Positions 1 through 56,964 of a DNA stretch of 56,964 nucleotides are shown in pieces. This DNA is from an uncultured Woeseiaceae bacterium. GTDB lineage: Bacteria > Pseudomonadota > Gammaproteobacteria > Steroidobacterales > Woeseiaceae. The translations under genes were made by a program, and so were the position numbers. The stretch lies in contig CAMYMR010000028.1 of the NCBI GenBank assembly GCA_947259285.1, forward strand, positions 1 through 56,964. The letters are read 5' to 3'. Every line of letters begins with the position of its first letter. Within the stretch, counting starts at the first letter, position 1. The notes under the pieces are model-generated. The model saw nothing but the letters and a program-made list of their open reading frames with translations, did not search any database and had not been told where the DNA came from.

Positions 1-100
1 TTTTGTGACATAACTCCATGAAATGCGTCCGATTTCAAACGAAACTGCCTCTCTCGCAACGCCTTTAACCGTCAGGCCAAGGAAAGGGTAATCGGAGCTT

Positions 101-2737
101 ATGTACGAAGAGCATTTTGGGTTAGAAAAACGTCCCTTCAGTGAAAAAGCGAAGGGCCCCGATGTTTTTGTTGGCCCACAGACAGCGAAGACCATGGAAG
201 GCTTCAGAAAAGCACTTGCCGTGCAAGACGCGGTCGTCACCGTTTCCGGGCCGGTAGGGACCGGCAAGACGACGCTGGTCGAACGTGCGCTCAATGCCAT
301 TGGATCGAAGTACAAGACGATTCGTGTCGGTCGGGTGAAAATGAACAGCAGCGACATACTCGAATCGCTGCTCATCGTGCTTGGGGTCCAGGAGCGGCCA
401 AACGGGACCATTCAGAAGTTTGGGGCGCTCCGCAGGAAACTGCAGCAGCTTCAAGACGCCGAAACCCGCGTCTTCGTTCTCGTCGAAGACGCTGTGCACG
501 CCGGATCGGAGACCCTCGCGGAGCTGGAAGCCCTGACCGATGCGGAGGCCGGAGAATCTGACGGCGCCAGTATCGTGCTGATGGGCGATGACCGTCTTTT
601 CGACTTTATGCGACAGCCGGAACTCGCCCGACTGCAACAACGAATTCGTCGACGTCACAAAATTCAGCCGCTGTGTCTCCCGGAGATGCTGGGCTACCTG
701 AGGCACGGCTTCCGCATTGCCGGCGGAGATTACGAACAGATCTTCGATGACCGGTCTGCGGAGCTGTTTAATCAACTCAGCGAAGGCGTACCCCGCGTCG
801 CGAATAATCTGGTTGACGCCGTCCTCGTGGCCGCAGCCACAAACGGGATGGACAGAATCCCTGCAAGCTTCGTCGCCGAAATCGTTGCCGAAGAGTTCGG
901 TCTGACCGCCGATGGCTTCGACTTCTCGATACCCGAAGCGGTAGAGGACGCGTCGCCCGATCCCATCGATCCAGAAACATCGGAGCCAGTCGTCGAGCCG
1001 GCAGTAGGGCCCATCGTCGATGACGTACCGGAGCCTGTCGCAGAGCTCGCTGAAGAGCCAGATGTCGAGCCGGCAACAGAACTCGCCGAGGACGTCACAA
1101 CAGAGCCTGCTCCGAAAATCGCGAAAGAGCCGCTCGCCGAGTCCGCGGCAGAACTCGCCGAGGACATGACAACGGAGCCCGTCGCAGAGCTTGCGGATGA
1201 GCCAGTTGTCGACGAGGCGCCGAAGCCCGAAGCCTCAGAGGAATCGCCGCCGGTCATCGACATTGCTGACGAAGCCGAGACGTCACCTGAACAGTCAATG
1301 GACGTTCCACACCTGATCAACGACACGCTGCCGGATCTCTCGATTCTGTCGAAACGTTACGCAACGCTCTCGCAGGACGAATTCGAGGAAACTACTGAGC
1401 TGGTCACGGAGGCGGACGACGTCAACATCCATGCCGAATCCGAAGCTCGGGCAGCGGACCACGACGTAGAGGAAATTGCAGCGGATGCCGATACGATTGT
1501 CGCGGAGGATGCGGACGATTTAGCGGACGTTAGTCCCGAACCGGAACCGCTAGGAGAGGTCATTGCCGAGCCCGCGCCTGAGTCGGAGTCGCCGTTCGAG
1601 GTGCTTCCTGAACTCGAGGCCGAGCCGGAGCCTTTGACAGAAAACGTCCCGGTGCTCGAGCCCGTAGCAGAGAACGTTCCTGTATTGGAGGCTGCACCTC
1701 ACTCCTCGCCCGAGCTAGTCGCCGAATTCGCCGCCGAATTCGAACCGCAACCGGTCGCCGAGTCGGAAGGTATCGACGAAGGGATCCCAGAACTCACTCC
1801 GGCATCACCACCCGAGCCCGCCGCCGAGAGCGTCCCTGAGGCCGGGGAACGGCCCGTACTCGAAATTGTCCCGGACAATCCAGCGCTTGAAACGGCAACT
1901 GACATTAACCAGCCCGAGTCGCAGGAGAAGACTCCGGAATGGGATCGCGATCCGACATTCGCCCAGTTAAAACCCGATCTGGACGCGTTGGAACAAGCGA
2001 TGGCTTATACCCACAGCGAACCCTTGGAATCGAAATCACAGACGCCGCCCGAACCTGAGGTCCTCGCTGCCAGCATCGGCGAAGAAGAAATTCCCGAAAT
2101 CACGCTGGATAAATCGATCGAAACGGGAATCCAGGATCACCTGGTCGAAGAGCCCGCTGATATCCAACCGCCTCGAGCGGCCAAGAAATCAGACGTTGAG
2201 CTTGGCCAGATTGCGGCCAACATCGCAAACGCCAAAACCCTGGATGACATCGACGACATCATGGCCGAGACGCTTTTCGGCACCAGCATCAGCATGATCG
2301 CAGCCGCAGTCACGGCGAATCCTCCGAGTGACGAATCGGCCAATGACGAACTGCGACTTGTGGGAGAGGAGACGTCGGCGACGGTGGAACAAGCTGTTCA
2401 GGCAAGCCCACTGCCGCAGCAGATACGAGAAGAGATTTCCATCGAAACACCCGAGCCCGCGGCGAACGTCGGATTGGACCCGTCCGCATCGCAGCGTCTG
2501 AAAACGGTGCGCGCGCTGAATGCAGACCTTCACCCCGCGCTCAGGGAACCGGTAAAACCCACACCGGCCGCGAGTTCGCCTCCTGTCAGCGATGAGCCCC
2601 AACCGATCGAAGACCAGATCAATACCTCGATAACCCAGACGCTCCAGGCGCTGAAGATACCGCCCGAGATGGAGGATGAGGAGCCGGAAGAAGAACAAAA
2701 GTCAGGATTCTTCAGCCGATTCCGCCGTTCCAAGTAG
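101..2737 (+). CDS. GspA/ExeA-like AAA ATPase with long acidic Glu-Pro tail
   Basis: 878 residues. The first ~275 look like the AAA ATPase of the ExeA/GspA/MshM group: an N-terminal YEEHFGLEKRPF segment, Walker A GPVGTGKTT at residues 50-58 and a Walker B-like strand VFVLVED near 125-131, where the usual DEAQ is VEDA. Residues ~285-640 are a low-complexity, strongly acidic stretch rich in Glu-Pro-Val-Ala with imperfect ELAEEP-type repeats. A more ordered segment near 705-730 contains TLDDIDDIMAETLFG, and the protein ends in a basic RFRRSK tail. Relatives in this family help assemble secretion or pilus machines at the inner membrane. No peptidoglycan-binding domain is visible. The ATG at 101 follows GGAAAGGG. 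The substrate system is unknown; gspCDEF lies 32 kb away. Confidence 0.75.
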   Translation: MYEEHFGLEKRPFSEKAKGPDVFVGPQTAKTMEGFRKALAVQDAVVTVSGPVGTGKTTLVERALNAIGSKYKTIRVGRVKMNSSDILESLLIVLGVQERPNGTIQKFGALRRKLQQLQDAETRVFVLVEDAVHAGSETLAELEALTDAEAGESDGASIVLMGDDRLFDFMRQPELARLQQRIRRRHKIQPLCLPEMLGYLRHGFRIAGGDYEQIFDDRSAELFNQLSEGVPRVANNLVDAVLVAAATNGMDRIPASFVAEIVAEEFGLTADGFDFSIPEAVEDASPDPIDPETSEPVVEPAVGPIVDDVPEPVAELAEEPDVEPATELAEDVTTEPAPKIAKEPLAESAAELAEDMTTEPVAELADEPVVDEAPKPEASEESPPVIDIADEAETSPEQSMDVPHLINDTLPDLSILSKRYATLSQDEFEETTELVTEADDVNIHAESEARAADHDVEEIAADADTIVAEDADDLADVSPEPEPLGEVIAEPAPESESPFEVLPELEAEPEPLTENVPVLEPVAENVPVLEAAPHSSPELVAEFAAEFEPQPVAESEGIDEGIPELTPASPPEPAAESVPEAGERPVLEIVPDNPALETATDINQPESQEKTPEWDRDPTFAQLKPDLDALEQAMAYTHSEPLESKSQTPPEPEVLAASIGEEEIPEITLDKSIETGIQDHLVEEPADIQPPRAAKKSDVELGQIAANIANAKTLDDIDDIMAETLFGTSISMIAAAVTANPPSDESANDELRLVGEETSATVEQAVQASPLPQQIREEISIETPEPAANVGLDPSASQRLKTVRALNADLHPALREPVKPTPAASSPPVSDEPQPIEDQINTSITQTLQALKIPPEMEDEEPEEEQKSGFFSRFRRSK

Positions 2738-2742
2738 CGCTC

Positions 2743-4467
2743 TTACTGGTCGAGCGCCTCGAGCGCCGCAAGGCGTGCCGCCTCGAATTCATCGCCCGGG
2801 TTCCACGCCGGCATGTCATCGGCGTTCGCGATAGCGAGTCCGGTCCAATAGCCCAGCAGCGCATCCTGGACCATGCCGTCAAAGTTCCAACTCGCATCGT
2901 ATTCGTCCGATGGCTGGTGATAGTCAACGGTAGTATGTTGGTTCTGCTGCTCCCGACCCCAACCCGTCGGCCGGTCAACGAAATCAGTACCTGCCTTGAG
3001 ATACATCGCGGGAACACCAATCTTCGCCAAACTGAACTGATCGGAGCGATAAAAATAACCCTTGTCGGGGAACTGATCGGGCTTTAGAACGCGCCCCTGC
3101 TCCTCAGCAAACCGCGCCGCGATGGAATCAATTGTCGATTTCCCGAGGCCAATGAACGTCACGTCGTGAGTCGCGCCCCAGATATTGGGGCTATCGTAGT
3201 TGATGTTCGCCGCGATCTTGCCCGGCGCGAATGTAGGATTGGCGGCGTAGTGCTCGGCACCCAGCAGGCCCTGTTCCTCTGCACCGACCAAGGCGATCAA
3301 AACAGATCGCCGTGGCGCGACCGGCAACGCCTTGATGGCCCTTGCGATCGCCATTGGTATTGCGACGCCGGCCGCGTTATCCCTCGCGCCATTGTAAATC
3401 TCGTCGCCTTCGTCATTCGGCGTGCCAATACCAAGATGATCGTGATGCGCTGTGTAAACGACAACTTCGTCGCGGAGACCCGGATCACTGCCCGGAATAA
3501 GTCCCAATACATTGGCCGACTGCGCGTGAGCGATATCGACGTCCATCGCAAGCGACGTTGTGATACCGAGCGGCACTGGCGCGAAATCACGATTAGAGGC
3601 TGCTTCGCGAAGCACATCGAGGTCCATACCCGCCATGGCCACGAGTTCTCGCGACGCATCTTCGGTCAGCCATGCTTTGAAACGGGTCCTCGGTTCATCG
3701 TCGGCCGGCAGCTCGAACTGCACGCCGGTCCACGAAGTCTGCACGACCTGAAACGGGTAGCCCGCCGATGGCTCGGTGTGAATGATGATCGCGCCGGCGG
3801 CTCCCTGACGAGCGGCGCTCTCAAACTTGTAGTCCCAGCGGCCGTACCACAGTCGCGTCGCGCCCTCGAACAACTCAGGATCCCAGTCGGGATCGTTGTT
3901 CATCATGAGCAGGATCTTGCCATTCAGGTCGGTCCCTTTGTAGTCGTCCCAGTCGTACTCGGGCGCCTGAATTCCATAGCCGACGAAGACAACTTCTGCG
4001 TCGCTGACAGCGACTTCCGGCTGCTGCACGCCGCTGCCGACAATGAACTGATCCCATTGCTTTAGCGTCATCGACGTGTCCTTGCCATCGAAGGTCCAGG
4101 ACGCTGGCTGCGACGCATTAATACCGACAAGATCAAACATCTGCTGCCAGCTTCCATCATCGGCGCCCGGCAGCAGTCCAAGTGTCGCCATTTCATCCGC
4201 CAGGTAGCGACGGGCCATTTCATCACCGGGACTTCCGGGGCCTCGCCCTTCATAGCGGTCGTCGGCAATTTCCACAACGATAGAGCGCATATAGTCGCCC
4301 GCAATCAGTAGCGCGGCTTCCTCGGCGGACCGGTCGACCGTAGTCGTCGTTGCCACGGCCTTGTCCTCCGCCTGAGGCGCCGCCTTCTCGGCCGACGGAT
4401 CCGGCCGGCCGCAGGCCGCCATTGCAACGAAAAGTGTGAAGGCGATCAGTAATTTCGTACTACTCAT
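2743..4467 (-). CDS. M28 family zinc metallopeptidase with PA domain, lipoprotein
   Basis: Predicted exported zinc aminopeptidase of family M28, about 574 residues. The start chosen is the ATG at 4467, because it gives a lipoprotein signal (MSSTKLLIAFTLFVAMAAC, lipid Cys19); a longer frame reaches 4608 but adds an unlikely N-terminus. A protease-associated insert lies near residues 150-300 (LNGKILLMMNNDPDWD). Metal and catalytic positions of M28 are visible: HHDHLG near 341, GARDNAAG with Asp363, GAEEQG with Glu397-Glu398, and NYDSP near 425. Family members remove N-terminal residues from peptides. It is the last gene of the minus-strand series, 22 bases after the dienelactone hydrolase. Confidence 0.85.
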   Translation of the reverse strand: MSSTKLLIAFTLFVAMAACGRPDPSAEKAAPQAEDKAVATTTTVDRSAEEAALLIAGDYMRSIVVEIADDRYEGRGPGSPGDEMARRYLADEMATLGLLPGADDGSWQQMFDLVGINASQPASWTFDGKDTSMTLKQWDQFIVGSGVQQPEVAVSDAEVVFVGYGIQAPEYDWDDYKGTDLNGKILLMMNNDPDWDPELFEGATRLWYGRWDYKFESAARQGAAGAIIIHTEPSAGYPFQVVQTSWTGVQFELPADDEPRTRFKAWLTEDASRELVAMAGMDLDVLREAASNRDFAPVPLGITTSLAMDVDIAHAQSANVLGLIPGSDPGLRDEVVVYTAHHDHLGIGTPNDEGDEIYNGARDNAAGVAIPMAIARAIKALPVAPRRSVLIALVGAEEQGLLGAEHYAANPTFAPGKIAANINYDSPNIWGATHDVTFIGLGKSTIDSIAARFAEEQGRVLKPDQFPDKGYFYRSDQFSLAKIGVPAMYLKAGTDFVDRPTGWGREQQNQHTTVDYHQPSDEYDASWNFDGMVQDALLGYWTGLAIANADDMPAWNPGDEFEAARLAALEALDQ

Positions 4468-4489
4468 AGTCGTGATATTCCCAAGCCGG

Positions 4490-5212
4490 TCATTCATCAA
4501 ATAGTTCGTGCAGGAAGTTTCGCAGGGCAATCCATGAGCGTCGATCCGCTGTGGCATTGAAGACAGTGCCTCTCTCGCTGTCGTCCGCCGCGGGATTGGT
4601 GAACGCATGCACGGTATTTCCGTATGCGTGCAGCTGCCAGTCGGCGCCCATCGCCGTCATTTCATCGGCGAGTGCGCTAACCCGGTCAGGCGGCGCCAGC
4701 GGGTCGTCCCAACCATGCAGCGCCAGCACCCTGGCCTTGATCGTGTTGCCTGCCGTATTGCCGGGCGCCTCAAGCAATCCATGGAAGCTGATCACGCCGG
4801 CCAGCTCTTCACCGGTTCGCGCGAGATCCAGCACGCTCAGGCCGCCAAAACAGAAACCCAGGGCCGCGACCCGGCTGCCGTCAACTTCCGGTTGCTCTTT
4901 CATGATCTGAAGTGACAGCAACATGCGCTTTTGCAGGGTCAGACGATCCGCTTTGAGCGCGTCCATATGCGCGCGATTACTGGCATCGTCGCCGCCCAAG
5001 GCAGACTTACCGTAAACATCGAGGGCAAACGCAGCATAGCCAAGCTCGGCCAGATCCCGCGCCTTGCGCTCCTCAAAAGGCGTGCGACCCCGAATGGTAT
5101 GCGCGACGAGCACGCCCGGGCACGCGCCATCGATGGCATCGTCCCAGGCGAGCATTCCCTCGAAAGTCGTTTGCCCATCGTCGTACTCGAGCAGGCGAGT
5201 TCTTACGCTCAC
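4490..5212 (-). CDS. Dienelactone hydrolase family protein
   Basis: 240-residue alpha/beta hydrolase of the dienelactone hydrolase family. The nucleophile is a cysteine in GFCFGG (Cys121), as in classic dienelactone hydrolases. The acid lies in HGWDDP (Asp169/170) and the histidine in GNTVHAF (His202), completing a Cys-Asp-His triad. The start is GTG at 5212, six bases after a GAGAGG ribosome site. No signal peptide is visible, so it is probably cytoplasmic. The natural substrate cannot be read from the sequence; many family members act on esters or lactones unrelated to chloroaromatic breakdown. It lies between the holin-like membrane gene and the M28 peptidase with short gaps, so probably the same transcript. 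Confidence 0.85.
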   Translation of the reverse strand: MSVRTRLLEYDDGQTTFEGMLAWDDAIDGACPGVLVAHTIRGRTPFEERKARDLAELGYAAFALDVYGKSALGGDDASNRAHMDALKADRLTLQKRMLLSLQIMKEQPEVDGSRVAALGFCFGGLSVLDLARTGEELAGVISFHGLLEAPGNTAGNTIKARVLALHGWDDPLAPPDRVSALADEMTAMGADWQLHAYGNTVHAFTNPAADDSERGTVFNATADRRSWIALRNFLHELFDE

Positions 5213-5236
5213 AGATGACCTCTCACAGGAGTCTGC

Positions 5237-5614
5237 TTAACGTCGGCGGACGATGAAGACTTCATATTTGCCATCAGGGCCGATATACCAGGACGCCACG
5301 GTGCTTGTGATGCTAAGAATAATCGCGCCGAATACGGCTGACCAGAATCCGCTGACTGAAAAATTGTCCAGCAGTGCCGCGACCAATCCGAACATCGCCG
5401 CATTAAGGACAAGAAGAAACAGGCCAAGCGTAATGATCGTCAGCGGCAGCGTCAGTACAAACGCGATCGGACGGACGACCGCATTTACGATCCCGACGAA
5501 GAATGCTGCCAGGATGAATGTGCCAGTACCTGCGATGCTCACGCCCGGAACGATAATCGAAGCCAGGAACAGGCCCAGCATCGCAATGAGTGTCCGTATG
5601 AAGATGCCCTGCAT
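5237..5614 (-). CDS. Phage-holin-superfamily (PF04020-like) membrane protein
   Basis: 125-residue integral membrane protein with about four hydrophobic helices (residues ~5-25, 30-55, 57-80, 88-112) and a short charged C-terminus. The PIAFVLTLPLTIITLGLFLLVLNA pattern, quoted here only by its LPLTIITLG core, is typical of the small membrane family labelled mycobacterial four-helix phage holin. That name is historical: these genes are common in chromosomes without prophage, and nothing phage-like surrounds this one. Function unknown. It sits between the CFA synthase (39-base gap) and the dienelactone hydrolase (24-base gap). Confidence 0.8.
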   Translation of the reverse strand: MQGIFIRTLIAMLGLFLASIIVPGVSIAGTGTFILAAFFVGIVNAVVRPIAFVLTLPLTIITLGLFLLVLNAAMFGLVAALLDNFSVSGFWSAVFGAIILSITSTVASWYIGPDGKYEVFIVRRR

Positions 5615-5653
5615 CGCTACATTATGGGCCGACAGCGACCGCGATTAAAGCCT

Positions 5654-6928
5654 CTAATTGGTGGCGATCGTGGCCGGACGGGCCTCGGTACCAATTGCAT
5701 GCAGCTGCACCGTGCCGATCGCTCGTTCCGCGAACGCGCCTTCGCAGTAGCAGAGATAGAACTCCCACAGACGAATAAATTCCTCCGAGAACCCCTGGTT
5801 GCGGACCTCGTTGAGTTTCTCGAAGAAGCGTTCGCGCCAGCGCCTGAGCGTCAACGCATAGTGCGGCCCAATGTCCTCAACCGCGATCGTCTTGAGCGGT
5901 GTCACGCGCGTCAGGGAGCTGGTCATCGCGGTCAATGAGGGCAGAAAGCCTCCCGGAAATACGTAGCGTTTGATGAAGTCGACCGTTTTCCTGGCCCTCT
6001 CATAGCGCTGATCAGCGATGGTAATCGCCTGCAACAGCATTTCACCGTCCGGCTTCAGTAACGATGCGCACTTGCTGAAGAACGTGTCAAGGTACTCGTG
6101 GCCAACGGCCTCGATCATTTCGATGCTGACGAGTTTATCGTACTTGCCTTCAAGATCGCGGTAGTCATTCTTCAATAGCGTGATTTTGCCCGTCAGGCCC
6201 AAAGCTTCGACTTTCGCCCGCGCGTACTCGTACTGCTGCTCTGAGATTGTCGTCGTCGTCACATGGCAGCCGTACCTTGTGGCGGCATGAACGGCGAAGC
6301 CGCCCCAGCCGGTGCCGATTTCTACTACCTCGTCCGACTCAGCGAGATTCAGCTTCCGACAGATTCGGTCGAGCTTCGCGACCGACGCGTCTTCCAGAGA
6401 CGTCGACTGGCTTGCAAAATACGCGCTTGAATACATCATCTGCGAATCAAGCCACAGGCTGTAGAAATCATTGCCGAGGTCGTAATGCGCCGCGATGTTT
6501 CGCTGACTGCCGCGCTTCGTATTCCTGTTCATCCAGTGAAAGAGTCTCTGCAGCGGCCGCTTCAGAAGCGCCGTGCCGGAATCCAACTCATCGAGGACGC
6601 CGCGATTTCTCAACAATATTTTGACCAGCGACTCCAGTTGCGAACATTCCCAATAACCCTGGATGTAGGCCTCGCCGGAGCCGACCGACCCGCCGAAGGC
6701 AATGTCACTGTAAAAAGCCGGTGAATGAATTTTGATGACGACCGGCTCGGGGAATTCGTCGGCCCGCTGGCCGAACGTTTGCTCCTTTCCATCCTCAATG
6801 ATCGTGATCTCACCTTGTCGTAACGCGGCAAGGCGGCCGAGCACGGCACGACGAGCCAGCCGGTCCAGCCAGCCCGCCTCCTGCTCTTTATAAAGCGCTC
6901 CAATCGAGTCTACGGAAATGGTCTTCAT
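5654..6928 (-). CDS. cfa: Cyclopropane-fatty-acyl-phospholipid synthase
   Basis: 424 residues, the length expected of full CFA synthases. These enzymes transfer a methylene from S-adenosylmethionine to the cis double bond of membrane phospholipid acyl chains. An N-terminal acyl/lipid-binding domain (~1-140) is followed by the catalytic core: HYDLGNDFYSLWLD near 148-161, SAM-binding VVEIGTGWGGFA at 201-212, and SIEMIEAVGHEY further on. It starts two bases after the DUF1365 stop, so the two are almost certainly co-translated. Its neighbours (DUF1365, flavin oxidoreductase, lipocalin, DUF2878 and a second CFA-like methyltransferase) form a block seen in other proteobacteria for unusual membrane lipids. 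The product could be a cyclopropane or another methylated acyl chain. Confidence 0.88.
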   Translation of the reverse strand: MKTISVDSIGALYKEQEAGWLDRLARRAVLGRLAALRQGEITIIEDGKEQTFGQRADEFPEPVVIKIHSPAFYSDIAFGGSVGSGEAYIQGYWECSQLESLVKILLRNRGVLDELDSGTALLKRPLQRLFHWMNRNTKRGSQRNIAAHYDLGNDFYSLWLDSQMMYSSAYFASQSTSLEDASVAKLDRICRKLNLAESDEVVEIGTGWGGFAVHAATRYGCHVTTTTISEQQYEYARAKVEALGLTGKITLLKNDYRDLEGKYDKLVSIEMIEAVGHEYLDTFFSKCASLLKPDGEMLLQAITIADQRYERARKTVDFIKRYVFPGGFLPSLTAMTSSLTRVTPLKTIAVEDIGPHYALTLRRWRERFFEKLNEVRNQGFSEEFIRLWEFYLCYCEGAFAERAIGTVQLHAIGTEARPATIATN

Positions 6929-6930
6929 GT

Positions 6931-7701
6931 CTAGTGCACCACCATTGTCTTTTTCTTGTCAGGATGTACATGGAGTGGGCAGCGCTTCAGCCAGAGGCGC
7001 AACGCTTGCCAGTATATCGCGGCGATAATTTTTACCGTCATCAGCGGAAAGATTGCAAGGACTCTCGCCAGATGCACTCCGTTGATCTCAGTCCTCTGCA
7101 TCTTGATTGCGGCATCGAAGAAACGCTTGCCATTCCTGGAATTCGCCATGTAAACGTTCATGCGCTCGGATGGGACATTGAAGCTCCAGTCGTATTGGAC
7201 GTCCATCGGCATGAAAGGCGACACGTGCATCTTCTTTGCCGGACGGAAGCGCCATGCCCGAGCCGTGCCTATGTTCTCGGCGGCGGGCAGCACGTAAGTA
7301 TCCTGCTCGCCCCACGGTGTATTGTTGACTTCAGCCACGATTGCTTCGAGCGCCTCGCCGTCTTCAGAAAAACAATAGTAGAAGCTGACCGGATTGAAGC
7401 CGTGACCGAAGTAACGCAGATTTGTAAGCAAGCGAACGGGCCCTGCCGGCCGCCGGCCGGTTTCGCGGGCTACCAGCTCACGAACGGAGTCTGACAGCGA
7501 CTCGTGATCGGGACCCGTGTGGTCGGAACGCCTGAAGCGCGCAATCGCAGGCCGCTTTGTCGACCACAGCCAGTGTTTCTCAAACAGGCCGGGCAGCTCA
7601 TCGAGGTCAAGGTACATCATGAACACCCGGTACTTGAAGCGGTGCAGCACAGGGGTCGTCCTGGTGTGCCTAACCTGCCCTTCGTAGATGCAACTCTCCA
7701 C
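6931..7701 (-). CDS. DUF1365 family protein
   Basis: Conserved protein of the DUF1365 family, about 256 residues from GTG at 7701. That start has a strong GGAGAGG site seven bases upstream and leaves MESCIYEGQVRHTR, the usual N-terminus of the family; an earlier TTG at 7728 lacks such a site. Recognisable family segments are MMYLDLDELPGLFEKH, NLRYFGHGFNPVSFYYC and the KKMHVSPFMPMD region. The start overlaps the end of the flavin oxidoreductase by 32 bases. The biochemical role is not established; the family nearly always accompanies a flavin amine-oxidase-like gene and a CFA-like methyltransferase, so a lipid-modification role is inferred from context. Confidence 0.88.
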   Translation of the reverse strand: MESCIYEGQVRHTRTTPVLHRFKYRVFMMYLDLDELPGLFEKHWLWSTKRPAIARFRRSDHTGPDHESLSDSVRELVARETGRRPAGPVRLLTNLRYFGHGFNPVSFYYCFSEDGEALEAIVAEVNNTPWGEQDTYVLPAAENIGTARAWRFRPAKKMHVSPFMPMDVQYDWSFNVPSERMNVYMANSRNGKRFFDAAIKMQRTEINGVHLARVLAIFPLMTVKIIAAIYWQALRLWLKRCPLHVHPDKKKTMVVH

Positions 7702-8944
7702 GCTGGAGCCTCTCCTCAAAGTGATCAATGGCGTTTAGCGCGCTAACGACACCATCCTCGTGAAAGCCATTGCGCCAGTATGCGCCACAGTAAAAGGTGC
7801 GATCGCAATTCACCTCGGCATGCCGTGCCTGTGCGAGCACGGTCTCACGCGTGTACGTCGGGTGCTGGTACTGAATCCGACGCACCACGCGATCCGGGCG
7901 GATCCTGGAATCATCGTTGAGCGTGACGACATAGGTCCGCTTGGCGTCCAGGTCCTGGAGAATATTCATATTGTAGGACACGGCAACATGGCCGCGATTG
8001 TCCTCCGGCACGAAGTAGTTCCAGGCGGCCCATGCCCTGCGTCGCCGCGGTAATACCGCGTCGTCGGTGTGCAGTACCGCTTCGTTGTCCTGATAGCGAA
8101 TCGCGCCGAGCACACCCACTTCGACATTCGTGGGGTCGGCGAGCATGCGCAGGGCCTGATCGCTATGGCACGCGACAAACACGTAATCGAACTCCTCTCG
8201 GCCATCCCGCTCTGTGACGATCTCGACGTGATTCGGGAAACGGCGAATTGACCGCACCGGGGTATTCAAGCGAATCGATTCGCGGTGCCCACGCACGAGT
8301 CTCTTCACGTATTCACGAGATCCGCCCTGTATGACTCGCCACTGTGGCCGATCCTCCAGCTGCAGGAGGCCGTGATTCTTGAAAAAACGAACCAGAAAAT
8401 GCGCCGGCATATCGAGAACCGCGAGCGGCTCGGATGACCAGATTGCTGCAGCCATCGGCACCAGGTAGTGGTTGATGAAGCCGGCCCCGTAGTTTCTGGA
8501 AGCAAGGTATTCGCCGAGCGCCAGGGACTGTTGCGCCCGGCCTATATCGACAACTGCTTCCCGATTGAATCGCAGTATGTCACGCACCATTGCGTAGAAC
8601 GATGGACGCACCAGGTTTCGGCGCTGTGCGAAGAGTCCGTTCAACGAGGAACCGTTGTACTCGAGCTGGCCATTCGCCGAGTGCACGCTAAACGACATGT
8701 TGCTGGGTTGCGACGGCTGGCCAATTTCGTCCAACAATCGTATGAAGTTCGGATAGGTCATGTCATTAAAGACGATGAACCCGGTATCGACCGCCAGCGT
8801 GCCGCCGTCGTCGTCAACATCGACCGTATTCGTGTGGCCGCCAACATACCCCGCCGCCTCGAATACGGTCACGTCATATCTGTCGCGTAGCTTGTAAGCG
8901 GCGACATTGCCCGCGATTCCGGTGCCTATTATTGCAATGCGCAC
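7670..8944 (-). CDS. FAD-dependent amine-oxidase-like oxidoreductase (COG2907 type)
   Basis: 424-residue flavoprotein. The N-terminal dinucleotide-binding fold starts at residue 2 with IAIIGTGIAGNVAAYKL and continues to FEAAGYVGGHTNT, the flavin-contacting GGH motif of amine-oxidase-like enzymes. It starts at GTG 8944, preceded by AAAGGAGA. In other proteobacteria this type is linked to DUF1365 and CFA-like methyltransferases and is thought to oxidise or desaturate modified acyl chains. One characterised pathway with similar enzyme classes makes furan fatty acids in Rhodobacter; whether this locus does the same is unproven. The gap to the lipocalin upstream is 30 bases. Confidence 0.85.
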   Translation of the reverse strand: MRIAIIGTGIAGNVAAYKLRDRYDVTVFEAAGYVGGHTNTVDVDDDGGTLAVDTGFIVFNDMTYPNFIRLLDEIGQPSQPSNMSFSVHSANGQLEYNGSSLNGLFAQRRNLVRPSFYAMVRDILRFNREAVVDIGRAQQSLALGEYLASRNYGAGFINHYLVPMAAAIWSSEPLAVLDMPAHFLVRFFKNHGLLQLEDRPQWRVIQGGSREYVKRLVRGHRESIRLNTPVRSIRRFPNHVEIVTERDGREEFDYVFVACHSDQALRMLADPTNVEVGVLGAIRYQDNEAVLHTDDAVLPRRRRAWAAWNYFVPEDNRGHVAVSYNMNILQDLDAKRTYVVTLNDDSRIRPDRVVRRIQYQHPTYTRETVLAQARHAEVNCDRTFYCGAYWRNGFHEDGVVSALNAIDHFEERLQRGELHLRRAG

Positions 8945-8974
8945 GATCTCTCCTTTGCTACCAAGCTATGCCGC

Positions 8975-9505
8975 TCACCATTTTTGCGGTACGCGCTCGA
9001 CCTTGCTGGTGTCGTAGCCAATACTCCCGGCTAAAGCGACCAGCCGATCGTAGTCTTCGTCGGAAATGTCGGGCGTCCTCGCCATAATCCAGATGAAGTC
9101 CCTTTTCTGACGAGCAATAACCGTTTGTGAATAGTCGTCATCGAGGTAAACGATTCGATAATCAGCCTTGATGGGCCAGACAAATCGCATGCCCCAGGTG
9201 GCGTTTGTATCGGTATCGGTGACAAACCCCTTCGGGTTGTACTGCTTCCTTTCACCGTCGAAACCGCCTTTCAAGAACGTAAAAGTCGTCTGGATGGATC
9301 CATCATCGTTCAGTTCATAAGTTTCAACGGCGTTGTAGGCGTTCTTCTCGAGAAACGTGGGTATGTTCGCGATGACATACCAGTCACCCATGAATCGCTC
9401 CAGATCTACGTAATCAACGGTCTTCATTTGCGGTCCGCGCGCCGCGCAGGCGCTCAAAGTAAGAGTGAGTAATAGTGCGATAAGTGTTCTATTCATACTG
9501 TTCAT
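8975..9505 (-). CDS. blc: Outer-membrane lipocalin (Blc-like)
   Basis: Bacterial lipocalin, about 176 residues, with a lipoprotein signal ending in LTLSAC. Lipocalin signatures are present: FMGDWYVIANIPTFLE near the N-terminus, VTDTDTNATWGMRFVWP, and YRIVYLDDDYSQTVIARQKRDFIWIMART read as the second and third conserved regions. Blc-type lipocalins are anchored to the outer membrane and bind lipids such as lysophospholipids. ATG codons at 9505 and 9496 are both possible starts; 9505 begins one base after the stop of the preceding gene, suggesting coupling. Its place inside the lipid-modification block fits a lipid carrier role. Confidence 0.88.
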   Translation of the reverse strand: MNSMNRTLIALLLTLTLSACAARGPQMKTVDYVDLERFMGDWYVIANIPTFLEKNAYNAVETYELNDDGSIQTTFTFLKGGFDGERKQYNPKGFVTDTDTNATWGMRFVWPIKADYRIVYLDDDYSQTVIARQKRDFIWIMARTPDISDEDYDRLVALAGSIGYDTSKVERVPQKW

Positions 9506-9506
9506 A

Positions 9507-10160
9507 TCAGGTAAGCTCATAACGGATGATGCGCCCGCCTCTCGCTATGGATTCGAGCGCCAGCCATTCGTCGTTTGACGAATACCAAAGCTTCAGCTCG
9601 AGTTTCTCCGCCGTCAGTCGGTACACCGACGCGTCGACGTTCCGGCCGCGCACCTCGATCATTTCACGCCCCAGATCTTCCACCTGTACGTCAAGGTATT
9701 CACCAGACTGCGCGTTAAGTAATTTGGGCTGCCGTAGAAACTTCGGGTTCCAGTAGGCGAAGGTCATCACGCAATCCAGAAATTCATTCCTGGCGCTACC
9801 GGCATCGATAACAAGCCGGTCTTCAACCGTAGCGCCGCTTACGGCCAGTTTTTTGCCGTTCGACTGCGTTCTCGCGTCAATCTCGTGCAGACAACCGTCC
9901 CGCCATACTTCGTTGGTACTGTGGCGGTAGCGAAAACCATTGACAAAGAGGAATCGCACGTCGAACTTCGCCTCGCTCCTGACTCGTCGACGTTCGCCTT
10001 CTTCGATCAGCTCGAATCGGTGGTAGCCGATCCTGTCGCCGTCCAGCATCACGGAGAAGTCCCAGCTTCTCACGGCATCAGTCGCGCCCGAGACATGCGG
10101 TGCTCCCAGCATCGCCAAAGCAACGAGCGAGCGGACAACGAGCCGTACATTTCTCATCAC
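9507..10160 (-). CDS. DUF6134-like exported protein
   Basis: 217-residue protein with an N-terminal signal peptide (hydrophobic VVRSLVALAMLGAPHVSGA, cleavage near residue 25). The mature part is a beta-rich domain beginning WDFSVMLDGDRIGYHRFEL and resembles the DUF6134 family of exported proteins of unknown function. Start is GTG 10160 or the adjacent ATG 10157, both downstream of AGAGG. It sits between the DUF2878 membrane protein (80-base gap) and the lipocalin, an arrangement consistent with a periplasmic partner in lipid transport or modification; that role is inferred only from neighbours. Confidence 0.65.
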   Translation of the reverse strand: MMRNVRLVVRSLVALAMLGAPHVSGATDAVRSWDFSVMLDGDRIGYHRFELIEEGERRRVRSEAKFDVRFLFVNGFRYRHSTNEVWRDGCLHEIDARTQSNGKKLAVSGATVEDRLVIDAGSARNEFLDCVMTFAYWNPKFLRQPKLLNAQSGEYLDVQVEDLGREMIEVRGRNVDASVYRLTAEKLELKLWYSSNDEWLALESIARGGRIIRYELT

Positions 10161-10240
10161 GAGCTAACCTCTTCCGGCAAAATCGTCGCTCGACACGGCC
10201 CGGGCAACGCCGGCAACAGCCAGTACGACAGCGTGAACAT

Positions 10241-10783
10241 CTACTCGACTGCCTCCTGTGGTACCAGCGGCTCAGAGATTCCGTCAAAGCGTCGTGCGAC
10301 CGCGAGCAACAGGGGCATAAAGATTGCCCACCCTATCGCCAGCGCGATCAACGCACTGGCGTATTCAATGAAGACGATTCCGCCCAGCTTCTGGCCGGCG
10401 ATATAGGATGCAGGGCCGCCGACGGCCCCGAACGCCGCTGCCATTAAAGGCCGCCCTTTCAGCCATCCCATGGATAGGTTGAGCGTTGTTCCGAAGAGCA
10501 TCCACATCGTAACAATCCAGTAGGGCGCCAAAAGATCGCTGAACTGTCCGGATGGATAGGTGACCCAACCAAAGATTACGAGCAGGCTGTCGAAGAATAT
10601 GCCGACGATGCCGCATGCCATGATAAGCGCCAACTCCGCATGCGGCCGACGCGCCTGTCGCAGATGGATCACAAGAACGACGACCAGCGCTAGAGGACCC
10701 AACCACGGCATCTGCTTGGCCGCACCGATAACCGATGAAAACCAGCCGACCTGAAATGCAGCAAAATTTATGAACAGCGGCAT
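10241..10783 (-). CDS. DUF2878 family membrane protein
   Basis: 180-residue integral membrane protein with about five hydrophobic helices. The sequence NFAAFQVGWFSSVIGAA and the later FDSLLVIFGWVTYPSG and GRPLMAAAFGAVGGP segments match the DUF2878 family. The ATG at 10783 is one base after the TAA of the upstream methyltransferase, so translation is probably coupled; a longer frame to 10918 lies inside that gene and is not credible. DUF2878 genes recur next to CFA-like and flavin amine-oxidase-like genes in marine gammaproteobacteria. Function unknown. Confidence 0.8.
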   Translation of the reverse strand: MPLFINFAAFQVGWFSSVIGAAKQMPWLGPLALVVVLVIHLRQARRPHAELALIMACGIVGIFFDSLLVIFGWVTYPSGQFSDLLAPYWIVTMWMLFGTTLNLSMGWLKGRPLMAAAFGAVGGPASYIAGQKLGGIVFIEYASALIALAIGWAIFMPLLLAVARRFDGISEPLVPQEAVE

Positions 10784-10784
10784 C

Positions 10785-11834
10785 TTAGTGGCCCGCCTTT
10801 GAGAACAAGTAGTGACTGACGAACCATTCCTGGCCATCGTTGAACTTGAAAAGCTCCTCGCACGCCATGAAGAACATACGCCAGCGCATCCACCATCGAC
10901 CGGCTTCAGCCTGCCCATAGGTTTCCGCGAGTATTGGCATCACCGCGCTGCGGCGGCTATCCATGCGATCCAACCAGGCGCGCAGGGTCCTGGCATAGTG
11001 CTTGCCGTTCCAGGCCCAGCGCCGCTCGAGCACCAGGTCCTTTTGGAAGACCATCGGAAGCTCGACACTCGGCATGATTCCGCCGGAGAAGAAGTGCCGG
11101 CTCATCCAGTCGGACGGCCCTTTATCGACGTACTCGTAAGGCGTCGAGCGATGACAGAATATGTGCATAAAGAAGCGGCCGTCCGCCACGAGCCATGATC
11201 GGATACGGCGGAATAGCTCGTCGTAATTGCGCATATGCTCGAACATCTCAACGGAGACAATTCGATCGAAGGTGTCTGAGGCTTCAAACTCGTTCATGTC
11301 ACAAACGATCACGTTGATGTTGCCGATGCCCCGCTCCGCAGCGGTCGCAACAATGAAATCGCGCTGAGACTGAGAGTTTGAAACAGAGGTCACGTTCGAG
11401 CCGGGAAAATGCTCGGCCACCCAGAGCGAGAGGGACCCCCAGCCGCAGCCCAGATCGAGCACCTTCATGCCGTCGCGGATGCCGGCACGCTCGACCGTGG
11501 TCCTGAGCGCCGCTTCCTCCGCCTCGCTTAGCGTGCCCACATCGCTGGCCCAGAAACAGCAGCTGTACTTTCTGTGTTCTCCGAGAACCTCAGAAAAAAA
11601 TTCGGCAGGTACTTCGTAATGCTGCTCGTTGGCAAGCTCTGGAACCAGAGCGACCGGCGAATTTCGCATCATATCGGCAAACTGATTCAAGGTCCTTGCA
11701 GCGAACTCAACATCGCCGGCGCGAATTTCCGCAAGCTTTCTCTCGAGCAGGCGACGCATCCCGCCACGTATCACCGTGTCGGGGACCAATCCTGATTCGG
11801 TCCATCCAATCGCTTTTGCTGTAACGCCGCTCAT
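10785..11834 (-). CDS. CFA-like SAM-dependent methyltransferase
   Basis: 349-residue methyltransferase of the cyclopropane-fatty-acid-synthase family, shorter than the synthase at 5654-6928 and clearly divergent from it. The SAM site is KVLDLGCGWGSLSLW near 124-138, followed by VTSVSNSQSQRDFI and RIVSVEMFEHMRNY. It lacks most of the N-terminal lipid-binding domain of full CFA synthases. It is the first gene of the minus-strand block; ATG 11834 follows GGGAGG with good spacing. Having two CFA-type enzymes in one block suggests two successive or alternative acyl-chain methylations. Exact product unknown. Confidence 0.83.
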   Translation of the reverse strand: MSGVTAKAIGWTESGLVPDTVIRGGMRRLLERKLAEIRAGDVEFAARTLNQFADMMRNSPVALVPELANEQHYEVPAEFFSEVLGEHRKYSCCFWASDVGTLSEAEEAALRTTVERAGIRDGMKVLDLGCGWGSLSLWVAEHFPGSNVTSVSNSQSQRDFIVATAAERGIGNINVIVCDMNEFEASDTFDRIVSVEMFEHMRNYDELFRRIRSWLVADGRFFMHIFCHRSTPYEYVDKGPSDWMSRHFFSGGIMPSVELPMVFQKDLVLERRWAWNGKHYARTLRAWLDRMDSRRSAVMPILAETYGQAEAGRWWMRWRMFFMACEELFKFNDGQEWFVSHYLFSKAGH

Positions 11835-11864
11835 CGTCGGCCTCCCAATAAACTGTTGGGAGAC

Positions 11865-11892
11865 AATATACAGAGCTCAATTGAGGCAACAA
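11865..11892 (-). promoter_or_regulatory. Possible promoter of the lipid-modification block
   Basis: Reading the minus strand, TTGTTG (11887-11892) and TATATT (11865-11870) are 16 bases apart, upstream of the first methyltransferase gene. The -35 match is poor. A palindrome CTCAATTGAG lies between the boxes and could be an operator. An alternative-sigma promoter cannot be excluded. Confidence 0.35.
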
Positions 11893-11936
11893 TGGCTTAA
11901 ACGCAGCTGTTACAATCACTTACATGTTGACATGAA

Positions 11937-11964
11937 TTGCAGCACTGCCGGGGTCTGCTAAAAT
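11937..11964 (+). promoter_or_regulatory. Probable sigma70 promoter of tRNA-Arg
   Basis: TTGCAG (11937-11942) and TAAAAT (11959-11964) are 16 bases apart with a TGC extension before the -10. The expected transcription start lies about three bases before the tRNA, and the discriminator is GC-rich as in stringently controlled stable-RNA promoters. Confidence 0.6.
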
Positions 11965-11973
11965 CGCCTCGCC

Positions 11974-12050
11974 GCCCCGGTAGCTCAGCCGGATAGAGCA
12001 CCAGATTCCTAATCTGGGGGTCCCATGTTCGAATCATGGTCGGGGCGCCA
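11974..12050 (+). tRNA. tRNA-Arg (anticodon CCT)
   Basis: 77-base cloverleaf. Acceptor GCCCCGG pairs with TCGGGGC (one G-U), the D-loop segment is AGCTCAGCCGGATAGAGC, the anticodon arm CCAGA-TTCCTAA-TCTGG gives anticodon CCT, and the T arm is CCATG-TTCGAAT-CATGG. The discriminator G is followed by an encoded CCA. It reads the rare arginine codon AGG. Repeats that reuse its 3' end follow directly. Confidence 0.97.
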
Positions 12051-12090
12051 TTCATAACGGACGGGGCGCAGCTCCGTTCGTTATGAATGG
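12048..12090 (+). repeat. Long hairpin using the tRNA-Arg CCA end
   Basis: The encoded CCA of tRNA-Arg is the first part of a long imperfect inverted repeat: CCATTCATAACGG pairs with the far arm ending CGTTATGAATGG. No T-run follows, so it is not a standard intrinsic terminator. If transcribed it would pair the mature 3' end of the tRNA precursor and could block or guide 3' processing. Confidence 0.7.
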
Positions 12091-12114
12091 TTGAACAACC
12101 GACAGATCAGGACA

Positions 12115-12223
12115 CTGTTCGACCAATTGCGCGAGCAATTGGCGACGAAGCGGCGTGAGCCGCGGCGCCCGGAGGGTGAGGATCGCTTATTGGCGATCCG
12201 AATCAATCCTCTCCGGGGCGCCA
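12115..12223 (+). repeat. tRNA-linked structured repeat, Arg unit 1
   Basis: The unit opens with CTGTTCGAC, then hairpin 1 (CCAATTGC-GCGA-GCAATTGG), hairpin 2 (GCGGC-GTGA-GCCGC) and hairpin 3 (GATCGC-TTATT-GGCGATC). It ends in GGGGCGCCA, the same bases that end the adjacent tRNA-Arg. The layout matches the Ser unit at 20668-20771. No protein is encoded. Confidence 0.7.
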
Positions 12224-12312
12224 TGTTCGACAAATTGTGAAACAATTTGGATGCACGAACGGCGCCGCCTAACTAGGAACGCGCCAATGAGTCAATCATG
12301 GTCGGAGTGCCA
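12224..12312 (+). repeat. tRNA-linked structured repeat, Arg unit 2
   Basis: The second unit begins TGTTCGAC and a hairpin (CAAATTGT-GAA-ACAATTTG) closely resembling that of unit 1. It ends with AATCATGGTCGGAGTGCCA, a degenerate copy of the T arm and acceptor 3' strand of tRNA-Arg (two changes in the acceptor part). The stretch from here to 12375 holds no other feature than the ribosome site of the next gene. Confidence 0.65.
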
Positions 12313-12375
12313 TGTTTTGTTTGTTTGATTTTTTGGTTTGCATTTGCCCGCCTGCAGTTGGCTTAGGAGAAATTT

Positions 12376-12855
12376 ATGAAGATTCATTTGCTTTTGATCG
12401 GTCTGGTCGCCATAGCAGCGACGGGCTGCGCCGAAAAGAAACAAGAAGCCCCGGCGCCGGAAGCGGACCCGGCTCCCGCCGCTGAAGCGGCGCAGCCCGC
12501 GGATACAACAGAGCCTGAGGCGATGGGCGACGAAACGGCGGAACTGGGCACAGACGCGTTCCTTCGACACATGCATCAGCACGCCAGCAAGCTCGAGGAT
12601 CTAAACGCGGCCCTTGCGGACGGAGACCTTGCGGCCGCGCGAACGCCGGCCTATTGGCTGGTGGGACACGAAGAGGTCAGCGCCATCCCCGAGGACTGGC
12701 GGGTACATATGCGCCGAATGCGCGACGGAGCTGATGCGGTGAGTCTAGCCGAGGATCTCGACGCCGCTCGCGCGGCGGCAAAAAGCATCTCGGAGGGCTG
12801 TGATGGCTGCCACGCCGCTGCCGAGGTCGAGGTACCGGGCCCGAGTACCGAGTAG
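12376..12855 (+). CDS. Haem-binding (CXXCH) lipoprotein, cytochrome c-prime-like
   Basis: 159 residues. A lipoprotein signal ends in ATGC (lipid Cys18), followed by an Ala/Pro/Glu-rich linker to about residue 55. The folded part is helical and ends with SISEGCDGCHAA, a single CXXCH haem c motif at 142-146 close to the C-terminus. That placement and the predicted four-helix content recall cytochrome c-prime rather than class I cytochromes. It is likely anchored in the periplasm; electron partner unknown. ATG 12376 follows AGGAGA. The SDR gene starts 26 bases downstream. Confidence 0.75.
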   Translation: MKIHLLLIGLVAIAATGCAEKKQEAPAPEADPAPAAEAAQPADTTEPEAMGDETAELGTDAFLRHMHQHASKLEDLNAALADGDLAAARTPAYWLVGHEEVSAIPEDWRVHMRRMRDGADAVSLAEDLDAARAAAKSISEGCDGCHAAAEVEVPGPSTE

Positions 12856-12881
12856 CGACGAAGTGCCAGACGCTTCCTAGC

Positions 12882-13637
12882 ATGGCGGGAGTCGCCGGGC
12901 GGGTTGCTCTGGTTACTGGCGGTGGCCGCGGAATCGGGCGTACCGCGGCAAAACTACTGGCCTCCCGCGGCGCCATCGTGATGTGCGTCTCGAGAACTCG
13001 ACAGGAGCTGGAAGACGTCGGTCTGGAATACGTTGTGGCGGACCTCGGTACGACCGAGGGCTGTTCGCAGGCGGTCGTCGAGACCGAGCAACGGCTGGGG
13101 CCCGTCGAGATTCTGGTTTGCAATCACGGTATCGGCTCCGCACACGAAGACGTTATCTGGAAACAAACCCCTGAGGTCTGGCAGCAGGCGATGCGGGTGA
13201 ACCTCGACGGACCTTTTCATCTGTCCCGGCTCGTTCTGCGAAGTATGGTCGAACGCCGCTACGGTCGAGCCGTCTACGTCAGCTCGACCGCCGGTCTCGT
13301 CGCCGAGCACGCCGGCAGCGCCTATAACAGCTCCAAGCACGGCCTGATCGGCCTGATGCGCTCTGTTGCAGAGGACGCGGGGCCTTACGGCATAACGTCG
13401 AACGCGGTCCTGCCCGGCTGGGTCCGCACAGAGATGGCGGAACGTTCGGCACGCCGGGAAGCAAAGGAACGGGACATAACGGTCGACGACGTATGGCGCG
13501 ATAGAGCGGCTTTATACCCGTCGGGGCGGGTAGCGACTGTCGCGGAAGTCGCCGAAACGATCGCGTTTCTCGCCTCCGAAGAAGCGAGTGGCATCAATGG
13601 CGAGGCCGTGAAGGTTGCTCTTGGCGGCATGTCCTAG
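12882..13637 (+). CDS. Short-chain dehydrogenase/reductase (SDR)
   Basis: 251-residue classical SDR. The cofactor motif is TGGGRGIG at 12-19, the NNAG motif reads NHG near 81, and the catalytic set is Ser134/135, Tyr148 and Lys152 (SST...YNSSK). The C-terminal ASEEASGINGEAVKVALGG is the usual cofactor/tetramer tail of FabG-like enzymes. The substrate cannot be assigned. It follows the haem lipoprotein by 26 bases and may share its transcript. Confidence 0.85.
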   Translation: MAGVAGRVALVTGGGRGIGRTAAKLLASRGAIVMCVSRTRQELEDVGLEYVVADLGTTEGCSQAVVETEQRLGPVEILVCNHGIGSAHEDVIWKQTPEVWQQAMRVNLDGPFHLSRLVLRSMVERRYGRAVYVSSTAGLVAEHAGSAYNSSKHGLIGLMRSVAEDAGPYGITSNAVLPGWVRTEMAERSARREAKERDITVDDVWRDRAALYPSGRVATVAEVAETIAFLASEEASGINGEAVKVALGGMS

Positions 13638-13796
13638 CAATTACCGCGGCGAACCGCTTCTTGAAAATCTTCCATCCGCCGCGACTACTCATGCCACCCG
13701 GCGACTTGCTATCGAATATACTTTGTCGTATTCCCGATACGCCCTGATTGCCTGCTGCGGATAATCGAGGCACCACTCGATAGAGACATCAGAACT

Positions 13797-15386
13797 ATGA
13801 CTTCAATTCCGATTTCCGATTTCGCGACCGTCGACCCTTTCAATGCGATGACGGCCAGCGCACCTGCGAGGGCCATGAACCTGGTGGACGGCCACTGGGC
13901 GGCGGACGGGCCCGTTCGAGATGACATCCCGGACCCGATGTCCGGCGGGCATTTCATGGATGTGCCTGATACGCATGACTTTACGCCTTTCTTGAGCAGC
14001 TTTGCAGCTTGTCCAAAGACCGGTCTGCACAATCCGCTCAAGAATACGGAGCGCTACGTGCATCTAGGCCATGTCTGCGCTCGCGCTGCCGCTCTGTTGG
14101 CGAATGAAAATGTCGAGGCCTATTTCGCGAAGCTGATTCAAAGAGTGATGCCCAAGAGTTGGCAACAATGTCTGAATGAGGTCATTGTCACTCGCGTTTT
14201 TCTGGAAAACTTCGCGGGCGACGGTGTGCGCTTTCTGGGACGCGGATTTTCCAATCCCGGTGACAGAACGGGTCAGGAGTCGCGCGGATACCGCTGGCCG
14301 TTCGGGCCCGTCGTGATTATCGCACCGTTTAATTTCCCGCTGGAGATACCGGCGCTGCAAACTCTGGGCGCTATTTTCATGGGCAACCGGCCGCTCGTAA
14401 AGGTCGACTCCAAAGTCAGCATCGTCTTCGAGCAGTTCTTGCGGCTTCTGATCCACAGCGGCTTGTCGCCCAACGACATTGACCTGATTCACTGCCGCGG
14501 CGAGCGCATGGGCGAATTAATCGATGCCCTGCGGGACCGCGTCCGTATGATTCAGTTCACTGGCTCGAGTCATATTGCAGAGACGATAGCCAGCAAAGTG
14601 AATGGCGCAGTGCGCTTGGAAGACGCCGGATTCGACTGGAAGGTCGTCGGCCCTGACTTTGACGATCGGTGGCTCGACTACGTTGCGTGGCAGTCTGATG
14701 AGGATGCTTACAATGCCTCGGGACAAAAGTGCTCGGCACAGAGCATCCTGTTTGTTCATGAGAACTGGTCAGCCGCCCTGCTCCCCAGACTCGAAGCGTT
14801 GGCGTCACGTCGCAACATCGCTAACCTCTCCGTCGGACCGGTGCTGTCCTGGAACAATGACCAGATCGAGAATCATGTCGACGCCGTTCTCAAAGTGCCC
14901 GGCGCCGAACTCCTGTTCGGCGGCTCGCCGCTTGAAAGTCACGACATTCCGGCGTGCTATGGCGCGTACCAACCAACGGCGGTTCACGTACCGCTGTCCG
15001 CCGTATGTACGGACTTTTTTGAATTGCTCACGACAGAGCTATTCGGGCCGTTTCAGATTGTCACTACTTATGGCGATGAGGACGTACCGTCGCTGTTGGC
15101 TCTGCTGGAGCGAATGTCGCATCACCTCACCGCGGCCGTGGTCAGCGCGGACCCGGTATTTCAGAATCGTATTCTGTCCGCAACGGTCAACGGAACAACC
15201 TATTGCGGCATGCGAGCGCGCACCACCGGCGCACCGCAGAACCATTGGTTCGGGCCGTCGGGCGATCCCCGAGCCGCCGGCATCGGAACACCCGAAGCCA
15301 TTGTGAGCACCTGGAGCGGGCACCGCGAGATCATAATGGACCAGGGTGAGCTGCACGCGGATTGGGAGGTACCGGATCTGCAATAG
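13797..15386 (+). CDS. ALDH12-type delta-1-pyrroline-5-carboxylate dehydrogenase
   Basis: 529-residue aldehyde dehydrogenase superfamily enzyme. The closest remembered family is ALDH12, the P5C dehydrogenase type first known from plants: RLEDAGFDWKVVGPD near 273-287 and YNASGQKCSAQS near 305-316 are diagnostic. Cys312 is the predicted nucleophile, and the oxyanion Asn lies in PFNFP near 177-181. The reaction is P5C to glutamate with NAD, the second step of proline breakdown. No proline dehydrogenase adjoins it. Ribosome site weak. The 159 bases upstream hold no gene. A PutA-like fragment occurs at the other end of the window. Confidence 0.8.
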   Translation: MTSIPISDFATVDPFNAMTASAPARAMNLVDGHWAADGPVRDDIPDPMSGGHFMDVPDTHDFTPFLSSFAACPKTGLHNPLKNTERYVHLGHVCARAAALLANENVEAYFAKLIQRVMPKSWQQCLNEVIVTRVFLENFAGDGVRFLGRGFSNPGDRTGQESRGYRWPFGPVVIIAPFNFPLEIPALQTLGAIFMGNRPLVKVDSKVSIVFEQFLRLLIHSGLSPNDIDLIHCRGERMGELIDALRDRVRMIQFTGSSHIAETIASKVNGAVRLEDAGFDWKVVGPDFDDRWLDYVAWQSDEDAYNASGQKCSAQSILFVHENWSAALLPRLEALASRRNIANLSVGPVLSWNNDQIENHVDAVLKVPGAELLFGGSPLESHDIPACYGAYQPTAVHVPLSAVCTDFFELLTTELFGPFQIVTTYGDEDVPSLLALLERMSHHLTAAVVSADPVFQNRILSATVNGTTYCGMRARTTGAPQNHWFGPSGDPRAAGIGTPEAIVSTWSGHREIIMDQGELHADWEVPDLQ

Positions 15387-15504
15387 GCGGTTTGGATAGA
15401 CTGCTCAACGTGAGTCGTTATCGACCGCTATTCAGCCAAGTATCCGGCCGGGAGCTCCCGATCCGGCAATTGCCAACGACGAGCATTGCCTCTACAGTGG
15501 CGCA

Positions 15505-16293
15505 ATGAATGGACAGGAAACAAAAGCGGAAACGCTAGCGCGGCATCGCAAAATCTTGCTCTGGATGGCGGCTCGAGTATCGATTTACTACATCTTCCTT
15601 GCAGGCGCCGTCGCCATCCTGATAACCGCGTTCCCGAGCATTGTAGACAACCTGCCGCTTGGTGGCGTCGGTGACATTGTCGATTACGGAAGTGCCAGTA
15701 TTTACGACCTCGAGGAAGCGCTGCTCTCAGCCGACGACGAGGAACTCGAGGAAATCGCCAGCGCAACGACTCGTGAGCGACTGGCACGCGGCCCGGCCTG
15801 GCTGCAAGGCGCGATTTCGCTCGTCTACGTAATGGCAGCGACACTTTTGCTCATGCTCCCAGTGTCGTGGGTTTATCGGGCGATACATACCGACAGCGTC
15901 TACGATCATTCGATCGACACGACCACGCTGGTTCTTCCCGCGGTAGTCGCCGGCATCGTCACGGTTGTCCAACACAGCCTCGCACTGGCGTTCAGCCTCG
16001 CCGGAATCGTTGCCGGCGTTCGATTCCGCCGCGCCTTGAGCGATACGTTCGACACGCTGTTCATCCTCGCCTCGATTGGTGTGGGAATTTCTGCCGGTGT
16101 GAAGTCAATTGAAATTGCCGTCGTGTTAACGGTCTTTTTCAACTACGCAGCGATCGCCGTATGCGCTTTCGGTGACGGGCTGGAATCACAATACGTTCTG
16201 GAAGAAGCAACTCGCCGGAAGATCGCCAAAGCGAAGAAGGCCGAAGAAAAGAGAGCCCGCGCCGAACCAACCGGACCAATGTCTAATCTCTAG
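15505..16293 (+). CDS. DUF4956-like membrane protein
   Basis: 262-residue membrane protein. One helix lies near 20-45 and a long soluble loop near 50-95 is rich in Asp/Glu. Then follow four helices from ~100 to 225, including VVQHSLALAFSLAGIVAGVRFR and FDTLFILASIGVGISAGV (quoted in parts), which match the DUF4956 pattern. The C-terminus is a Lys/Ala/Glu tail that is probably cytoplasmic. Function unknown; some relatives sit next to polyphosphate VTC-type genes, but none is here. Its last 11 bases overlap the convergent gene at 16283. Confidence 0.65.
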   Translation: MNGQETKAETLARHRKILLWMAARVSIYYIFLAGAVAILITAFPSIVDNLPLGGVGDIVDYGSASIYDLEEALLSADDEELEEIASATTRERLARGPAWLQGAISLVYVMAATLLLMLPVSWVYRAIHTDSVYDHSIDTTTLVLPAVVAGIVTVVQHSLALAFSLAGIVAGVRFRRALSDTFDTLFILASIGVGISAGVKSIEIAVVLTVFFNYAAIAVCAFGDGLESQYVLEEATRRKIAKAKKAEEKRARAEPTGPMSNL

Positions 16294-17362
16294 ACAGCAT
16301 CTCGTCAAGCTTGTCCTGACCGCGACAGCGATCATAAAGCTGCTTCTTCCGTTTCCGGGGGTCATCAAGGACTTCGAAAAAATCCTCGATGTATTTCAAG
16401 GTCTTCTCCTTGGTTCGTGGCTCAAGCTCTCGCGTGTTGGCAAATAAGCCAATTATCTCCTGGCGCTTCGACTGTACATGCGCGATGGTCTTATCCAGAA
16501 CGCCGGGCGGTTGGCAGAGGCCACGGTAATAGCGCGTCCGCACGAATCGTATCGGGATGAAGTCGGGCGGCGCCGCATACTCTGTGTTCACGAGACCGGA
16601 CATGTCGAAGTCGTACGGAACCGGTATTCTCACGTCGGCGTTGTCTTTGAGTGCGAGAATTTCCGCATTGTGGCAACACTCCCGGCCGTCGGCAGACTTC
16701 AGGTCCGAAAAGTCATTGTTGGCTATCAGAAACTGGAACAACTCCGCCAGCGCCGTCGTTTCGTGGTCCATCTGATCGAATCGGTTGGCAACGACCTTCA
16801 GCCGGGTCAGATCCAGGCGCCTGGCCATGTCACTGTCATCTTCTATGACAAAGGTGAGATCGGTCCAGGGCTGCAGTTTCTCATCGCTGTCAACATAGCT
16901 GATGCGCACCAGTCGCGTGCTAAAGCTCGTGTCGGTCAATATCTGGAAGGTGCGGTAGGCGAGGTATTCGAGCACAACGTGCTGCTGCGATTTCGCGCCG
17001 TCCTCGCAGGGCGCGACAACTTTCAATTTGTCCTGGCCCGCGAATAAGGTCCCTTTGACCTGTTTTTTCTTGAAGTTGAGCTGCAATGGCGGGTACTGAC
17101 AGTACTTGCGCCGGAACAGGCCGCGCGTACGTATGGAGACATCAAGACGCTGTGTCTTTCCATCGGCGGCCGTGTACGTCCACTGTCCCGGAAAGTAAAT
17201 TCGAACGTCCTGATTGCGTTGCGCGTAGGCCTGGGAGATTGGCGCGGTGAGTACGGCCTTAACTACCCCGTCATCCTGGAATAACGGATATCTTTCCGAC
17301 GCCTGGACGGCGCTCGCGAGCGCGATCAGAGTCAGCACCAATGGACGGTAGAATTTCTGCAT
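16283..17362 (-). CDS. Exported conserved protein of unknown function
   Basis: 359 residues from ATG 17362, which gives a clean signal peptide (YRPLVLTLIALASAVQA). An earlier ATG at 17383 is possible. The mature protein is not a family I can name with confidence. Visible blocks are RLDVSIRTRGLFRRKYCQYPP, YLAYRTFQILTD, TFVIEDDSDMARR, FLIANNDFS and VPYDFDMSGLV. The IANNDFS and PYDFDMS pair is reminiscent of catalytic and metal loops in CotH/HipA-type kinase folds, so a secreted atypical kinase is one possibility. The gene stands alone, convergent with the membrane gene. Confidence 0.5.
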   Translation of the reverse strand: MQKFYRPLVLTLIALASAVQASERYPLFQDDGVVKAVLTAPISQAYAQRNQDVRIYFPGQWTYTAADGKTQRLDVSIRTRGLFRRKYCQYPPLQLNFKKKQVKGTLFAGQDKLKVVAPCEDGAKSQQHVVLEYLAYRTFQILTDTSFSTRLVRISYVDSDEKLQPWTDLTFVIEDDSDMARRLDLTRLKVVANRFDQMDHETTALAELFQFLIANNDFSDLKSADGRECCHNAEILALKDNADVRIPVPYDFDMSGLVNTEYAAPPDFIPIRFVRTRYYRGLCQPPGVLDKTIAHVQSKRQEIIGLFANTRELEPRTKEKTLKYIEDFFEVLDDPRKRKKQLYDRCRGQDKLDEMLSRD

Positions 17363-17523
17363 ACACCTATACTTAGACGGCATCGGGGACCGAAATGTTA
17401 TACGAGAATACCGAAGTTGCGACGCAGATCACGATACTCTGCTCATAGCCGGTAAGCGGCGCGCAATGTAGAATCGGCCGCACGAGAGCCGAAACACGGC
17501 GATCGATACCGAGGAGAAATCGC

Positions 17524-18000
17524 ATGCTTGAGGTTGGCGCACCGGCACCGGAATTCGAGCTGGCTAATGACCAGGGCGGAGAAACGACACTGTCGGCGTT
17601 ATTGCAGAGTGGTCCGCTGATATTGTATTTCTACCCGGCGGATTTCACGCCGGGTTGTACCAAGGAAGCGTGCTCCATCCGTGACATCCACAATGACATC
17701 CAGTCGGTCGGCCTTCAGGTCGCGGGCGTAAGCCCGCAGGATGTAGAGAGCCACCAGCGATTTCGGGACGAGTATGAGCTACCGTTCACCCTGCTGAGCG
17801 ATCCCGATAAGATCGCGATCAAGATGTATGACGTCGACGGGCCGTTCGGGGTCGGCGTTCGACGGGCTACATTCCTGATCAACCAGGACCGGACGATCCA
17901 GGACGCGATGATGGCGGACGTGCGTATCGGACGTCACCAGGAATTCATCGAAAAGGCCGTCCTTCTCAGAGACACCGCCGGGATGCGGTCCGACGATTAG
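17524..18000 (+). CDS. bcp: Peroxiredoxin, PrxQ/Bcp type
   Basis: 158-residue thiol peroxidase of the AhpC/TSA superfamily. The peroxidatic cysteine is Cys45 in DFTPGCTKEAC and a resolving cysteine sits five positions later (Cys50), the PrxQ/Bcp arrangement. The enzyme reduces hydrogen peroxide and organic hydroperoxides using thioredoxin. ATG 17524 follows GAGGAGAAA. It is a single-gene unit; the convergent yjbQ gene ends eight bases beyond its stop. The 161 bases upstream hold no visible gene. Confidence 0.9.
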   Translation: MLEVGAPAPEFELANDQGGETTLSALLQSGPLILYFYPADFTPGCTKEACSIRDIHNDIQSVGLQVAGVSPQDVESHQRFRDEYELPFTLLSDPDKIAIKMYDVDGPFGVGVRRATFLINQDRTIQDAMMADVRIGRHQEFIEKAVLLRDTAGMRSDD

Positions 18001-18007
18001 CGCTTCT

Positions 18008-18424
18008 TCAGTCGCCGGTAGCCGTTACCACTACGCGGCGAGTATGCGGTGCGTAACGATGTTCCCAGACATAGATGCCCTGCCAGGTACCCAGCGCACA
18101 ACGTCCGTCCCGAATCGGTAGGTTCAAATCCGACTGCGTCAGAATACTGCGAATGTGAGCCGGCATATCGTCCGGGCCTTCGGCAGAGTGAGTAAACATC
18201 GGATCGCCGTCCGGGACCTGCCGCGACATGAACGCCTCAAGGTCGTGCATTACGCTGGGATCCGCATTCTCGCAGAGCATCAACGACGCGCTCGTGTGGC
18301 AAATGAAGACATGGCACAGGCCCGTACGAACGCCCGAGTCACCCACAATGCGCTGCACCTGGCTACTGATCTCGTAGGTTCCGCGACCCGTCGTCGCAAC
18401 CCGCAGCTCCCGCTGGGTAATCAA
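18008..18424 (-). CDS. yjbQ: YjbQ/UPF0047 family protein
   Basis: 138 residues when started at TTG 18424, exactly the length of E. coli YjbQ. That TTG overlaps the TGA of the upstream phosphatase (TTGA), implying coupled translation; a longer frame to 18478 has no family support. Signatures are HTSASLMLCENADP, the metal-binding region HSAEGPDDMPAHI, and ALGTWQGIYVWEHR near the end. The family has weak thiamine-phosphate synthase activity in vitro; its true physiological role is unsettled. Confidence 0.85.
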   Translation of the reverse strand: MITQRELRVATTGRGTYEISSQVQRIVGDSGVRTGLCHVFICHTSASLMLCENADPSVMHDLEAFMSRQVPDGDPMFTHSAEGPDDMPAHIRSILTQSDLNLPIRDGRCALGTWQGIYVWEHRYAPHTRRVVVTATGD

Positions 18425-19020
18425 GGGATGTACGGCTCGCCGTAACGTAGCCGGATGGTCTTGGTTTTTCCGAACCACGGAATGCTAACGAGGTATATAT
18501 TGTCGTATTCGTCGTCGGCGATTGGCGGCACGCTCTTGCTCGCACCCATGTTGGCAATCATCTGCGGAACCGTGTCGCTGTGACCCACAACGAGAATGAT
18601 CTTGCCTTTGTACTCCCTGACGACGTCTTCGAGGAATACCTCGGTATCTGCCGCGTTATAGGTCAACACCGGAAGATCCAGCGCGTCGGCTACCGGTTGC
18701 GCGGTTTGTACACTCCGTCGATAGGAGGTTGAGTAGACCGCGTCAACGCCTACCCCGGGTACCACGTCCGCGTCCACAAGTTGGCGGGCGAGTTCGGCCG
18801 CACGCCGCTGACCGACCACACTGAGGCCCGGATCGTCGTCGCCCCCCCCGGCCTTTTCGGCATGTCGGACAAATATTACTGTCGTGGTCGCCTGTGACTC
18901 GAAGAACCACGCGAGGCCAATTGCGATCAGCGTGTAAATAACGACGACCTGGAGCCTTCGCATCCGTCGCCGCCGCTTCCTGTCTATTTCTTCTTTCGTT
19001 CTTGTTTTTGTTTCGCGCAT
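18421..19020 (-). CDS. Membrane-anchored histidine phosphatase family protein
   Basis: 199 residues. A basic N-terminus and one membrane helix (VVVIYTLIAIGLAWFF, ~25-40) anchor a histidine-phosphatase domain. The catalytic RHG motif reads VRHAEK (Arg52, His53), and the second histidine lies in VVGHSD near 148. It resembles SixA-like members, but with an anchor that would place the domain in the periplasm. Substrate unknown. It is translationally coupled to yjbQ through a four-base overlap. Confidence 0.8.
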   Translation of the reverse strand: MRETKTRTKEEIDRKRRRRMRRLQVVVIYTLIAIGLAWFFESQATTTVIFVRHAEKAGGGDDDPGLSVVGQRRAAELARQLVDADVVPGVGVDAVYSTSYRRSVQTAQPVADALDLPVLTYNAADTEVFLEDVVREYKGKIILVVGHSDTVPQMIANMGASKSVPPIADDEYDNIYLVSIPWFGKTKTIRLRYGEPYIP

Positions 19021-19075
19021 GTCTCGTCACCGGCGCAGCCGCGAAAAAATTGATCAGACGTTCCCTAGCGAGACT

Positions 19076-19405
19076 TTACGAGTTTTTGGGCGGTTTGACT
19101 ATGTCCGCAGGGCGGTCGTCATCCGTATCATCGACGACACGATACTCTCCCTCAATAAGACCGCCTGGTCCCGCGGGCCTGCCCGGGTGGTCGTCTTGAC
19201 CTTGTCGCCGCAACTTGCGATTGAACCACCAGAGCCGGAGACCTATGACAGAAGCAAGAACGGCGATGATGCTACCCAGTACTAGAAACGCAAAGAAACC
19301 CAGCACAATAGAGGCCCCAATTACGAGAGCACCGACGAGAATAACGAATATGTTCGCAATGGGGTTGCCGGCAGGCAAACCACGATTGCTCGTTGAGTAT
19401 TTCAA
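19076..19405 (-). CDS. Small two-helix membrane protein
   Basis: 109 residues. Two adjacent hydrophobic helices (IANIFVILVGALVIGASIV, ~17-35, and FFAFLVLGSIIAVLASVIG, ~37-56) precede a basic stretch and an acidic Pro/Gly-rich tail. No enzymatic motif. The start is TTG 19405 with GAGG eight bases upstream; no better start exists. Conserved-looking but unnamed. It lies between the DUF1579-like exported protein and the histidine phosphatase, all on the minus strand. Confidence 0.55.
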   Translation of the reverse strand: MKYSTSNRGLPAGNPIANIFVILVGALVIGASIVLGFFAFLVLGSIIAVLASVIGLRLWWFNRKLRRQGQDDHPGRPAGPGGLIEGEYRVVDDTDDDRPADIVKPPKNS

Positions 19406-19425
19406 TATATGGTCCTCAAACCGGC

Positions 19426-20328
19426 TCAGTCGACCGGCTTTTTGGTGTAAAAGCCCTCAAACCAAGGCGACCAATCCTCACTATCGGGCAATATCTGCTC
19501 AAAAAACTGCCGCACCCGGCCATCTGGAAGTGGTGTCCACAGACCGCGAAAAGGTAAGGTGGTGCCACTCGCTACGTCATGAATCGTACCGACCAACAGC
19601 ATCCCATCATCCGTAATACCGCCGCGGATATTGATCTGGCTTCCCGCGGCGTCATTCCAGATCTGCACCCAGTCACCCGAAACCTTGTCCAAATAGTTGA
19701 CGCTCATGCCGGTGCCGCCGGTCGCACTACTCCAGGTTTCGATCAGAACGCAGCCATGTTCTGTAGATTCAATGCGATTACTTCCCGCGTAGGTTCCGTC
19801 GGCCGTATGGACGTCCCAATCACCTAACCAGAAGTCGAACGCCGAAAACGCGGCGTCATGTTCACACGGAAATGCCTTGCGGGACATCTCGGCGATAAGC
19901 TGATCATACGCCGCATTACCCGAAAGCGTGCTTAAAAGCGGGTCGGTGGTTATCAAACCGACGGCCGTGAAACCGTTTGCAGCGACGGACAGCAGTTCTT
20001 GCACGGCGCCATCGGCATCCTCCGCGAGCACGCTGAGGCGGGCTCGCTCAAGGCTGATTCGTACCGGCGAGAACTCTAGCTGCTCCGCTCTGTCGAGCGC
20101 GGTTCGAGCAAGCGCATAGCGCTCGGATTGCCTCGCACTGACCGCCAGGCGGAACCACGCTACCGTGTCCTCAGGCTGCGCCTCAATGTGCAGCGCATAA
20201 GCGTCTGCCGCAGCGCCCCAGTCTTCCGCCTCAAACAGTTGATCCGCGCCGGATTCCGCAAGGCACGATAGGGGGAAACTTAAAGCTATAATAATTAATA
20301 ACTTACGATAATAATCTAGTATTGACAT
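19426..20328 (-). CDS. Exported TPR protein with DUF1579-like domain
   Basis: 300 residues. A signal peptide (LLIIIALSFPLSCLA) is followed by TPR-like helices at ~30-105 (WFRLAVSARQSERYALARTAL). A beta-rich C-terminal domain from ~150 opens with FDFWLGDWDVHTADG, a motif typical of DUF1579-type calycin-like domains. A combination of protein-binding helices and a small ligand-binding barrel is suggested. Function unknown. The ribosome site before ATG 20328 is weak and AT-rich. Confidence 0.65.
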   Translation of the reverse strand: MSILDYYRKLLIIIALSFPLSCLAESGADQLFEAEDWGAAADAYALHIEAQPEDTVAWFRLAVSARQSERYALARTALDRAEQLEFSPVRISLERARLSVLAEDADGAVQELLSVAANGFTAVGLITTDPLLSTLSGNAAYDQLIAEMSRKAFPCEHDAAFSAFDFWLGDWDVHTADGTYAGSNRIESTEHGCVLIETWSSATGGTGMSVNYLDKVSGDWVQIWNDAAGSQINIRGGITDDGMLLVGTIHDVASGTTLPFRGLWTPLPDGRVRQFFEQILPDSEDWSPWFEGFYTKKPVD

Positions 20329-20459
20329 TAAGTTTATTCCAGGAGAACTGCCCTTGTCCGGACAAGAATCAACTGAGCAGGTTCGAGTCGCGACGGGTCA
20401 TCCGCTTTTTCAATATGAGGTTCAAGGTCCACTAAATCAATATTCGGCAAGAGCACAGG

Positions 20460-20488
20460 TTGAATCCTCAAGGCACTGCGAGCACAAT
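20460..20488 (+). promoter_or_regulatory. Possible promoter of tRNA-Ser
   Basis: TTGAAT (20460-20465) and CACAAT (20483-20488) are 17 bases apart, about 24 bases before the tRNA. Both boxes match consensus at four of six positions. The rest of 20329-20511 shows no gene. Confidence 0.4.
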
Positions 20489-20511
20489 TCGCGGTCGTTC
20501 GATCAAGCACC

Positions 20512-20602
20512 GGAGAGGTGGCAGAGTGGTTGAATGCACTGGTCTTGAAAACCAGCAAGGGTTAGTAGCCCTTCGTGGGTTCAAATCCCACCCTCTCCGC
20601 CA
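20512..20602 (+). tRNA. tRNA-Ser (anticodon TGA)
   Basis: 91-base class II tRNA. Acceptor GGAGAGG pairs with CCTCTCC, and the anticodon stem CTGGT/ACCAG encloses CTTGAAA, giving anticodon TGA. A long variable arm (AGGGTTAGTAGCCCT) marks serine, the T arm is GTGGG-TTCAAAT-CCCAC, and CCA is encoded. It is followed by a terminator and then two further copies of its 3' end. The gene for its synthetase lies about 2 kb away and is frame-broken. Confidence 0.97.
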
Positions 20603-20614
20603 GACATTGAAAAT

Positions 20615-20637
20615 GGGGCCCTCGGGGCCCCGTTTTT
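20615..20637 (+). terminator. Intrinsic terminator after tRNA-Ser
   Basis: GGGGCCC-TCG-GGGCCCC stem-loop followed by GTTTTT, 12 bases after the tRNA. Confidence 0.85.
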
Positions 20638-20667
20638 GATGTCCAGTAGAGGGTTTGGGGTTTAAAC

Positions 20668-20771
20668 CCTGTTCAACAAAACGCGCCAGCGTTTTGGACG
20701 CACGTAGTGCGCCCCGCAGGGGCGAGAATCGCCCTGAGGCGATTTGAGTCCATCCCACCCTCTCCGCCAGA
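20668..20771 (+). repeat. tRNA-linked structured repeat, Ser unit 1
   Basis: The unit starts CCTGTTCAAC, then runs through hairpins AAAACGC-GCCA-GCGTTTT, CGCAC-GTA-GTGCG, GCCCC-GCA-GGGGC and AATCGCC-CTGA-GGCGATT. It ends with ATCCCACCCTCTCCGCCAGA (20752-20771), identical to the last 18 bases of tRNA-Ser plus two. The hairpin order and the GGCGATT...ATCC join resemble Arg unit 1 at 12115-12223. Confidence 0.75.
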
Positions 20772-20777
20772 AAATGA

Positions 20778-20805
20778 AATGGCCCCCTTGCGGGGCCATT
20801 TTGTT
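20778..20805 (+). terminator. Intrinsic terminator after Ser repeat unit 1
   Basis: AATGGCCCC/GGGGCCATT stem with a CTTGC-type loop followed by a T-rich tract (TTGTTTTC). It occupies the same relative place after the repeated tail as the terminator at 20615 does after the tRNA, so the repeat copies the tRNA-tail-plus-terminator module. Confidence 0.75.
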
Positions 20806-20835
20806 TTCTTGCCGAGTGCGGTCTGGGATGAGAGC

Positions 20836-20905
20836 CCTGTTCAACCCGCACAGCGGCGAAGCCGCATGCGTGAACGCGAAGCGATCATCCCACCCTCTCC
20901 GCCAG
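20836..20905 (+). repeat. tRNA-linked structured repeat, Ser unit 2 (short)
   Basis: Shorter unit, again starting CCTGTTCAAC. GTTCA pairs with TGAAC around an inner GCGGC-GAA-GCCGC hairpin, and an outer GGGATGA (from 20825) pairs with TCATCCC at the tail. It ends with a third copy of ATCCCACCCTCTCCGCCAGA at 20886-20905. The terminator that should follow is degenerate (GTGCCCCCGCC without T-run). Confidence 0.7.
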
Positions 20906-20929
20906 AAATCGAAGTGCCCCCGCCGTAGA

Positions 20930-21026
20930 TGGCCTTCTTCTTTGATACCCCGGTTCCGACCATGTTGGCGATCACCGCCGCTATCAGGGTCGTGAAAACG
21001 AACCTGTTGCTTGCAGAGCGAGTCAT
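20930..21026 (-). pseudogene. Possible remnant of an APC-type permease N-terminus
   Basis: On the minus strand about 30 codons read MTRSASNRFVFTTLIAAVIA followed by NMVGTGV. This resembles the first helix of amino acid/polyamine/organocation permeases (pattern ANMIGTGVF). The similarity stops after that helix and the frame runs into the last tRNA tail copy. It looks like a gene fragment left where the repeat array ends; chance resemblance is possible. Confidence 0.3.
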
Positions 21027-21070
21027 AGAAAAGGACCATACACGAAGCCAAATTAGATTAGGGAGAGGGC

Positions 21071-21730
21071 ATGTCAACCGTACTGATCACAGGATGCAAC
21101 CGCGGGATCGGCCTGGAACTTTGCCGCCAGTTTCTCGCTCGCGAAGACGAAGTAATCGCCGTATGCCGGCAAGCGAGCGACGAATTACGCGACTCCGGCG
21201 CAACGGTCATCGATGGAATCGATGTCAGCCAGGGCGACTCGGTAGCGAGACTAAAAGAGGCACTCGACGGCAAACCCATCGATATCCTGGTCAACAATGC
21301 CGGAATTTTACGGCCGGACACTTTTGGGGAAATCGATTACGAAGCACTGGTCGAACAGTATCGCGTCAACACGCTGGGACCGCTGCGCGTCACCGAAGCT
21401 TTGGTCGACAACCTCGGCAGCGGTTCGAAGGTAGCGATCGTGACCAGCCGCGTCGGCTCGATTGAAGACAACAGTTCCGGCGGCTACTACGGTTATCGCG
21501 CGTCAAAAACAGCCGTCAATCAGATTGGTATGAATCTGAAGCACGAACTTGCACCGCGCGGAATCGCCGTCGCGCTACTGCACCCCGGGCTGGTCGCAAC
21601 CGATATGACCGGCGGTCAGGGAGTAGCCGCCAACGATTCGGCCGCAGGGCTGATTGCGCGAATCGACGAACTGAACCTCGACAATAGCGGCGGGTTCTGG
21701 CACGCCGAGGGGTATTCCCTCCCCTGGTGA
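21071..21730 (+). CDS. SDR family oxidoreductase (C-factor-like)
   Basis: 219-residue SDR. The cofactor motif is TGCNRGIG at 7-14, then NNAG near 75-78, a Ser in VTSRVGS, and the catalytic Tyr-Lys in YYGYRASK. The overall pattern (short, GCNRGIGLEL start, LLHPGLVATDMTGGQG end) is that of the C-factor/CsgA-like SDR subgroup. Substrate unknown. ATG 21071 follows GGGAGAGGG. Separate from the Bax-inhibitor-like gene by 91 bases. Confidence 0.85.
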   Translation: MSTVLITGCNRGIGLELCRQFLAREDEVIAVCRQASDELRDSGATVIDGIDVSQGDSVARLKEALDGKPIDILVNNAGILRPDTFGEIDYEALVEQYRVNTLGPLRVTEALVDNLGSGSKVAIVTSRVGSIEDNSSGGYYGYRASKTAVNQIGMNLKHELAPRGIAVALLHPGLVATDMTGGQGVAANDSAAGLIARIDELNLDNSGGFWHAEGYSLPW

Positions 21731-21821
21731 CTATGTCAAATCGGACCGTGCGTATTTCATATCGCAGGACACGGCCACGATGCTAGACTTACGGCCAACC
21801 TAAACCTACGGGAATCAGAAC

Positions 21822-22523
21822 ATGCAGCAAAACGTGAACTACGCCGCACCGGTCGCGCACACGTCGGTCGAGAGCCGTTCCGAGTTTATCTGGAAATGCT
21901 ATGCACACGTGGTGGGCGCCATCCTGGCGTTTGCCGCGATCGAAACCTATCTTTTCGAGTCCGGTGTGGCTTGGGCAATCGCTGAACCGATGCTCGGCAG
22001 CCCGATGCTCGTCCTGATGGCGTTTATTGCCTTGAGCTGGGGCGCAAGCCACCTCGCGCATCGCCTCGAATCGAAACCGGCACAATACGCGGCCTTCGGA
22101 GCGTTTGTAGTCCTCTGGTCGATTATGTTCGTGCCGATGCTGGCGATCGCAATGTTGAAGTCGGCGGAATCAGGCGCCAACATCGTGGAAAGCGCGGCAT
22201 CCGTTACGATCTTCGGGTGTATCGCCCTCATCGCCACCGCAATGATCACGCGCAAGGATTTCTCGTTCCTGCGCGGTATCCTCGTATGGGGCTTTTTCAT
22301 TGTCATTGGATTGATCGGCGCATCCTTTCTGTTTGGCTGGAATCTCGGCACCTGGTTTTCGGTCGGCATGATCGGCTTTGCAGGCGCCGCCGTTCTCTAT
22401 GACACCTCGAATATCATGCACCACTACCCGCAGGATAAGTATGTCGGGGCATCCATGGCATTGTTCGCGTCGATCGCGATGATGTTCTGGTATGTGCTGC
22501 GGCTGTTCATCAGTCGCGACTAA
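21822..22523 (+). CDS. Bax inhibitor-1/YccA family membrane protein
   Basis: 233 residues with seven hydrophobic helices. The family signature is clear in the last third (FSVGMIGFAGAAVLYDTSNIMHH, quoted in part, and ALFASIAMMFWYVLRLFIS). E. coli YccA modulates the FtsH protease; other members form pH-sensitive calcium leak channels. Which applies here is not visible. A strong terminator follows at 22543. ATG 21822 is preceded by GGGAA. Confidence 0.9.
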   Translation: MQQNVNYAAPVAHTSVESRSEFIWKCYAHVVGAILAFAAIETYLFESGVAWAIAEPMLGSPMLVLMAFIALSWGASHLAHRLESKPAQYAAFGAFVVLWSIMFVPMLAIAMLKSAESGANIVESAASVTIFGCIALIATAMITRKDFSFLRGILVWGFFIVIGLIGASFLFGWNLGTWFSVGMIGFAGAAVLYDTSNIMHHYPQDKYVGASMALFASIAMMFWYVLRLFISRD

Positions 22524-22542
22524 GACGGTACGCGCGACGAAG

Positions 22543-22569
22543 AAAGGGCCCTGAACGGGCCCTTTTTTT
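22543..22569 (+). terminator. Intrinsic terminator
   Basis: AAGGGCCC-TGAAC-GGGCCCTT stem-loop with a seven-T run, 20 bases after the Bax-inhibitor-like gene and before the convergent serS. Confidence 0.9.
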
Positions 22570-22594
22570 GTGACGATATGCTGTGCCGTTGACG

Positions 22595-25170
<2,576 letters not shown>

Positions 25171-25178
<8 letters not shown>

Positions 25179-25596
25179 TGCGAGTGCCCGTGTTTCGCGT
25201 CGAATACCAGTCTTCGACACGCAGGCTCCAACCACCCAGGCCTGCAATCGCAACTGCAAAGCCCACCACTATACCGACCGTATTCGCGGCCATGTCGAAC
25301 CAGTCGGCCTGCCGGTAACCCACCAGGTACTGGCAAAACTCGATCAGCAGGCCGAATAGCAGTAGCCCGATCGCGACTCGCAGATACGAGGCACGCCGAT
25401 ATTGACCGGAAAACCAGACTGCCAGCAGGGTAAACGTGCTCATATGCAGGAGTTTGTCGGAATTCTGTAGCCAGGCGAGTGCGCCTGCCTTGTCATCCCA
25501 GAACCAGACGGCCGGCATCAAAGCAGAAACCAGCACCAGCAACAGCATAAGCAGCCCCGCTATCCGCCAGAAACGTAAGTGCCGCAGCGGTAACAT
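25171..25596 (-). CDS. VanZ-like membrane protein
   Basis: 141 residues with four hydrophobic helices. VanZ-family marks are [19 protein letters not shown] near 45-63 and the late [27 protein letters not shown] block (quoted by its [14 protein letters not shown] core). VanZ from enterococci gives low-level teicoplanin resistance, but most chromosomal homologues have no known role. ATG 25596 directly follows the lolA stop without a gap. It is inserted between lolA and rarA, which are adjacent in E. coli. Confidence 0.85.
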
Positions 25597-26256
25597 TCAG
25601 TGAGACGCATCGCCGATCGTCAAAGGAACACCGACGAGATCGACGTCCTCGGGCACTGCGAACTGAAAACTTCCGGCATCGATAGGTTCGTTGATTACGA
25701 CGTCGTAAAGCGCGACCAGTGTCGTCTGTTCAAGGTTGTCAAAAAATACCATGCGGCTTAGCTGGCCATCATCGAACCCGAGCTCGACGCGATTGAAACC
25801 GCTATTGTCATCAACCGGCGCCATCCGCACCCAGGTGGTGTCTTTCTCAATCGCACTGCCTTCGAACCGGAACTGTTCGAGCGCATCCGTCGCGCCGCCG
25901 AGCAATAACGCGGGTGTATTGCTCAAAGCCTTCGCCTGGGGCTTAACAGTTACCTGAGCAAGGTCCACGTCATAGGACCAGACGTTGAGACCGTCGGCGA
26001 CCAACCACTGCTCATAGGGATCTGAATAGGTCCAGCGAAAGCGCGTCGGACGCTCGATTTCCAGGGTGCCCGTCGAAACCTCTACGAGTTCGCCCTCGGC
26101 ATCGATCAACGACTGTTCGAAACGACCCTGCATCGTAATGACGTCGCTTAAGAATTCGTTGACAAGCTTTTCGCCGGCCTGATCTACGCTCGACTCCGCA
26201 AGCGCCTGCTGGCCGATACCCACGATGAGTAACAACGAAATAGCTCGTCTGATCAC
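25597..26256 (-). CDS. lolA: Outer-membrane lipoprotein carrier LolA
   Basis: 219 residues from GTG 26256 (AAGGA eight bases upstream). A signal peptide (AISLLLIVGIGQQALA) precedes the periplasmic carrier domain. LolA signatures are MQGRFEQSLIDAEGE, GTLEIERPTRFRWTYSDPYEQ in parts, VADGLNVWSYDVDLAQVTVK, and the FFDNLEQTT region. LolA takes lipoproteins from the LolCDE transporter to LolB. It should serve the Lpp-like, lipocalin and other lipoproteins encoded in this window. The longer upstream frame overlaps ftsK and is rejected. Confidence 0.9.
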   Translation of the reverse strand: MIRRAISLLLIVGIGQQALAESSVDQAGEKLVNEFLSDVITMQGRFEQSLIDAEGELVEVSTGTLEIERPTRFRWTYSDPYEQWLVADGLNVWSYDVDLAQVTVKPQAKALSNTPALLLGGATDALEQFRFEGSAIEKDTTWVRMAPVDDNSGFNRVELGFDDGQLSRMVFFDNLEQTTLVALYDVVINEPIDAGSFQFAVPEDVDLVGVPLTIGDASH

Positions 26257-26290
26257 AATCCGGTCCTTCGCATCGTTTTGGCCGTCCCGT

Positions 26291-29754
<3,464 letters not shown>

Positions 29755-29796
29755 GGCTACGGTGCGCCAGGGCGCGTTCACCACTGGCAGGCCCTA

Positions 29797-30930
29797 GTGG
29801 AGGTTGCCGTCCATTCCAGCATCGCGGAGATTGCGGCCGCCGATTGGAACCGGCTCACGGGCAGCCAGTACCCGTTTCTGAAACATCAATTCCTGCAACT
29901 CGCCGAGGAGACGCGCTGCGTCTCGCCTGAACAGGGGTGGACCCCTCGACATTTGAGTATTGGCGTTGACGGGCGGCTTCGTGCCGCAATGCCGCTGTAT
30001 GAAAAAAGCCATTCGTGGGGCGAGTTCGTGTTCGATTGGGCCTGGGCAAATGCTTACGAACAGGCGGGCCTAAGCTACTACCCGAAACTGGTGTCCGCAG
30101 CGCCGTTTACGCCGGCGCCGAGCCGCAGAATTCTGCTCGCCGACCCGAATGACAGCGAGGCCGCCAACGCGCTGATTGCGGCTGCCGTCAAGCTTGCGGT
30201 TGAGTCGGACTGTTCTTCTGTTCATTTCCTGTTTCCCACATCGGACGAAATTGCACTTTTTGAGTCGGCGGGGCTGCTCGTCCGCAAAGACTGCCAGTTT
30301 CACTGGCGCAACCGTGGATACTCCAGTTTCGACGATTTCCTCGCCACCTTTAACGCGTCCAAGCGCAAGAAAGCGAAGCGTGATCGGCGTCGAGCCGTTG
30401 AAAACGGCATACGATTTCGGCATCTGAAAGGTGGTGAGATTGACGACGCGGAGTGGACCATTATCTACGAACTGATCAGCCGGACTTTCATGCGCCGCGG
30501 ATCGCTGCCCTACTTCAACGAGACATTTTTCAGGGCTGTTAGCCGCCAGTTGCCCGAGAATATTCTCGTTGTCCTCGCCGAAAAGGACGACGAACCGGTA
30601 GCGGCGGCCGTGTTTTTTGACAGCGAGGACGTTCTGTATGGGCGTTACTGGGGCAGCAACGCACATTACGACGCACTGCATTTCGAGACCTGCTATTACC
30701 AGGGTATCGACTATTGCATCGAGAGCGGCAGACAAATCTTCGAGCCGGGCACCCAGGGCGAGCACAAAATTAGTCGCGGCTTTTCACCGGAGACAACCTG
30801 GTCGGCACACTGGCTGGCACACCCGGAATTCGCTGATGCGGTCAGCCGGTATCTGGATGAGGAAGCACGCCACGTCGACCGCTACATCGATGTCGTGGAG
30901 TCACGCAGCCCGTACAAGACGGTGGAATGA
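29797..30930 (+). CDS. COG3146/DUF482 GNAT-like acyltransferase
   Basis: 377-residue protein of the COG3146 (DUF482, peptidogalycan biosynthesis/FemAB-like N-acyltransferase) family. Family segments are FLKHQFLQLAEETRCVSPEQGW, the basic KRKKAKRDRRRAV block near 190, and the C-terminal YYQGIDYCIESGRQIFEPGTQGEHKISRGF region, each seen here in full or in part. The start is GTG 29797 after GGCAGG. It overlaps aat by four bases (ATGA). The acyl acceptor is unknown; the family often travels with aat, so a link to aminoacyl transfer has been suggested but is not shown. Confidence 0.8.
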   Translation: MEVAVHSSIAEIAAADWNRLTGSQYPFLKHQFLQLAEETRCVSPEQGWTPRHLSIGVDGRLRAAMPLYEKSHSWGEFVFDWAWANAYEQAGLSYYPKLVSAAPFTPAPSRRILLADPNDSEAANALIAAAVKLAVESDCSSVHFLFPTSDEIALFESAGLLVRKDCQFHWRNRGYSSFDDFLATFNASKRKKAKRDRRRAVENGIRFRHLKGGEIDDAEWTIIYELISRTFMRRGSLPYFNETFFRAVSRQLPENILVVLAEKDDEPVAAAVFFDSEDVLYGRYWGSNAHYDALHFETCYYQGIDYCIESGRQIFEPGTQGEHKISRGFSPETTWSAHWLAHPEFADAVSRYLDEEARHVDRYIDVVESRSPYKTVE

Positions 30931-31661
30931 GCAATAACAGAATTGTCTGGCTCAGCCCCAGCGATCCGCACGACGCATTCCCGCCGGTGGACGCCGCGCT
31001 CAGCGAACCGGACGGATTGTTAGCAGCGGGCGGAGACTTGAGCACGGAACGTCTCATATCTGCCTACCGCCTGGGGATATTCCCGTGGTACAGCGAGGGT
31101 CAGCCACTGCTGTGGTGGTCGCCAAACCCACGATGCGTATTCAGGAAAGGTGAGCTTTACCTGTCGCGACGCCAGCAACGTTACGTCAGGCAATCGAGCG
31201 CCGAGGTCCGCTTCAATACAGCCTTCAGCGACGTTATCGCGGCGTGCGCGGCACCCAGAGCAGCGGAACAGGGGACCTGGATAACCAGCGAGATGATCGA
31301 CGCCTACGAGCGAATGCATCGCGAGGGCTGGGCTCATTCGGTCGAAATATGGCAGTCAGAGGAGCTCGTGGGCGGCCTGTACGGGTTGGCTATCGGGCGG
31401 GCTTTCTTCGGCGAATCGATGTTCAGCGCCGAGCCAAATGCGTCGAAATTCGCGCTGCTGGTGCTCTCCCAAATGCTGGATTCGGATGCGCTCGGTATTC
31501 TGGACTGTCAGATGGTCTCCCGACACCTGGTCGACCTGGGCGCAAGCAGCATTCCGCGGGAGGCATTCACGGCCATTCTCGCAAGCCTCTGCGAACCCGC
31601 CAGCCGATTTGAAAACTGGCCGTCTGGCCCAATATTAGTTAAGCATTTGTTGCGGACATGA
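30927..31661 (+). CDS. aat: Leucyl/phenylalanyl-tRNA-protein transferase
   Basis: 244 residues (E. coli Aat 234). It transfers Leu or Phe from tRNA to proteins with N-terminal Lys or Arg, creating N-degrons for ClpS-ClpAP. Signatures are FPPVDAALSEPDGLLAAGGD, YRLGIFPWYSEGQPLLWWSP, RCVF, and GRAFFGESMFS with the ILDCQMVSRHLVDLGA end. The ATG overlaps the preceding stop. The recognition partners clpS and clpA lie 1-3 kb downstream, so the whole leucine/phenylalanine N-degron route is encoded together. No arginyl-transferase (bpt/ate) gene is present between aat and infA, unlike in many relatives. Confidence 0.95.
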   Translation: MSNNRIVWLSPSDPHDAFPPVDAALSEPDGLLAAGGDLSTERLISAYRLGIFPWYSEGQPLLWWSPNPRCVFRKGELYLSRRQQRYVRQSSAEVRFNTAFSDVIAACAAPRAAEQGTWITSEMIDAYERMHREGWAHSVEIWQSEELVGGLYGLAIGRAFFGESMFSAEPNASKFALLVLSQMLDSDALGILDCQMVSRHLVDLGASSIPREAFTAILASLCEPASRFENWPSGPILVKHLLRT

Positions 31662-31737
31662 GCAGTATTGCGTTGCAATAGCAGGCTGCTTTCTGCACAA
31701 TTCGCGAGCCTTTTAGCACTAGAGAGAAGCAACACCC

Positions 31738-31956
31738 TTGGCGAAAGAAGAAGCATTGCAGATGGAAGGCGTCGTAAGTGAGACGCTGCCCAACACGACC
31801 TTCCGGGTAGAACTGGAGAATGGTCATGTAGTGACTGCGCATATTTCAGGAAAGATGCGCAAGAACTACATTCGAATACTCACCGGCGACAAGGTCACGG
31901 TCGAGCTCACCCCGTATGACCTCAGTAAAGGTCGTATCGTCTACCGCGGACGCTAG
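31738..31956 (+). CDS. infA: Translation initiation factor IF-1
   Basis: 72 residues, the standard length, a single OB fold. The core [20 protein letters not shown] and [21 protein letters not shown] are almost identical to the family consensus. IF-1 binds the ribosomal A site during initiation. The start codon is TTG at 31738: the canonical N-terminus [11 protein letters not shown] begins exactly there and no in-frame ATG lies upstream near enough. A purine-rich AGAGAGAAG precedes it. A TTG start on an initiation-factor gene is unusual. The stop is nine bases from the convergent clpA end. Confidence 0.96.
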
Positions 31957-31965
31957 ACCCCTTTG

Positions 31966-34242
31966 TCACTGACCCTCGGGCAGATGCTCGAGCTCTTTCA
32001 GCAGCGGCTCAGAATTCAACTGCAACTCGCCGTCAGGGCCTACGGTTATCTTCACGTGCCCACCATCTGCGAGGCTGCCAAATAGCAGTTCTTCGGCCAG
32101 GGGCCGCTTGATCTGCTCCTGGATGAGTCGAGCCATCGGTCTGGCCCCCATCTTCGGGTCATAACCGCGCTCGGCTATCCACTCGCGCGCCTCATCGTCC
32201 AGTTCCAGCGTGACGTTGTTGTTACCCAGCTTGGCTTCCAGCTCGACAACAAGCTTGTCAACCACGCGCTTGATGGATTCGAGGTCGAGCGACGCGAACT
32301 GAATGATCGTATCCAGGCGATTGCGGAATTCCGGCGAGAATTGCTTCTTGATAATCGCCATGCCGTCGCTGCTGTGATCCTGCTGGGTAAACCCGATCGA
32401 GGCACGACTCATCTCTTCCGCGCCTGCGTTGGTTGTCATAACGAGTATCACGTTCCGGAAATCGGCTTTGCGGCCGTTATTGTCGGTCAGGGTGCCATGA
32501 TCCATGACCTGCAGCAGCAGGTTGAACACCTCCGGGTGCGCCTTCTCGATTTCATCGAGCAGGACGACGGCGTGCGGGTTCTTGCTCACCGCTTCCGTCA
32601 ACAGGCCACCCTGATCGAAGCCGACGTACCCTGGCGGCGCACCGATCAGGCGCGAGACCGTATGGCGCTCCATATACTCCGACATGTCAAAGCGAATCAG
32701 CTCGACGCCCATCAGCATGGCCAACTGTCGCGTCACCTCGGTCTTGCCAACGCCGGTCGGTCCCGCAAACAGGAATGCCCCAATCGGCTTCTCTTCCTCG
32801 CGCAGGCCGGAGCGTGCCATCTTGATCGCGCCGGCAAGCGCTTCGATCGCGCGATCCTGGCCAAAAATCGTCAGTTTCAGATCGCGCTCGATTGTACGCA
32901 GCGCATCGCGATCCGACGCGGAAACGCTCTTCGCCGGAATGCGCGCCATCTTCGCGACGATGTTCTCGATCATTTCCACGGAAACGGTGTCACCACGTTC
33001 GGCCGCCGGCTGCAGGCGAAGATTTGCACCGGCCTCATCCATTACGTCGATTGCCTTATCGGGGAGATGCCGATCGTTGATGTGCCGCGCCGCGAGCTCC
33101 GCGGCCGACTCCAGCGCGCCGTCCTCATAGCGAATTCCGTGGTGTTCCTCGAAACGAGACTTGAGGCCCTGCAGAATGGCCACCGTCTCCTCGACGCTGG
33201 GCTCGGGCACGTCGATTTTCTGAAAGCGTCGCGCCAGGGCGTGGTCTTTTTCAAAGATGCCGCGGTATTCCGAATAGGTGGTCGATCCGATGCATCGGAT
33301 CTCGCCATTGGCAAGCACCGGCTTGATCAGGTTACTCGCATCCATTACGCCACCCGACGCGGCACCGGCCCCGATGACCGTATGGATCTCGTCGATAAAC
33401 AGAATTGCGCCCGGATCTTCGCTGATCTCGGCTATCACGCCCTTCAGGCGTTTTTCGAAATCACCGCGATACTTGGTCCCCGCGATGAGTGTGCCCATAT
33501 CCAGCGCGTAAATCGTGCTGTCCTGAAGTACGTCCGGAACCCGCTCCTCCGTGATCATCCTGGCCAGCCCTTCGGCCAGCGCGGTCTTGCCAACACCGGC
33601 CTCACCGACGTAGAGCGGATTATTCTTGCGACGCCGACACAGTATCTGCACGGTACGTTCGATCTCGAGCTCGCGACCGATCAGCGGATCAATTTTCCCT
33701 TTGATTGCAAGCTCATTCAGATTGCTCGCATACATCTCCAGAGGCGACTGCTCCGTTTCTGCGTCACTCTCGAGCGGCGTTTCCGAATCCTCGTCATCGC
33801 GGTCACCCGGAACCTGTGGCAAGCCGTGCGCGATAAAATTCACAACGTCGAGTCGAGTAATGTCCTGAAGATTCATGAAATAGACGGCTTGCGACTGCTT
33901 CTCGCTAAATATTGCGACTAACACATTGCTGCCCGTCACTTCTTTCTTACCGCTGGACTGGACATGAAATACGGCACGCTGCAGGACTCGCTGGAATCCC
34001 AGCGTCGGCTGAACATCCGTTTCCGCATCTTCAGGCAACAGCGGCGTCTGCTCATCGACGCACTCGGCGAGTTGGCGCCGAAGCTCGGGAATATTCGCGT
34101 TGCAGGCTTTGAGAATCTCGTGCACTTTGGGTATATCGAGCAGCGCAAGCAGCAAATGCTCGACCGTCATGAACTCATGACGACGATCCCGCGCACGTTG
34201 AAATGCTTCGTTCAAACAGAATTCAAGCTCACTGCTGAGCAT
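31966..34242 (-). CDS. clpA: ATP-dependent Clp protease ATP-binding subunit ClpA
   Basis: 758 residues, as in E. coli ClpA. An N-terminal Clp repeat domain (~1-145) binds ClpS. First AAA module: Walker A GEAGVGKT at 213-220 and ILFIDEIHT. Second module: Walker A GPTGVGKTEV near 495 and VVLLDEIEKAHP. The ClpP-docking loop IGF is visible in RASIGFTQQD. It unfolds substrates for ClpP, including N-degron proteins made by Aat. It lies 20 bases after clpS on one transcript, the conserved clpSA operon. Confidence 0.96.
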   Translation of the reverse strand: MLSSELEFCLNEAFQRARDRRHEFMTVEHLLLALLDIPKVHEILKACNANIPELRRQLAECVDEQTPLLPEDAETDVQPTLGFQRVLQRAVFHVQSSGKKEVTGSNVLVAIFSEKQSQAVYFMNLQDITRLDVVNFIAHGLPQVPGDRDDEDSETPLESDAETEQSPLEMYASNLNELAIKGKIDPLIGRELEIERTVQILCRRRKNNPLYVGEAGVGKTALAEGLARMITEERVPDVLQDSTIYALDMGTLIAGTKYRGDFEKRLKGVIAEISEDPGAILFIDEIHTVIGAGAASGGVMDASNLIKPVLANGEIRCIGSTTYSEYRGIFEKDHALARRFQKIDVPEPSVEETVAILQGLKSRFEEHHGIRYEDGALESAAELAARHINDRHLPDKAIDVMDEAGANLRLQPAAERGDTVSVEMIENIVAKMARIPAKSVSASDRDALRTIERDLKLTIFGQDRAIEALAGAIKMARSGLREEEKPIGAFLFAGPTGVGKTEVTRQLAMLMGVELIRFDMSEYMERHTVSRLIGAPPGYVGFDQGGLLTEAVSKNPHAVVLLDEIEKAHPEVFNLLLQVMDHGTLTDNNGRKADFRNVILVMTTNAGAEEMSRASIGFTQQDHSSDGMAIIKKQFSPEFRNRLDTIIQFASLDLESIKRVVDKLVVELEAKLGNNNVTLELDDEAREWIAERGYDPKMGARPMARLIQEQIKRPLAEELLFGSLADGGHVKITVGPDGELQLNSEPLLKELEHLPEGQ

Positions 34243-34262
34243 AGCGTTGCCTCATAGCCGGT

Positions 34263-34592
34263 TCAGGCCTCTTCCATCGTGCAGAGTAACGGATGTTGAT
34301 GTTGCTTGGCGATACCCATTACCTGCGCGACTTTGGTCTCCGCGATCTCGTAGCTGAATACGCCACATACGCCCTTGCCTTTCGTGTGTACTTCTAGCAT
34401 GACCTGTGTCGCACGGGTACGTTCCATGCCGAATACTGTCTCGAGGATGTCAACGACGAATTCCATCGGCGTGAAATCGTCATTAATCAGCACGACCCGG
34501 TACAATGGCGGACGCTTAAGCTTGGGCCGCTCCTCTTCGACAGCCAGATCATGGCTGCCGTACTGGTCATTGTCGGTCGGTCTTTCGCTCAT
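34263..34592 (-). CDS. clpS: ClpS adaptor
   Basis: 109 residues (E. coli 106). ClpS binds N-terminal Leu, Phe, Tyr or Trp and hands the protein to ClpA. The substrate-binding signature [20 protein letters not shown] is at ~29-48, followed by [20 protein letters not shown]. The N-terminal ~28 residues are the flexible acidic extension needed for delivery. cspD, which precedes clpS in E. coli, is not found upstream. Confidence 0.95.
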
Positions 34593-34907
34593 TACGTTAA
34601 ATGCAGGACGGAAAGTTGCTGGATTACCCGACCTGCGGCCGGCGGCCAGAATTTCAATACGCCGGCTGCAGGCGAGTTATTATATAGGCGGCCGTGGTAA
34701 AAGCAGTATCGATCGGCAAAATGGCACAATTTCCTGCCGCATGGCCACCAGAAGCTGGCGCTATCCGTGCATGAAAAAATACAGGTATATCATTGCTAAA
34801 TATAGTATTTTTCGCCCCTAACACCTTGTCGGCGATACGGCTCAACCCGTATCATCGGGCCGCTGCGTTAGTAATAGGTCAAGGTACGGAAATCCGCCGG
34901 GCACGAA
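34593..34907. other. 315-base divergent intergenic region clpS / gspC
   Basis: No coding sequence. It should hold the promoters of clpSA (minus) and gspCDEF (plus). One AT-rich inverted repeat is visible: AAAAATAC (34775-34782) and GTATTTTT (34805-34812), 22 bases apart, a possible operator or hairpin in the gspC leader. The half nearer clpS is GC-rich with no clear signal. Confidence 0.4.
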
Positions 34908-35843
34908 ATGATCTCTAAACCCAACTTGTCCGATCTCTTGAGCTTGGACGGCGATACCGCGTTATCGACGATAAATCGCGTGTTGCCTCCCTGGGCCAGC
35001 CTCGTGCTGGTCGTTGCCATCGCCTGGCAGATCGCGAAAATCATCTGGATGCTGATCCCGGGCCCGGCGGCGGGCGACAGCGTCGAGGCACCCTCAGCTG
35101 CGCTAACGACACAACCGCAAGCCGCCGTCGCCGGCGATATTCAAGCGATTGTTGCTGCGCACATGTTCGGCGTCGCCGATGCGGACGCCGTGGAGGCGGC
35201 CCCGGCGCCTCAGGAAGACGACAATCTCAGCGATACGCGGCTGACCAACCTTTCTTTGAAGGGCACGGTTGCCTCAGAAAAACCCGAGTTTTCCGTCGCG
35301 ATAATTGCGGATGGTAATAACGAGGAAAAGGTCTACGCCATCGATGATGCGATCGGCTCCAGCGCGAAGCTGCACGCCGTTTACGCCGATAGAGTGGTCC
35401 TCAATGAAAACGGCGTACTCACGAACCTCAAACTGCCGCGAGAATTCGCGGAAGTCTCTACCACAGCCGCGCGACGGACGACGAATCGCTTGCGACAAAC
35501 ATCGACGAACACGAGTAGCATTCAGGCCGCTGTCACGCAAAATCTCAGCAAGCTCTCGGATGTCATTCGGCCTACCCCGTACTTTGTTAACGGCCAGCAA
35601 AGTGGCTACCGTGTCTATCCTGGCCGCAACAGACAGCAATTCTCGTCGCTGGGCTTGCGGCCTGGCGACCTGATCAAGGACATCGATGGGCAGTCACTCA
35701 CTGACCCGACCCAGGCGATGCAGATATTTCAATCACTCGGCACTGCAGACCAGGTGACCGTTACTGTAGAACGCAATGGGCAACCCGAAACTATTGTATT
35801 GAAAACCAGTCAACTGGACCTGGGCGGCGAGCAAACTCAATGA
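34908..35843 (+). CDS. gspC: Type II secretion protein GspC
   Basis: 311 residues. A short cytoplasmic N-terminus and one membrane helix (WASLVLVVAIAWQIAKIIWML, about 30-50) precede the periplasmic homology region (~75-170, IVAAHMFGVAD and TRLTNLSLKGTVAS). A C-terminal PDZ domain (~215-300) contains GYRVYPGRNRQQFSSLGLRPGDL and DPTQAMQIFQSL, here quoted in parts. GspC links the inner-membrane platform to the secretin GspD. It overlaps gspD by four bases (ATGA), the usual start of a gsp operon. Confidence 0.92.
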   Translation: MISKPNLSDLLSLDGDTALSTINRVLPPWASLVLVVAIAWQIAKIIWMLIPGPAAGDSVEAPSAALTTQPQAAVAGDIQAIVAAHMFGVADADAVEAAPAPQEDDNLSDTRLTNLSLKGTVASEKPEFSVAIIADGNNEEKVYAIDDAIGSSAKLHAVYADRVVLNENGVLTNLKLPREFAEVSTTAARRTTNRLRQTSTNTSSIQAAVTQNLSKLSDVIRPTPYFVNGQQSGYRVYPGRNRQQFSSLGLRPGDLIKDIDGQSLTDPTQAMQIFQSLGTADQVTVTVERNGQPETIVLKTSQLDLGGEQTQ

Positions 35844-37744
35844 ATCAAGAAACAACAACGTTATTTCGCGGATCTGTGCGCCTGCTGGTTGCCGTCTTCG
35901 CTCTATGCGTCGCATCGGCCGCCTGGGCTCAGCAAGCGGATGTCACGCTGAACTGGAAAGATGCCGACATTCGTAAGGTCGTGGAAGCGGTCAGCGAGGT
36001 AACGGGCAAGAATTTCATCATCGATCCTCGCGTCACCGGCAAAGTTACCCTTTTGTCCGCGACGCCAATGTCGCCCGACGCTTTTTATGAGGCGTTTCTC
36101 TCGATTCTGCAGGTACACGGTTACGTCGCGATCACATCCGGTCCCGATGATCTGGCCACGCAGGTCGTGCAGGTCCGCAATGTCGGTGCGACCCAGCTGG
36201 TGCCCATCCTGCGCCCGCTCATTCCCCAGTATGGCCACATGGTGGCTCATGCGGGATCCAACATGCTGATCATCTCGGATCGCGCCGCTAACGTCGCCCG
36301 CATGGTTGCCATCATCCGGCGCATCGACCAGGCGAGCGACGAGGATATCGAGGTGGTTACTCTGGAGCACGCGTCCGCCTCGGAGATTGTGCGCATCATG
36401 ACCGCCCTGGCGCAGACACCGCGCGCGGACGGCGCTCCCGTCACCACCAGCCTGGTCGCGGACGCACGCACCAACAGCGTGCTCATCGGCGGGGATAAAT
36501 CGGATCGACTGCGCCTCCGTACCTTGATCGCCCATCTTGATACACCGCTCGAAGAAGGCGGCGATACCCAGGTCCGGTATCTTCGGTATGCCGACGCAGA
36601 AGAACTCGCCACCAAGCTTCAACAACACTTTACGGCGCAGACGACTGGCGCGGCGGCGGCAGCCGGCGCTGCTTCACCGCCCGGTTCGGCCGTCAGCATT
36701 TGGGCGGACACCCAGACCAACGCAATCGTCGTTAATGCGCCGCCGAAAATGATGCGTGCGCTGACCCAGATCGTCGACAAACTGGATATCCGGCGCGCCC
36801 AGGTGCTGGTCGAAGCGATCATCGTCGAAGTCATCGCCGACAAAACTGCGGAACTCGGCGTAACCTGGGCACTCCGCGACGAACAGGGCTCCAATACGCC
36901 CATTGCGCTTACCAACTTTCCCGACCTTGGTCCGGGTGTGGTGCAACTGGGCAGTGCGGCCGGCTCGGACGGAGCTATCGATCCATCTGCTCTGATCGGC
37001 GAAGGCATTACCGTTGGCGTCGGCCGTATTAGCGACAGCGGGATCAGTTTTGCCGCGATTCTCAAGGCACTGCAAGGCGACGCGGATACCAACATCATTT
37101 CGACGCCATCGATCGTCACAACCGATAACGAGGAAGCCAGCCTTAATGTCGGTCAGGAAGTTCCGTTTGTAACCGGCTCGTTTACCAATACCGGTAGCAC
37201 CACCGGCAGCGTTAATCCGTTTCAGACAATCAATCGCGAACAGGTTGGCGTGAAGCTGACCATCACGCCGCAAATCAACGAGGGCGACTCGATGTTGCTG
37301 AAGATCTCTCAGGAGATCTCCAACATCGCGCAGTCAGCTGCCGGCGCTGTGGACCTGATCACCAACGAACGCATTATCGAAACGACGGTTATCGTCGATG
37401 ACGGCCAGATTCTCGTATTGGGAGGGCTGCTCGAGGACGTGTTGCGCGAAAGCGACCAGCGCGTCCCTGTACTCGGTAGTATCCCGGGACTTGGCGCTCT
37501 GTTTCGCAGTCGGAAAACGGACAAAGTGAAAACCAACCTGCTTGTTTTCATACGCCCGAAGATTCTGCGCGATTCTGCTTCGATTGCGACCGAAACAAAC
37601 AGGAAATACAACTATATTCGTGACGTTCTGAAGGAACAGGAAGGCTCGGGCATCCAGCTCATGCCGAAGGAAGACCACTTTGCGCTGCCGCCCTTCGAGG
37701 AAGCCAACCGCTCGGCCCCTGAGCCCGAAAAAGAGGACGAGTGA
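35840..37744 (+). CDS. gspD: Type II secretion secretin GspD
   Basis: 634 residues. A cleavable signal (LLVAVFALCVASAAWA) is followed by N0-N3 ring-building domains (~30-340; repeated ARTNSVLIGG and ADTQTNAIVVNAPPKMM motifs). The secretin beta-barrel domain lies at ~345-590: SIVTTDNEEASLNVGQEVPF, VGVKLTITPQIN and the NERIIETTVIVDDGQILVLGG signature. A Ser/Gly/Ala-rich insert sits near 270. The C-terminus is short and acidic; no separate pilotin gene is seen. It forms the outer-membrane exit channel. Confidence 0.94.
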   Translation: MNQETTTLFRGSVRLLVAVFALCVASAAWAQQADVTLNWKDADIRKVVEAVSEVTGKNFIIDPRVTGKVTLLSATPMSPDAFYEAFLSILQVHGYVAITSGPDDLATQVVQVRNVGATQLVPILRPLIPQYGHMVAHAGSNMLIISDRAANVARMVAIIRRIDQASDEDIEVVTLEHASASEIVRIMTALAQTPRADGAPVTTSLVADARTNSVLIGGDKSDRLRLRTLIAHLDTPLEEGGDTQVRYLRYADAEELATKLQQHFTAQTTGAAAAAGAASPPGSAVSIWADTQTNAIVVNAPPKMMRALTQIVDKLDIRRAQVLVEAIIVEVIADKTAELGVTWALRDEQGSNTPIALTNFPDLGPGVVQLGSAAGSDGAIDPSALIGEGITVGVGRISDSGISFAAILKALQGDADTNIISTPSIVTTDNEEASLNVGQEVPFVTGSFTNTGSTTGSVNPFQTINREQVGVKLTITPQINEGDSMLLKISQEISNIAQSAAGAVDLITNERIIETTVIVDDGQILVLGGLLEDVLRESDQRVPVLGSIPGLGALFRSRKTDKVKTNLLVFIRPKILRDSASIATETNRKYNYIRDVLKEQEGSGIQLMPKEDHFALPPFEEANRSAPEPEKEDE

Positions 37745-39279
37745 TCGCGATGGAATCGAATACCGAAGTCGTTCTCGAACTCGAACAAGAGGCAGTAGAA
37801 GAACAAGCGGCCGAATCGCAGAGTCGCAGTCTGCCCTATTCCTTTGCGAAACGGCACGGCGTACTGATTCGTCACATCGATGATGCGAAGGCCGATGTCG
37901 TATACCGCAGCGATGCAACGCCGATCAGCCTCGCAGAGGTGCGCCGTTTCGCCGGCGTGCCATTGAAGCTGTTACGGATAACGCCAGAGGCGTATGACAC
38001 CGTCTTGCAGCAGTTTTATGAGCAAGACCGCACCAAGGCGTCGCAGATGGTCGACGGCCTTGACGAGGAATTTGATCTCACCCAGGTCGCACAGGAATTG
38101 CAGGGCCCTTCTGACCTGTTGGAAAGCGATGACGACGCGCCGATTATCCGCTTCATCAACGCTGTCCTTACCGAGGCGATCAAGGAAAACGCGTCAGACG
38201 TGCATATCGAGCCGTATGAAAACCGGCTTGGCGTGCGTTTTCGCGTCGACGGCGTATTGAAGGAAGTCCTGCAGACTCGACGTGCGCTGGCACCCCTGGT
38301 GGTGTCGCGTATCAAGGTAATGTCCAAGCTCGACATTGCCGAGAAGCGCCTGCCGCAGGACGGACGAATATCGCTGCGCATTGCCGGACGCGCCGTTGAT
38401 GTACGTGTCTCGACGATGCCGTCCGGCCACGGTGAAAGAGTCGTACTGCGACTGCTCGATAAACAGGCAGGTCGGCTGGAGCTGGGCGCACTGGGCATGG
38501 ATGCCAAGACCCAGAAGACGATGGATCAACTCATCCATAAGCCACACGGCATTATCCTCGTAACTGGCCCTACCGGCTCCGGTAAGACAACGACGTTGTA
38601 CGCGGCTCTCGAGCGAATCAACGACGATACTCGCAATATTATGACGGTCGAAGACCCGATTGAGTATTTCATCGATGGCATTGGCCAGTCACAGGTCAAT
38701 ACGAAGGTTCATATGACGTTTGCGCGCGGACTTCGCGCAATTTTGCGGCAGGATCCGGACGTCGTGATGGTCGGCGAAATTCGAGACCTCGAGACGGCCG
38801 AAATCGCCGTGCAGGCCAGCCTGACTGGACATCTCGTTCTATCGACCTTGCATACCAACACGGCAGCCGGCGCGGTCACCCGACTGCGTGATATGGGTGT
38901 CGAGCCGTTCTTGCTGTCATCGAGCCTGCTTGGCGTCTTGGCTCAGCGCCTGGTACGTGTTCTGGACGACACCACAAAGATCCCCTACAAGGCGCGCGAG
39001 TACGAGTGCGACATCCTGGGCGTCGGCGCGACAAACCCACCGACTCTGTATCATCCCGGCGAAGGCGCCAATGGCGGTTTTTCGGGCCGCACCGGCATTT
39101 ACGAGCTCATTACGATCGACGACGAGATGCGCGAAATGATTCATGGCGGTGTTAGCGAGCAGGAGCTCGATCGCCACGCGCGAAAAACCAGCCCGAGCAT
39201 TCGAGCAGATGGCCGGCGCCAGGTGCTCAACGGCAAGACGACGCTGGAGGAAGTTTTGCGCGTCACGCGCGAAGACTGA
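37741..39279 (+). CDS. gspE: Type II secretion ATPase GspE
   Basis: 512 residues. GTG 37741 overlaps the gspD stop (GTGA); ATG 37750 is an alternative. The N-terminal domain (~25-130) binds GspL. The motor domain has Walker A TGPTGSGKTTTL near 275-286, the Asp box and Walker B (LRQDPDVVMVGEIRD), and the His box HLVLSTLHTN. It powers pseudopilus assembly. The zinc-binding CXXC pair normally found near residues 400-440 is absent: the segment reads LDDTTKIPYKAREYECDILG and HPGEGANGGFSGRTG, with only one cysteine. Confidence 0.94.
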   Translation: MIAMESNTEVVLELEQEAVEEQAAESQSRSLPYSFAKRHGVLIRHIDDAKADVVYRSDATPISLAEVRRFAGVPLKLLRITPEAYDTVLQQFYEQDRTKASQMVDGLDEEFDLTQVAQELQGPSDLLESDDDAPIIRFINAVLTEAIKENASDVHIEPYENRLGVRFRVDGVLKEVLQTRRALAPLVVSRIKVMSKLDIAEKRLPQDGRISLRIAGRAVDVRVSTMPSGHGERVVLRLLDKQAGRLELGALGMDAKTQKTMDQLIHKPHGIILVTGPTGSGKTTTLYAALERINDDTRNIMTVEDPIEYFIDGIGQSQVNTKVHMTFARGLRAILRQDPDVVMVGEIRDLETAEIAVQASLTGHLVLSTLHTNTAAGAVTRLRDMGVEPFLLSSSLLGVLAQRLVRVLDDTTKIPYKAREYECDILGVGATNPPTLYHPGEGANGGFSGRTGIYELITIDDEMREMIHGGVSEQELDRHARKTSPSIRADGRRQVLNGKTTLEEVLRVTRED

Positions 39280-39302
39280 TTCGGCACTGGACGGGGCACT
39301 GG

Positions 39303-40517
39303 ATGGGCGCGTTTGAATACGTAGCAATGGACCAGTCGGGCAAGCAAACCAAAGGCTTGCTCGAGGGTGATACGCCAAGGCACGTCCGGCAGCTGTTGCG
39401 CGATCGGAACCTGCTTCCCGTCAGCGTTACCGAAGTGGCGCAACGAGAGGCCCGCAGGCAACGTAGTTTCTCGTTTCGACGCGGCATGTCCTCGGGCGAA
39501 CTGGCGTTGATAACGCGCCAACTCGCGTCGTTGTCACAGTCGGGTCTGCCGCTCGAAGAAGCGTTGCTCGCCGTTTCACAGCAGAACGATCAGCCGCGCA
39601 CCAAGAGCATCCTGCTCGGTGTTCGGTCCAAGGTGATGGAAGGACATACGTTAGCGGACGGCTTCAGCGAATATCCGCAGGCGTTTCCAGAGCTGTACCG
39701 CGCAACGGTAGCGGCGGGTGAGCAGTCAGGCCATCTCGATGTAGTACTCGAACGTCTGGCGGACTACACAGAAGCTCGCCAGGAACTGAGGCAGCGTGTA
39801 ACCAACGCGATGGTATACCCCATCGCTCTCGTGGTGATGGCCGTCGCCATTATCAGCTTTATGCTGGCAACCGTTGTGCCGAAGATCGTCGGCGTATTTG
39901 AAAATACGGCAGCGGAACTACCAGCGCTGACCAGCGGCCTGATCGCGACCAGTGATTTTCTACGAGCCTACTGGCTAATCGTCATCATCGGGCTCGCCGC
40001 TCTTGGCTACGCGACATGGTTTGTGCTGCAAAAGGACGGGCCCAGGCGGCGCTACCACGCGGCGCTGTTACGTATGCCGATCGTCGGCCGCTTGACACGC
40101 GGCGTCAATACGGCCCGTTTTACCCGCACGCTCAGTATCCTGGCCGGGAGCGGCGTTCCGATCCTGGAATCCTTGAAGATTTCTGCGGAAGTCATCGAGA
40201 ATCTGCCCATGCAGGATGCCGTCATGGAGGCAACGCTGAGAGTCAGGGAAGGCGGCTCTATCAGCCGGTCCCTGGCTACGAGCAAGCTCTTTCCGCCGAT
40301 GATGATCCACCTGATTTCAAGCGGTGAAGCCGGCGGACGCCTGGAGGAAATGCTGTCGCGGGCGGCTGCCGGGCAGGAACGAGAAGTCGACGGCCTGATC
40401 GCAGCCTTACTGGGTATCCTGCAGCCGCTGCTGATCATTATTATGGGTGCCATTGTTTTGACAATAGTCCTTGCAATTTTGCTTCCAATCTTCGAAATTA
40501 ATAACCTGATTCGCTAA
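39303..40517 (+). CDS. gspF: Type II secretion platform protein GspF
   Basis: 404 residues, the family norm. Two repeated T2SSF domains (~70-190 and ~270-395), each ending in a membrane segment, and a further helix near 225, form the inner-membrane platform. Signatures are LALITRQLASLSQSGLPLEEAL, ELYRATVAAGEQSGHLD and the second copy MMIHLISSGEAGGRLEEML (in parts). It begins 23 bases after gspE. The operon then stops: no gspG pseudopilin follows. Confidence 0.94.
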   Translation: MGAFEYVAMDQSGKQTKGLLEGDTPRHVRQLLRDRNLLPVSVTEVAQREARRQRSFSFRRGMSSGELALITRQLASLSQSGLPLEEALLAVSQQNDQPRTKSILLGVRSKVMEGHTLADGFSEYPQAFPELYRATVAAGEQSGHLDVVLERLADYTEARQELRQRVTNAMVYPIALVVMAVAIISFMLATVVPKIVGVFENTAAELPALTSGLIATSDFLRAYWLIVIIGLAALGYATWFVLQKDGPRRRYHAALLRMPIVGRLTRGVNTARFTRTLSILAGSGVPILESLKISAEVIENLPMQDAVMEATLRVREGGSISRSLATSKLFPPMMIHLISSGEAGGRLEEMLSRAAAGQEREVDGLIAALLGILQPLLIIIMGAIVLTIVLAILLPIFEINNLIR

Positions 40518-40556
40518 TTCTATTGATTGAACTGCTTGTTGCAGGAGACCGACGCG

Positions 40557-40835
40557 ATGAACGGCACAGACATCGAAGAAAATGACGTACTGGACGACGA
40601 TTCGGCCGACGAGACCTTGACTGAGACGGTTGTTCTTTCCGATGACCCCGACGACATTGTCACCGGTGACACGACCATCGAAATGGATATAGAAAACCTG
40701 GTTGCAAAGCTTGAGGCCAGTGACAGCGAGGACGTACATCGCAGAGCCGAGATTCGGCGCAAGCTCGAGGATCTGCGTGAACAGCGCGAACAGGAACTCG
40801 ACAGCACCTTTAACTTCAATATGGACGAAGACTAG
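40557..40835 (+). CDS. Small acidic protein downstream of gspF
   Basis: 92 residues from ATG 40557, preceded by AGGAGA; the frame could be extended to 40527 but has no ribosome site there. Extremely acidic: the first half is Asp/Glu/Thr-rich (DVLDDDSADETLTE). The second half is a predicted amphipathic helix or short coiled coil (IENLVAKLEASDSEDVHRRA, EIRRKLEDLREQREQELD) ending in FNFNMDED. No known domain recognised, though similar short proteins of unknown function occur in gammaproteobacteria. It is 39 bases after gspF and eight bases from the convergent dnaE2 end. Confidence 0.65.
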   Translation: MNGTDIEENDVLDDDSADETLTETVVLSDDPDDIVTGDTTIEMDIENLVAKLEASDSEDVHRRAEIRRKLEDLREQREQELDSTFNFNMDED

Positions 40836-40843
40836 ATTTTGCG

Positions 40844-43800
40844 TTAGCGAAAGTCTCGCGAATGTACGGTCAGATCGCCGAGCATATTCGTGTGATCGAA
40901 TAATCGACTTGCGATCACATGTATCACTTTACCCTCGATCTGCAGTTCCCCTGCGACGCCGAGTAAACGCGCGTTCAATAAGGCCGCGCGATATTGTTCC
41001 GCGATCTTTTTCCAGACGATAAGATTTATCTGTCCCGTCTCATCTTCGAGCGTTACAAAAGTGACGCCACTTGCGGTACCCGGCCTTTGCTTTGTAATAA
41101 CCAGTCCGGCGACGTTAATTTTCTGACCATTGCCGACGCCCGGCAGCTGCTCTGCGGAAACATATCGATAACGATCGAGGTGCCGTCTCAGCAAGCGTAT
41201 CGGATGCCTTTCGAGAGTCAGCCCGGTGCTCTGATAATCCGCAACGATATTTTGTCCCTCGGTCGGCTTTCTCAACAGAGGCGTCGCCTCGAAGCGGTCC
41301 ATCGATGGAAACAATGGCATGGGCTTCTCGATACCGGAAACCGCCCAACGCGCCTTGTAACGATCGCCGGAGAGTGACCGTAACGCACCGGATGATGCCA
41401 GCACGCCGAGTTCGCGCTGATCAAGACCCACGCGTTCAAGCAACTGCTGTGCCTGTGTGTAGCTTCCGGAACCGTGCTCTGCGACTATTCTCCGCCCTGC
41501 CGTATCAGACAACCCCTTGACCATTCTTAAACCCAGGCGCAGCGCAGCCCTGCCATCACCATCTTTTTCCAGCGAGCAGTCCCAATCGCTCTGGTTGACA
41601 TCGACAGGCCTTACCTCCACTCCGTGCCTCTGAACGTCCTGGATCAGCTGTGACGCGGAGTAGAAACCCATCGGCTGGCTGTTCAACAGTGCACAGGTAA
41701 ATGCCGCAGGTTCATGAAATTTCAACCAGCACGAGACATACACGAGCAGCGCGAAACTCGCGGAATGCGATTCGGGAAAGCCATACTCACCGAAACCCTG
41801 AATCTGTCGGAATATCTGTCGCGCAAACTCCTCCTCGTACCCCCGCTCACGCATGCCGGAAATCAGCTTGTCCTCGAATCCGCCAAGGCCACCGCGGCGC
41901 TTCCACGCAGCCATGGCGCGCCGCAGTTGATCGGCCTCACCGGGCGTGAAACCCGCGGCAGCGATGGCGAGCTGCATGACCTGTTCCTGGAAAATCGGCA
42001 CGCCCAGCGTGCGCTGCAGAACACCTTTGACGGCATTGCTGGGATACTCGACGGCTTCCTCGCCATTTCGTCGGCGCAGGTAGGGATGCACCATGTCACC
42101 CTGAATCGGGCCCGGCCGGATGATCGCCACCTCGATAACCAGGTCGTAATAACAGCGGGGTTTTAGCCGCGGCAACATCGCCATCTGCGCTCGTGATTCG
42201 ATTTGGAAAACACCCATCGTGTCACCGTCACAGATCATGTCATAAACCTTCGGGTCCTCAGCTGGCACATTCGCCAGCGTGTACTGTGTGCCCCTGAAAT
42301 CACGTATCAGGTCGAAGCTACGACGTATCGCCGTCAACATGCCGAGGCCGAGTACGTCGACCTTGAGCAGGCCCAGCTCTTCCAGGTCGTCCTTTTCCCA
42401 CTGAATCACGGTTCGGTCGGGCATCGCGGCATTTTCGATCGGCACCAGGTGATACAAAGGAGCATTCGAGATAACGAATCCGCCAACGTGCTGAGAAAGA
42501 TGTCGGGGGAAACCAATCAGCTCCCTGACAAGGTACAGAAGTCGTCGCATAACGGGACTGCCCGGATCGAGGCCAGCCTCGAGAACGCGGCTGTCATCGA
42601 CCTTGTTTCCGTCCCACCATTGCATGGAGCGCGACAAACGACTGATCTGCAAATCGCTCAAACCCAGCAGCTTGCCCACATCGCGCATCGCACTGCGTGG
42701 CCGGTAGGTAATGACCGTTGCCGCTAGCGCTGCTCGCTCCCGGCCGTACTTGCCATAGATGTACTGGATAACCTCCTCACGCCGCTCATGCTCGAAATCG
42801 ACATCGATGTCCGGGGGTTCATTACGTTCCTTGGAAATAAAACGCTCGACCAGCATTTCCATGCGCCCCGGGTCGACTTCGGTGATTCCTAAACAAAAGC
42901 AAACGGCAGAGTTCGCCGCCGATCCCCTTCCCTGACACAAAATTCCCTTTGAGCGCGCGAACGAGACGATGTCATACACGGTCAGAAAGAACGGCTCGTA
43001 TTCGAGGTCGGCAATCAGCCTGAGCTCATGCTCAACCAGCACGGTTACTTTGTGCGGGACGCCGCCGGGCCAGCGACGTTGCATGCCGTCTTCGGTCAAT
43101 CTGCGAAGGTAGGTGGTGGGCGTTTCACCACGAGGTACCAGCTCATCCGGATATTCGTAGCACAGATCATCGAGTGAGAAATCAATGGCATCGGCGATGC
43201 GCACTGTTTCCTGGAGCAGCTCGGCCGGGTAAACACGCTGCAGCGTCTCAAGCGAGCGCAGATAACGCTCGCCATTAGGATACAGCGCGAAGCCGGCGTT
43301 ATCGATCGTCGTGCCGTGGCGTATCGAAGTCAGCGCATCCTGCAGAATTCGACGCGCCCGACGATGCATGTGCACATCGCCGCTCGCCACCAGGGGTAGC
43401 TTGAGGCGGCGCCCCTCTTCGCGAAGCTTTGCCAGCTGCTGCCGCTGTCGACCGTCAGCAAGCAGCTCAACGGCGATCCAGAGGCGATCACGAAAAGTCT
43501 CACGTATCCAGTGATCTTCGACATCAAGGATAAAATCCTGGTCTGGCACCCAAAGCACCAGGCAGTCGGGCAAGCCACCTTCAAGCGACGCACGGGTCAG
43601 CTCATAGCGACCTTTTTCAGCCGCTCGGCGCGCGTTGGAGATTAGCTGGCACAAGGCGGCATAGCCGTTTTTATTCTGCGCCAGGGCTACAAGCTTGCGG
43701 CCGCTTTGCAGCTTGAACTCCGATCCAATGATCAGCTTTGGTAACCCAAACTCCTTCGCCGCCGAGTGCGCGCGAACAATGCCCGACATTGAACATTCAT

Positions 43801-43936
43801 CGGTAATGGCAAGCGCTTCATAGCCGAGCTTCGCCGCTGTCTCGACGAGTTCTTCAGGATGGGAAGCACCGCGCAAAAAAGTAAAGTTACTGAGCGCGTG
43901 CAGCTCAGCGTATTTACCCTTATCCAAAGTAGCCAT
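40844..43936 (-). CDS. dnaE2: Error-prone DNA polymerase DnaE2 (ImuC)
   Basis: 1030 residues, typical of DnaE2 and shorter than replicative DnaE. An N-terminal PHP domain (HALSNFTFLRGASHPEELVE) precedes the polymerase palm with QGRGSAANSAVCFCLGITEV and the catalytic acidic motif PPDIDVDFEHERREE. The helix-hairpin-helix and OB-fold parts follow (KINVAGLVITKQRPGTASG). It is the polymerase of the SOS-induced mutasome with ImuA and ImuB. It overlaps the imuB end by 17 bases and is the last gene of the lexA-imuA-imuB-dnaE2 operon. Confidence 0.95.
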   Translation of the reverse strand: MATLDKGKYAELHALSNFTFLRGASHPEELVETAAKLGYEALAITDECSMSGIVRAHSAAKEFGLPKLIIGSEFKLQSGRKLVALAQNKNGYAALCQLISNARRAAEKGRYELTRASLEGGLPDCLVLWVPDQDFILDVEDHWIRETFRDRLWIAVELLADGRQRQQLAKLREEGRRLKLPLVASGDVHMHRRARRILQDALTSIRHGTTIDNAGFALYPNGERYLRSLETLQRVYPAELLQETVRIADAIDFSLDDLCYEYPDELVPRGETPTTYLRRLTEDGMQRRWPGGVPHKVTVLVEHELRLIADLEYEPFFLTVYDIVSFARSKGILCQGRGSAANSAVCFCLGITEVDPGRMEMLVERFISKERNEPPDIDVDFEHERREEVIQYIYGKYGRERAALAATVITYRPRSAMRDVGKLLGLSDLQISRLSRSMQWWDGNKVDDSRVLEAGLDPGSPVMRRLLYLVRELIGFPRHLSQHVGGFVISNAPLYHLVPIENAAMPDRTVIQWEKDDLEELGLLKVDVLGLGMLTAIRRSFDLIRDFRGTQYTLANVPAEDPKVYDMICDGDTMGVFQIESRAQMAMLPRLKPRCYYDLVIEVAIIRPGPIQGDMVHPYLRRRNGEEAVEYPSNAVKGVLQRTLGVPIFQEQVMQLAIAAAGFTPGEADQLRRAMAAWKRRGGLGGFEDKLISGMRERGYEEEFARQIFRQIQGFGEYGFPESHSASFALLVYVSCWLKFHEPAAFTCALLNSQPMGFYSASQLIQDVQRHGVEVRPVDVNQSDWDCSLEKDGDGRAALRLGLRMVKGLSDTAGRRIVAEHGSGSYTQAQQLLERVGLDQRELGVLASSGALRSLSGDRYKARWAVSGIEKPMPLFPSMDRFEATPLLRKPTEGQNIVADYQSTGLTLERHPIRLLRRHLDRYRYVSAEQLPGVGNGQKINVAGLVITKQRPGTASGVTFVTLEDETGQINLIVWKKIAEQYRAALLNARLLGVAGELQIEGKVIHVIASRLFDHTNMLGDLTVHSRDFR

Positions 43937-45515
43937 GCAGATACCAGGAAGACGGACGTCTGCGGTTACGAAAGACCCATAGCCTCATCCCTGCCGGGTT
44001 TACAGCCGTGTAATAGTCACGAGAGATGCCTTCCTCATCCCACCAGCCGGTCTCGAGGCGTTCTGGCCCGTCAAGCAGTCTTATAGGACCACCCTGATGC
44101 AGCGGATAGCCACTATGTGCTGGCAACAAGGCCGGTTCTGGCAGCATCCAGAGTGGACGCCGCCAATGTCGCCTGACCTCTGTCAGCGTGCTGCTCGCCC
44201 AGTCCGAGAAGAGACTTTGTACGCGCCAGGCATGCTGGGGGCGATGTTCTGCAACCAGGCCAACCGAGTGCACCGACTGCTCGCCAATACGCGCGATTAG
44301 ACGCTCCGCTAGCTGGGTAATCGAATACCGCCGCGTCTGTCCTTCGTTGCTGTCGTGAAAATTCAAGCGTGACGACTCCGCTCGCAAGGCCTGGGTCACG
44401 CCACTGCGTAAGCGAATTGCGATAACGGGTTGCGGCAATACCAGCTGATCGAAGCGAATACGTAATAACTCCAGCCAGCGTTTGGCAGAACGATCCGCTT
44501 GCGCACAGCCTAACCGCAACTCGGTGGCTGGTCCCTTCAGATGAAAAAAACTGAAACACAAGCGCTGCGTGCCGAGCTGTCGCGCTAACAGGAACTGCTC
44601 ATGTGATAACAACAGCTCGTAACAAATGTTGATTAACCGTTCGCGATCCGATTGCTCTTCTGGCATTTCGTGGTCCGCGCAGAAGCGCTCAGGTGCACGC
44701 CAGGAGTTCCGCGGGTCCGGCAAAAGTCCAAGCGCGCGATCGAGCGCAAGCATATGCTCCGCACCAAAACGTCTGACAAATCCCTCCCGCGGCAGGCGCA
44801 GGCAATCGCCAATGGTCGTCACGCCCATGCCGATCAATGTCGCACAAAGCCCCTCTGGCCAGTTGAGGCTACGGATGGGCAAATGGCGTAATGCACTTTG
44901 CAGATTTTGCTGATCGCGAATACAGGCCCGCCGCCCGGCCCTTGCCAGCCATGTCGCACCAAGTGGCGTTGGTGCAATCGCAAGTGACGCATCAAAGCCA
45001 TGCTGACGTAAGCCTTTCGAGATTTCTTTACGCAACTCACGCAAACCACCAAACAAGCGCAGACTGCCGGCGATCTCAAGCAACAACACGTCGCGATCGG
45101 CTATACAGACGAATGACGAGAAACGCTCAAGCCAGGTTGCCAGCGCCTCGAGTGTCTGCTGTTCTCTCGGCAGACTACGCTCTTCGAGCTGAAGTGTTGG
45201 CAACAAAGCAAGGGCCGCATTTGCCGACTGCCCGGCCATAACGCCTGCAGCCTGCGCTTTAGGGTCTGCCAGCAGCACGCGATGAATACCCTGCTGTTCC
45301 TCGATAACTGCGGCGGCGCTATCTGACGAACGACTCGCTTCGAGCGGCAGGCCCGGTAGCCAGACGCAAAACCAGAGCCGCTGAACCCGCGCTGGCACCA
45401 AGAGAAGAGGCTCGACAAGCGGTGCTGGCTCAACGAATGGCAGCGCCTGCTGTGCAGCACGGGGAGTCGGGGCGGCATCCCGTGCGATGACGGGCGATTT
45501 CCATGCGCGTCGCAT
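43920..45515 (-). CDS. imuB: ImuB, inactive Y-family polymerase-like mutasome protein
   Basis: 531 residues. After a variable N-terminal extension of about 45 residues, the Y-family fold begins RLWFCVWLPGLPLEAS. The acidic residues that coordinate metal in active Y-family polymerases are not conserved here, as known for ImuB. LRLFGGLRELRKEISKGLRQ and GATWLARAGRRACI correspond to palm/fingers, and MGVTTIGDCLRLPREGFVRRFG to the helix-hairpin-helix region (in parts). In characterised systems ImuB bridges the beta clamp and DnaE2. It begins two bases after imuA. Confidence 0.9.
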   Translation of the reverse strand: MRRAWKSPVIARDAAPTPRAAQQALPFVEPAPLVEPLLLVPARVQRLWFCVWLPGLPLEASRSSDSAAAVIEEQQGIHRVLLADPKAQAAGVMAGQSANAALALLPTLQLEERSLPREQQTLEALATWLERFSSFVCIADRDVLLLEIAGSLRLFGGLRELRKEISKGLRQHGFDASLAIAPTPLGATWLARAGRRACIRDQQNLQSALRHLPIRSLNWPEGLCATLIGMGVTTIGDCLRLPREGFVRRFGAEHMLALDRALGLLPDPRNSWRAPERFCADHEMPEEQSDRERLINICYELLLSHEQFLLARQLGTQRLCFSFFHLKGPATELRLGCAQADRSAKRWLELLRIRFDQLVLPQPVIAIRLRSGVTQALRAESSRLNFHDSNEGQTRRYSITQLAERLIARIGEQSVHSVGLVAEHRPQHAWRVQSLFSDWASSTLTEVRRHWRRPLWMLPEPALLPAHSGYPLHQGGPIRLLDGPERLETGWWDEEGISRDYYTAVNPAGMRLWVFRNRRRPSSWYLHGYFG

Positions 45516-45517
45516 TG

Positions 45518-46150
45518 TTAAAGCAGCTTGTTAAGAATTGTCGGGCGACCGCCGCGACTCTTCAGGATATGAACGCGAGTGCCGTCACTACTGGAATGCA
45601 ACTCCAGGCGCAGTGCAGCCGCCGACGGCTGCGTGCGTGCCGCCATGGGACGGAAAGCTATGGCCCAGCTGTGGCCTTTCTCGGCTGCCAGCTGCAAACG
45701 CCGGCTGGCCTGATCATCGAGCTGCTCGGCCCAAAACAACACGGCGGCACACGTGCCTGAGGACAATGCCTGCTCGGCCGACCAGAGTATTTCGCCGGGA
45801 TCCTTTGGCCGCACAATGAGCATGCGCGATAAGTCGATGCCGCACTGTTGTAATGCCGGCGGATACGGTTGAAAAGGCGGCGCTATCCAGGCAATCCAGC
45901 CGGGTTCGCTGTAGTCCAACTGTACGTCTTCGGTACTGAGCCGGATCAATGCCGGCATTAACAAACGTAACTCGCCGATGCCGTATTGTTCTATCAGGAT
46001 TTCAGTTAATGCCTTAAGAGGCCAGCCTCCCCCCGGCAGGTGCCTGTCGAGCTCGGGGTAACCGCTGGGCAAGCCTGCCTTCCGCTGCGTCTGATTGCGA
46101 CCCCGCCAGATACGCGGGCTCTCCAGCAGTTTTTCGATAGACGCTGACAA
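45518..46150 (-). CDS. imuA: ImuA, SOS mutagenesis accessory protein
   Basis: 210 residues. The RecA-like ImuA family start is clear (GYPELDRHLPGGGWPLKALTEIL near 28-50, in part), followed by IAWIAPPFQPYPPALQQCGID and RRLQLAAEKGHSWAIAFRP. No intact Walker A motif, as usual. The start appears to be TTG 46150, three bases after the lexA stop; no in-frame ATG lies close, so initiation is probably coupled to lexA termination. It assists ImuB and DnaE2 in translesion synthesis. Confidence 0.9.
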   Translation of the reverse strand: MSASIEKLLESPRIWRGRNQTQRKAGLPSGYPELDRHLPGGGWPLKALTEILIEQYGIGELRLLMPALIRLSTEDVQLDYSEPGWIAWIAPPFQPYPPALQQCGIDLSRMLIVRPKDPGEILWSAEQALSSGTCAAVLFWAEQLDDQASRRLQLAAEKGHSWAIAFRPMAARTQPSAAALRLELHSSSDGTRVHILKSRGGRPTILNKLL

Positions 46151-46153
46151 GGC

Positions 46154-46771
46154 TCAATGCAGCGGCAGACCGTCGCGGATGACACCAACAACGACGCCTT
46201 CGATAACGAGTGCCTGATGCTTGAGGTCAACTTCGATGGGTTCAAAGTCTTCGTTTTCAGGCAACAACGAGACCAGCGAGCCTTTTTGGCGATACCGTTT
46301 GACAGTCACTTCATCATCGAGACGAGCAACAATGATCTGGCGGCTGCGAACCTCGGGTGTGCGATGTACCGCAACGAGATCGCCATCGAGGATGCCGGCA
46401 TTTTTCATACTCATGCCATGTACGCGCAGCAGGTAGTGCGGTTTGGGGTTAAACAGCTGCGGATCGATTTTGTAATGCGTCTCGATATGCTCCTCGGCAA
46501 GTATGGGACTACCCGCCGCGACACGGCCTACCAGCGGCAAGCCCATCTGGTCTCGCAGCGAATCCTTGAGTTGAATGCCACGCGAAGCGCCTGGTAACAG
46601 GTCGAGCACGCCCTTGCGCTGCAGCGCGCGTAGATGTTCTTCAGCAGCGTTTGCCGACTTGAAGCCAAGCTCGCTTGCGATCTCAGCACGTGTCGGCGGC
46701 ATGCCGGTTTCGGCGATAAACTCTTGAATCATCTGAAGAATTTGTCTTTGCCTGGGGGTTAATTCGCGCAT
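46154..46771 (-). CDS. lexA: LexA repressor
   Basis: 205 residues. An N-terminal winged helix ([20 protein letters not shown]) binds SOS boxes. The self-cleavage site is Ala86-Gly87 (VAAGSP), and the catalytic pair is Ser121 (GMSMKNAG) and Lys158 (VTVKRY). RecA filaments trigger cleavage after DNA damage. It is the first gene of the operon with imuA, imuB and dnaE2, so it controls its own mutasome. ATG 46771 lies nine bases after AGGAA, which itself sits next to the downstream SOS box. Confidence 0.96.
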
Positions 46772-46782
46772 TTGAACAGTTC

Positions 46783-46798
46783 CTGTATAGATTCACAG
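46783..46798 (-). promoter_or_regulatory. LexA-binding SOS box, downstream copy
   Basis: CTGTATAGATTCACAG, a CTG-N10-CAG site within the expected 5' leader of lexA. It is separated from the second box by only three bases, so two LexA dimers could bind side by side. Confidence 0.8.
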
Positions 46799-46801
46799 TA
46801 T

Positions 46802-46817
46802 CTGGGATTATATACAG
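46802..46817 (-). promoter_or_regulatory. LexA-binding SOS box overlapping the -10
   Basis: CTGGGATTATATACAG on the plus strand (CTGTATATAATCCCAG on the minus). It contains the TATAAT -10 of the lexA promoter, so LexA binding directly blocks RNA polymerase. Confidence 0.9.
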
Positions 46818-46834
46818 TGTTTCGTTGAGTGCAA
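46807..46834 (-). promoter_or_regulatory. sigma70 promoter of lexA-imuA-imuB-dnaE2
   Basis: Minus strand TTGCAC (46829-46834), 16-base spacer, perfect TATAAT (46807-46812). The -10 lies inside the upstream SOS box. Confidence 0.8.
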
Positions 46835-46853
46835 GCGATTGTCGAAGGCCGCC

Positions 46854-46903
46854 TGTAGGAGGCCGCCCAGCGGCCGACGTAGGAGCGCGCCCCGGCGCGC
46901 GAA
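46854..46903. repeat. REP-like palindrome doublet (GTAGGAG type)
   Basis: Two adjacent units each begin GTAGGAG and continue as GC palindromes: TGTAGGAGGCCGCCCAGCGG... (46854-46877) and CGTAGGAGCGCGCCCCGGCG... (46878-46903). The GTAGGAG head followed by a palindrome is the pattern of pseudomonad REP sequences. Located between the divergent lexA and Lpp-like genes. The rest of 46904-47066 holds only the Lpp leader. Confidence 0.7.
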
Positions 46904-47066
46904 GCGCAGCGGCAGCCGCCAGGCTGCTTTCTTCGCGGACAAGCGTTGTTTTGGCAGTGTCGCCATGCGCCGACAAAAGACAATAAAAACAGGAGTTTTC
47001 GTTGCAGCTTCGGACGGTTTGTTAAATAATGCGCCTGCAGTTTTACCCACAAAGGAACCTTCCAAC

Positions 47067-47366
47067 ATGAAAAAGACCGCATTAAGAGCAAGTGCACTTG
47101 TGCTCTTCGTCGCAATGGCCGCTGGTTGCGCCACCACAGGACTGGACGATGTTAAGGCAACAGCCGATCGTGCTGCCGCTGACGCTGCCGCTGCAGCCTC
47201 GGCTGCCGAAGCTGCTCGCGCAGCCGCTGATCGTGCATCTCAGGCAGCTTCTGCTGCACAGAGCACTGCTGATCGCGCCATGTCAGCCGCAACAGAATCA
47301 CAGGCCTGCTGCGAAGCTAATCGCGAAAGCATGGAACGTATGTTCCAGAAATCGATGTCCAAATAA
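47067..47366 (+). CDS. Lpp/OprI-like alanine-zipper murein lipoprotein
   Basis: 99 residues from ATG 47067 (AAAGGAA upstream). The lipoprotein signal ends in MAAGC (lipid Cys21). The mature part is a continuous Ala-rich helix with heptad-like ADRAAADAAAAASAAEAARA repeats, an alanine zipper expected to trimerise. It ends MFQKSMSK, with a C-terminal lysine as in Braun lipoprotein, the residue joined to peptidoglycan. A CC pair near the C-terminus is unusual. The convergent neighbour is an L,D-transpeptidase of the class that makes this bond. Likely abundant and monocistronic, with a strong terminator at 47406. Confidence 0.85.
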   Translation: MKKTALRASALVLFVAMAAGCATTGLDDVKATADRAAADAAAAASAAEAARAAADRASQAASAAQSTADRAMSAATESQACCEANRESMERMFQKSMSK

Positions 47367-47398
47367 GATTGGATCAGTAGCGTAAGACTACAACATCT

Positions 47399-48418
47399 TT
47401 ATTCGAACGCCGCGCTTGTCGCGGCGTTTTTTATGCTGACCCCAACTGCCTCCGGGATGCCGTCGGAACGCTCCACCAGTGTTTCAACAAGTTGCCAGTC
47501 CAGCTGCCCGGGACGCTCTGCCGTTACCGCGATGAACTGCTCGGTCACCTGCGTCAGCGGCTCCTTGCTGGGCTCACTCACCTCTGGCAGTTCGACATCG
47601 GCATCCAGTTTCTCAATCTGTTGTAGCGATGCATCGACCAACGGCTGCGGCGACTCCAGCACCGGGTGGACCTCCGCCACCAGCGATTCGCCGTCCCAGC
47701 CGATCTTCACCGGGGCGTTGATGATGCGAACCACGGTATTGACACGCACATGCTGAAACAGGAACTCGATATCTTCGGGGAACATCCGGATACAGCCGTG
47801 CGACACGCGCATCCCGACGCCGGCAGGTCTGTTCGTGCTGTGGATCAGGTAGCCCGGTAGCGCCAGGCGCATCGCTCTTGAACCCAGTGGGTTAGCCGGG
47901 CCCGGTGGGACAATACGTGGCAGTGGGTCACCGTCGGCTGCGTGCTCATCACGTACCGACTGCGGCGGATACCAGGCCGGATTCTCCGCCATCGCGACGA
48001 TCTTGGTCTCGCCGATCGGCGTCTCCCAGTCCATCCGACCAATACTGATCGGATAGGAATACACATAAGCCGGTGCGCCATCCCGGCTCGGCAAGTAATA
48101 GTACATGCGGTATTCGGCGAGGTTCAGCACGAGCCCTTCGCGCGGACCGGGAGGCAATACGAAGCGTGTTGGCAAGATAACCTCGGTCCCCTCGCCCGGC
48201 AGCCAGATGTTGACGTCTGGATTCGCGCGTACGATGTCCTGATAGCCGAGGCCGTGACGCCGCGCAATATCGACAAGCGTATCTTCATAACGTGCCGTCA
48301 CGGTTGAGACGGCACCGACGACGTCAAAGCCTTTCGGTGGCAATTCGTAGACTTCCGAACGCGATGGCGATGCCGAGAAGAGGATAACGGCAACAATAAT
48401 CAATCGGCAGTGGATCAC
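47399..48418 (-). CDS. L,D-transpeptidase (ErfK/YbiS/YcfS type)
   Basis: 339 residues. Signal peptide (LIIVAVILFSASPSRS), a LysM-like peptidoglycan-binding segment (~40-86, TARYEDTLVDIARRHGLGYQ), then the YkuD catalytic domain (~95-235). The motif HSTNRPAGVGMRVSHGCIRM contains His193, His207 and nucleophile Cys209. A ~100-residue C-terminal extension follows. E. coli relatives attach Lpp to peptidoglycan. GTG 48418 overlaps the GST stop (GTGA); TTG 48403 is an alternative start. The neighbouring Lpp-like lipoprotein is its probable substrate. Confidence 0.88.
   Translation of the reverse strand: MIHCRLIIVAVILFSASPSRSEVYELPPKGFDVVGAVSTVTARYEDTLVDIARRHGLGYQDIVRANPDVNIWLPGEGTEVILPTRFVLPPGPREGLVLNLAEYRMYYYLPSRDGAPAYVYSYPISIGRMDWETPIGETKIVAMAENPAWYPPQSVRDEHAADGDPLPRIVPPGPANPLGSRAMRLALPGYLIHSTNRPAGVGMRVSHGCIRMFPEDIEFLFQHVRVNTVVRIINAPVKIGWDGESLVAEVHPVLESPQPLVDASLQQIEKLDADVELPEVSEPSKEPLTQVTEQFIAVTAERPGQLDWQLVETLVERSDGIPEAVGVSIKNAATSAAFE
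47406..47432 (+). terminator. Intrinsic terminator of the Lpp-like gene
   Basis: AACGCCGCG-CTTGT-CGCGGCGTT stem-loop with a six-T run. It lies inside the 3' end of the convergent L,D-transpeptidase coding region. Confidence 0.88.
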
Positions 48419-49071
48419 TGTCCTTTCTCTTCGGCCTCGATGACTTCGACTTCACACTCGGCTGCAGCGAGCCACTCCTGCATCGCCAGACTTTCAAGCA
48501 GGCGATGGGGATAGAATCCGGCAGACTCCGGCAGATTGATCCCGTAGGTGCGCAGCCGCAGTACAACGGGGGCGTACATCGCGTCGGCGATTGAGAAATC
48601 GCCGAATAGCCAACCGCCCCTGTCGCCAAACTGGCGATGGCAGCTGCCCCAGATTTCGATCACGCGATTGATATCGTCACCCAGTTCATCGGGTATAGGT
48701 ACCTTGCGACCCATCGCGCGACAGTTCATCGGCATACATTCTCGGAGATGCGCAAAACCGGAGTGCATTTCGGCCGAGATAGATCGTGCCAGCGCGCGCT
48801 CGTCCGGATCGGCCGGCCACAACTGCTTTTCCGGCCAGCGCTCGGCCACGGTTTCCGCGATAGCCAGCGTGTCCCAGACGGTCAAATCACCGAGCAGCAG
48901 TATCGGTACGCGCCCCGCCTCGGAAAACGCCGCGATTTCCTTCGCGGACGTCTCCGTATCCAGAACAATCCTGTGCTCGTCAAACTCGATCCCGGCCTCC
49001 TTGAGCAACAGCCAGGAGCGCAGTGACCACGAGGAGTAGTTCTTGTTGCCAATGATCAGTTTCGGTTTCAT
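48415..49071 (-). CDS. Glutathione S-transferase family protein
   Basis: 218 residues with the two-domain GST layout. The thioredoxin-like N-terminal domain (~1-80) starts LIIGNKNYSSWSLRSWLLLKEAG, with a probable catalytic Ser, and contains the GRVPILLL cis-Pro motif. The helical C-terminal domain includes GGWLFGDFSIADAMYAPVV. It conjugates glutathione to electrophiles or has a related role; substrate unknown. It overlaps the L,D-transpeptidase start by four bases, so both are co-transcribed. Confidence 0.88.
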   Translation of the reverse strand: MKPKLIIGNKNYSSWSLRSWLLLKEAGIEFDEHRIVLDTETSAKEIAAFSEAGRVPILLLGDLTVWDTLAIAETVAERWPEKQLWPADPDERALARSISAEMHSGFAHLRECMPMNCRAMGRKVPIPDELGDDINRVIEIWGSCHRQFGDRGGWLFGDFSIADAMYAPVVLRLRTYGINLPESAGFYPHRLLESLAMQEWLAAAECEVEVIEAEEKGQ

Positions 49072-49151
49072 GGTTCTCGACTCACTTGTCCACCCCTATG
49101 GTAAACCATCGCGCATTGACCGCCATAGGGAGTTGCCGGTAGCCTGTTCGG

Positions 49152-49706
49152 ATGAGCATGACCATCTCCTTCGAGCTGACGGATCGCGACCTCGGCTTTT
49201 TCCGCAATGCGCTAAGGCTTTCTCGAGAAGCAGTCCGGGACGCCGAGGAATCAGAGATCATCGACGCAATACGCGATGTGCTCGATGAAATACGGGGCAA
49301 TGAACCCTTACCCGACTTCGTTGCTCAGCGCCTTCCTGAGCTCGAGTCGCTCATTTCGATGCTGACGGACGATGATTGGCAGCTGCCGGAAACAGACCGG
49401 GAACGCCTGCTTGCGACGTTCGTCTATTTTGCCGACCCGGAAGATATTCTTCCGGACAATATCCCGGTGATCGGCTACCTGGACGACGTCATCATCATTG
49501 AACTGGCGGCGACAGAGCTGCGGCATGTCCGTGAAGCCTACGAGGATTTCCAGCAATTTCGCACGGACTTTGATCGCAAGGAAGGTAAAGACGTCGATCC
49601 GGTCATTCGACGTGACCGGCTCGACCGTTGCAGACAACAGCTGCATCAGCGTATGCGGCGGCGTTCGGCGAGCCAGGAGAAGAGCAGCCTTTGGCAAGGA
49701 AGTTAA
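49152..49706 (+). CDS. YkvA-like (DUF1232) protein
   Basis: 184 residues. The central block FVYFADPEDILPDNIPVIGYLDDVIII (quoted by its DPEDILPDNIPVIGYLDD core) is the DUF1232/YkvA signature. The N-terminal ~95 residues are helical and acidic; the C-terminus is Arg/Gln-rich and hydrophilic. Function unknown. Its TAA stop overlaps the first base pairs of a perfect inverted repeat at 49705, which probably ends both this gene and fabH. Confidence 0.8.
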   Translation: MSMTISFELTDRDLGFFRNALRLSREAVRDAEESEIIDAIRDVLDEIRGNEPLPDFVAQRLPELESLISMLTDDDWQLPETDRERLLATFVYFADPEDILPDNIPVIGYLDDVIIIELAATELRHVREAYEDFQQFRTDFDRKEGKDVDPVIRRDRLDRCRQQLHQRMRRRSASQEKSSLWQGS

Positions 49707-49755
49707 AGGGGACATTCTGCTTTTTTCCATTCGAAAAAAGCAGAATGTCCCCTTT
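49705..49755. repeat. Perfect inverted repeat, copy 1 (GGGGACATTCTGC type)
   Basis: 22-base arms around a 7-base CCATTCG loop. The arm core is GGGGACATTCTGCTTTTT, shared exactly with the copy at 53291. It lies between the convergent YkvA-like gene and fabH and includes T/A runs that make it a bidirectional terminator. Similar elements occur scattered in gammaproteobacterial genomes, some linked to REP-associated tyrosine transposases; none is encoded here. Confidence 0.85.
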
Positions 49756-49758
49756 TAT

Positions 49759-50727
49759 TCAGAGGCGCATCAACACCGATCCCCAGGTGAAACCGCCGCC
49801 GAAGGCCTCCATCAAAATCAGCTGACCTTTTTCGACGCGACCATCGCGTATGCCGACATCCAGCGCCATCGGCACCGAGGCAGCGGACGTATTGCCATGA
49901 TCCTGCACGGTGAGGATGACTTTTTCCATCGGCAGGTCCAGACGTTTTGCCGTTGCCTGAATGATGCGAATATTGGCCTGATGAGGTATCAGCCAGTCGA
50001 GTTCGCTCTTGTCGATACCCGCCTTCTCAAGTGTCTCGGCTGCGATTCCGCCCAGCGTTTTGACGGCAACCTTGAAGACCTCGCTGCCGGTCATCTGTAT
50101 TGCGGCTTCATCGGTTCCCGCTTTCGCCAGCTGATTTGACGCGCCGACCGGATAATACAGCAGGTCCCTGTATTGGCCATCAGCACCCAGGTGACACGAC
50201 ATTATGCCGGGTTCGTCGGACGGCTTTACGATGACGGCGCCGGCGCCGTCGCCGAACAACACACAGGTGTTGCGATCGCTCCAGTCCATCAGCTTGGTGA
50301 TGCACTCGGCACCGATGACCAGCGCGCATTTGGCATCGCCCAGGCGGATGAATTTGTCGGCCAGCGTTAATGCATAGATGAAACCCGTGCACGCTGCCTC
50401 GAGGCTGAATGCCGTGCAAGCCGGAATACCCAGCCGATGTTGAATCAGCGTCGAGACATTGGGAAAGATAAGGTCCGGAGATGTCGTGCCCGTGATGACG
50501 AGATCGATATCGGCGAAGTCAATACCCGCATCCTTGATGGCCGTCTTCGCCGCCTCGACGCACATATCGGACGTCGTCTCATCCTCGGCGACAACATGCC
50601 GGCGTTCGACGCCGGTGCGCGTTCGAATCCACTCATCCGACGTATCGACAATCTTCTCCAGATCGGCGTTTGTCACGATACGTTCCGGCAGGTACCGACC
50701 TGTGCCAACGATGCGCGAATAGGTCAT
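49759..50727 (-). CDS. fabH: 3-oxoacyl-ACP synthase III
   Basis: 322 residues. KASIII condenses acetyl-CoA with malonyl-ACP to start fatty acid synthesis. The triad is complete: Cys113 (EAACTGF), His near 249 (IPHQANIRI) and Asn near 279 (DHGNTSAAS). GSGxVLFGDGAGAVIV-type and FGGGFTWGSVL segments are present. It overlaps plsX by four bases. fabD and fabG, which follow fabH in E. coli, are missing here; an inverted repeat ends the operon instead. Confidence 0.95.
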   Translation of the reverse strand: MTYSRIVGTGRYLPERIVTNADLEKIVDTSDEWIRTRTGVERRHVVAEDETTSDMCVEAAKTAIKDAGIDFADIDLVITGTTSPDLIFPNVSTLIQHRLGIPACTAFSLEAACTGFIYALTLADKFIRLGDAKCALVIGAECITKLMDWSDRNTCVLFGDGAGAVIVKPSDEPGIMSCHLGADGQYRDLLYYPVGASNQLAKAGTDEAAIQMTGSEVFKVAVKTLGGIAAETLEKAGIDKSELDWLIPHQANIRIIQATAKRLDLPMEKVILTVQDHGNTSAASVPMALDVGIRDGRVEKGQLILMEAFGGGFTWGSVLMRL

Positions 50728-51734
50728 GCGGATTCCTTTTCCAGCAGGGCGCCAATCTGCTGTGGCAACTGTGTACGAACCTCAACGATGGCGGTGTCAA
50801 TGGCGTGCTTAAACGCGTAGTCATCCGCACTGCCGTGGCTCTTTATAACAATACCATCTAGCCCGACCAGAGTCGCACCATTGTAGTTTCGGGAATCCAT
50901 TTCGCGCGCAATGCTTCGTAATACTGGACGCGCCATCAACGCCTGCAGTTTCGACCACCAGTTCCTCGTGAACGCACGTCGCAAATAGTGTCCAGCCAGA
51001 CCGGCTGTTCCTTCCATCGTCTTCAGCGCTACGTTTCCGGTAAATCCGTCGGTCACGACAACGTCCGCCTTGCCAGAGAAAAGGTCGCTGCCCTCTACGA
51101 AGCCAACGTAATTGAGCGAGCTCTCGTTCAGCCTGGCGGCGGCCTCCTTGACTGTGTCGTGACCTTTCGTATCTTCGGCGCCGATATTCAGGAGCGCAAC
51201 CCTGGGCTCGTCTATCCGCCTGAGATCCGCGGCGACGATCGAGCCCATCACGGCGTATTGAAACAGGTGGTCAACGCTGCCTTGGGTGTTGGCGCCGAGA
51301 TCCAGCATGTGCAATGAGCCACCTATCGCGGGAAGCTCGGCGATGATTGCGGGACGGTCAATGCCGGGCAGCATCTTTAGTACGAATCTGGCGGTCGCCA
51401 TCAGAGCGCCGGTATTCCCGGCGCTGACGCAGGCGTCGGCATCGCCCGACTTGACCAGATTGATCGCCACGCGCATCGACGAGTCTTTCTTCTTGCGCAA
51501 AGCATCGGCCGGCGCTTCCGACATGGCAACGACTTCGCTTGCATGCACGATCCGGAGACGAGGATCAGAGCCGACGAATCGCGTGACCAGCTCGGCGAGT
51601 TCGCTTTCGTTGCCGACCAGTATGAGGTCGAGGTTGGCGTATTTCCTGAGCGTTGCGGCAGCCGCGCGCACGACGACTTCGGCGCCGCGGTCGCCGCTCA
51701 TTGCGTCAAGAGAAATGGTTGAGTGAGGTCCCAC
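50724..51734 (-). CDS. plsX: Phosphate acyltransferase PlsX
   Basis: About 336 residues from GTG 51734, which gives the family N-terminus (STISLDAMSGDRGAEVVV). A longer frame to 51755 would start inside a hairpin. PlsX makes acyl-phosphate from acyl-ACP for phosphatidic acid synthesis. Other signatures are CVSAGNTGALMATARF, LDLGANTQGS and VTDGFTGNVALKTMEG. It lies between rpmF and fabH, the standard order linking ribosomal and lipid genes. Confidence 0.94.
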   Translation of the reverse strand: MGPHSTISLDAMSGDRGAEVVVRAAAATLRKYANLDLILVGNESELAELVTRFVGSDPRLRIVHASEVVAMSEAPADALRKKKDSSMRVAINLVKSGDADACVSAGNTGALMATARFVLKMLPGIDRPAIIAELPAIGGSLHMLDLGANTQGSVDHLFQYAVMGSIVAADLRRIDEPRVALLNIGAEDTKGHDTVKEAAARLNESSLNYVGFVEGSDLFSGKADVVVTDGFTGNVALKTMEGTAGLAGHYLRRAFTRNWWSKLQALMARPVLRSIAREMDSRNYNGATLVGLDGIVIKSHGSADDYAFKHAIDTAIVEVRTQLPQQIGALLEKESA

Positions 51735-51743
51735 CGTAAGACA

Positions 51744-51762
51744 GGCCGGAGTCACTCCGGCC
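51744..51762 (-). other. Hairpin between rpmF and plsX
   Basis: GGCCGGAG-TGA-CTCCGGCC perfect stem-loop on the minus-strand transcript. No T-run, so more likely an attenuator or mRNA-processing/stability element that sets the rpmF to plsX ratio than a full terminator. Confidence 0.55.
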
Positions 51763-51777
51763 GATCAAGGGAGAAGC

Positions 51778-51972
51778 TTACTCGTCGTCGTCGTCGAACT
51801 CAGGCTGTGACACAACCTGGGTGCCGCGGTAGAAACCGTCCGGCGTTACCCGATGTCGCAGATGGGTCTCACCCGACGTCGGATCTACCGACAACGTCGG
51901 CTTCTTCAGCTTGTCATGTGAACGCCGCGAACCGCGCGTCGAGGGTGTCCTGCGACTTTTTTGAACAGCCAT
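51778..51972 (-). CDS. rpmF: 50S ribosomal protein L32
   Basis: 64 residues. The start [20 protein letters not shown] is the L32 signature. The ending [11 protein letters not shown] is more acidic than usual, and no zinc-binding cysteines are present, as in other proteobacterial L32. It lies 33 bases after yceD and precedes plsX. Confidence 0.96.
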
Positions 51973-52005
51973 ATTCTTCTCCTGCCCGTGTTGCCTGGTC
52001 GGGCC

Positions 52006-52560
52006 TTAATGATCCTGAGTCATCTGCGCGCGCAACGCCGCAAACGGTTTCGTCTTTTCTTCCCGCTCGCGTGGCTCCGAATACAAAGCCTTGCACGAGG
52101 CCGAGTCTACATGTTTCGCTGAAAACGGCAGCGCCATGATCAGCAGTTCTTCCACGATATCCTGTGGTCGGAGGTCCTTGTCTTCCAGTTCCCAGACCTC
52201 GAGGTCGTCGTAGCCTTCCGCCGTCTGCTCGAGTTCGAGCAGCAACAATCTCGCCTCGACTTCGAGCGGCAGCCTGAATGCTTCAAGACATCGTTGGCAG
52301 ACGGCATCCGTGGTCACCGTCGCCTCGCAACGCACCATCGGCAGCTGCTGTTTATCGTCGGCAAATCCGAATTCAAGCCTGCCGACAATCAATGAATCCC
52401 GCCAGTGGGCCGGGATCATATCAGATTCAAGCGCGGCGAGATCGGCCTCTACAACCGAGGCCAGCCGCTCGAAACCGCTTAGTTTCTCAGCTATTTCAAT
52501 AACTTGCCCGACCGTCGCCCAGTCGGCCGCGGTACGGCGATCTCGCAGCAGATTAGCCAT
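52006..52560 (-). CDS. yceD: YceD/DUF177 family protein, 23S rRNA accumulation
   Basis: 184 residues from ATG 52560; the longer frame to 52611 is unsupported. The DUF177 signature is present: CEATVTTDAVCQRCLEAFRLPLEV (quoted as CEATVTTDAVCQRCLE) with three cysteines, and the acidic ELEDKDLRPQDIVEELLIMALPF segment in parts. YceD homologues are needed for normal 23S rRNA levels. It is always upstream of rpmF, as here. Confidence 0.9.
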   Translation of the reverse strand: MANLLRDRRTAADWATVGQVIEIAEKLSGFERLASVVEADLAALESDMIPAHWRDSLIVGRLEFGFADDKQQLPMVRCEATVTTDAVCQRCLEAFRLPLEVEARLLLLELEQTAEGYDDLEVWELEDKDLRPQDIVEELLIMALPFSAKHVDSASCKALYSEPREREEKTKPFAALRAQMTQDH

Positions 52561-52691
52561 GGCGCGCGCATGATAAGGACCTCGGCAGCGACTGTCAAAG
52601 CCTCCGGGCAATAGAGATGCATTTAAATAGTAGCGGTTGCTCTCAAACCCGGTAGTATTCTCATAATGGCTCTTAACGTTCTGATTTAATT

Positions 52692-53285
52692 ATGCAAAAC
52701 CCATCGGCACCACCGATCGTTCTTGCCTCCTCATCGCCCTACCGCCGCGGGCTGCTGGAGCGTTTTCTGGATCAGTATGAAACGGTTTCCCCTGATGTGG
52801 ACGAGAGTAACGAACTGGGGCTCGGGCCCGCTGAACAGGTTCGCCACCTGGCCCGGAAGAAAGCCGAGGCGGTAGCGGTCAATGCGCGCGACGCACTGAT
52901 CATCGGTGCCGACCAGCTGGCGGTCTTGAATAGTCAGGTACTGGGAAAGCCGGGCAGCCACCAGAAGGCGGTTGAGCAGCTGCTGGCAGCGTCCGGGCAC
53001 GTTGTTACCTTCCTGACGGCGGTCTGCATACTCGACCCTGTCGAGAGAGCGCGTTACGAATACACGGACACGACAACCGTCAGTTTTCGAGACTTTGACC
53101 GTCGCCTCGCCGAAGCCTATTTGCGCCTCGACAAACCGTACGACTGCGCCGGCAGTTTCAAACTCGAGGGCGCCGGTTTCGTGCTGTTCGAATCGGTAAA
53201 GACCGACGACCCGACCGCCCTGATCGGCCTGCCGATGATCTGGGTCGCGGACCGCCTGCTGCAGCTCGGCTATTTATCCACTTGA
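52692..53285 (+). CDS. Maf/YceF nucleoside triphosphate pyrophosphatase
   Basis: 197 residues. Maf family house-cleaning pyrophosphatase of the YceF subgroup, divergent from yceD as in E. coli. Signatures are IVLASSSPYRRGLLERF at the start, DQLAVLNSQVLGKPGSHQKA, and YDCAGSFKLEGAGFVLFESV with the catalytic acidic set around DDPTALIGLPM. It hydrolyses modified nucleotides such as 7-methyl-GTP. A perfect inverted repeat begins five bases after the stop. Confidence 0.92.
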   Translation: MQNPSAPPIVLASSSPYRRGLLERFLDQYETVSPDVDESNELGLGPAEQVRHLARKKAEAVAVNARDALIIGADQLAVLNSQVLGKPGSHQKAVEQLLAASGHVVTFLTAVCILDPVERARYEYTDTTTVSFRDFDRRLAEAYLRLDKPYDCAGSFKLEGAGFVLFESVKTDDPTALIGLPMIWVADRLLQLGYLST

Positions 53286-53290
53286 CTAAT

Positions 53291-53335
53291 GGGGACATTC
53301 TGCTTTTTTGGATGGAGAAAAAGCAGAATGTCCCC
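53291..53335. repeat. Perfect inverted repeat, copy 2 (GGGGACATTCTGC type)
   Basis: 18-base perfect arms GGGGACATTCTGCTTTTT (53291-53308) and its complement (53318-53335) around a 9-base loop. Between the convergent maf-like and rluC genes, the same context as copy 1 at 49705. Probably acts as a bidirectional terminator. Confidence 0.85.
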
Positions 53336-53343
53336 TTTATCCT

Positions 53344-54330
53344 CTACCGGCGGCGGCGCTGTTTCTGGGCCTCTTTGACCCCCACCGTAAGGAATTGCTC
53401 CAGGTCATCCGCCAGCGGCGCCGTAAAGTGCAGATCGTTGCCGCTGTCATCGATGAACGCGATTGACTGCGCGTGCAGAAACAGACGCTTCAGTCCAAGT
53501 TTCTTCGCCTCCCGATTCGCATCCTGATCGCCGTAACGTTCGTCACCCACGATCGGGTGACCAGCGTGCGCCAGATGCACTCGAATCTGGTGCGTTCTGC
53601 CCGTGGCCGGCGCGCACTGCAGCAGACTGTAGATCCCGTAGGTACGCGACAGGCTGACCCGCGTCTGCGCGGTCTTGCCGTTATCGCTGACGATCACGTG
53701 GCGCTCGCCGCCGCGCCGGTTTTGCACCGCCAGCGGCACGTCGATCAGCTGCTCGCCGTACTGCCAGTCACCGATGACGAGCGCCAGGTAGTTTTTTTCG
53801 ACCTGGCCATCCCTGAACCGGGCGTGCAGTTCGCGCAGCGCGCTGCGCCGCTTTGCAATGACCAGACAGCCGGAAGTTTCCCGGTCGATGCGATGCACCA
53901 GCGACAGGTCTTTCAGGTCCGGCCGCGCGTGACGTAAGAGCTCGATTACCCCATGGCTGATTCCGCTACCGCCATGCACGGCGAGCCCGGTCGGCTTATC
54001 GATGACCAGCAGACGCTTGTCTTCATAGATCACGCGATCCAGCATGCGGGTGGCCAGCTTGTCGGGCGGCGGCGCGCCCTCGGCGCGAATCCTCGCCGGT
54101 GGGATCCGAACTTCGTCACCTTCGTGGAGCTTGTACTCGGCGCGAACGCGGCCACCATTGACACGGACCTCTCCGCGGCGCAGCAGGCGATAGACGCGGC
54201 CCTTCGGCACGCCTGGCAGCTCATTGCGCAGGAAATTATCGATGCGCTGTCCTGCCCGCTCGGCATCGACCCGGACTTTGCGAACGCCGGTCAGGTGGGT
54301 CTCGGCTGCCGCTGCAGACTTTTCTTGCAT
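53344..54330 (-). CDS. rluC: 23S rRNA pseudouridine synthase RluC
   Basis: 328 residues from ATG 54330 (a TTG two codons earlier is less likely). An S4 RNA-binding domain (~27-77, RIDNFLRNELPGVPKGRVYR) is followed by the RluA-type catalytic domain with HRIDRETSG, Asp149 being the catalytic aspartate. Position next to rne and maf/yceF identifies it as RluC, which modifies 23S positions 955, 2504 and 2580 in E. coli. Its promoter region overlaps that of rne. Confidence 0.92.
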   Translation of the reverse strand: MQEKSAAAAETHLTGVRKVRVDAERAGQRIDNFLRNELPGVPKGRVYRLLRRGEVRVNGGRVRAEYKLHEGDEVRIPPARIRAEGAPPPDKLATRMLDRVIYEDKRLLVIDKPTGLAVHGGSGISHGVIELLRHARPDLKDLSLVHRIDRETSGCLVIAKRRSALRELHARFRDGQVEKNYLALVIGDWQYGEQLIDVPLAVQNRRGGERHVIVSDNGKTAQTRVSLSRTYGIYSLLQCAPATGRTHQIRVHLAHAGHPIVGDERYGDQDANREAKKLGLKRLFLHAQSIAFIDDSGNDLHFTAPLADDLEQFLTVGVKEAQKQRRRR

Positions 54331-54340
54331 GATCAATAAC

Positions 54341-54368
54341 TTGAAGTGGCGTTGTGGTGTGCTATATT
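54341..54368 (+). promoter_or_regulatory. Promoter of rne
   Basis: TTGAAG (54341-54346), 16-base spacer ending TGTGC, TATATT (54363-54368), an extended -10. The predicted start near 54375 leaves a 5' leader of about 390 bases, similar to the 361 bases of E. coli rne. Confidence 0.7.
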
Positions 54369-54374
54369 ACCTCG

Positions 54375-54762
54375 CTGTGGCCACCCGGCAAGCGATTGTC
54401 GGTGGACCTCAAGACCCAGGCGGCGCCCGGTCGTGGCTAAACCGCCGACAGTTTCCACCCGCGGCAACTACCCAAAAGGTAGGTAGCTGCCGCGAATACA
54501 TTATGGTCCCGCACGTTGCGGAACCGAATTTCAGATGGCAGCGAGCACGGATTCCGGCTGGCGCCAGAGCGGCAAAGCCGCAGGGAATTCATGCTGATTA
54601 TTTCATGGGTATTGGCCCTTTTTCGTCAAACCCAATTCGAATTTGCGAGTGATATCGACGGTGCGATCCCGCACCGGCTCTCTATGCGTGACCTCCCCTG
54701 CGCCCGCTCGGCGGCGCTACGCCCCGAATTGCTGCCCTGCAACACACTTCAAGTAGGGCACT
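54375..54762 (+). promoter_or_regulatory. Long structured 5' leader of rne
   Basis: No credible gene. Hairpins are visible: an outer stem GTCGGTGG (54398-54405) with CCGCCGAC (54442-54449); GCGGCA...TGCCGC at 54461-54493 with an inner CTACC/GGTAG pairing; CCGCA-CGT-TGCGG near 54511; and GTGCG-ATCC-CGCAC near 54660. In E. coli the rne leader lets RNase E cleave its own mRNA and limit its level; the length and structure here suggest the same feedback, although the sequence is not recognisably the Rfam rne5 element. Confidence 0.6.
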
Positions 54763-56964
54763 ATGAAAAGAATGTTAATCAACGCAACTCAGGAAGAAGA
54801 GTTGCGCATGGCGATGGTCGATGGCCAGCGCCTTTACGACCTCAACATCGAGGCTCCGGCTAGCGAACGCAAGAAAGCCAATATCTACAAAGGCAAGATA
54901 ACGCGCATCGAGCCGAGTCTCGAAGCGGCGTTTGTCGACTATGGTGCACAACGCCACGGCTTCCTGCCGCTGAAGGAAATCTCCAGCGAGTACTTCGTCA
55001 ACGGAGACAAGTCCGGCGGGCGACCCAGCATCAAGGATGTGCTCAAGGAAGGACAGGATATTGTCGTTCAGGTCGACAAGGAAGAACGCGGTAACAAGGG
55101 CGCGGCCCTAACGACCTTTGTCAGCCTCGCCGGCCGCTTTATCGTCCTCAAGCCGAACAAGGATCGCTCCGGTGGCGTATCCCGGCGCATCGTCGGCGAC
55201 GATCGCGACCTGGCCCGCAAATCGCTGAACGAGATCATCGTCCCGGACGGAATGAGCGTCATCCTGCGTACGGCGGGCATCGGCCGTACTGCCGAAGAGC
55301 TCGCATGGGACCTCCAGAACCTCTTAACCATATGGACGGCAATCCTGAACGTCGTGCTCGAGCGCCCGTCGCCGTTCCTGATTTATCGTGAGAGCGACAC
55401 CGTCGTGCGGGCATTGCGCGATTACCTGACGAGCGAGATCGGCGAGATACTCATCGACGACGAAAGTACGTTCAACGACGCCCGCGAATTCGTCGAACAG
55501 GTCATGCCGCAAAACCTGAAGAAGCTGAAGCACTATGAGGACTCCGTCCCGCTGTTCACGCGCTTTCAGATCGAGACCCAGATCGAGTCGGCATTCGCGC
55601 ATTCGGTCAACTTGCCGTCGGGCGGCAGCATCGTCATTGACCACACCGAGGCGATGGTTTCGATCGACGTCAACTCGGCGCGCGCCACCAAGGGCGGCGA
55701 CATAGAAGCCACCGCGCTGAATACCAACCTGGAAGCAGCCGACGAGGTTGCCCGCCAGCTGCGAATCCGCGACCTCGGTGGCCTGGTCGTCATCGACTTC
55801 ATCGACATGGGCCCGCAGAAGCACCAGCGCGAAGTCGAGAGTCGGCTCCGCGAGGCCGTACGCCAGGACAGAGCCCGTGTGCAAATCGGCAAGATTAGCC
55901 GCTTCGGCCTGCTTGAGATGTCGCGACAACGGCTGCGACCGTCGATCGGCGAATCGTCCTATCAGACCTGCCCGCGCTGCAGCGGTTTCGGCACGATTCG
56001 TAGCGTCGAGTCGCTGGCCCTGGCGATACTGCGAATCATCGGCGAAGAGGTGCGCAAAGAACGCACCGCGAAAGTCATCGCGATGCTGCCGGTCGAGGTT
56101 GCTACCTACTTGCTCAACGAAAAACGAGACTGGGTGCAAACGCTGGAATCCCGCCACGATACGCAGGTCGTGCTGGTTGCGAACTCGGCACTGGAAACGC
56201 CGCATTACGAGGTTCGTCGCGTTCGTGACGACCAGGTCGATATGGCGGAAAACGCGGGCGTCAGCTATGCGCTGTCGCACGCCGCGGTAGAGCCGGAATC
56301 GCCCCAGGCAATCCTGGAGCGCAAATCGATCGAGCAGCCCGTCGTCGGCACGATGAAGCCCACAACTGCAGCGCCAAGGCCTCAGAAGCCGGCCGGCAAA
56401 GGGTTCTGGGCCAGCGTAATGGCGATATTCGGCGGCGACGACGACGAAGAGAAGACCACGCAACGGAAACGCAAGACTAGCGGTACCAGCAGTCGCGGTC
56501 GGCGTACGCAGCAGACGCGTCGGCGCGGCGGCAGCGATGCCCGCAAGTCATCAGAAACGCGTGGCCCGCAACGCAAGAAACCGGCGAAGAAGAAGGCCGC
56601 GAAAAAGGCTGCCACCAAGAAGAAGACGACCAAGAGGACTGCAAAGAAGACGGCTTCGAGAAAACCAGCGGCGAAGAGCAAGGCGGTAGAAGACGGCCAG
56701 CAGTCGCCGGCCAAAGCGAAGCAAGGCGCGACAGACGAAGCGGGCAGCGAGGCGAAGCGCACTTCACGGAATCGACGCAGCCGCGGTGGTCGCAGGCGAC
56801 GCCGCACGGCCGAAAAGCCCGATCAGGCGGTTGCCGGTCAGCATTCATGGGATCGGACGCCTGTTGCGGAGCGTGCCGCTGTATTGAATCGTGCCGGCGA
56901 CCTGTTCGAAGAGCATTCCGCCGAACTGCTGGCGCTGTGCGTTGCGGAGGCGGGCAAGACGCTG
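54763..56964 (+). CDS. rne: Ribonuclease E (partial; frame runs into PutA-like sequence)
   Basis: 734 codons without a stop to the window end. The catalytic part is typical: MKRMLINATQEEELRMAMVD start, S1 domain ~38-125, DNase-I-like region with Asp302 (VSIDVNSAR) and Asp345 (VVIDFIDMG), and zinc-link CPRC at 403-406. RNase E starts mRNA decay and processes rRNA and tRNA precursors. Residues ~500-680 are a Lys/Ala/Arg-rich scaffold ending RNRRSRGGRRRRR, normal for a short RNase E. From about residue 685, SWDRTPVAERAAVLNRA and LALCVAEAGKTL match the start of the P5C dehydrogenase domain of PutA, not RNase E. The junction is near 56815-56835. Fusion or chimeric assembly are both possible. Confidence 0.93.
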   Translation, partial: MKRMLINATQEEELRMAMVDGQRLYDLNIEAPASERKKANIYKGKITRIEPSLEAAFVDYGAQRHGFLPLKEISSEYFVNGDKSGGRPSIKDVLKEGQDIVVQVDKEERGNKGAALTTFVSLAGRFIVLKPNKDRSGGVSRRIVGDDRDLARKSLNEIIVPDGMSVILRTAGIGRTAEELAWDLQNLLTIWTAILNVVLERPSPFLIYRESDTVVRALRDYLTSEIGEILIDDESTFNDAREFVEQVMPQNLKKLKHYEDSVPLFTRFQIETQIESAFAHSVNLPSGGSIVIDHTEAMVSIDVNSARATKGGDIEATALNTNLEAADEVARQLRIRDLGGLVVIDFIDMGPQKHQREVESRLREAVRQDRARVQIGKISRFGLLEMSRQRLRPSIGESSYQTCPRCSGFGTIRSVESLALAILRIIGEEVRKERTAKVIAMLPVEVATYLLNEKRDWVQTLESRHDTQVVLVANSALETPHYEVRRVRDDQVDMAENAGVSYALSHAAVEPESPQAILERKSIEQPVVGTMKPTTAAPRPQKPAGKGFWASVMAIFGGDDDEEKTTQRKRKTSGTSSRGRRTQQTRRRGGSDARKSSETRGPQRKKPAKKKAAKKAATKKKTTKRTAKKTASRKPAAKSKAVEDGQQSPAKAKQGATDEAGSEAKRTSRNRRSRGGRRRRRTAEKPDQAVAGQHSWDRTPVAERAAVLNRAGDLFEEHSAELLALCVAEAGKTL

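Follow-up and report, generated by a model that had tools for sequence, protein, structure and literature searches.

The window, by which we mean the full 56,964-nt stretch of DNA that was analysed, contains a tRNA-Arg(CCT) and a tRNA-Ser(TGA) gene, each followed by two repeat units (Table 1). The units were scored with two covariance models. Model R2 was built from alignment A4 without any window sequence; model R1 was built from 26 training cassettes, with Ser unit 1 included and Arg unit 1 left out. Ser unit 1 scored 91.6 bits (E 3e-19) with R2 and 103.3 bits with R1, in the latter case as one of the training cassettes. Arg unit 1 scored 59.6 bits (E 7e-12) with R2 and 55.8 bits with R1, and Arg unit 2 scored 26.2 bits (E 3e-4) and 24.6 bits (E 6e-4), respectively. 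Beyond these three units, R2 gave no further match in the window up to E 1, and the remaining R1 matches all had E > 1. Ser unit 2, which retains only the head, the tail and shorter hairpins, was matched by neither model.

Table 1. Positions of the tRNA genes, repeat units and neighbouring hairpins in the window
Feature	Position	Strand	Basis or remark
tRNA-Arg(CCT)	11974..12050	+	ARAGORN; Rfam RF00005
Hairpin directly 3' of tRNA-Arg	12048..12090	+	Inverted repeat I7, arms 12048-12067 / 12071-12090, 90% complementary
Arg unit 1: T-loop head TTCGA, four-hairpin cassette, joint GAATC, AATCC	12118..12209	+	R2, R1
Arg unit 1 tail	12205..12223	+	14/18 vs tRNA-Arg(CCT)
Arg unit 2: degenerate cassette	12226..12298	+	R2, R1
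Arg unit 2 tail	12294..12312	+	16/18 vs tRNA-Arg(CCT)
Terminator-like site overlapping Arg unit 2 tail	12297-12314	+	
tRNA-Ser(TGA)	20512..20602	+	ARAGORN
Palindrome separating tRNA-Ser from Ser unit 1	20603..20643	+	T run after it on +; terminator-like by eye
Antitail of Ser unit 1	20647..20667	+	Imperfect reverse complement of tRNA 3' end
Ser unit 1: T-loop head TTCAA, four-hairpin cassette, joint, ATCC	20672..20755	+	R2, R1
Ser unit 1 tail	20752..20769	+	18/18 vs tRNA-Ser, CCA included
Second terminator-like hairpin, 3' of Ser unit 1	20777..20801	+	Inverted repeat I4; terminator scan: - strand only
Antitail of Ser unit 2	20811..20835	+	Pairing judged by eye
Ser unit 2: head GTTCAAC and shortened hairpins	20839..20886	+	No model match
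Ser unit 2 tail	20887..20904	+	18/18 vs tRNA-Ser

A preliminary description of this DNA had proposed that Arg unit 1 and Ser unit 1 share one scaffold, and the R2 matches to both bear this out. The parts it listed are present in each: a TTCRA head, a 7-8 bp hairpin with a 4-base loop, a second hairpin, an ATCGC..GGCGAT hairpin and a GARTCxATCC joint. What it called a GC segment is itself a hairpin, CCC(C)-GNA-(G)GGG. It also held that each tail belongs to its own tRNA. This is true of both Ser units and of Arg unit 2, and only in part of Arg unit 1, where the acceptor part, GGGGCGCCA, agrees with the local tRNA and the T-stem part differs. At the Ser locus, an antitail precedes each head, a feature that the description had overlooked. 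The duplex of the Ser unit 1 antitail with its own tail (locus L023) was computed at -21.3 kcal/mol, while foreign upstream stretches gave a mean of -14.9 and a best value of -22.4 kcal/mol. For the palindrome between tRNA-Ser and Ser unit 1, the terminator scan reports a site on the - strand only.

The description knew of no named family with this design and treated E. coli rtT as an analogy. Here it has to be corrected: the sequence evidence supports well that the window units and rtT are members of one family, so a named family, RtT RNA (RF00391), exists. R2 detected all four E. coli repeats, and R1 three of them. At all 12 Rfam-certified loci that were fetched, from at least 23 genomes above the cut-off, an R2 match lay inside the RtT match. 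This agreement carries a caveat: alignment A4, the source of R2, contains two loci, L189 and L190, that are RtT matches just under the cut-off, and L189 comes from the same genome as L255. In E. coli, the antitail, the TTCGA head, the four-hairpin cassette and AATCC with the local tRNA tail follow in the same order, the cassette also has CCCGAAGGG and YGA..GAR, and the tyrT locus holds tandem units 178 bp apart. Like RtT, the window units sit behind a tRNA and end in a copy of its 3' end, and the cassette family has a conserved secondary structure. They differ in that they occur at Arg and Ser genes, with a terminator-like palindrome intervening at Ser, and the family is also found at tmRNA genes, in anticodon loops, inverted and dispersed. 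At gathering cut-offs, Rfam found only the two tRNAs in the window, and RF00391 (45 bits) had no match there; the kinship therefore emerged only through E-value thresholds on relatives. A search of the window's own genome (G000) with RF00391 gave no match at E 1e-3 among 8 candidates scored. RtT RNAs are reported to give Northern signals beside Asn- and Lys-tRNA genes in Actinobacillus pleuropneumoniae (PMC4986893), and an RtT RNA to be up-regulated in Thioalkalivibrio (PMC8092127).

Across Proteobacteria, the cassette recurs within the T-loop of a spare 3' end at numerous tRNA genes and, in some cases, at tmRNA genes. BLAST returned 90 places, 52 of which held a cassette by pattern. Alignment A1 (48 of these 52 plus Arg unit 1) was only inspected, and A2 consisted of 26 of the 52, hand-picked among those 82 or 84 bases long. 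The cultured Marinobacter pelagius also has a match to the pattern. Model searches found the cassette in 50 of 61 genus genomes and in at least 85 of 369 class genomes; since 8-30 candidates were scored per genome under stricter filters, these counts are lower bounds. The own genome had 12 R2 matches at E 1e-3, which by our reading comprise 9 within tRNA- or tmRNA-derived sequence and 3 outside. One of the own-genome loci, L006, is a near-complete tRNA-Met copy that carries the cassette in its T-loop and is followed downstream by an intact tRNA-Met. Units seen by eye at the own-genome Ser(CGA), Ser(GGA), Arg(TCG) and Gln(CTG) genes had no model match; the family is thus broader and less strict than the model describes. 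The order and class searches supplied 53 loci, chosen by model score and including 7 from the same genus. An intact tRNA on the same strand lies no more than 500 bp away at 40 of them, and a further 7 have a tail of at least 15/18. Recipient genes include Ser, Arg, Glu, Gln, Met, Val, Tyr and tmRNA, and 62 of 69 first units lie 62-95 bp 3' of the tRNA. Thus the expectation that other tRNA genes would carry the scaffold with their own tails was borne out by the covariance-model search of the genome and its relatives. A search of phages with the cassettes gave no match, and the plasmid search gave a single weak one, of 35 bases, on a Legionella plasmid. In the titles and abstract openings of the literature searched, a scope that mostly excludes subscription journals, no description of T-loop cassettes was found.

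The insertion point differs from the one first proposed, which was the tRNA 3' end. The cassette usually lies between the TTCRA and AATCC of the T-loop, and the tail is therefore that of the recipient gene. Over 68 first units behind a tRNA, the own-tail score averaged 14.5/18, compared to 10.5 when tails were assigned by shuffling (maximum 11.3 in 500). Local tails at the relatives are thus upheld on average, but only 39 of the 68 units reach 15/18. Antitails paired with their own tails at a mean of -22.2 kcal/mol, compared to -16.0 for foreign ones; the own duplex beat the foreign mean in 33 of 48 cases but every foreign duplex in only 14, so the antitail is frequent and not universal. Upstream stretches contained TGAGAA in 24 of 138 cases (2.0 shuffled) and the T-loop complement in 23 of 138 (0.6 shuffled). 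Two tmRNA units, L292 in the own genome and L283, finish in tails that were read as identical to the end of the tmRNA. In a few cases the cassette occupies the anticodon loop (TTCGAA) of a copy of tRNA-Ser(CGA), an arrangement seen on both sides at L072, L103, L124 and L155 and on the right side only at L131. Inverted copies were seen by eye at tRNA-Phe-derived sequence, several tRNA fragments being assigned in the same way. Dispersed copies, away from any called tRNA, were found in G564, G595, G614, G041 and G000, and those examined by reading lack the TTCRA head.

The fold of the cassette covaries. In the alignment of order and class loci, 97.6% of 1852 cells are paired, both sides have changed in 27 of 28 base pairs, and there are 464 double-changed cells compared to 117 after shuffling, a number that none of 500 shuffles reached. 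The loci from the phylum search gave 196 double-changed cells compared to 49 (0/500). In three alignments, no shuffle out of 500 matched the paired cells, the double changes or the covariation score, and in one of them 4 of 500 attained the number of pair types; because alignments A3, A4 and A6 follow the structure of the model, they are biased towards pairing. The covariation far exceeds that of the shuffles, as expected if the scaffold aligns better than shuffled sequence. These figures, the R2 E-values of Ser unit 1 and Arg unit 1 from a model free of the window, and the spread over class genomes exclude a chance likeness of GC-rich hairpins, a reading to which we give practically no credence even though short two-copy repeats are frequently accidental.

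The loops of the hairpins were counted in 162 distinct cassettes; kinship among the copies makes these counts non-independent, and the model is biased towards the loops of its training set. In hairpin 1, 81 of 88 tetraloops are GNNA, with 65 GNYA and 16 GNRA. Triloops of the form cGNAg make up 99 of 130 in hairpin 2 and 129 of 142 in hairpin 3, but only 9 of 120 tetraloops in hairpin 4 are GNNA. Hairpin 1 is mixed in the order and class set alone (13 of 19 tetraloops GNNA, 8 of 25 triloops cGNAg, 19 six-base loops). Terminator hairpins 3' of the tRNAs at the same loci have cGNAg in 1 of 52 and cGNNAg in 0 of 52.

Taken together, we lean towards the reading that the units are non-autonomous structured repeats of the rtT family that spread into T-loops and that some copies serve as RtT RNA. 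The movement of the cassette, its route, the release of RtT RNA and a function are what we infer. The four-hairpin cassette, about 75-80 bp long, sits in the T-loop (TTCRA^AATC) of a duplicate of a tRNA or tmRNA 3' end, which it would have entered through insertion by some enzyme or through recombination at shared T-loop sequence. Since the T-loop sequence is near-universal and flanks the cassette on both sides, the recipient's tail would remain and no separate copying of the tail would be needed. Transcribed units could give a CCA-ended RNA resembling an acceptor/T-arm, the RtT RNA, cut out by tRNA processing. A terminator, called by a script rule, separates the tRNA from the unit in 36 of 61 first units, which speaks against simple co-transcription at those loci. 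Also weighing against our reading, neither a transposase or integrase nor a boundary of an element came to light for the cassette. The description had left the choice between a mobile element and an RNA family undecided, and both halves find some backing: dispersed, inverted and anticodon-loop copies favour DNA mobility, and the published RtT RNAs favour RNA (PMC4986893).

A more specific form of mobility is conceivable, and we advance it tentatively. The cassette could be a mobile mini-element structured as single-stranded DNA that targets the universal T-loop motif TTCRA^AATC in either orientation and inherits the local tail; the tRNA-Ser(CGA) anticodon loop, with nearly the same letters, would be a target as well. 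If so, rtT would survive in E. coli as a resident relic of this element, and its use as RtT RNA would be secondary.

A family of small RNAs passed on by vertical inheritance seems unlikely to us, but deserves serious weight. The tRNA 3' end would have been duplicated in tandem, and the unit co-transcribed, released and used as a regulator or decoy, with hairpins and tail maintained by selection on the RNA. The covarying fold, the good tails of more than half of the first units and the published signals noted above all agree with this. So does the tree, which was built first from 87 of the 93 A3 units and then from 68, one per locus. On the 68 genus cassettes, tRNA-family labels, assigned by eye like the Phe copies, change 27 times compared to 43.3 when shuffled (minimum 38). 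For genome labels, which cover 56 cassettes from 19 genomes, there are 41 changes compared to 45.4 (minimum 40). The copies therefore track their tRNA and look long resident. Recent spread within genomes, which we had considered, is unsupported by the tree. A pure RNA origin fits poorly with the inverted tRNA-Phe, anticodon-loop and dispersed copies, with the intervening terminators and with GNYA rather than GNRA loops in hairpin 1.

Selection might instead act on single-stranded DNA whose folded strands are recognised by a transposase or recombinase, as happens with IS200/IS605 ends, REP elements and integron attC sites, but this appears rather doubtful. It would account for the DNA-stable loops of hairpins 1 to 3 and their near absence from nearby terminator hairpins. 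Against it stand the departure of hairpin 4, the mixed loops of hairpin 1 and the relatedness and model bias of the counts; the source paper on the loop motif also deems the motif portable between polymer types. REP elements resemble the cassette as dispersed, intergenic, GC-rich hairpins with small loops, but the cassette mainly resides in the T-loop. The Y1 transposase PF01797 was found in 39 of 61 genus genomes (G000 included), namely in 35 of the 50 that have cassettes and in 4 of the 11 that lack them; these genomes are incomplete, and the 15 cassette-bearing ones that lack it include the copy-rich G019, G021, G051, G066 and G073. The association is weak, and a RAYT/Y1 transposase as a required partner is unsupported.

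Integrases target T-loops and anticodon loops, and insertion of ordinary integrative elements at tRNA 3' ends yields tail duplications. Like such elements, the cassette has its target within tRNA genes and the tail is restored, but it is tiny, conserved and without gene content. The units are very unlikely to be remnants of attachment sites, a reading disfavoured by the same 80-bp, one-fold cassette recurring at its fixed distance in many genera and by the absence of an integrase among 10 window ORFs scanned (of 23 listed), 3 of which had no family. The model of another small RNA, AaHKsRNA22 (Aggregatibacter sRNA 22, RF02902), also matches the cassette at L099 (37.5 bits), L006 (36.1 bits) and L067 (32.8 bits); all are under its gathering cut-off of 39.8 bits, and the window loci L036 and L024 are not among them.

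The rule of a cassette in the T-loop with a tail from the recipient explains the tRNA-specific tails and predicts the possible sites, a prediction confirmed at tmRNA genes. The outcome includes a covariance model that is free of the tRNA-specific part. Annotated tRNA-like 3' ends may be such units and call for caution. Whether the cassette is mobile DNA or regulatory RNA can now be tested directly in cultured carriers such as E. coli K-12. The rtT repeats, so far puzzling at the tyrT locus of E. coli, take their place as an outpost of a Proteobacteria-wide family.

Two units lie 3' of each of tRNA-Arg(CCT) and tRNA-Ser(TGA). A full unit runs from the T-loop head (TTCRA) into hairpin 1, which has 8 bp and a GNNA-type loop; after GAC come hairpin 2, hairpin 3, hairpin 4 set between Y-GA and GA-R, then TC, and finally AATCC with the tail. 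A scaffold shared over the full length of Arg unit 1 and Ser unit 1, as claimed in the preliminary description, was borne out by a single model of 84 positions and 28 base pairs that fits both. The "GC segment" of that description is present, but is itself hairpin 3, of the form CCCC-GNA-GGGG. Its claim that each tail belongs to the local tRNA holds fully for both Ser units (18/18) and partially for the Arg units (14/18 and 16/18). Arg unit 2 is a degenerate cassette copy. In Ser unit 2, just the head, shortened hairpins and tail remain. Directly 3' of the Arg units is a 159-aa ORF (12376-12855), with a lipoprotein-like start by eye and no Pfam match.

tRNA genes and first units in the window. 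R1 is a covariance model from 26 genus cassettes, including Ser unit 1 and not Arg unit 1; R2 is a model from alignment A4, without window sequence.
Feature	Position	Strand	Basis
tRNA-Arg(CCT)	11974-12050	+	ARAGORN
tRNA-Ser(TGA)	20512-20602	+	ARAGORN
Arg unit 1	12118-12209	+	match to R1 and R2 models
Ser unit 1	20672-20755	+	match to R1 and R2 models

In the alignment of 26 genus cassettes, pairing holds in 99.2% of cells, and both sides have changed in 67 cells compared with 22 after shuffling. Both-side change occurs in 27 of 28 pairs of the order/class alignment (70 distinct cassettes from 53 source loci, 7 of them same-genus), with 464 cells against 117 shuffled, and the phylum-search alignment of 32 distinct cassettes has 196 against 49. 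Against shuffles, a comparison of the kind that the preliminary description proposed, real pairing comes out higher: for paired cells, for double changes and for the covariation score, none of 500 shuffles equalled the observed value in any of the three alignments. Pair-type counts in the genus alignment were reached by 4 of 500 shuffles. The Y-R pair closing hairpin 4 outside the GA/GA step also covaries (13 CG, 12 UA and 1 UG in the 26 genus cassettes).

The Ser cassette, used as a BLAST query, matched 50 of 61 genus genomes. R1 matched at least 50 of 147 genomes and 27 of 55 genera in the order, and at least 85 of 369 genomes and 67 of 271 genera in the class. At E 1e-4, R2 matched at least 66 of 398 genomes in the phylum, at least 45 of these outside the class. 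A pattern scan of named genomes gave 57 stretches, most titled Woeseiaceae, Woeseia or Gammaproteobacteria; other titles were Chromatiales (3), Marinobacter (2) and one Rubripirellula MAG, which may be a binning error.

The preliminary description regarded rtT (Rfam RF00391, the repeats of the E. coli tyrT locus) as an analogy and knew of no named family, whereas homology was found. R2 matched all four E. coli K-12 repeats (21.3-28.3 bits), and its match falls within the RtT match at all 12 fetched Rfam-certified loci. R1 matched three of the four repeats (17.9-20.7 bits, E 2e-4 to 9e-4 in 2.4 kb). The E. coli repeats are absent from A4 because its members all outscore them; A4 includes two loci (L189, L190) that the RtT model matches slightly under its cut-off. 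Eleven of the 12 certified loci have a called tRNA upstream. Ten of those 11 have tails that match it at 18/18 (Tyr, Gln(CTG), Gln(TTG), Ser(GGA)), and the eleventh, L254, has one at 7/18. At E 1e-3, the RtT model matched at least 65 of 369 class genomes, at least 23 above cut-off, and gave no match among the 8 candidates scored in the window's own genome, G000. E. coli alone matched among 14 control genomes. A match to the cassette slightly under cut-off also came from the model of RF02902 (Aggregatibacter sRNA 22). Judged by homology, the window units are the same family as RtT, yet fall under the formal Rfam cut-off. Two side observations concern other families. A group II intron (RF02012, 115.5 bits; L259, 2248-2395) lies near RtT units 3' of tRNA-Tyr. 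The plastid families RF04351 and RF04354 gave sub-cut-off matches on the reverse strand of bacterial tRNAs (L067, L166, L174, L190, L099, L006, L024; partly on + in L166), probably due to tRNA sequence inside those models.

When 166 matches (162 distinct) at 126 loci were classed by position, 90 had an intact same-strand tRNA within 460 bp upstream, 23 had one downstream only and 49 were other. An intact tRNA lies within 500 bp at 40 of 53 order/class loci, with a tRNA tail alone at 7 and neither at 6. The corresponding numbers for 68 genus loci are 46, 10 and 12, the last including inverted Phe copies, anticodon-loop copies and contig ends. Units at other tRNA genes tend to have local tails, a point that the preliminary description asked to have checked: matches between the tail and the neighbouring tRNA's 3' end averaged 14.5 of 18 in 68 first units, compared with 10.5 for shuffled assignment (maximum 11.3 in 500). 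The score was at least 15 in 39 of the 68, and what the low scorers retain is mainly the T-stem part.

G000 is an incomplete MAG (3.2 Mb, 166 contigs, 84.8% complete). Inspection by eye of the DNA 3' of all 24 tRNAs detected there gave local-tail units at Ser(TGA), Ser(CGA), Ser(GGA), Arg(TCG), Arg(CCT) and Gln(CTG). At E 1e-3, R2 found 12 matches, 9 reading as tRNA- or tmRNA-derived sequence and 3 outside it (contig C53 twice, C10). The proposed covariance-model check of genome and relatives recovered the scaffold with local tails at other tRNA genes, but missed the by-eye units of Ser(CGA), Ser(GGA), Arg(TCG) and Gln(CTG) because their hairpin sets differ. tRNA-His (L025) and tRNA-Leu(TAA) (L026) are followed by 3'-end copies (20/20 and 18/20) without a cassette, a different kind of duplication. 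In L006, a near-complete tRNA-Met copy has the cassette in its T-loop, and an intact tRNA-Met lies downstream. In L292, a unit 3' of the tmRNA (800-1112, - strand, 162.7 bits, Rfam) has a tail repeating the tmRNA 3' end. Separately, 3' of tRNA-Pro(TGG) in L020 (C3), a tRNA-Arg-like gene, for which ARAGORN calls no tRNA, has its anticodon region split by an insert of a few hundred bases that, by eye, resembles a group I intron.

Copies at exceptional sites speak for DNA-level movement. At L072, L103, L124 and L155, a tRNA-Ser(CGA) copy holds the cassette in its anticodon loop, and L131 has this flank on the right side only; the loop reads TTCGAAA, which is T-loop-like. By eye, the cassette is inverted at tRNA-Phe-derived sequence in L035, L094, L111, L112, L133, L294 and L295. 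Units 3' of tmRNA also occur in L283, where the tail repeats the tmRNA end, and in L288, where three units retain the T-stem part only. In the light of such copies, what the tRNA-linked ones share is the T-loop letters and not a functional tRNA. Dispersed cassettes occur in the genomes G564, G595 and G614, with no tRNA called within the fetched stretches, and G041 and G000 have additional dispersed subfamilies, each with its own flanks; the TTCRA head is missing in the dispersed copies whose sequence was read.

Three further observations concern flanks. One dispersed subfamily (L303-L305 in G041, L298 on C10 of G000) has the same fold away from called tRNAs and similar short flanks, GGAAGTAAAGCGC 5' and GAGCCAT 3'. 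In G564, the cassette adjoins about 700 common bases in L273-L275 and lacks them in L272; an ORF within them (L274, 349-588, -) looks IS110/IS1111 transposase-like by eye, and this repeat may be an IS110 target. In L117, L085 and L152, tRNA-Arg fragments start, by eye, on or close to TTCGAACC of the anticodon, which makes this a second TTCGAA junction beside the T-loop one.

According to two papers, the E. coli repeats were discovered as a tyrT transcript product (PMC4986893, PMC8092127), RtT RNAs adjoining Asn and Lys tRNAs give Northern signals (PMC4986893), and RtT is up-regulated in Thioalkalivibrio (PMC8092127); the last two findings show that family members can be transcribed. Script-rule terminators between tRNA and unit (36/61, shuffled 2) argue against simple co-transcription in the genomes examined. 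Such terminators also lie 3' of the unit tail (13/61, shuffled 1), and in the window scan the Ser palindromes were listed for the - strand alone.

Loop types hint at selection on single-stranded DNA. In DNA, d(cGNNAg) forms a stable loop. Of 88 tetraloops in hairpin 1, 81 have the form GNNA (65 GNYA, 16 GNRA), and cGNAg triloops occur in hairpin 2 (99/130) and hairpin 3 (129/142); terminators 3' of tRNAs at the same loci have cGNAg in 1/52 and cGNNAg in 0/52. Against this, hairpin 4 tetraloops are GNNA in only 9/120, and hairpin 1 loops are mixed in the order/class set.

Our literature search, at the level of titles and abstract openings, found no description of the T-loop rule, the family's breadth, tmRNA units, or dispersed, inverted or anticodon-loop copies. 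While the dispersed, inverted, anticodon-loop and tmRNA copies count for mobility, three results count against it. Cassettes group by tRNA family (27 changes on the cassette tree, shuffled 43.3) and hardly by genome (41, shuffled 45.4). No partner enzyme was identified in a survey of Y1 transposase across genus genomes (missing in 15 of the 50 with cassettes) and a scan of 10 of the 23 listed window ORFs, and no cassette copy was found in phage sequences. A mobile repeat and an RNA are not fully exclusive readings. On balance, we lean toward a non-autonomous repeat of long standing that moves occasionally but today is for the most part passed on at its existing sites; a purely RNA role seems rather less likely.
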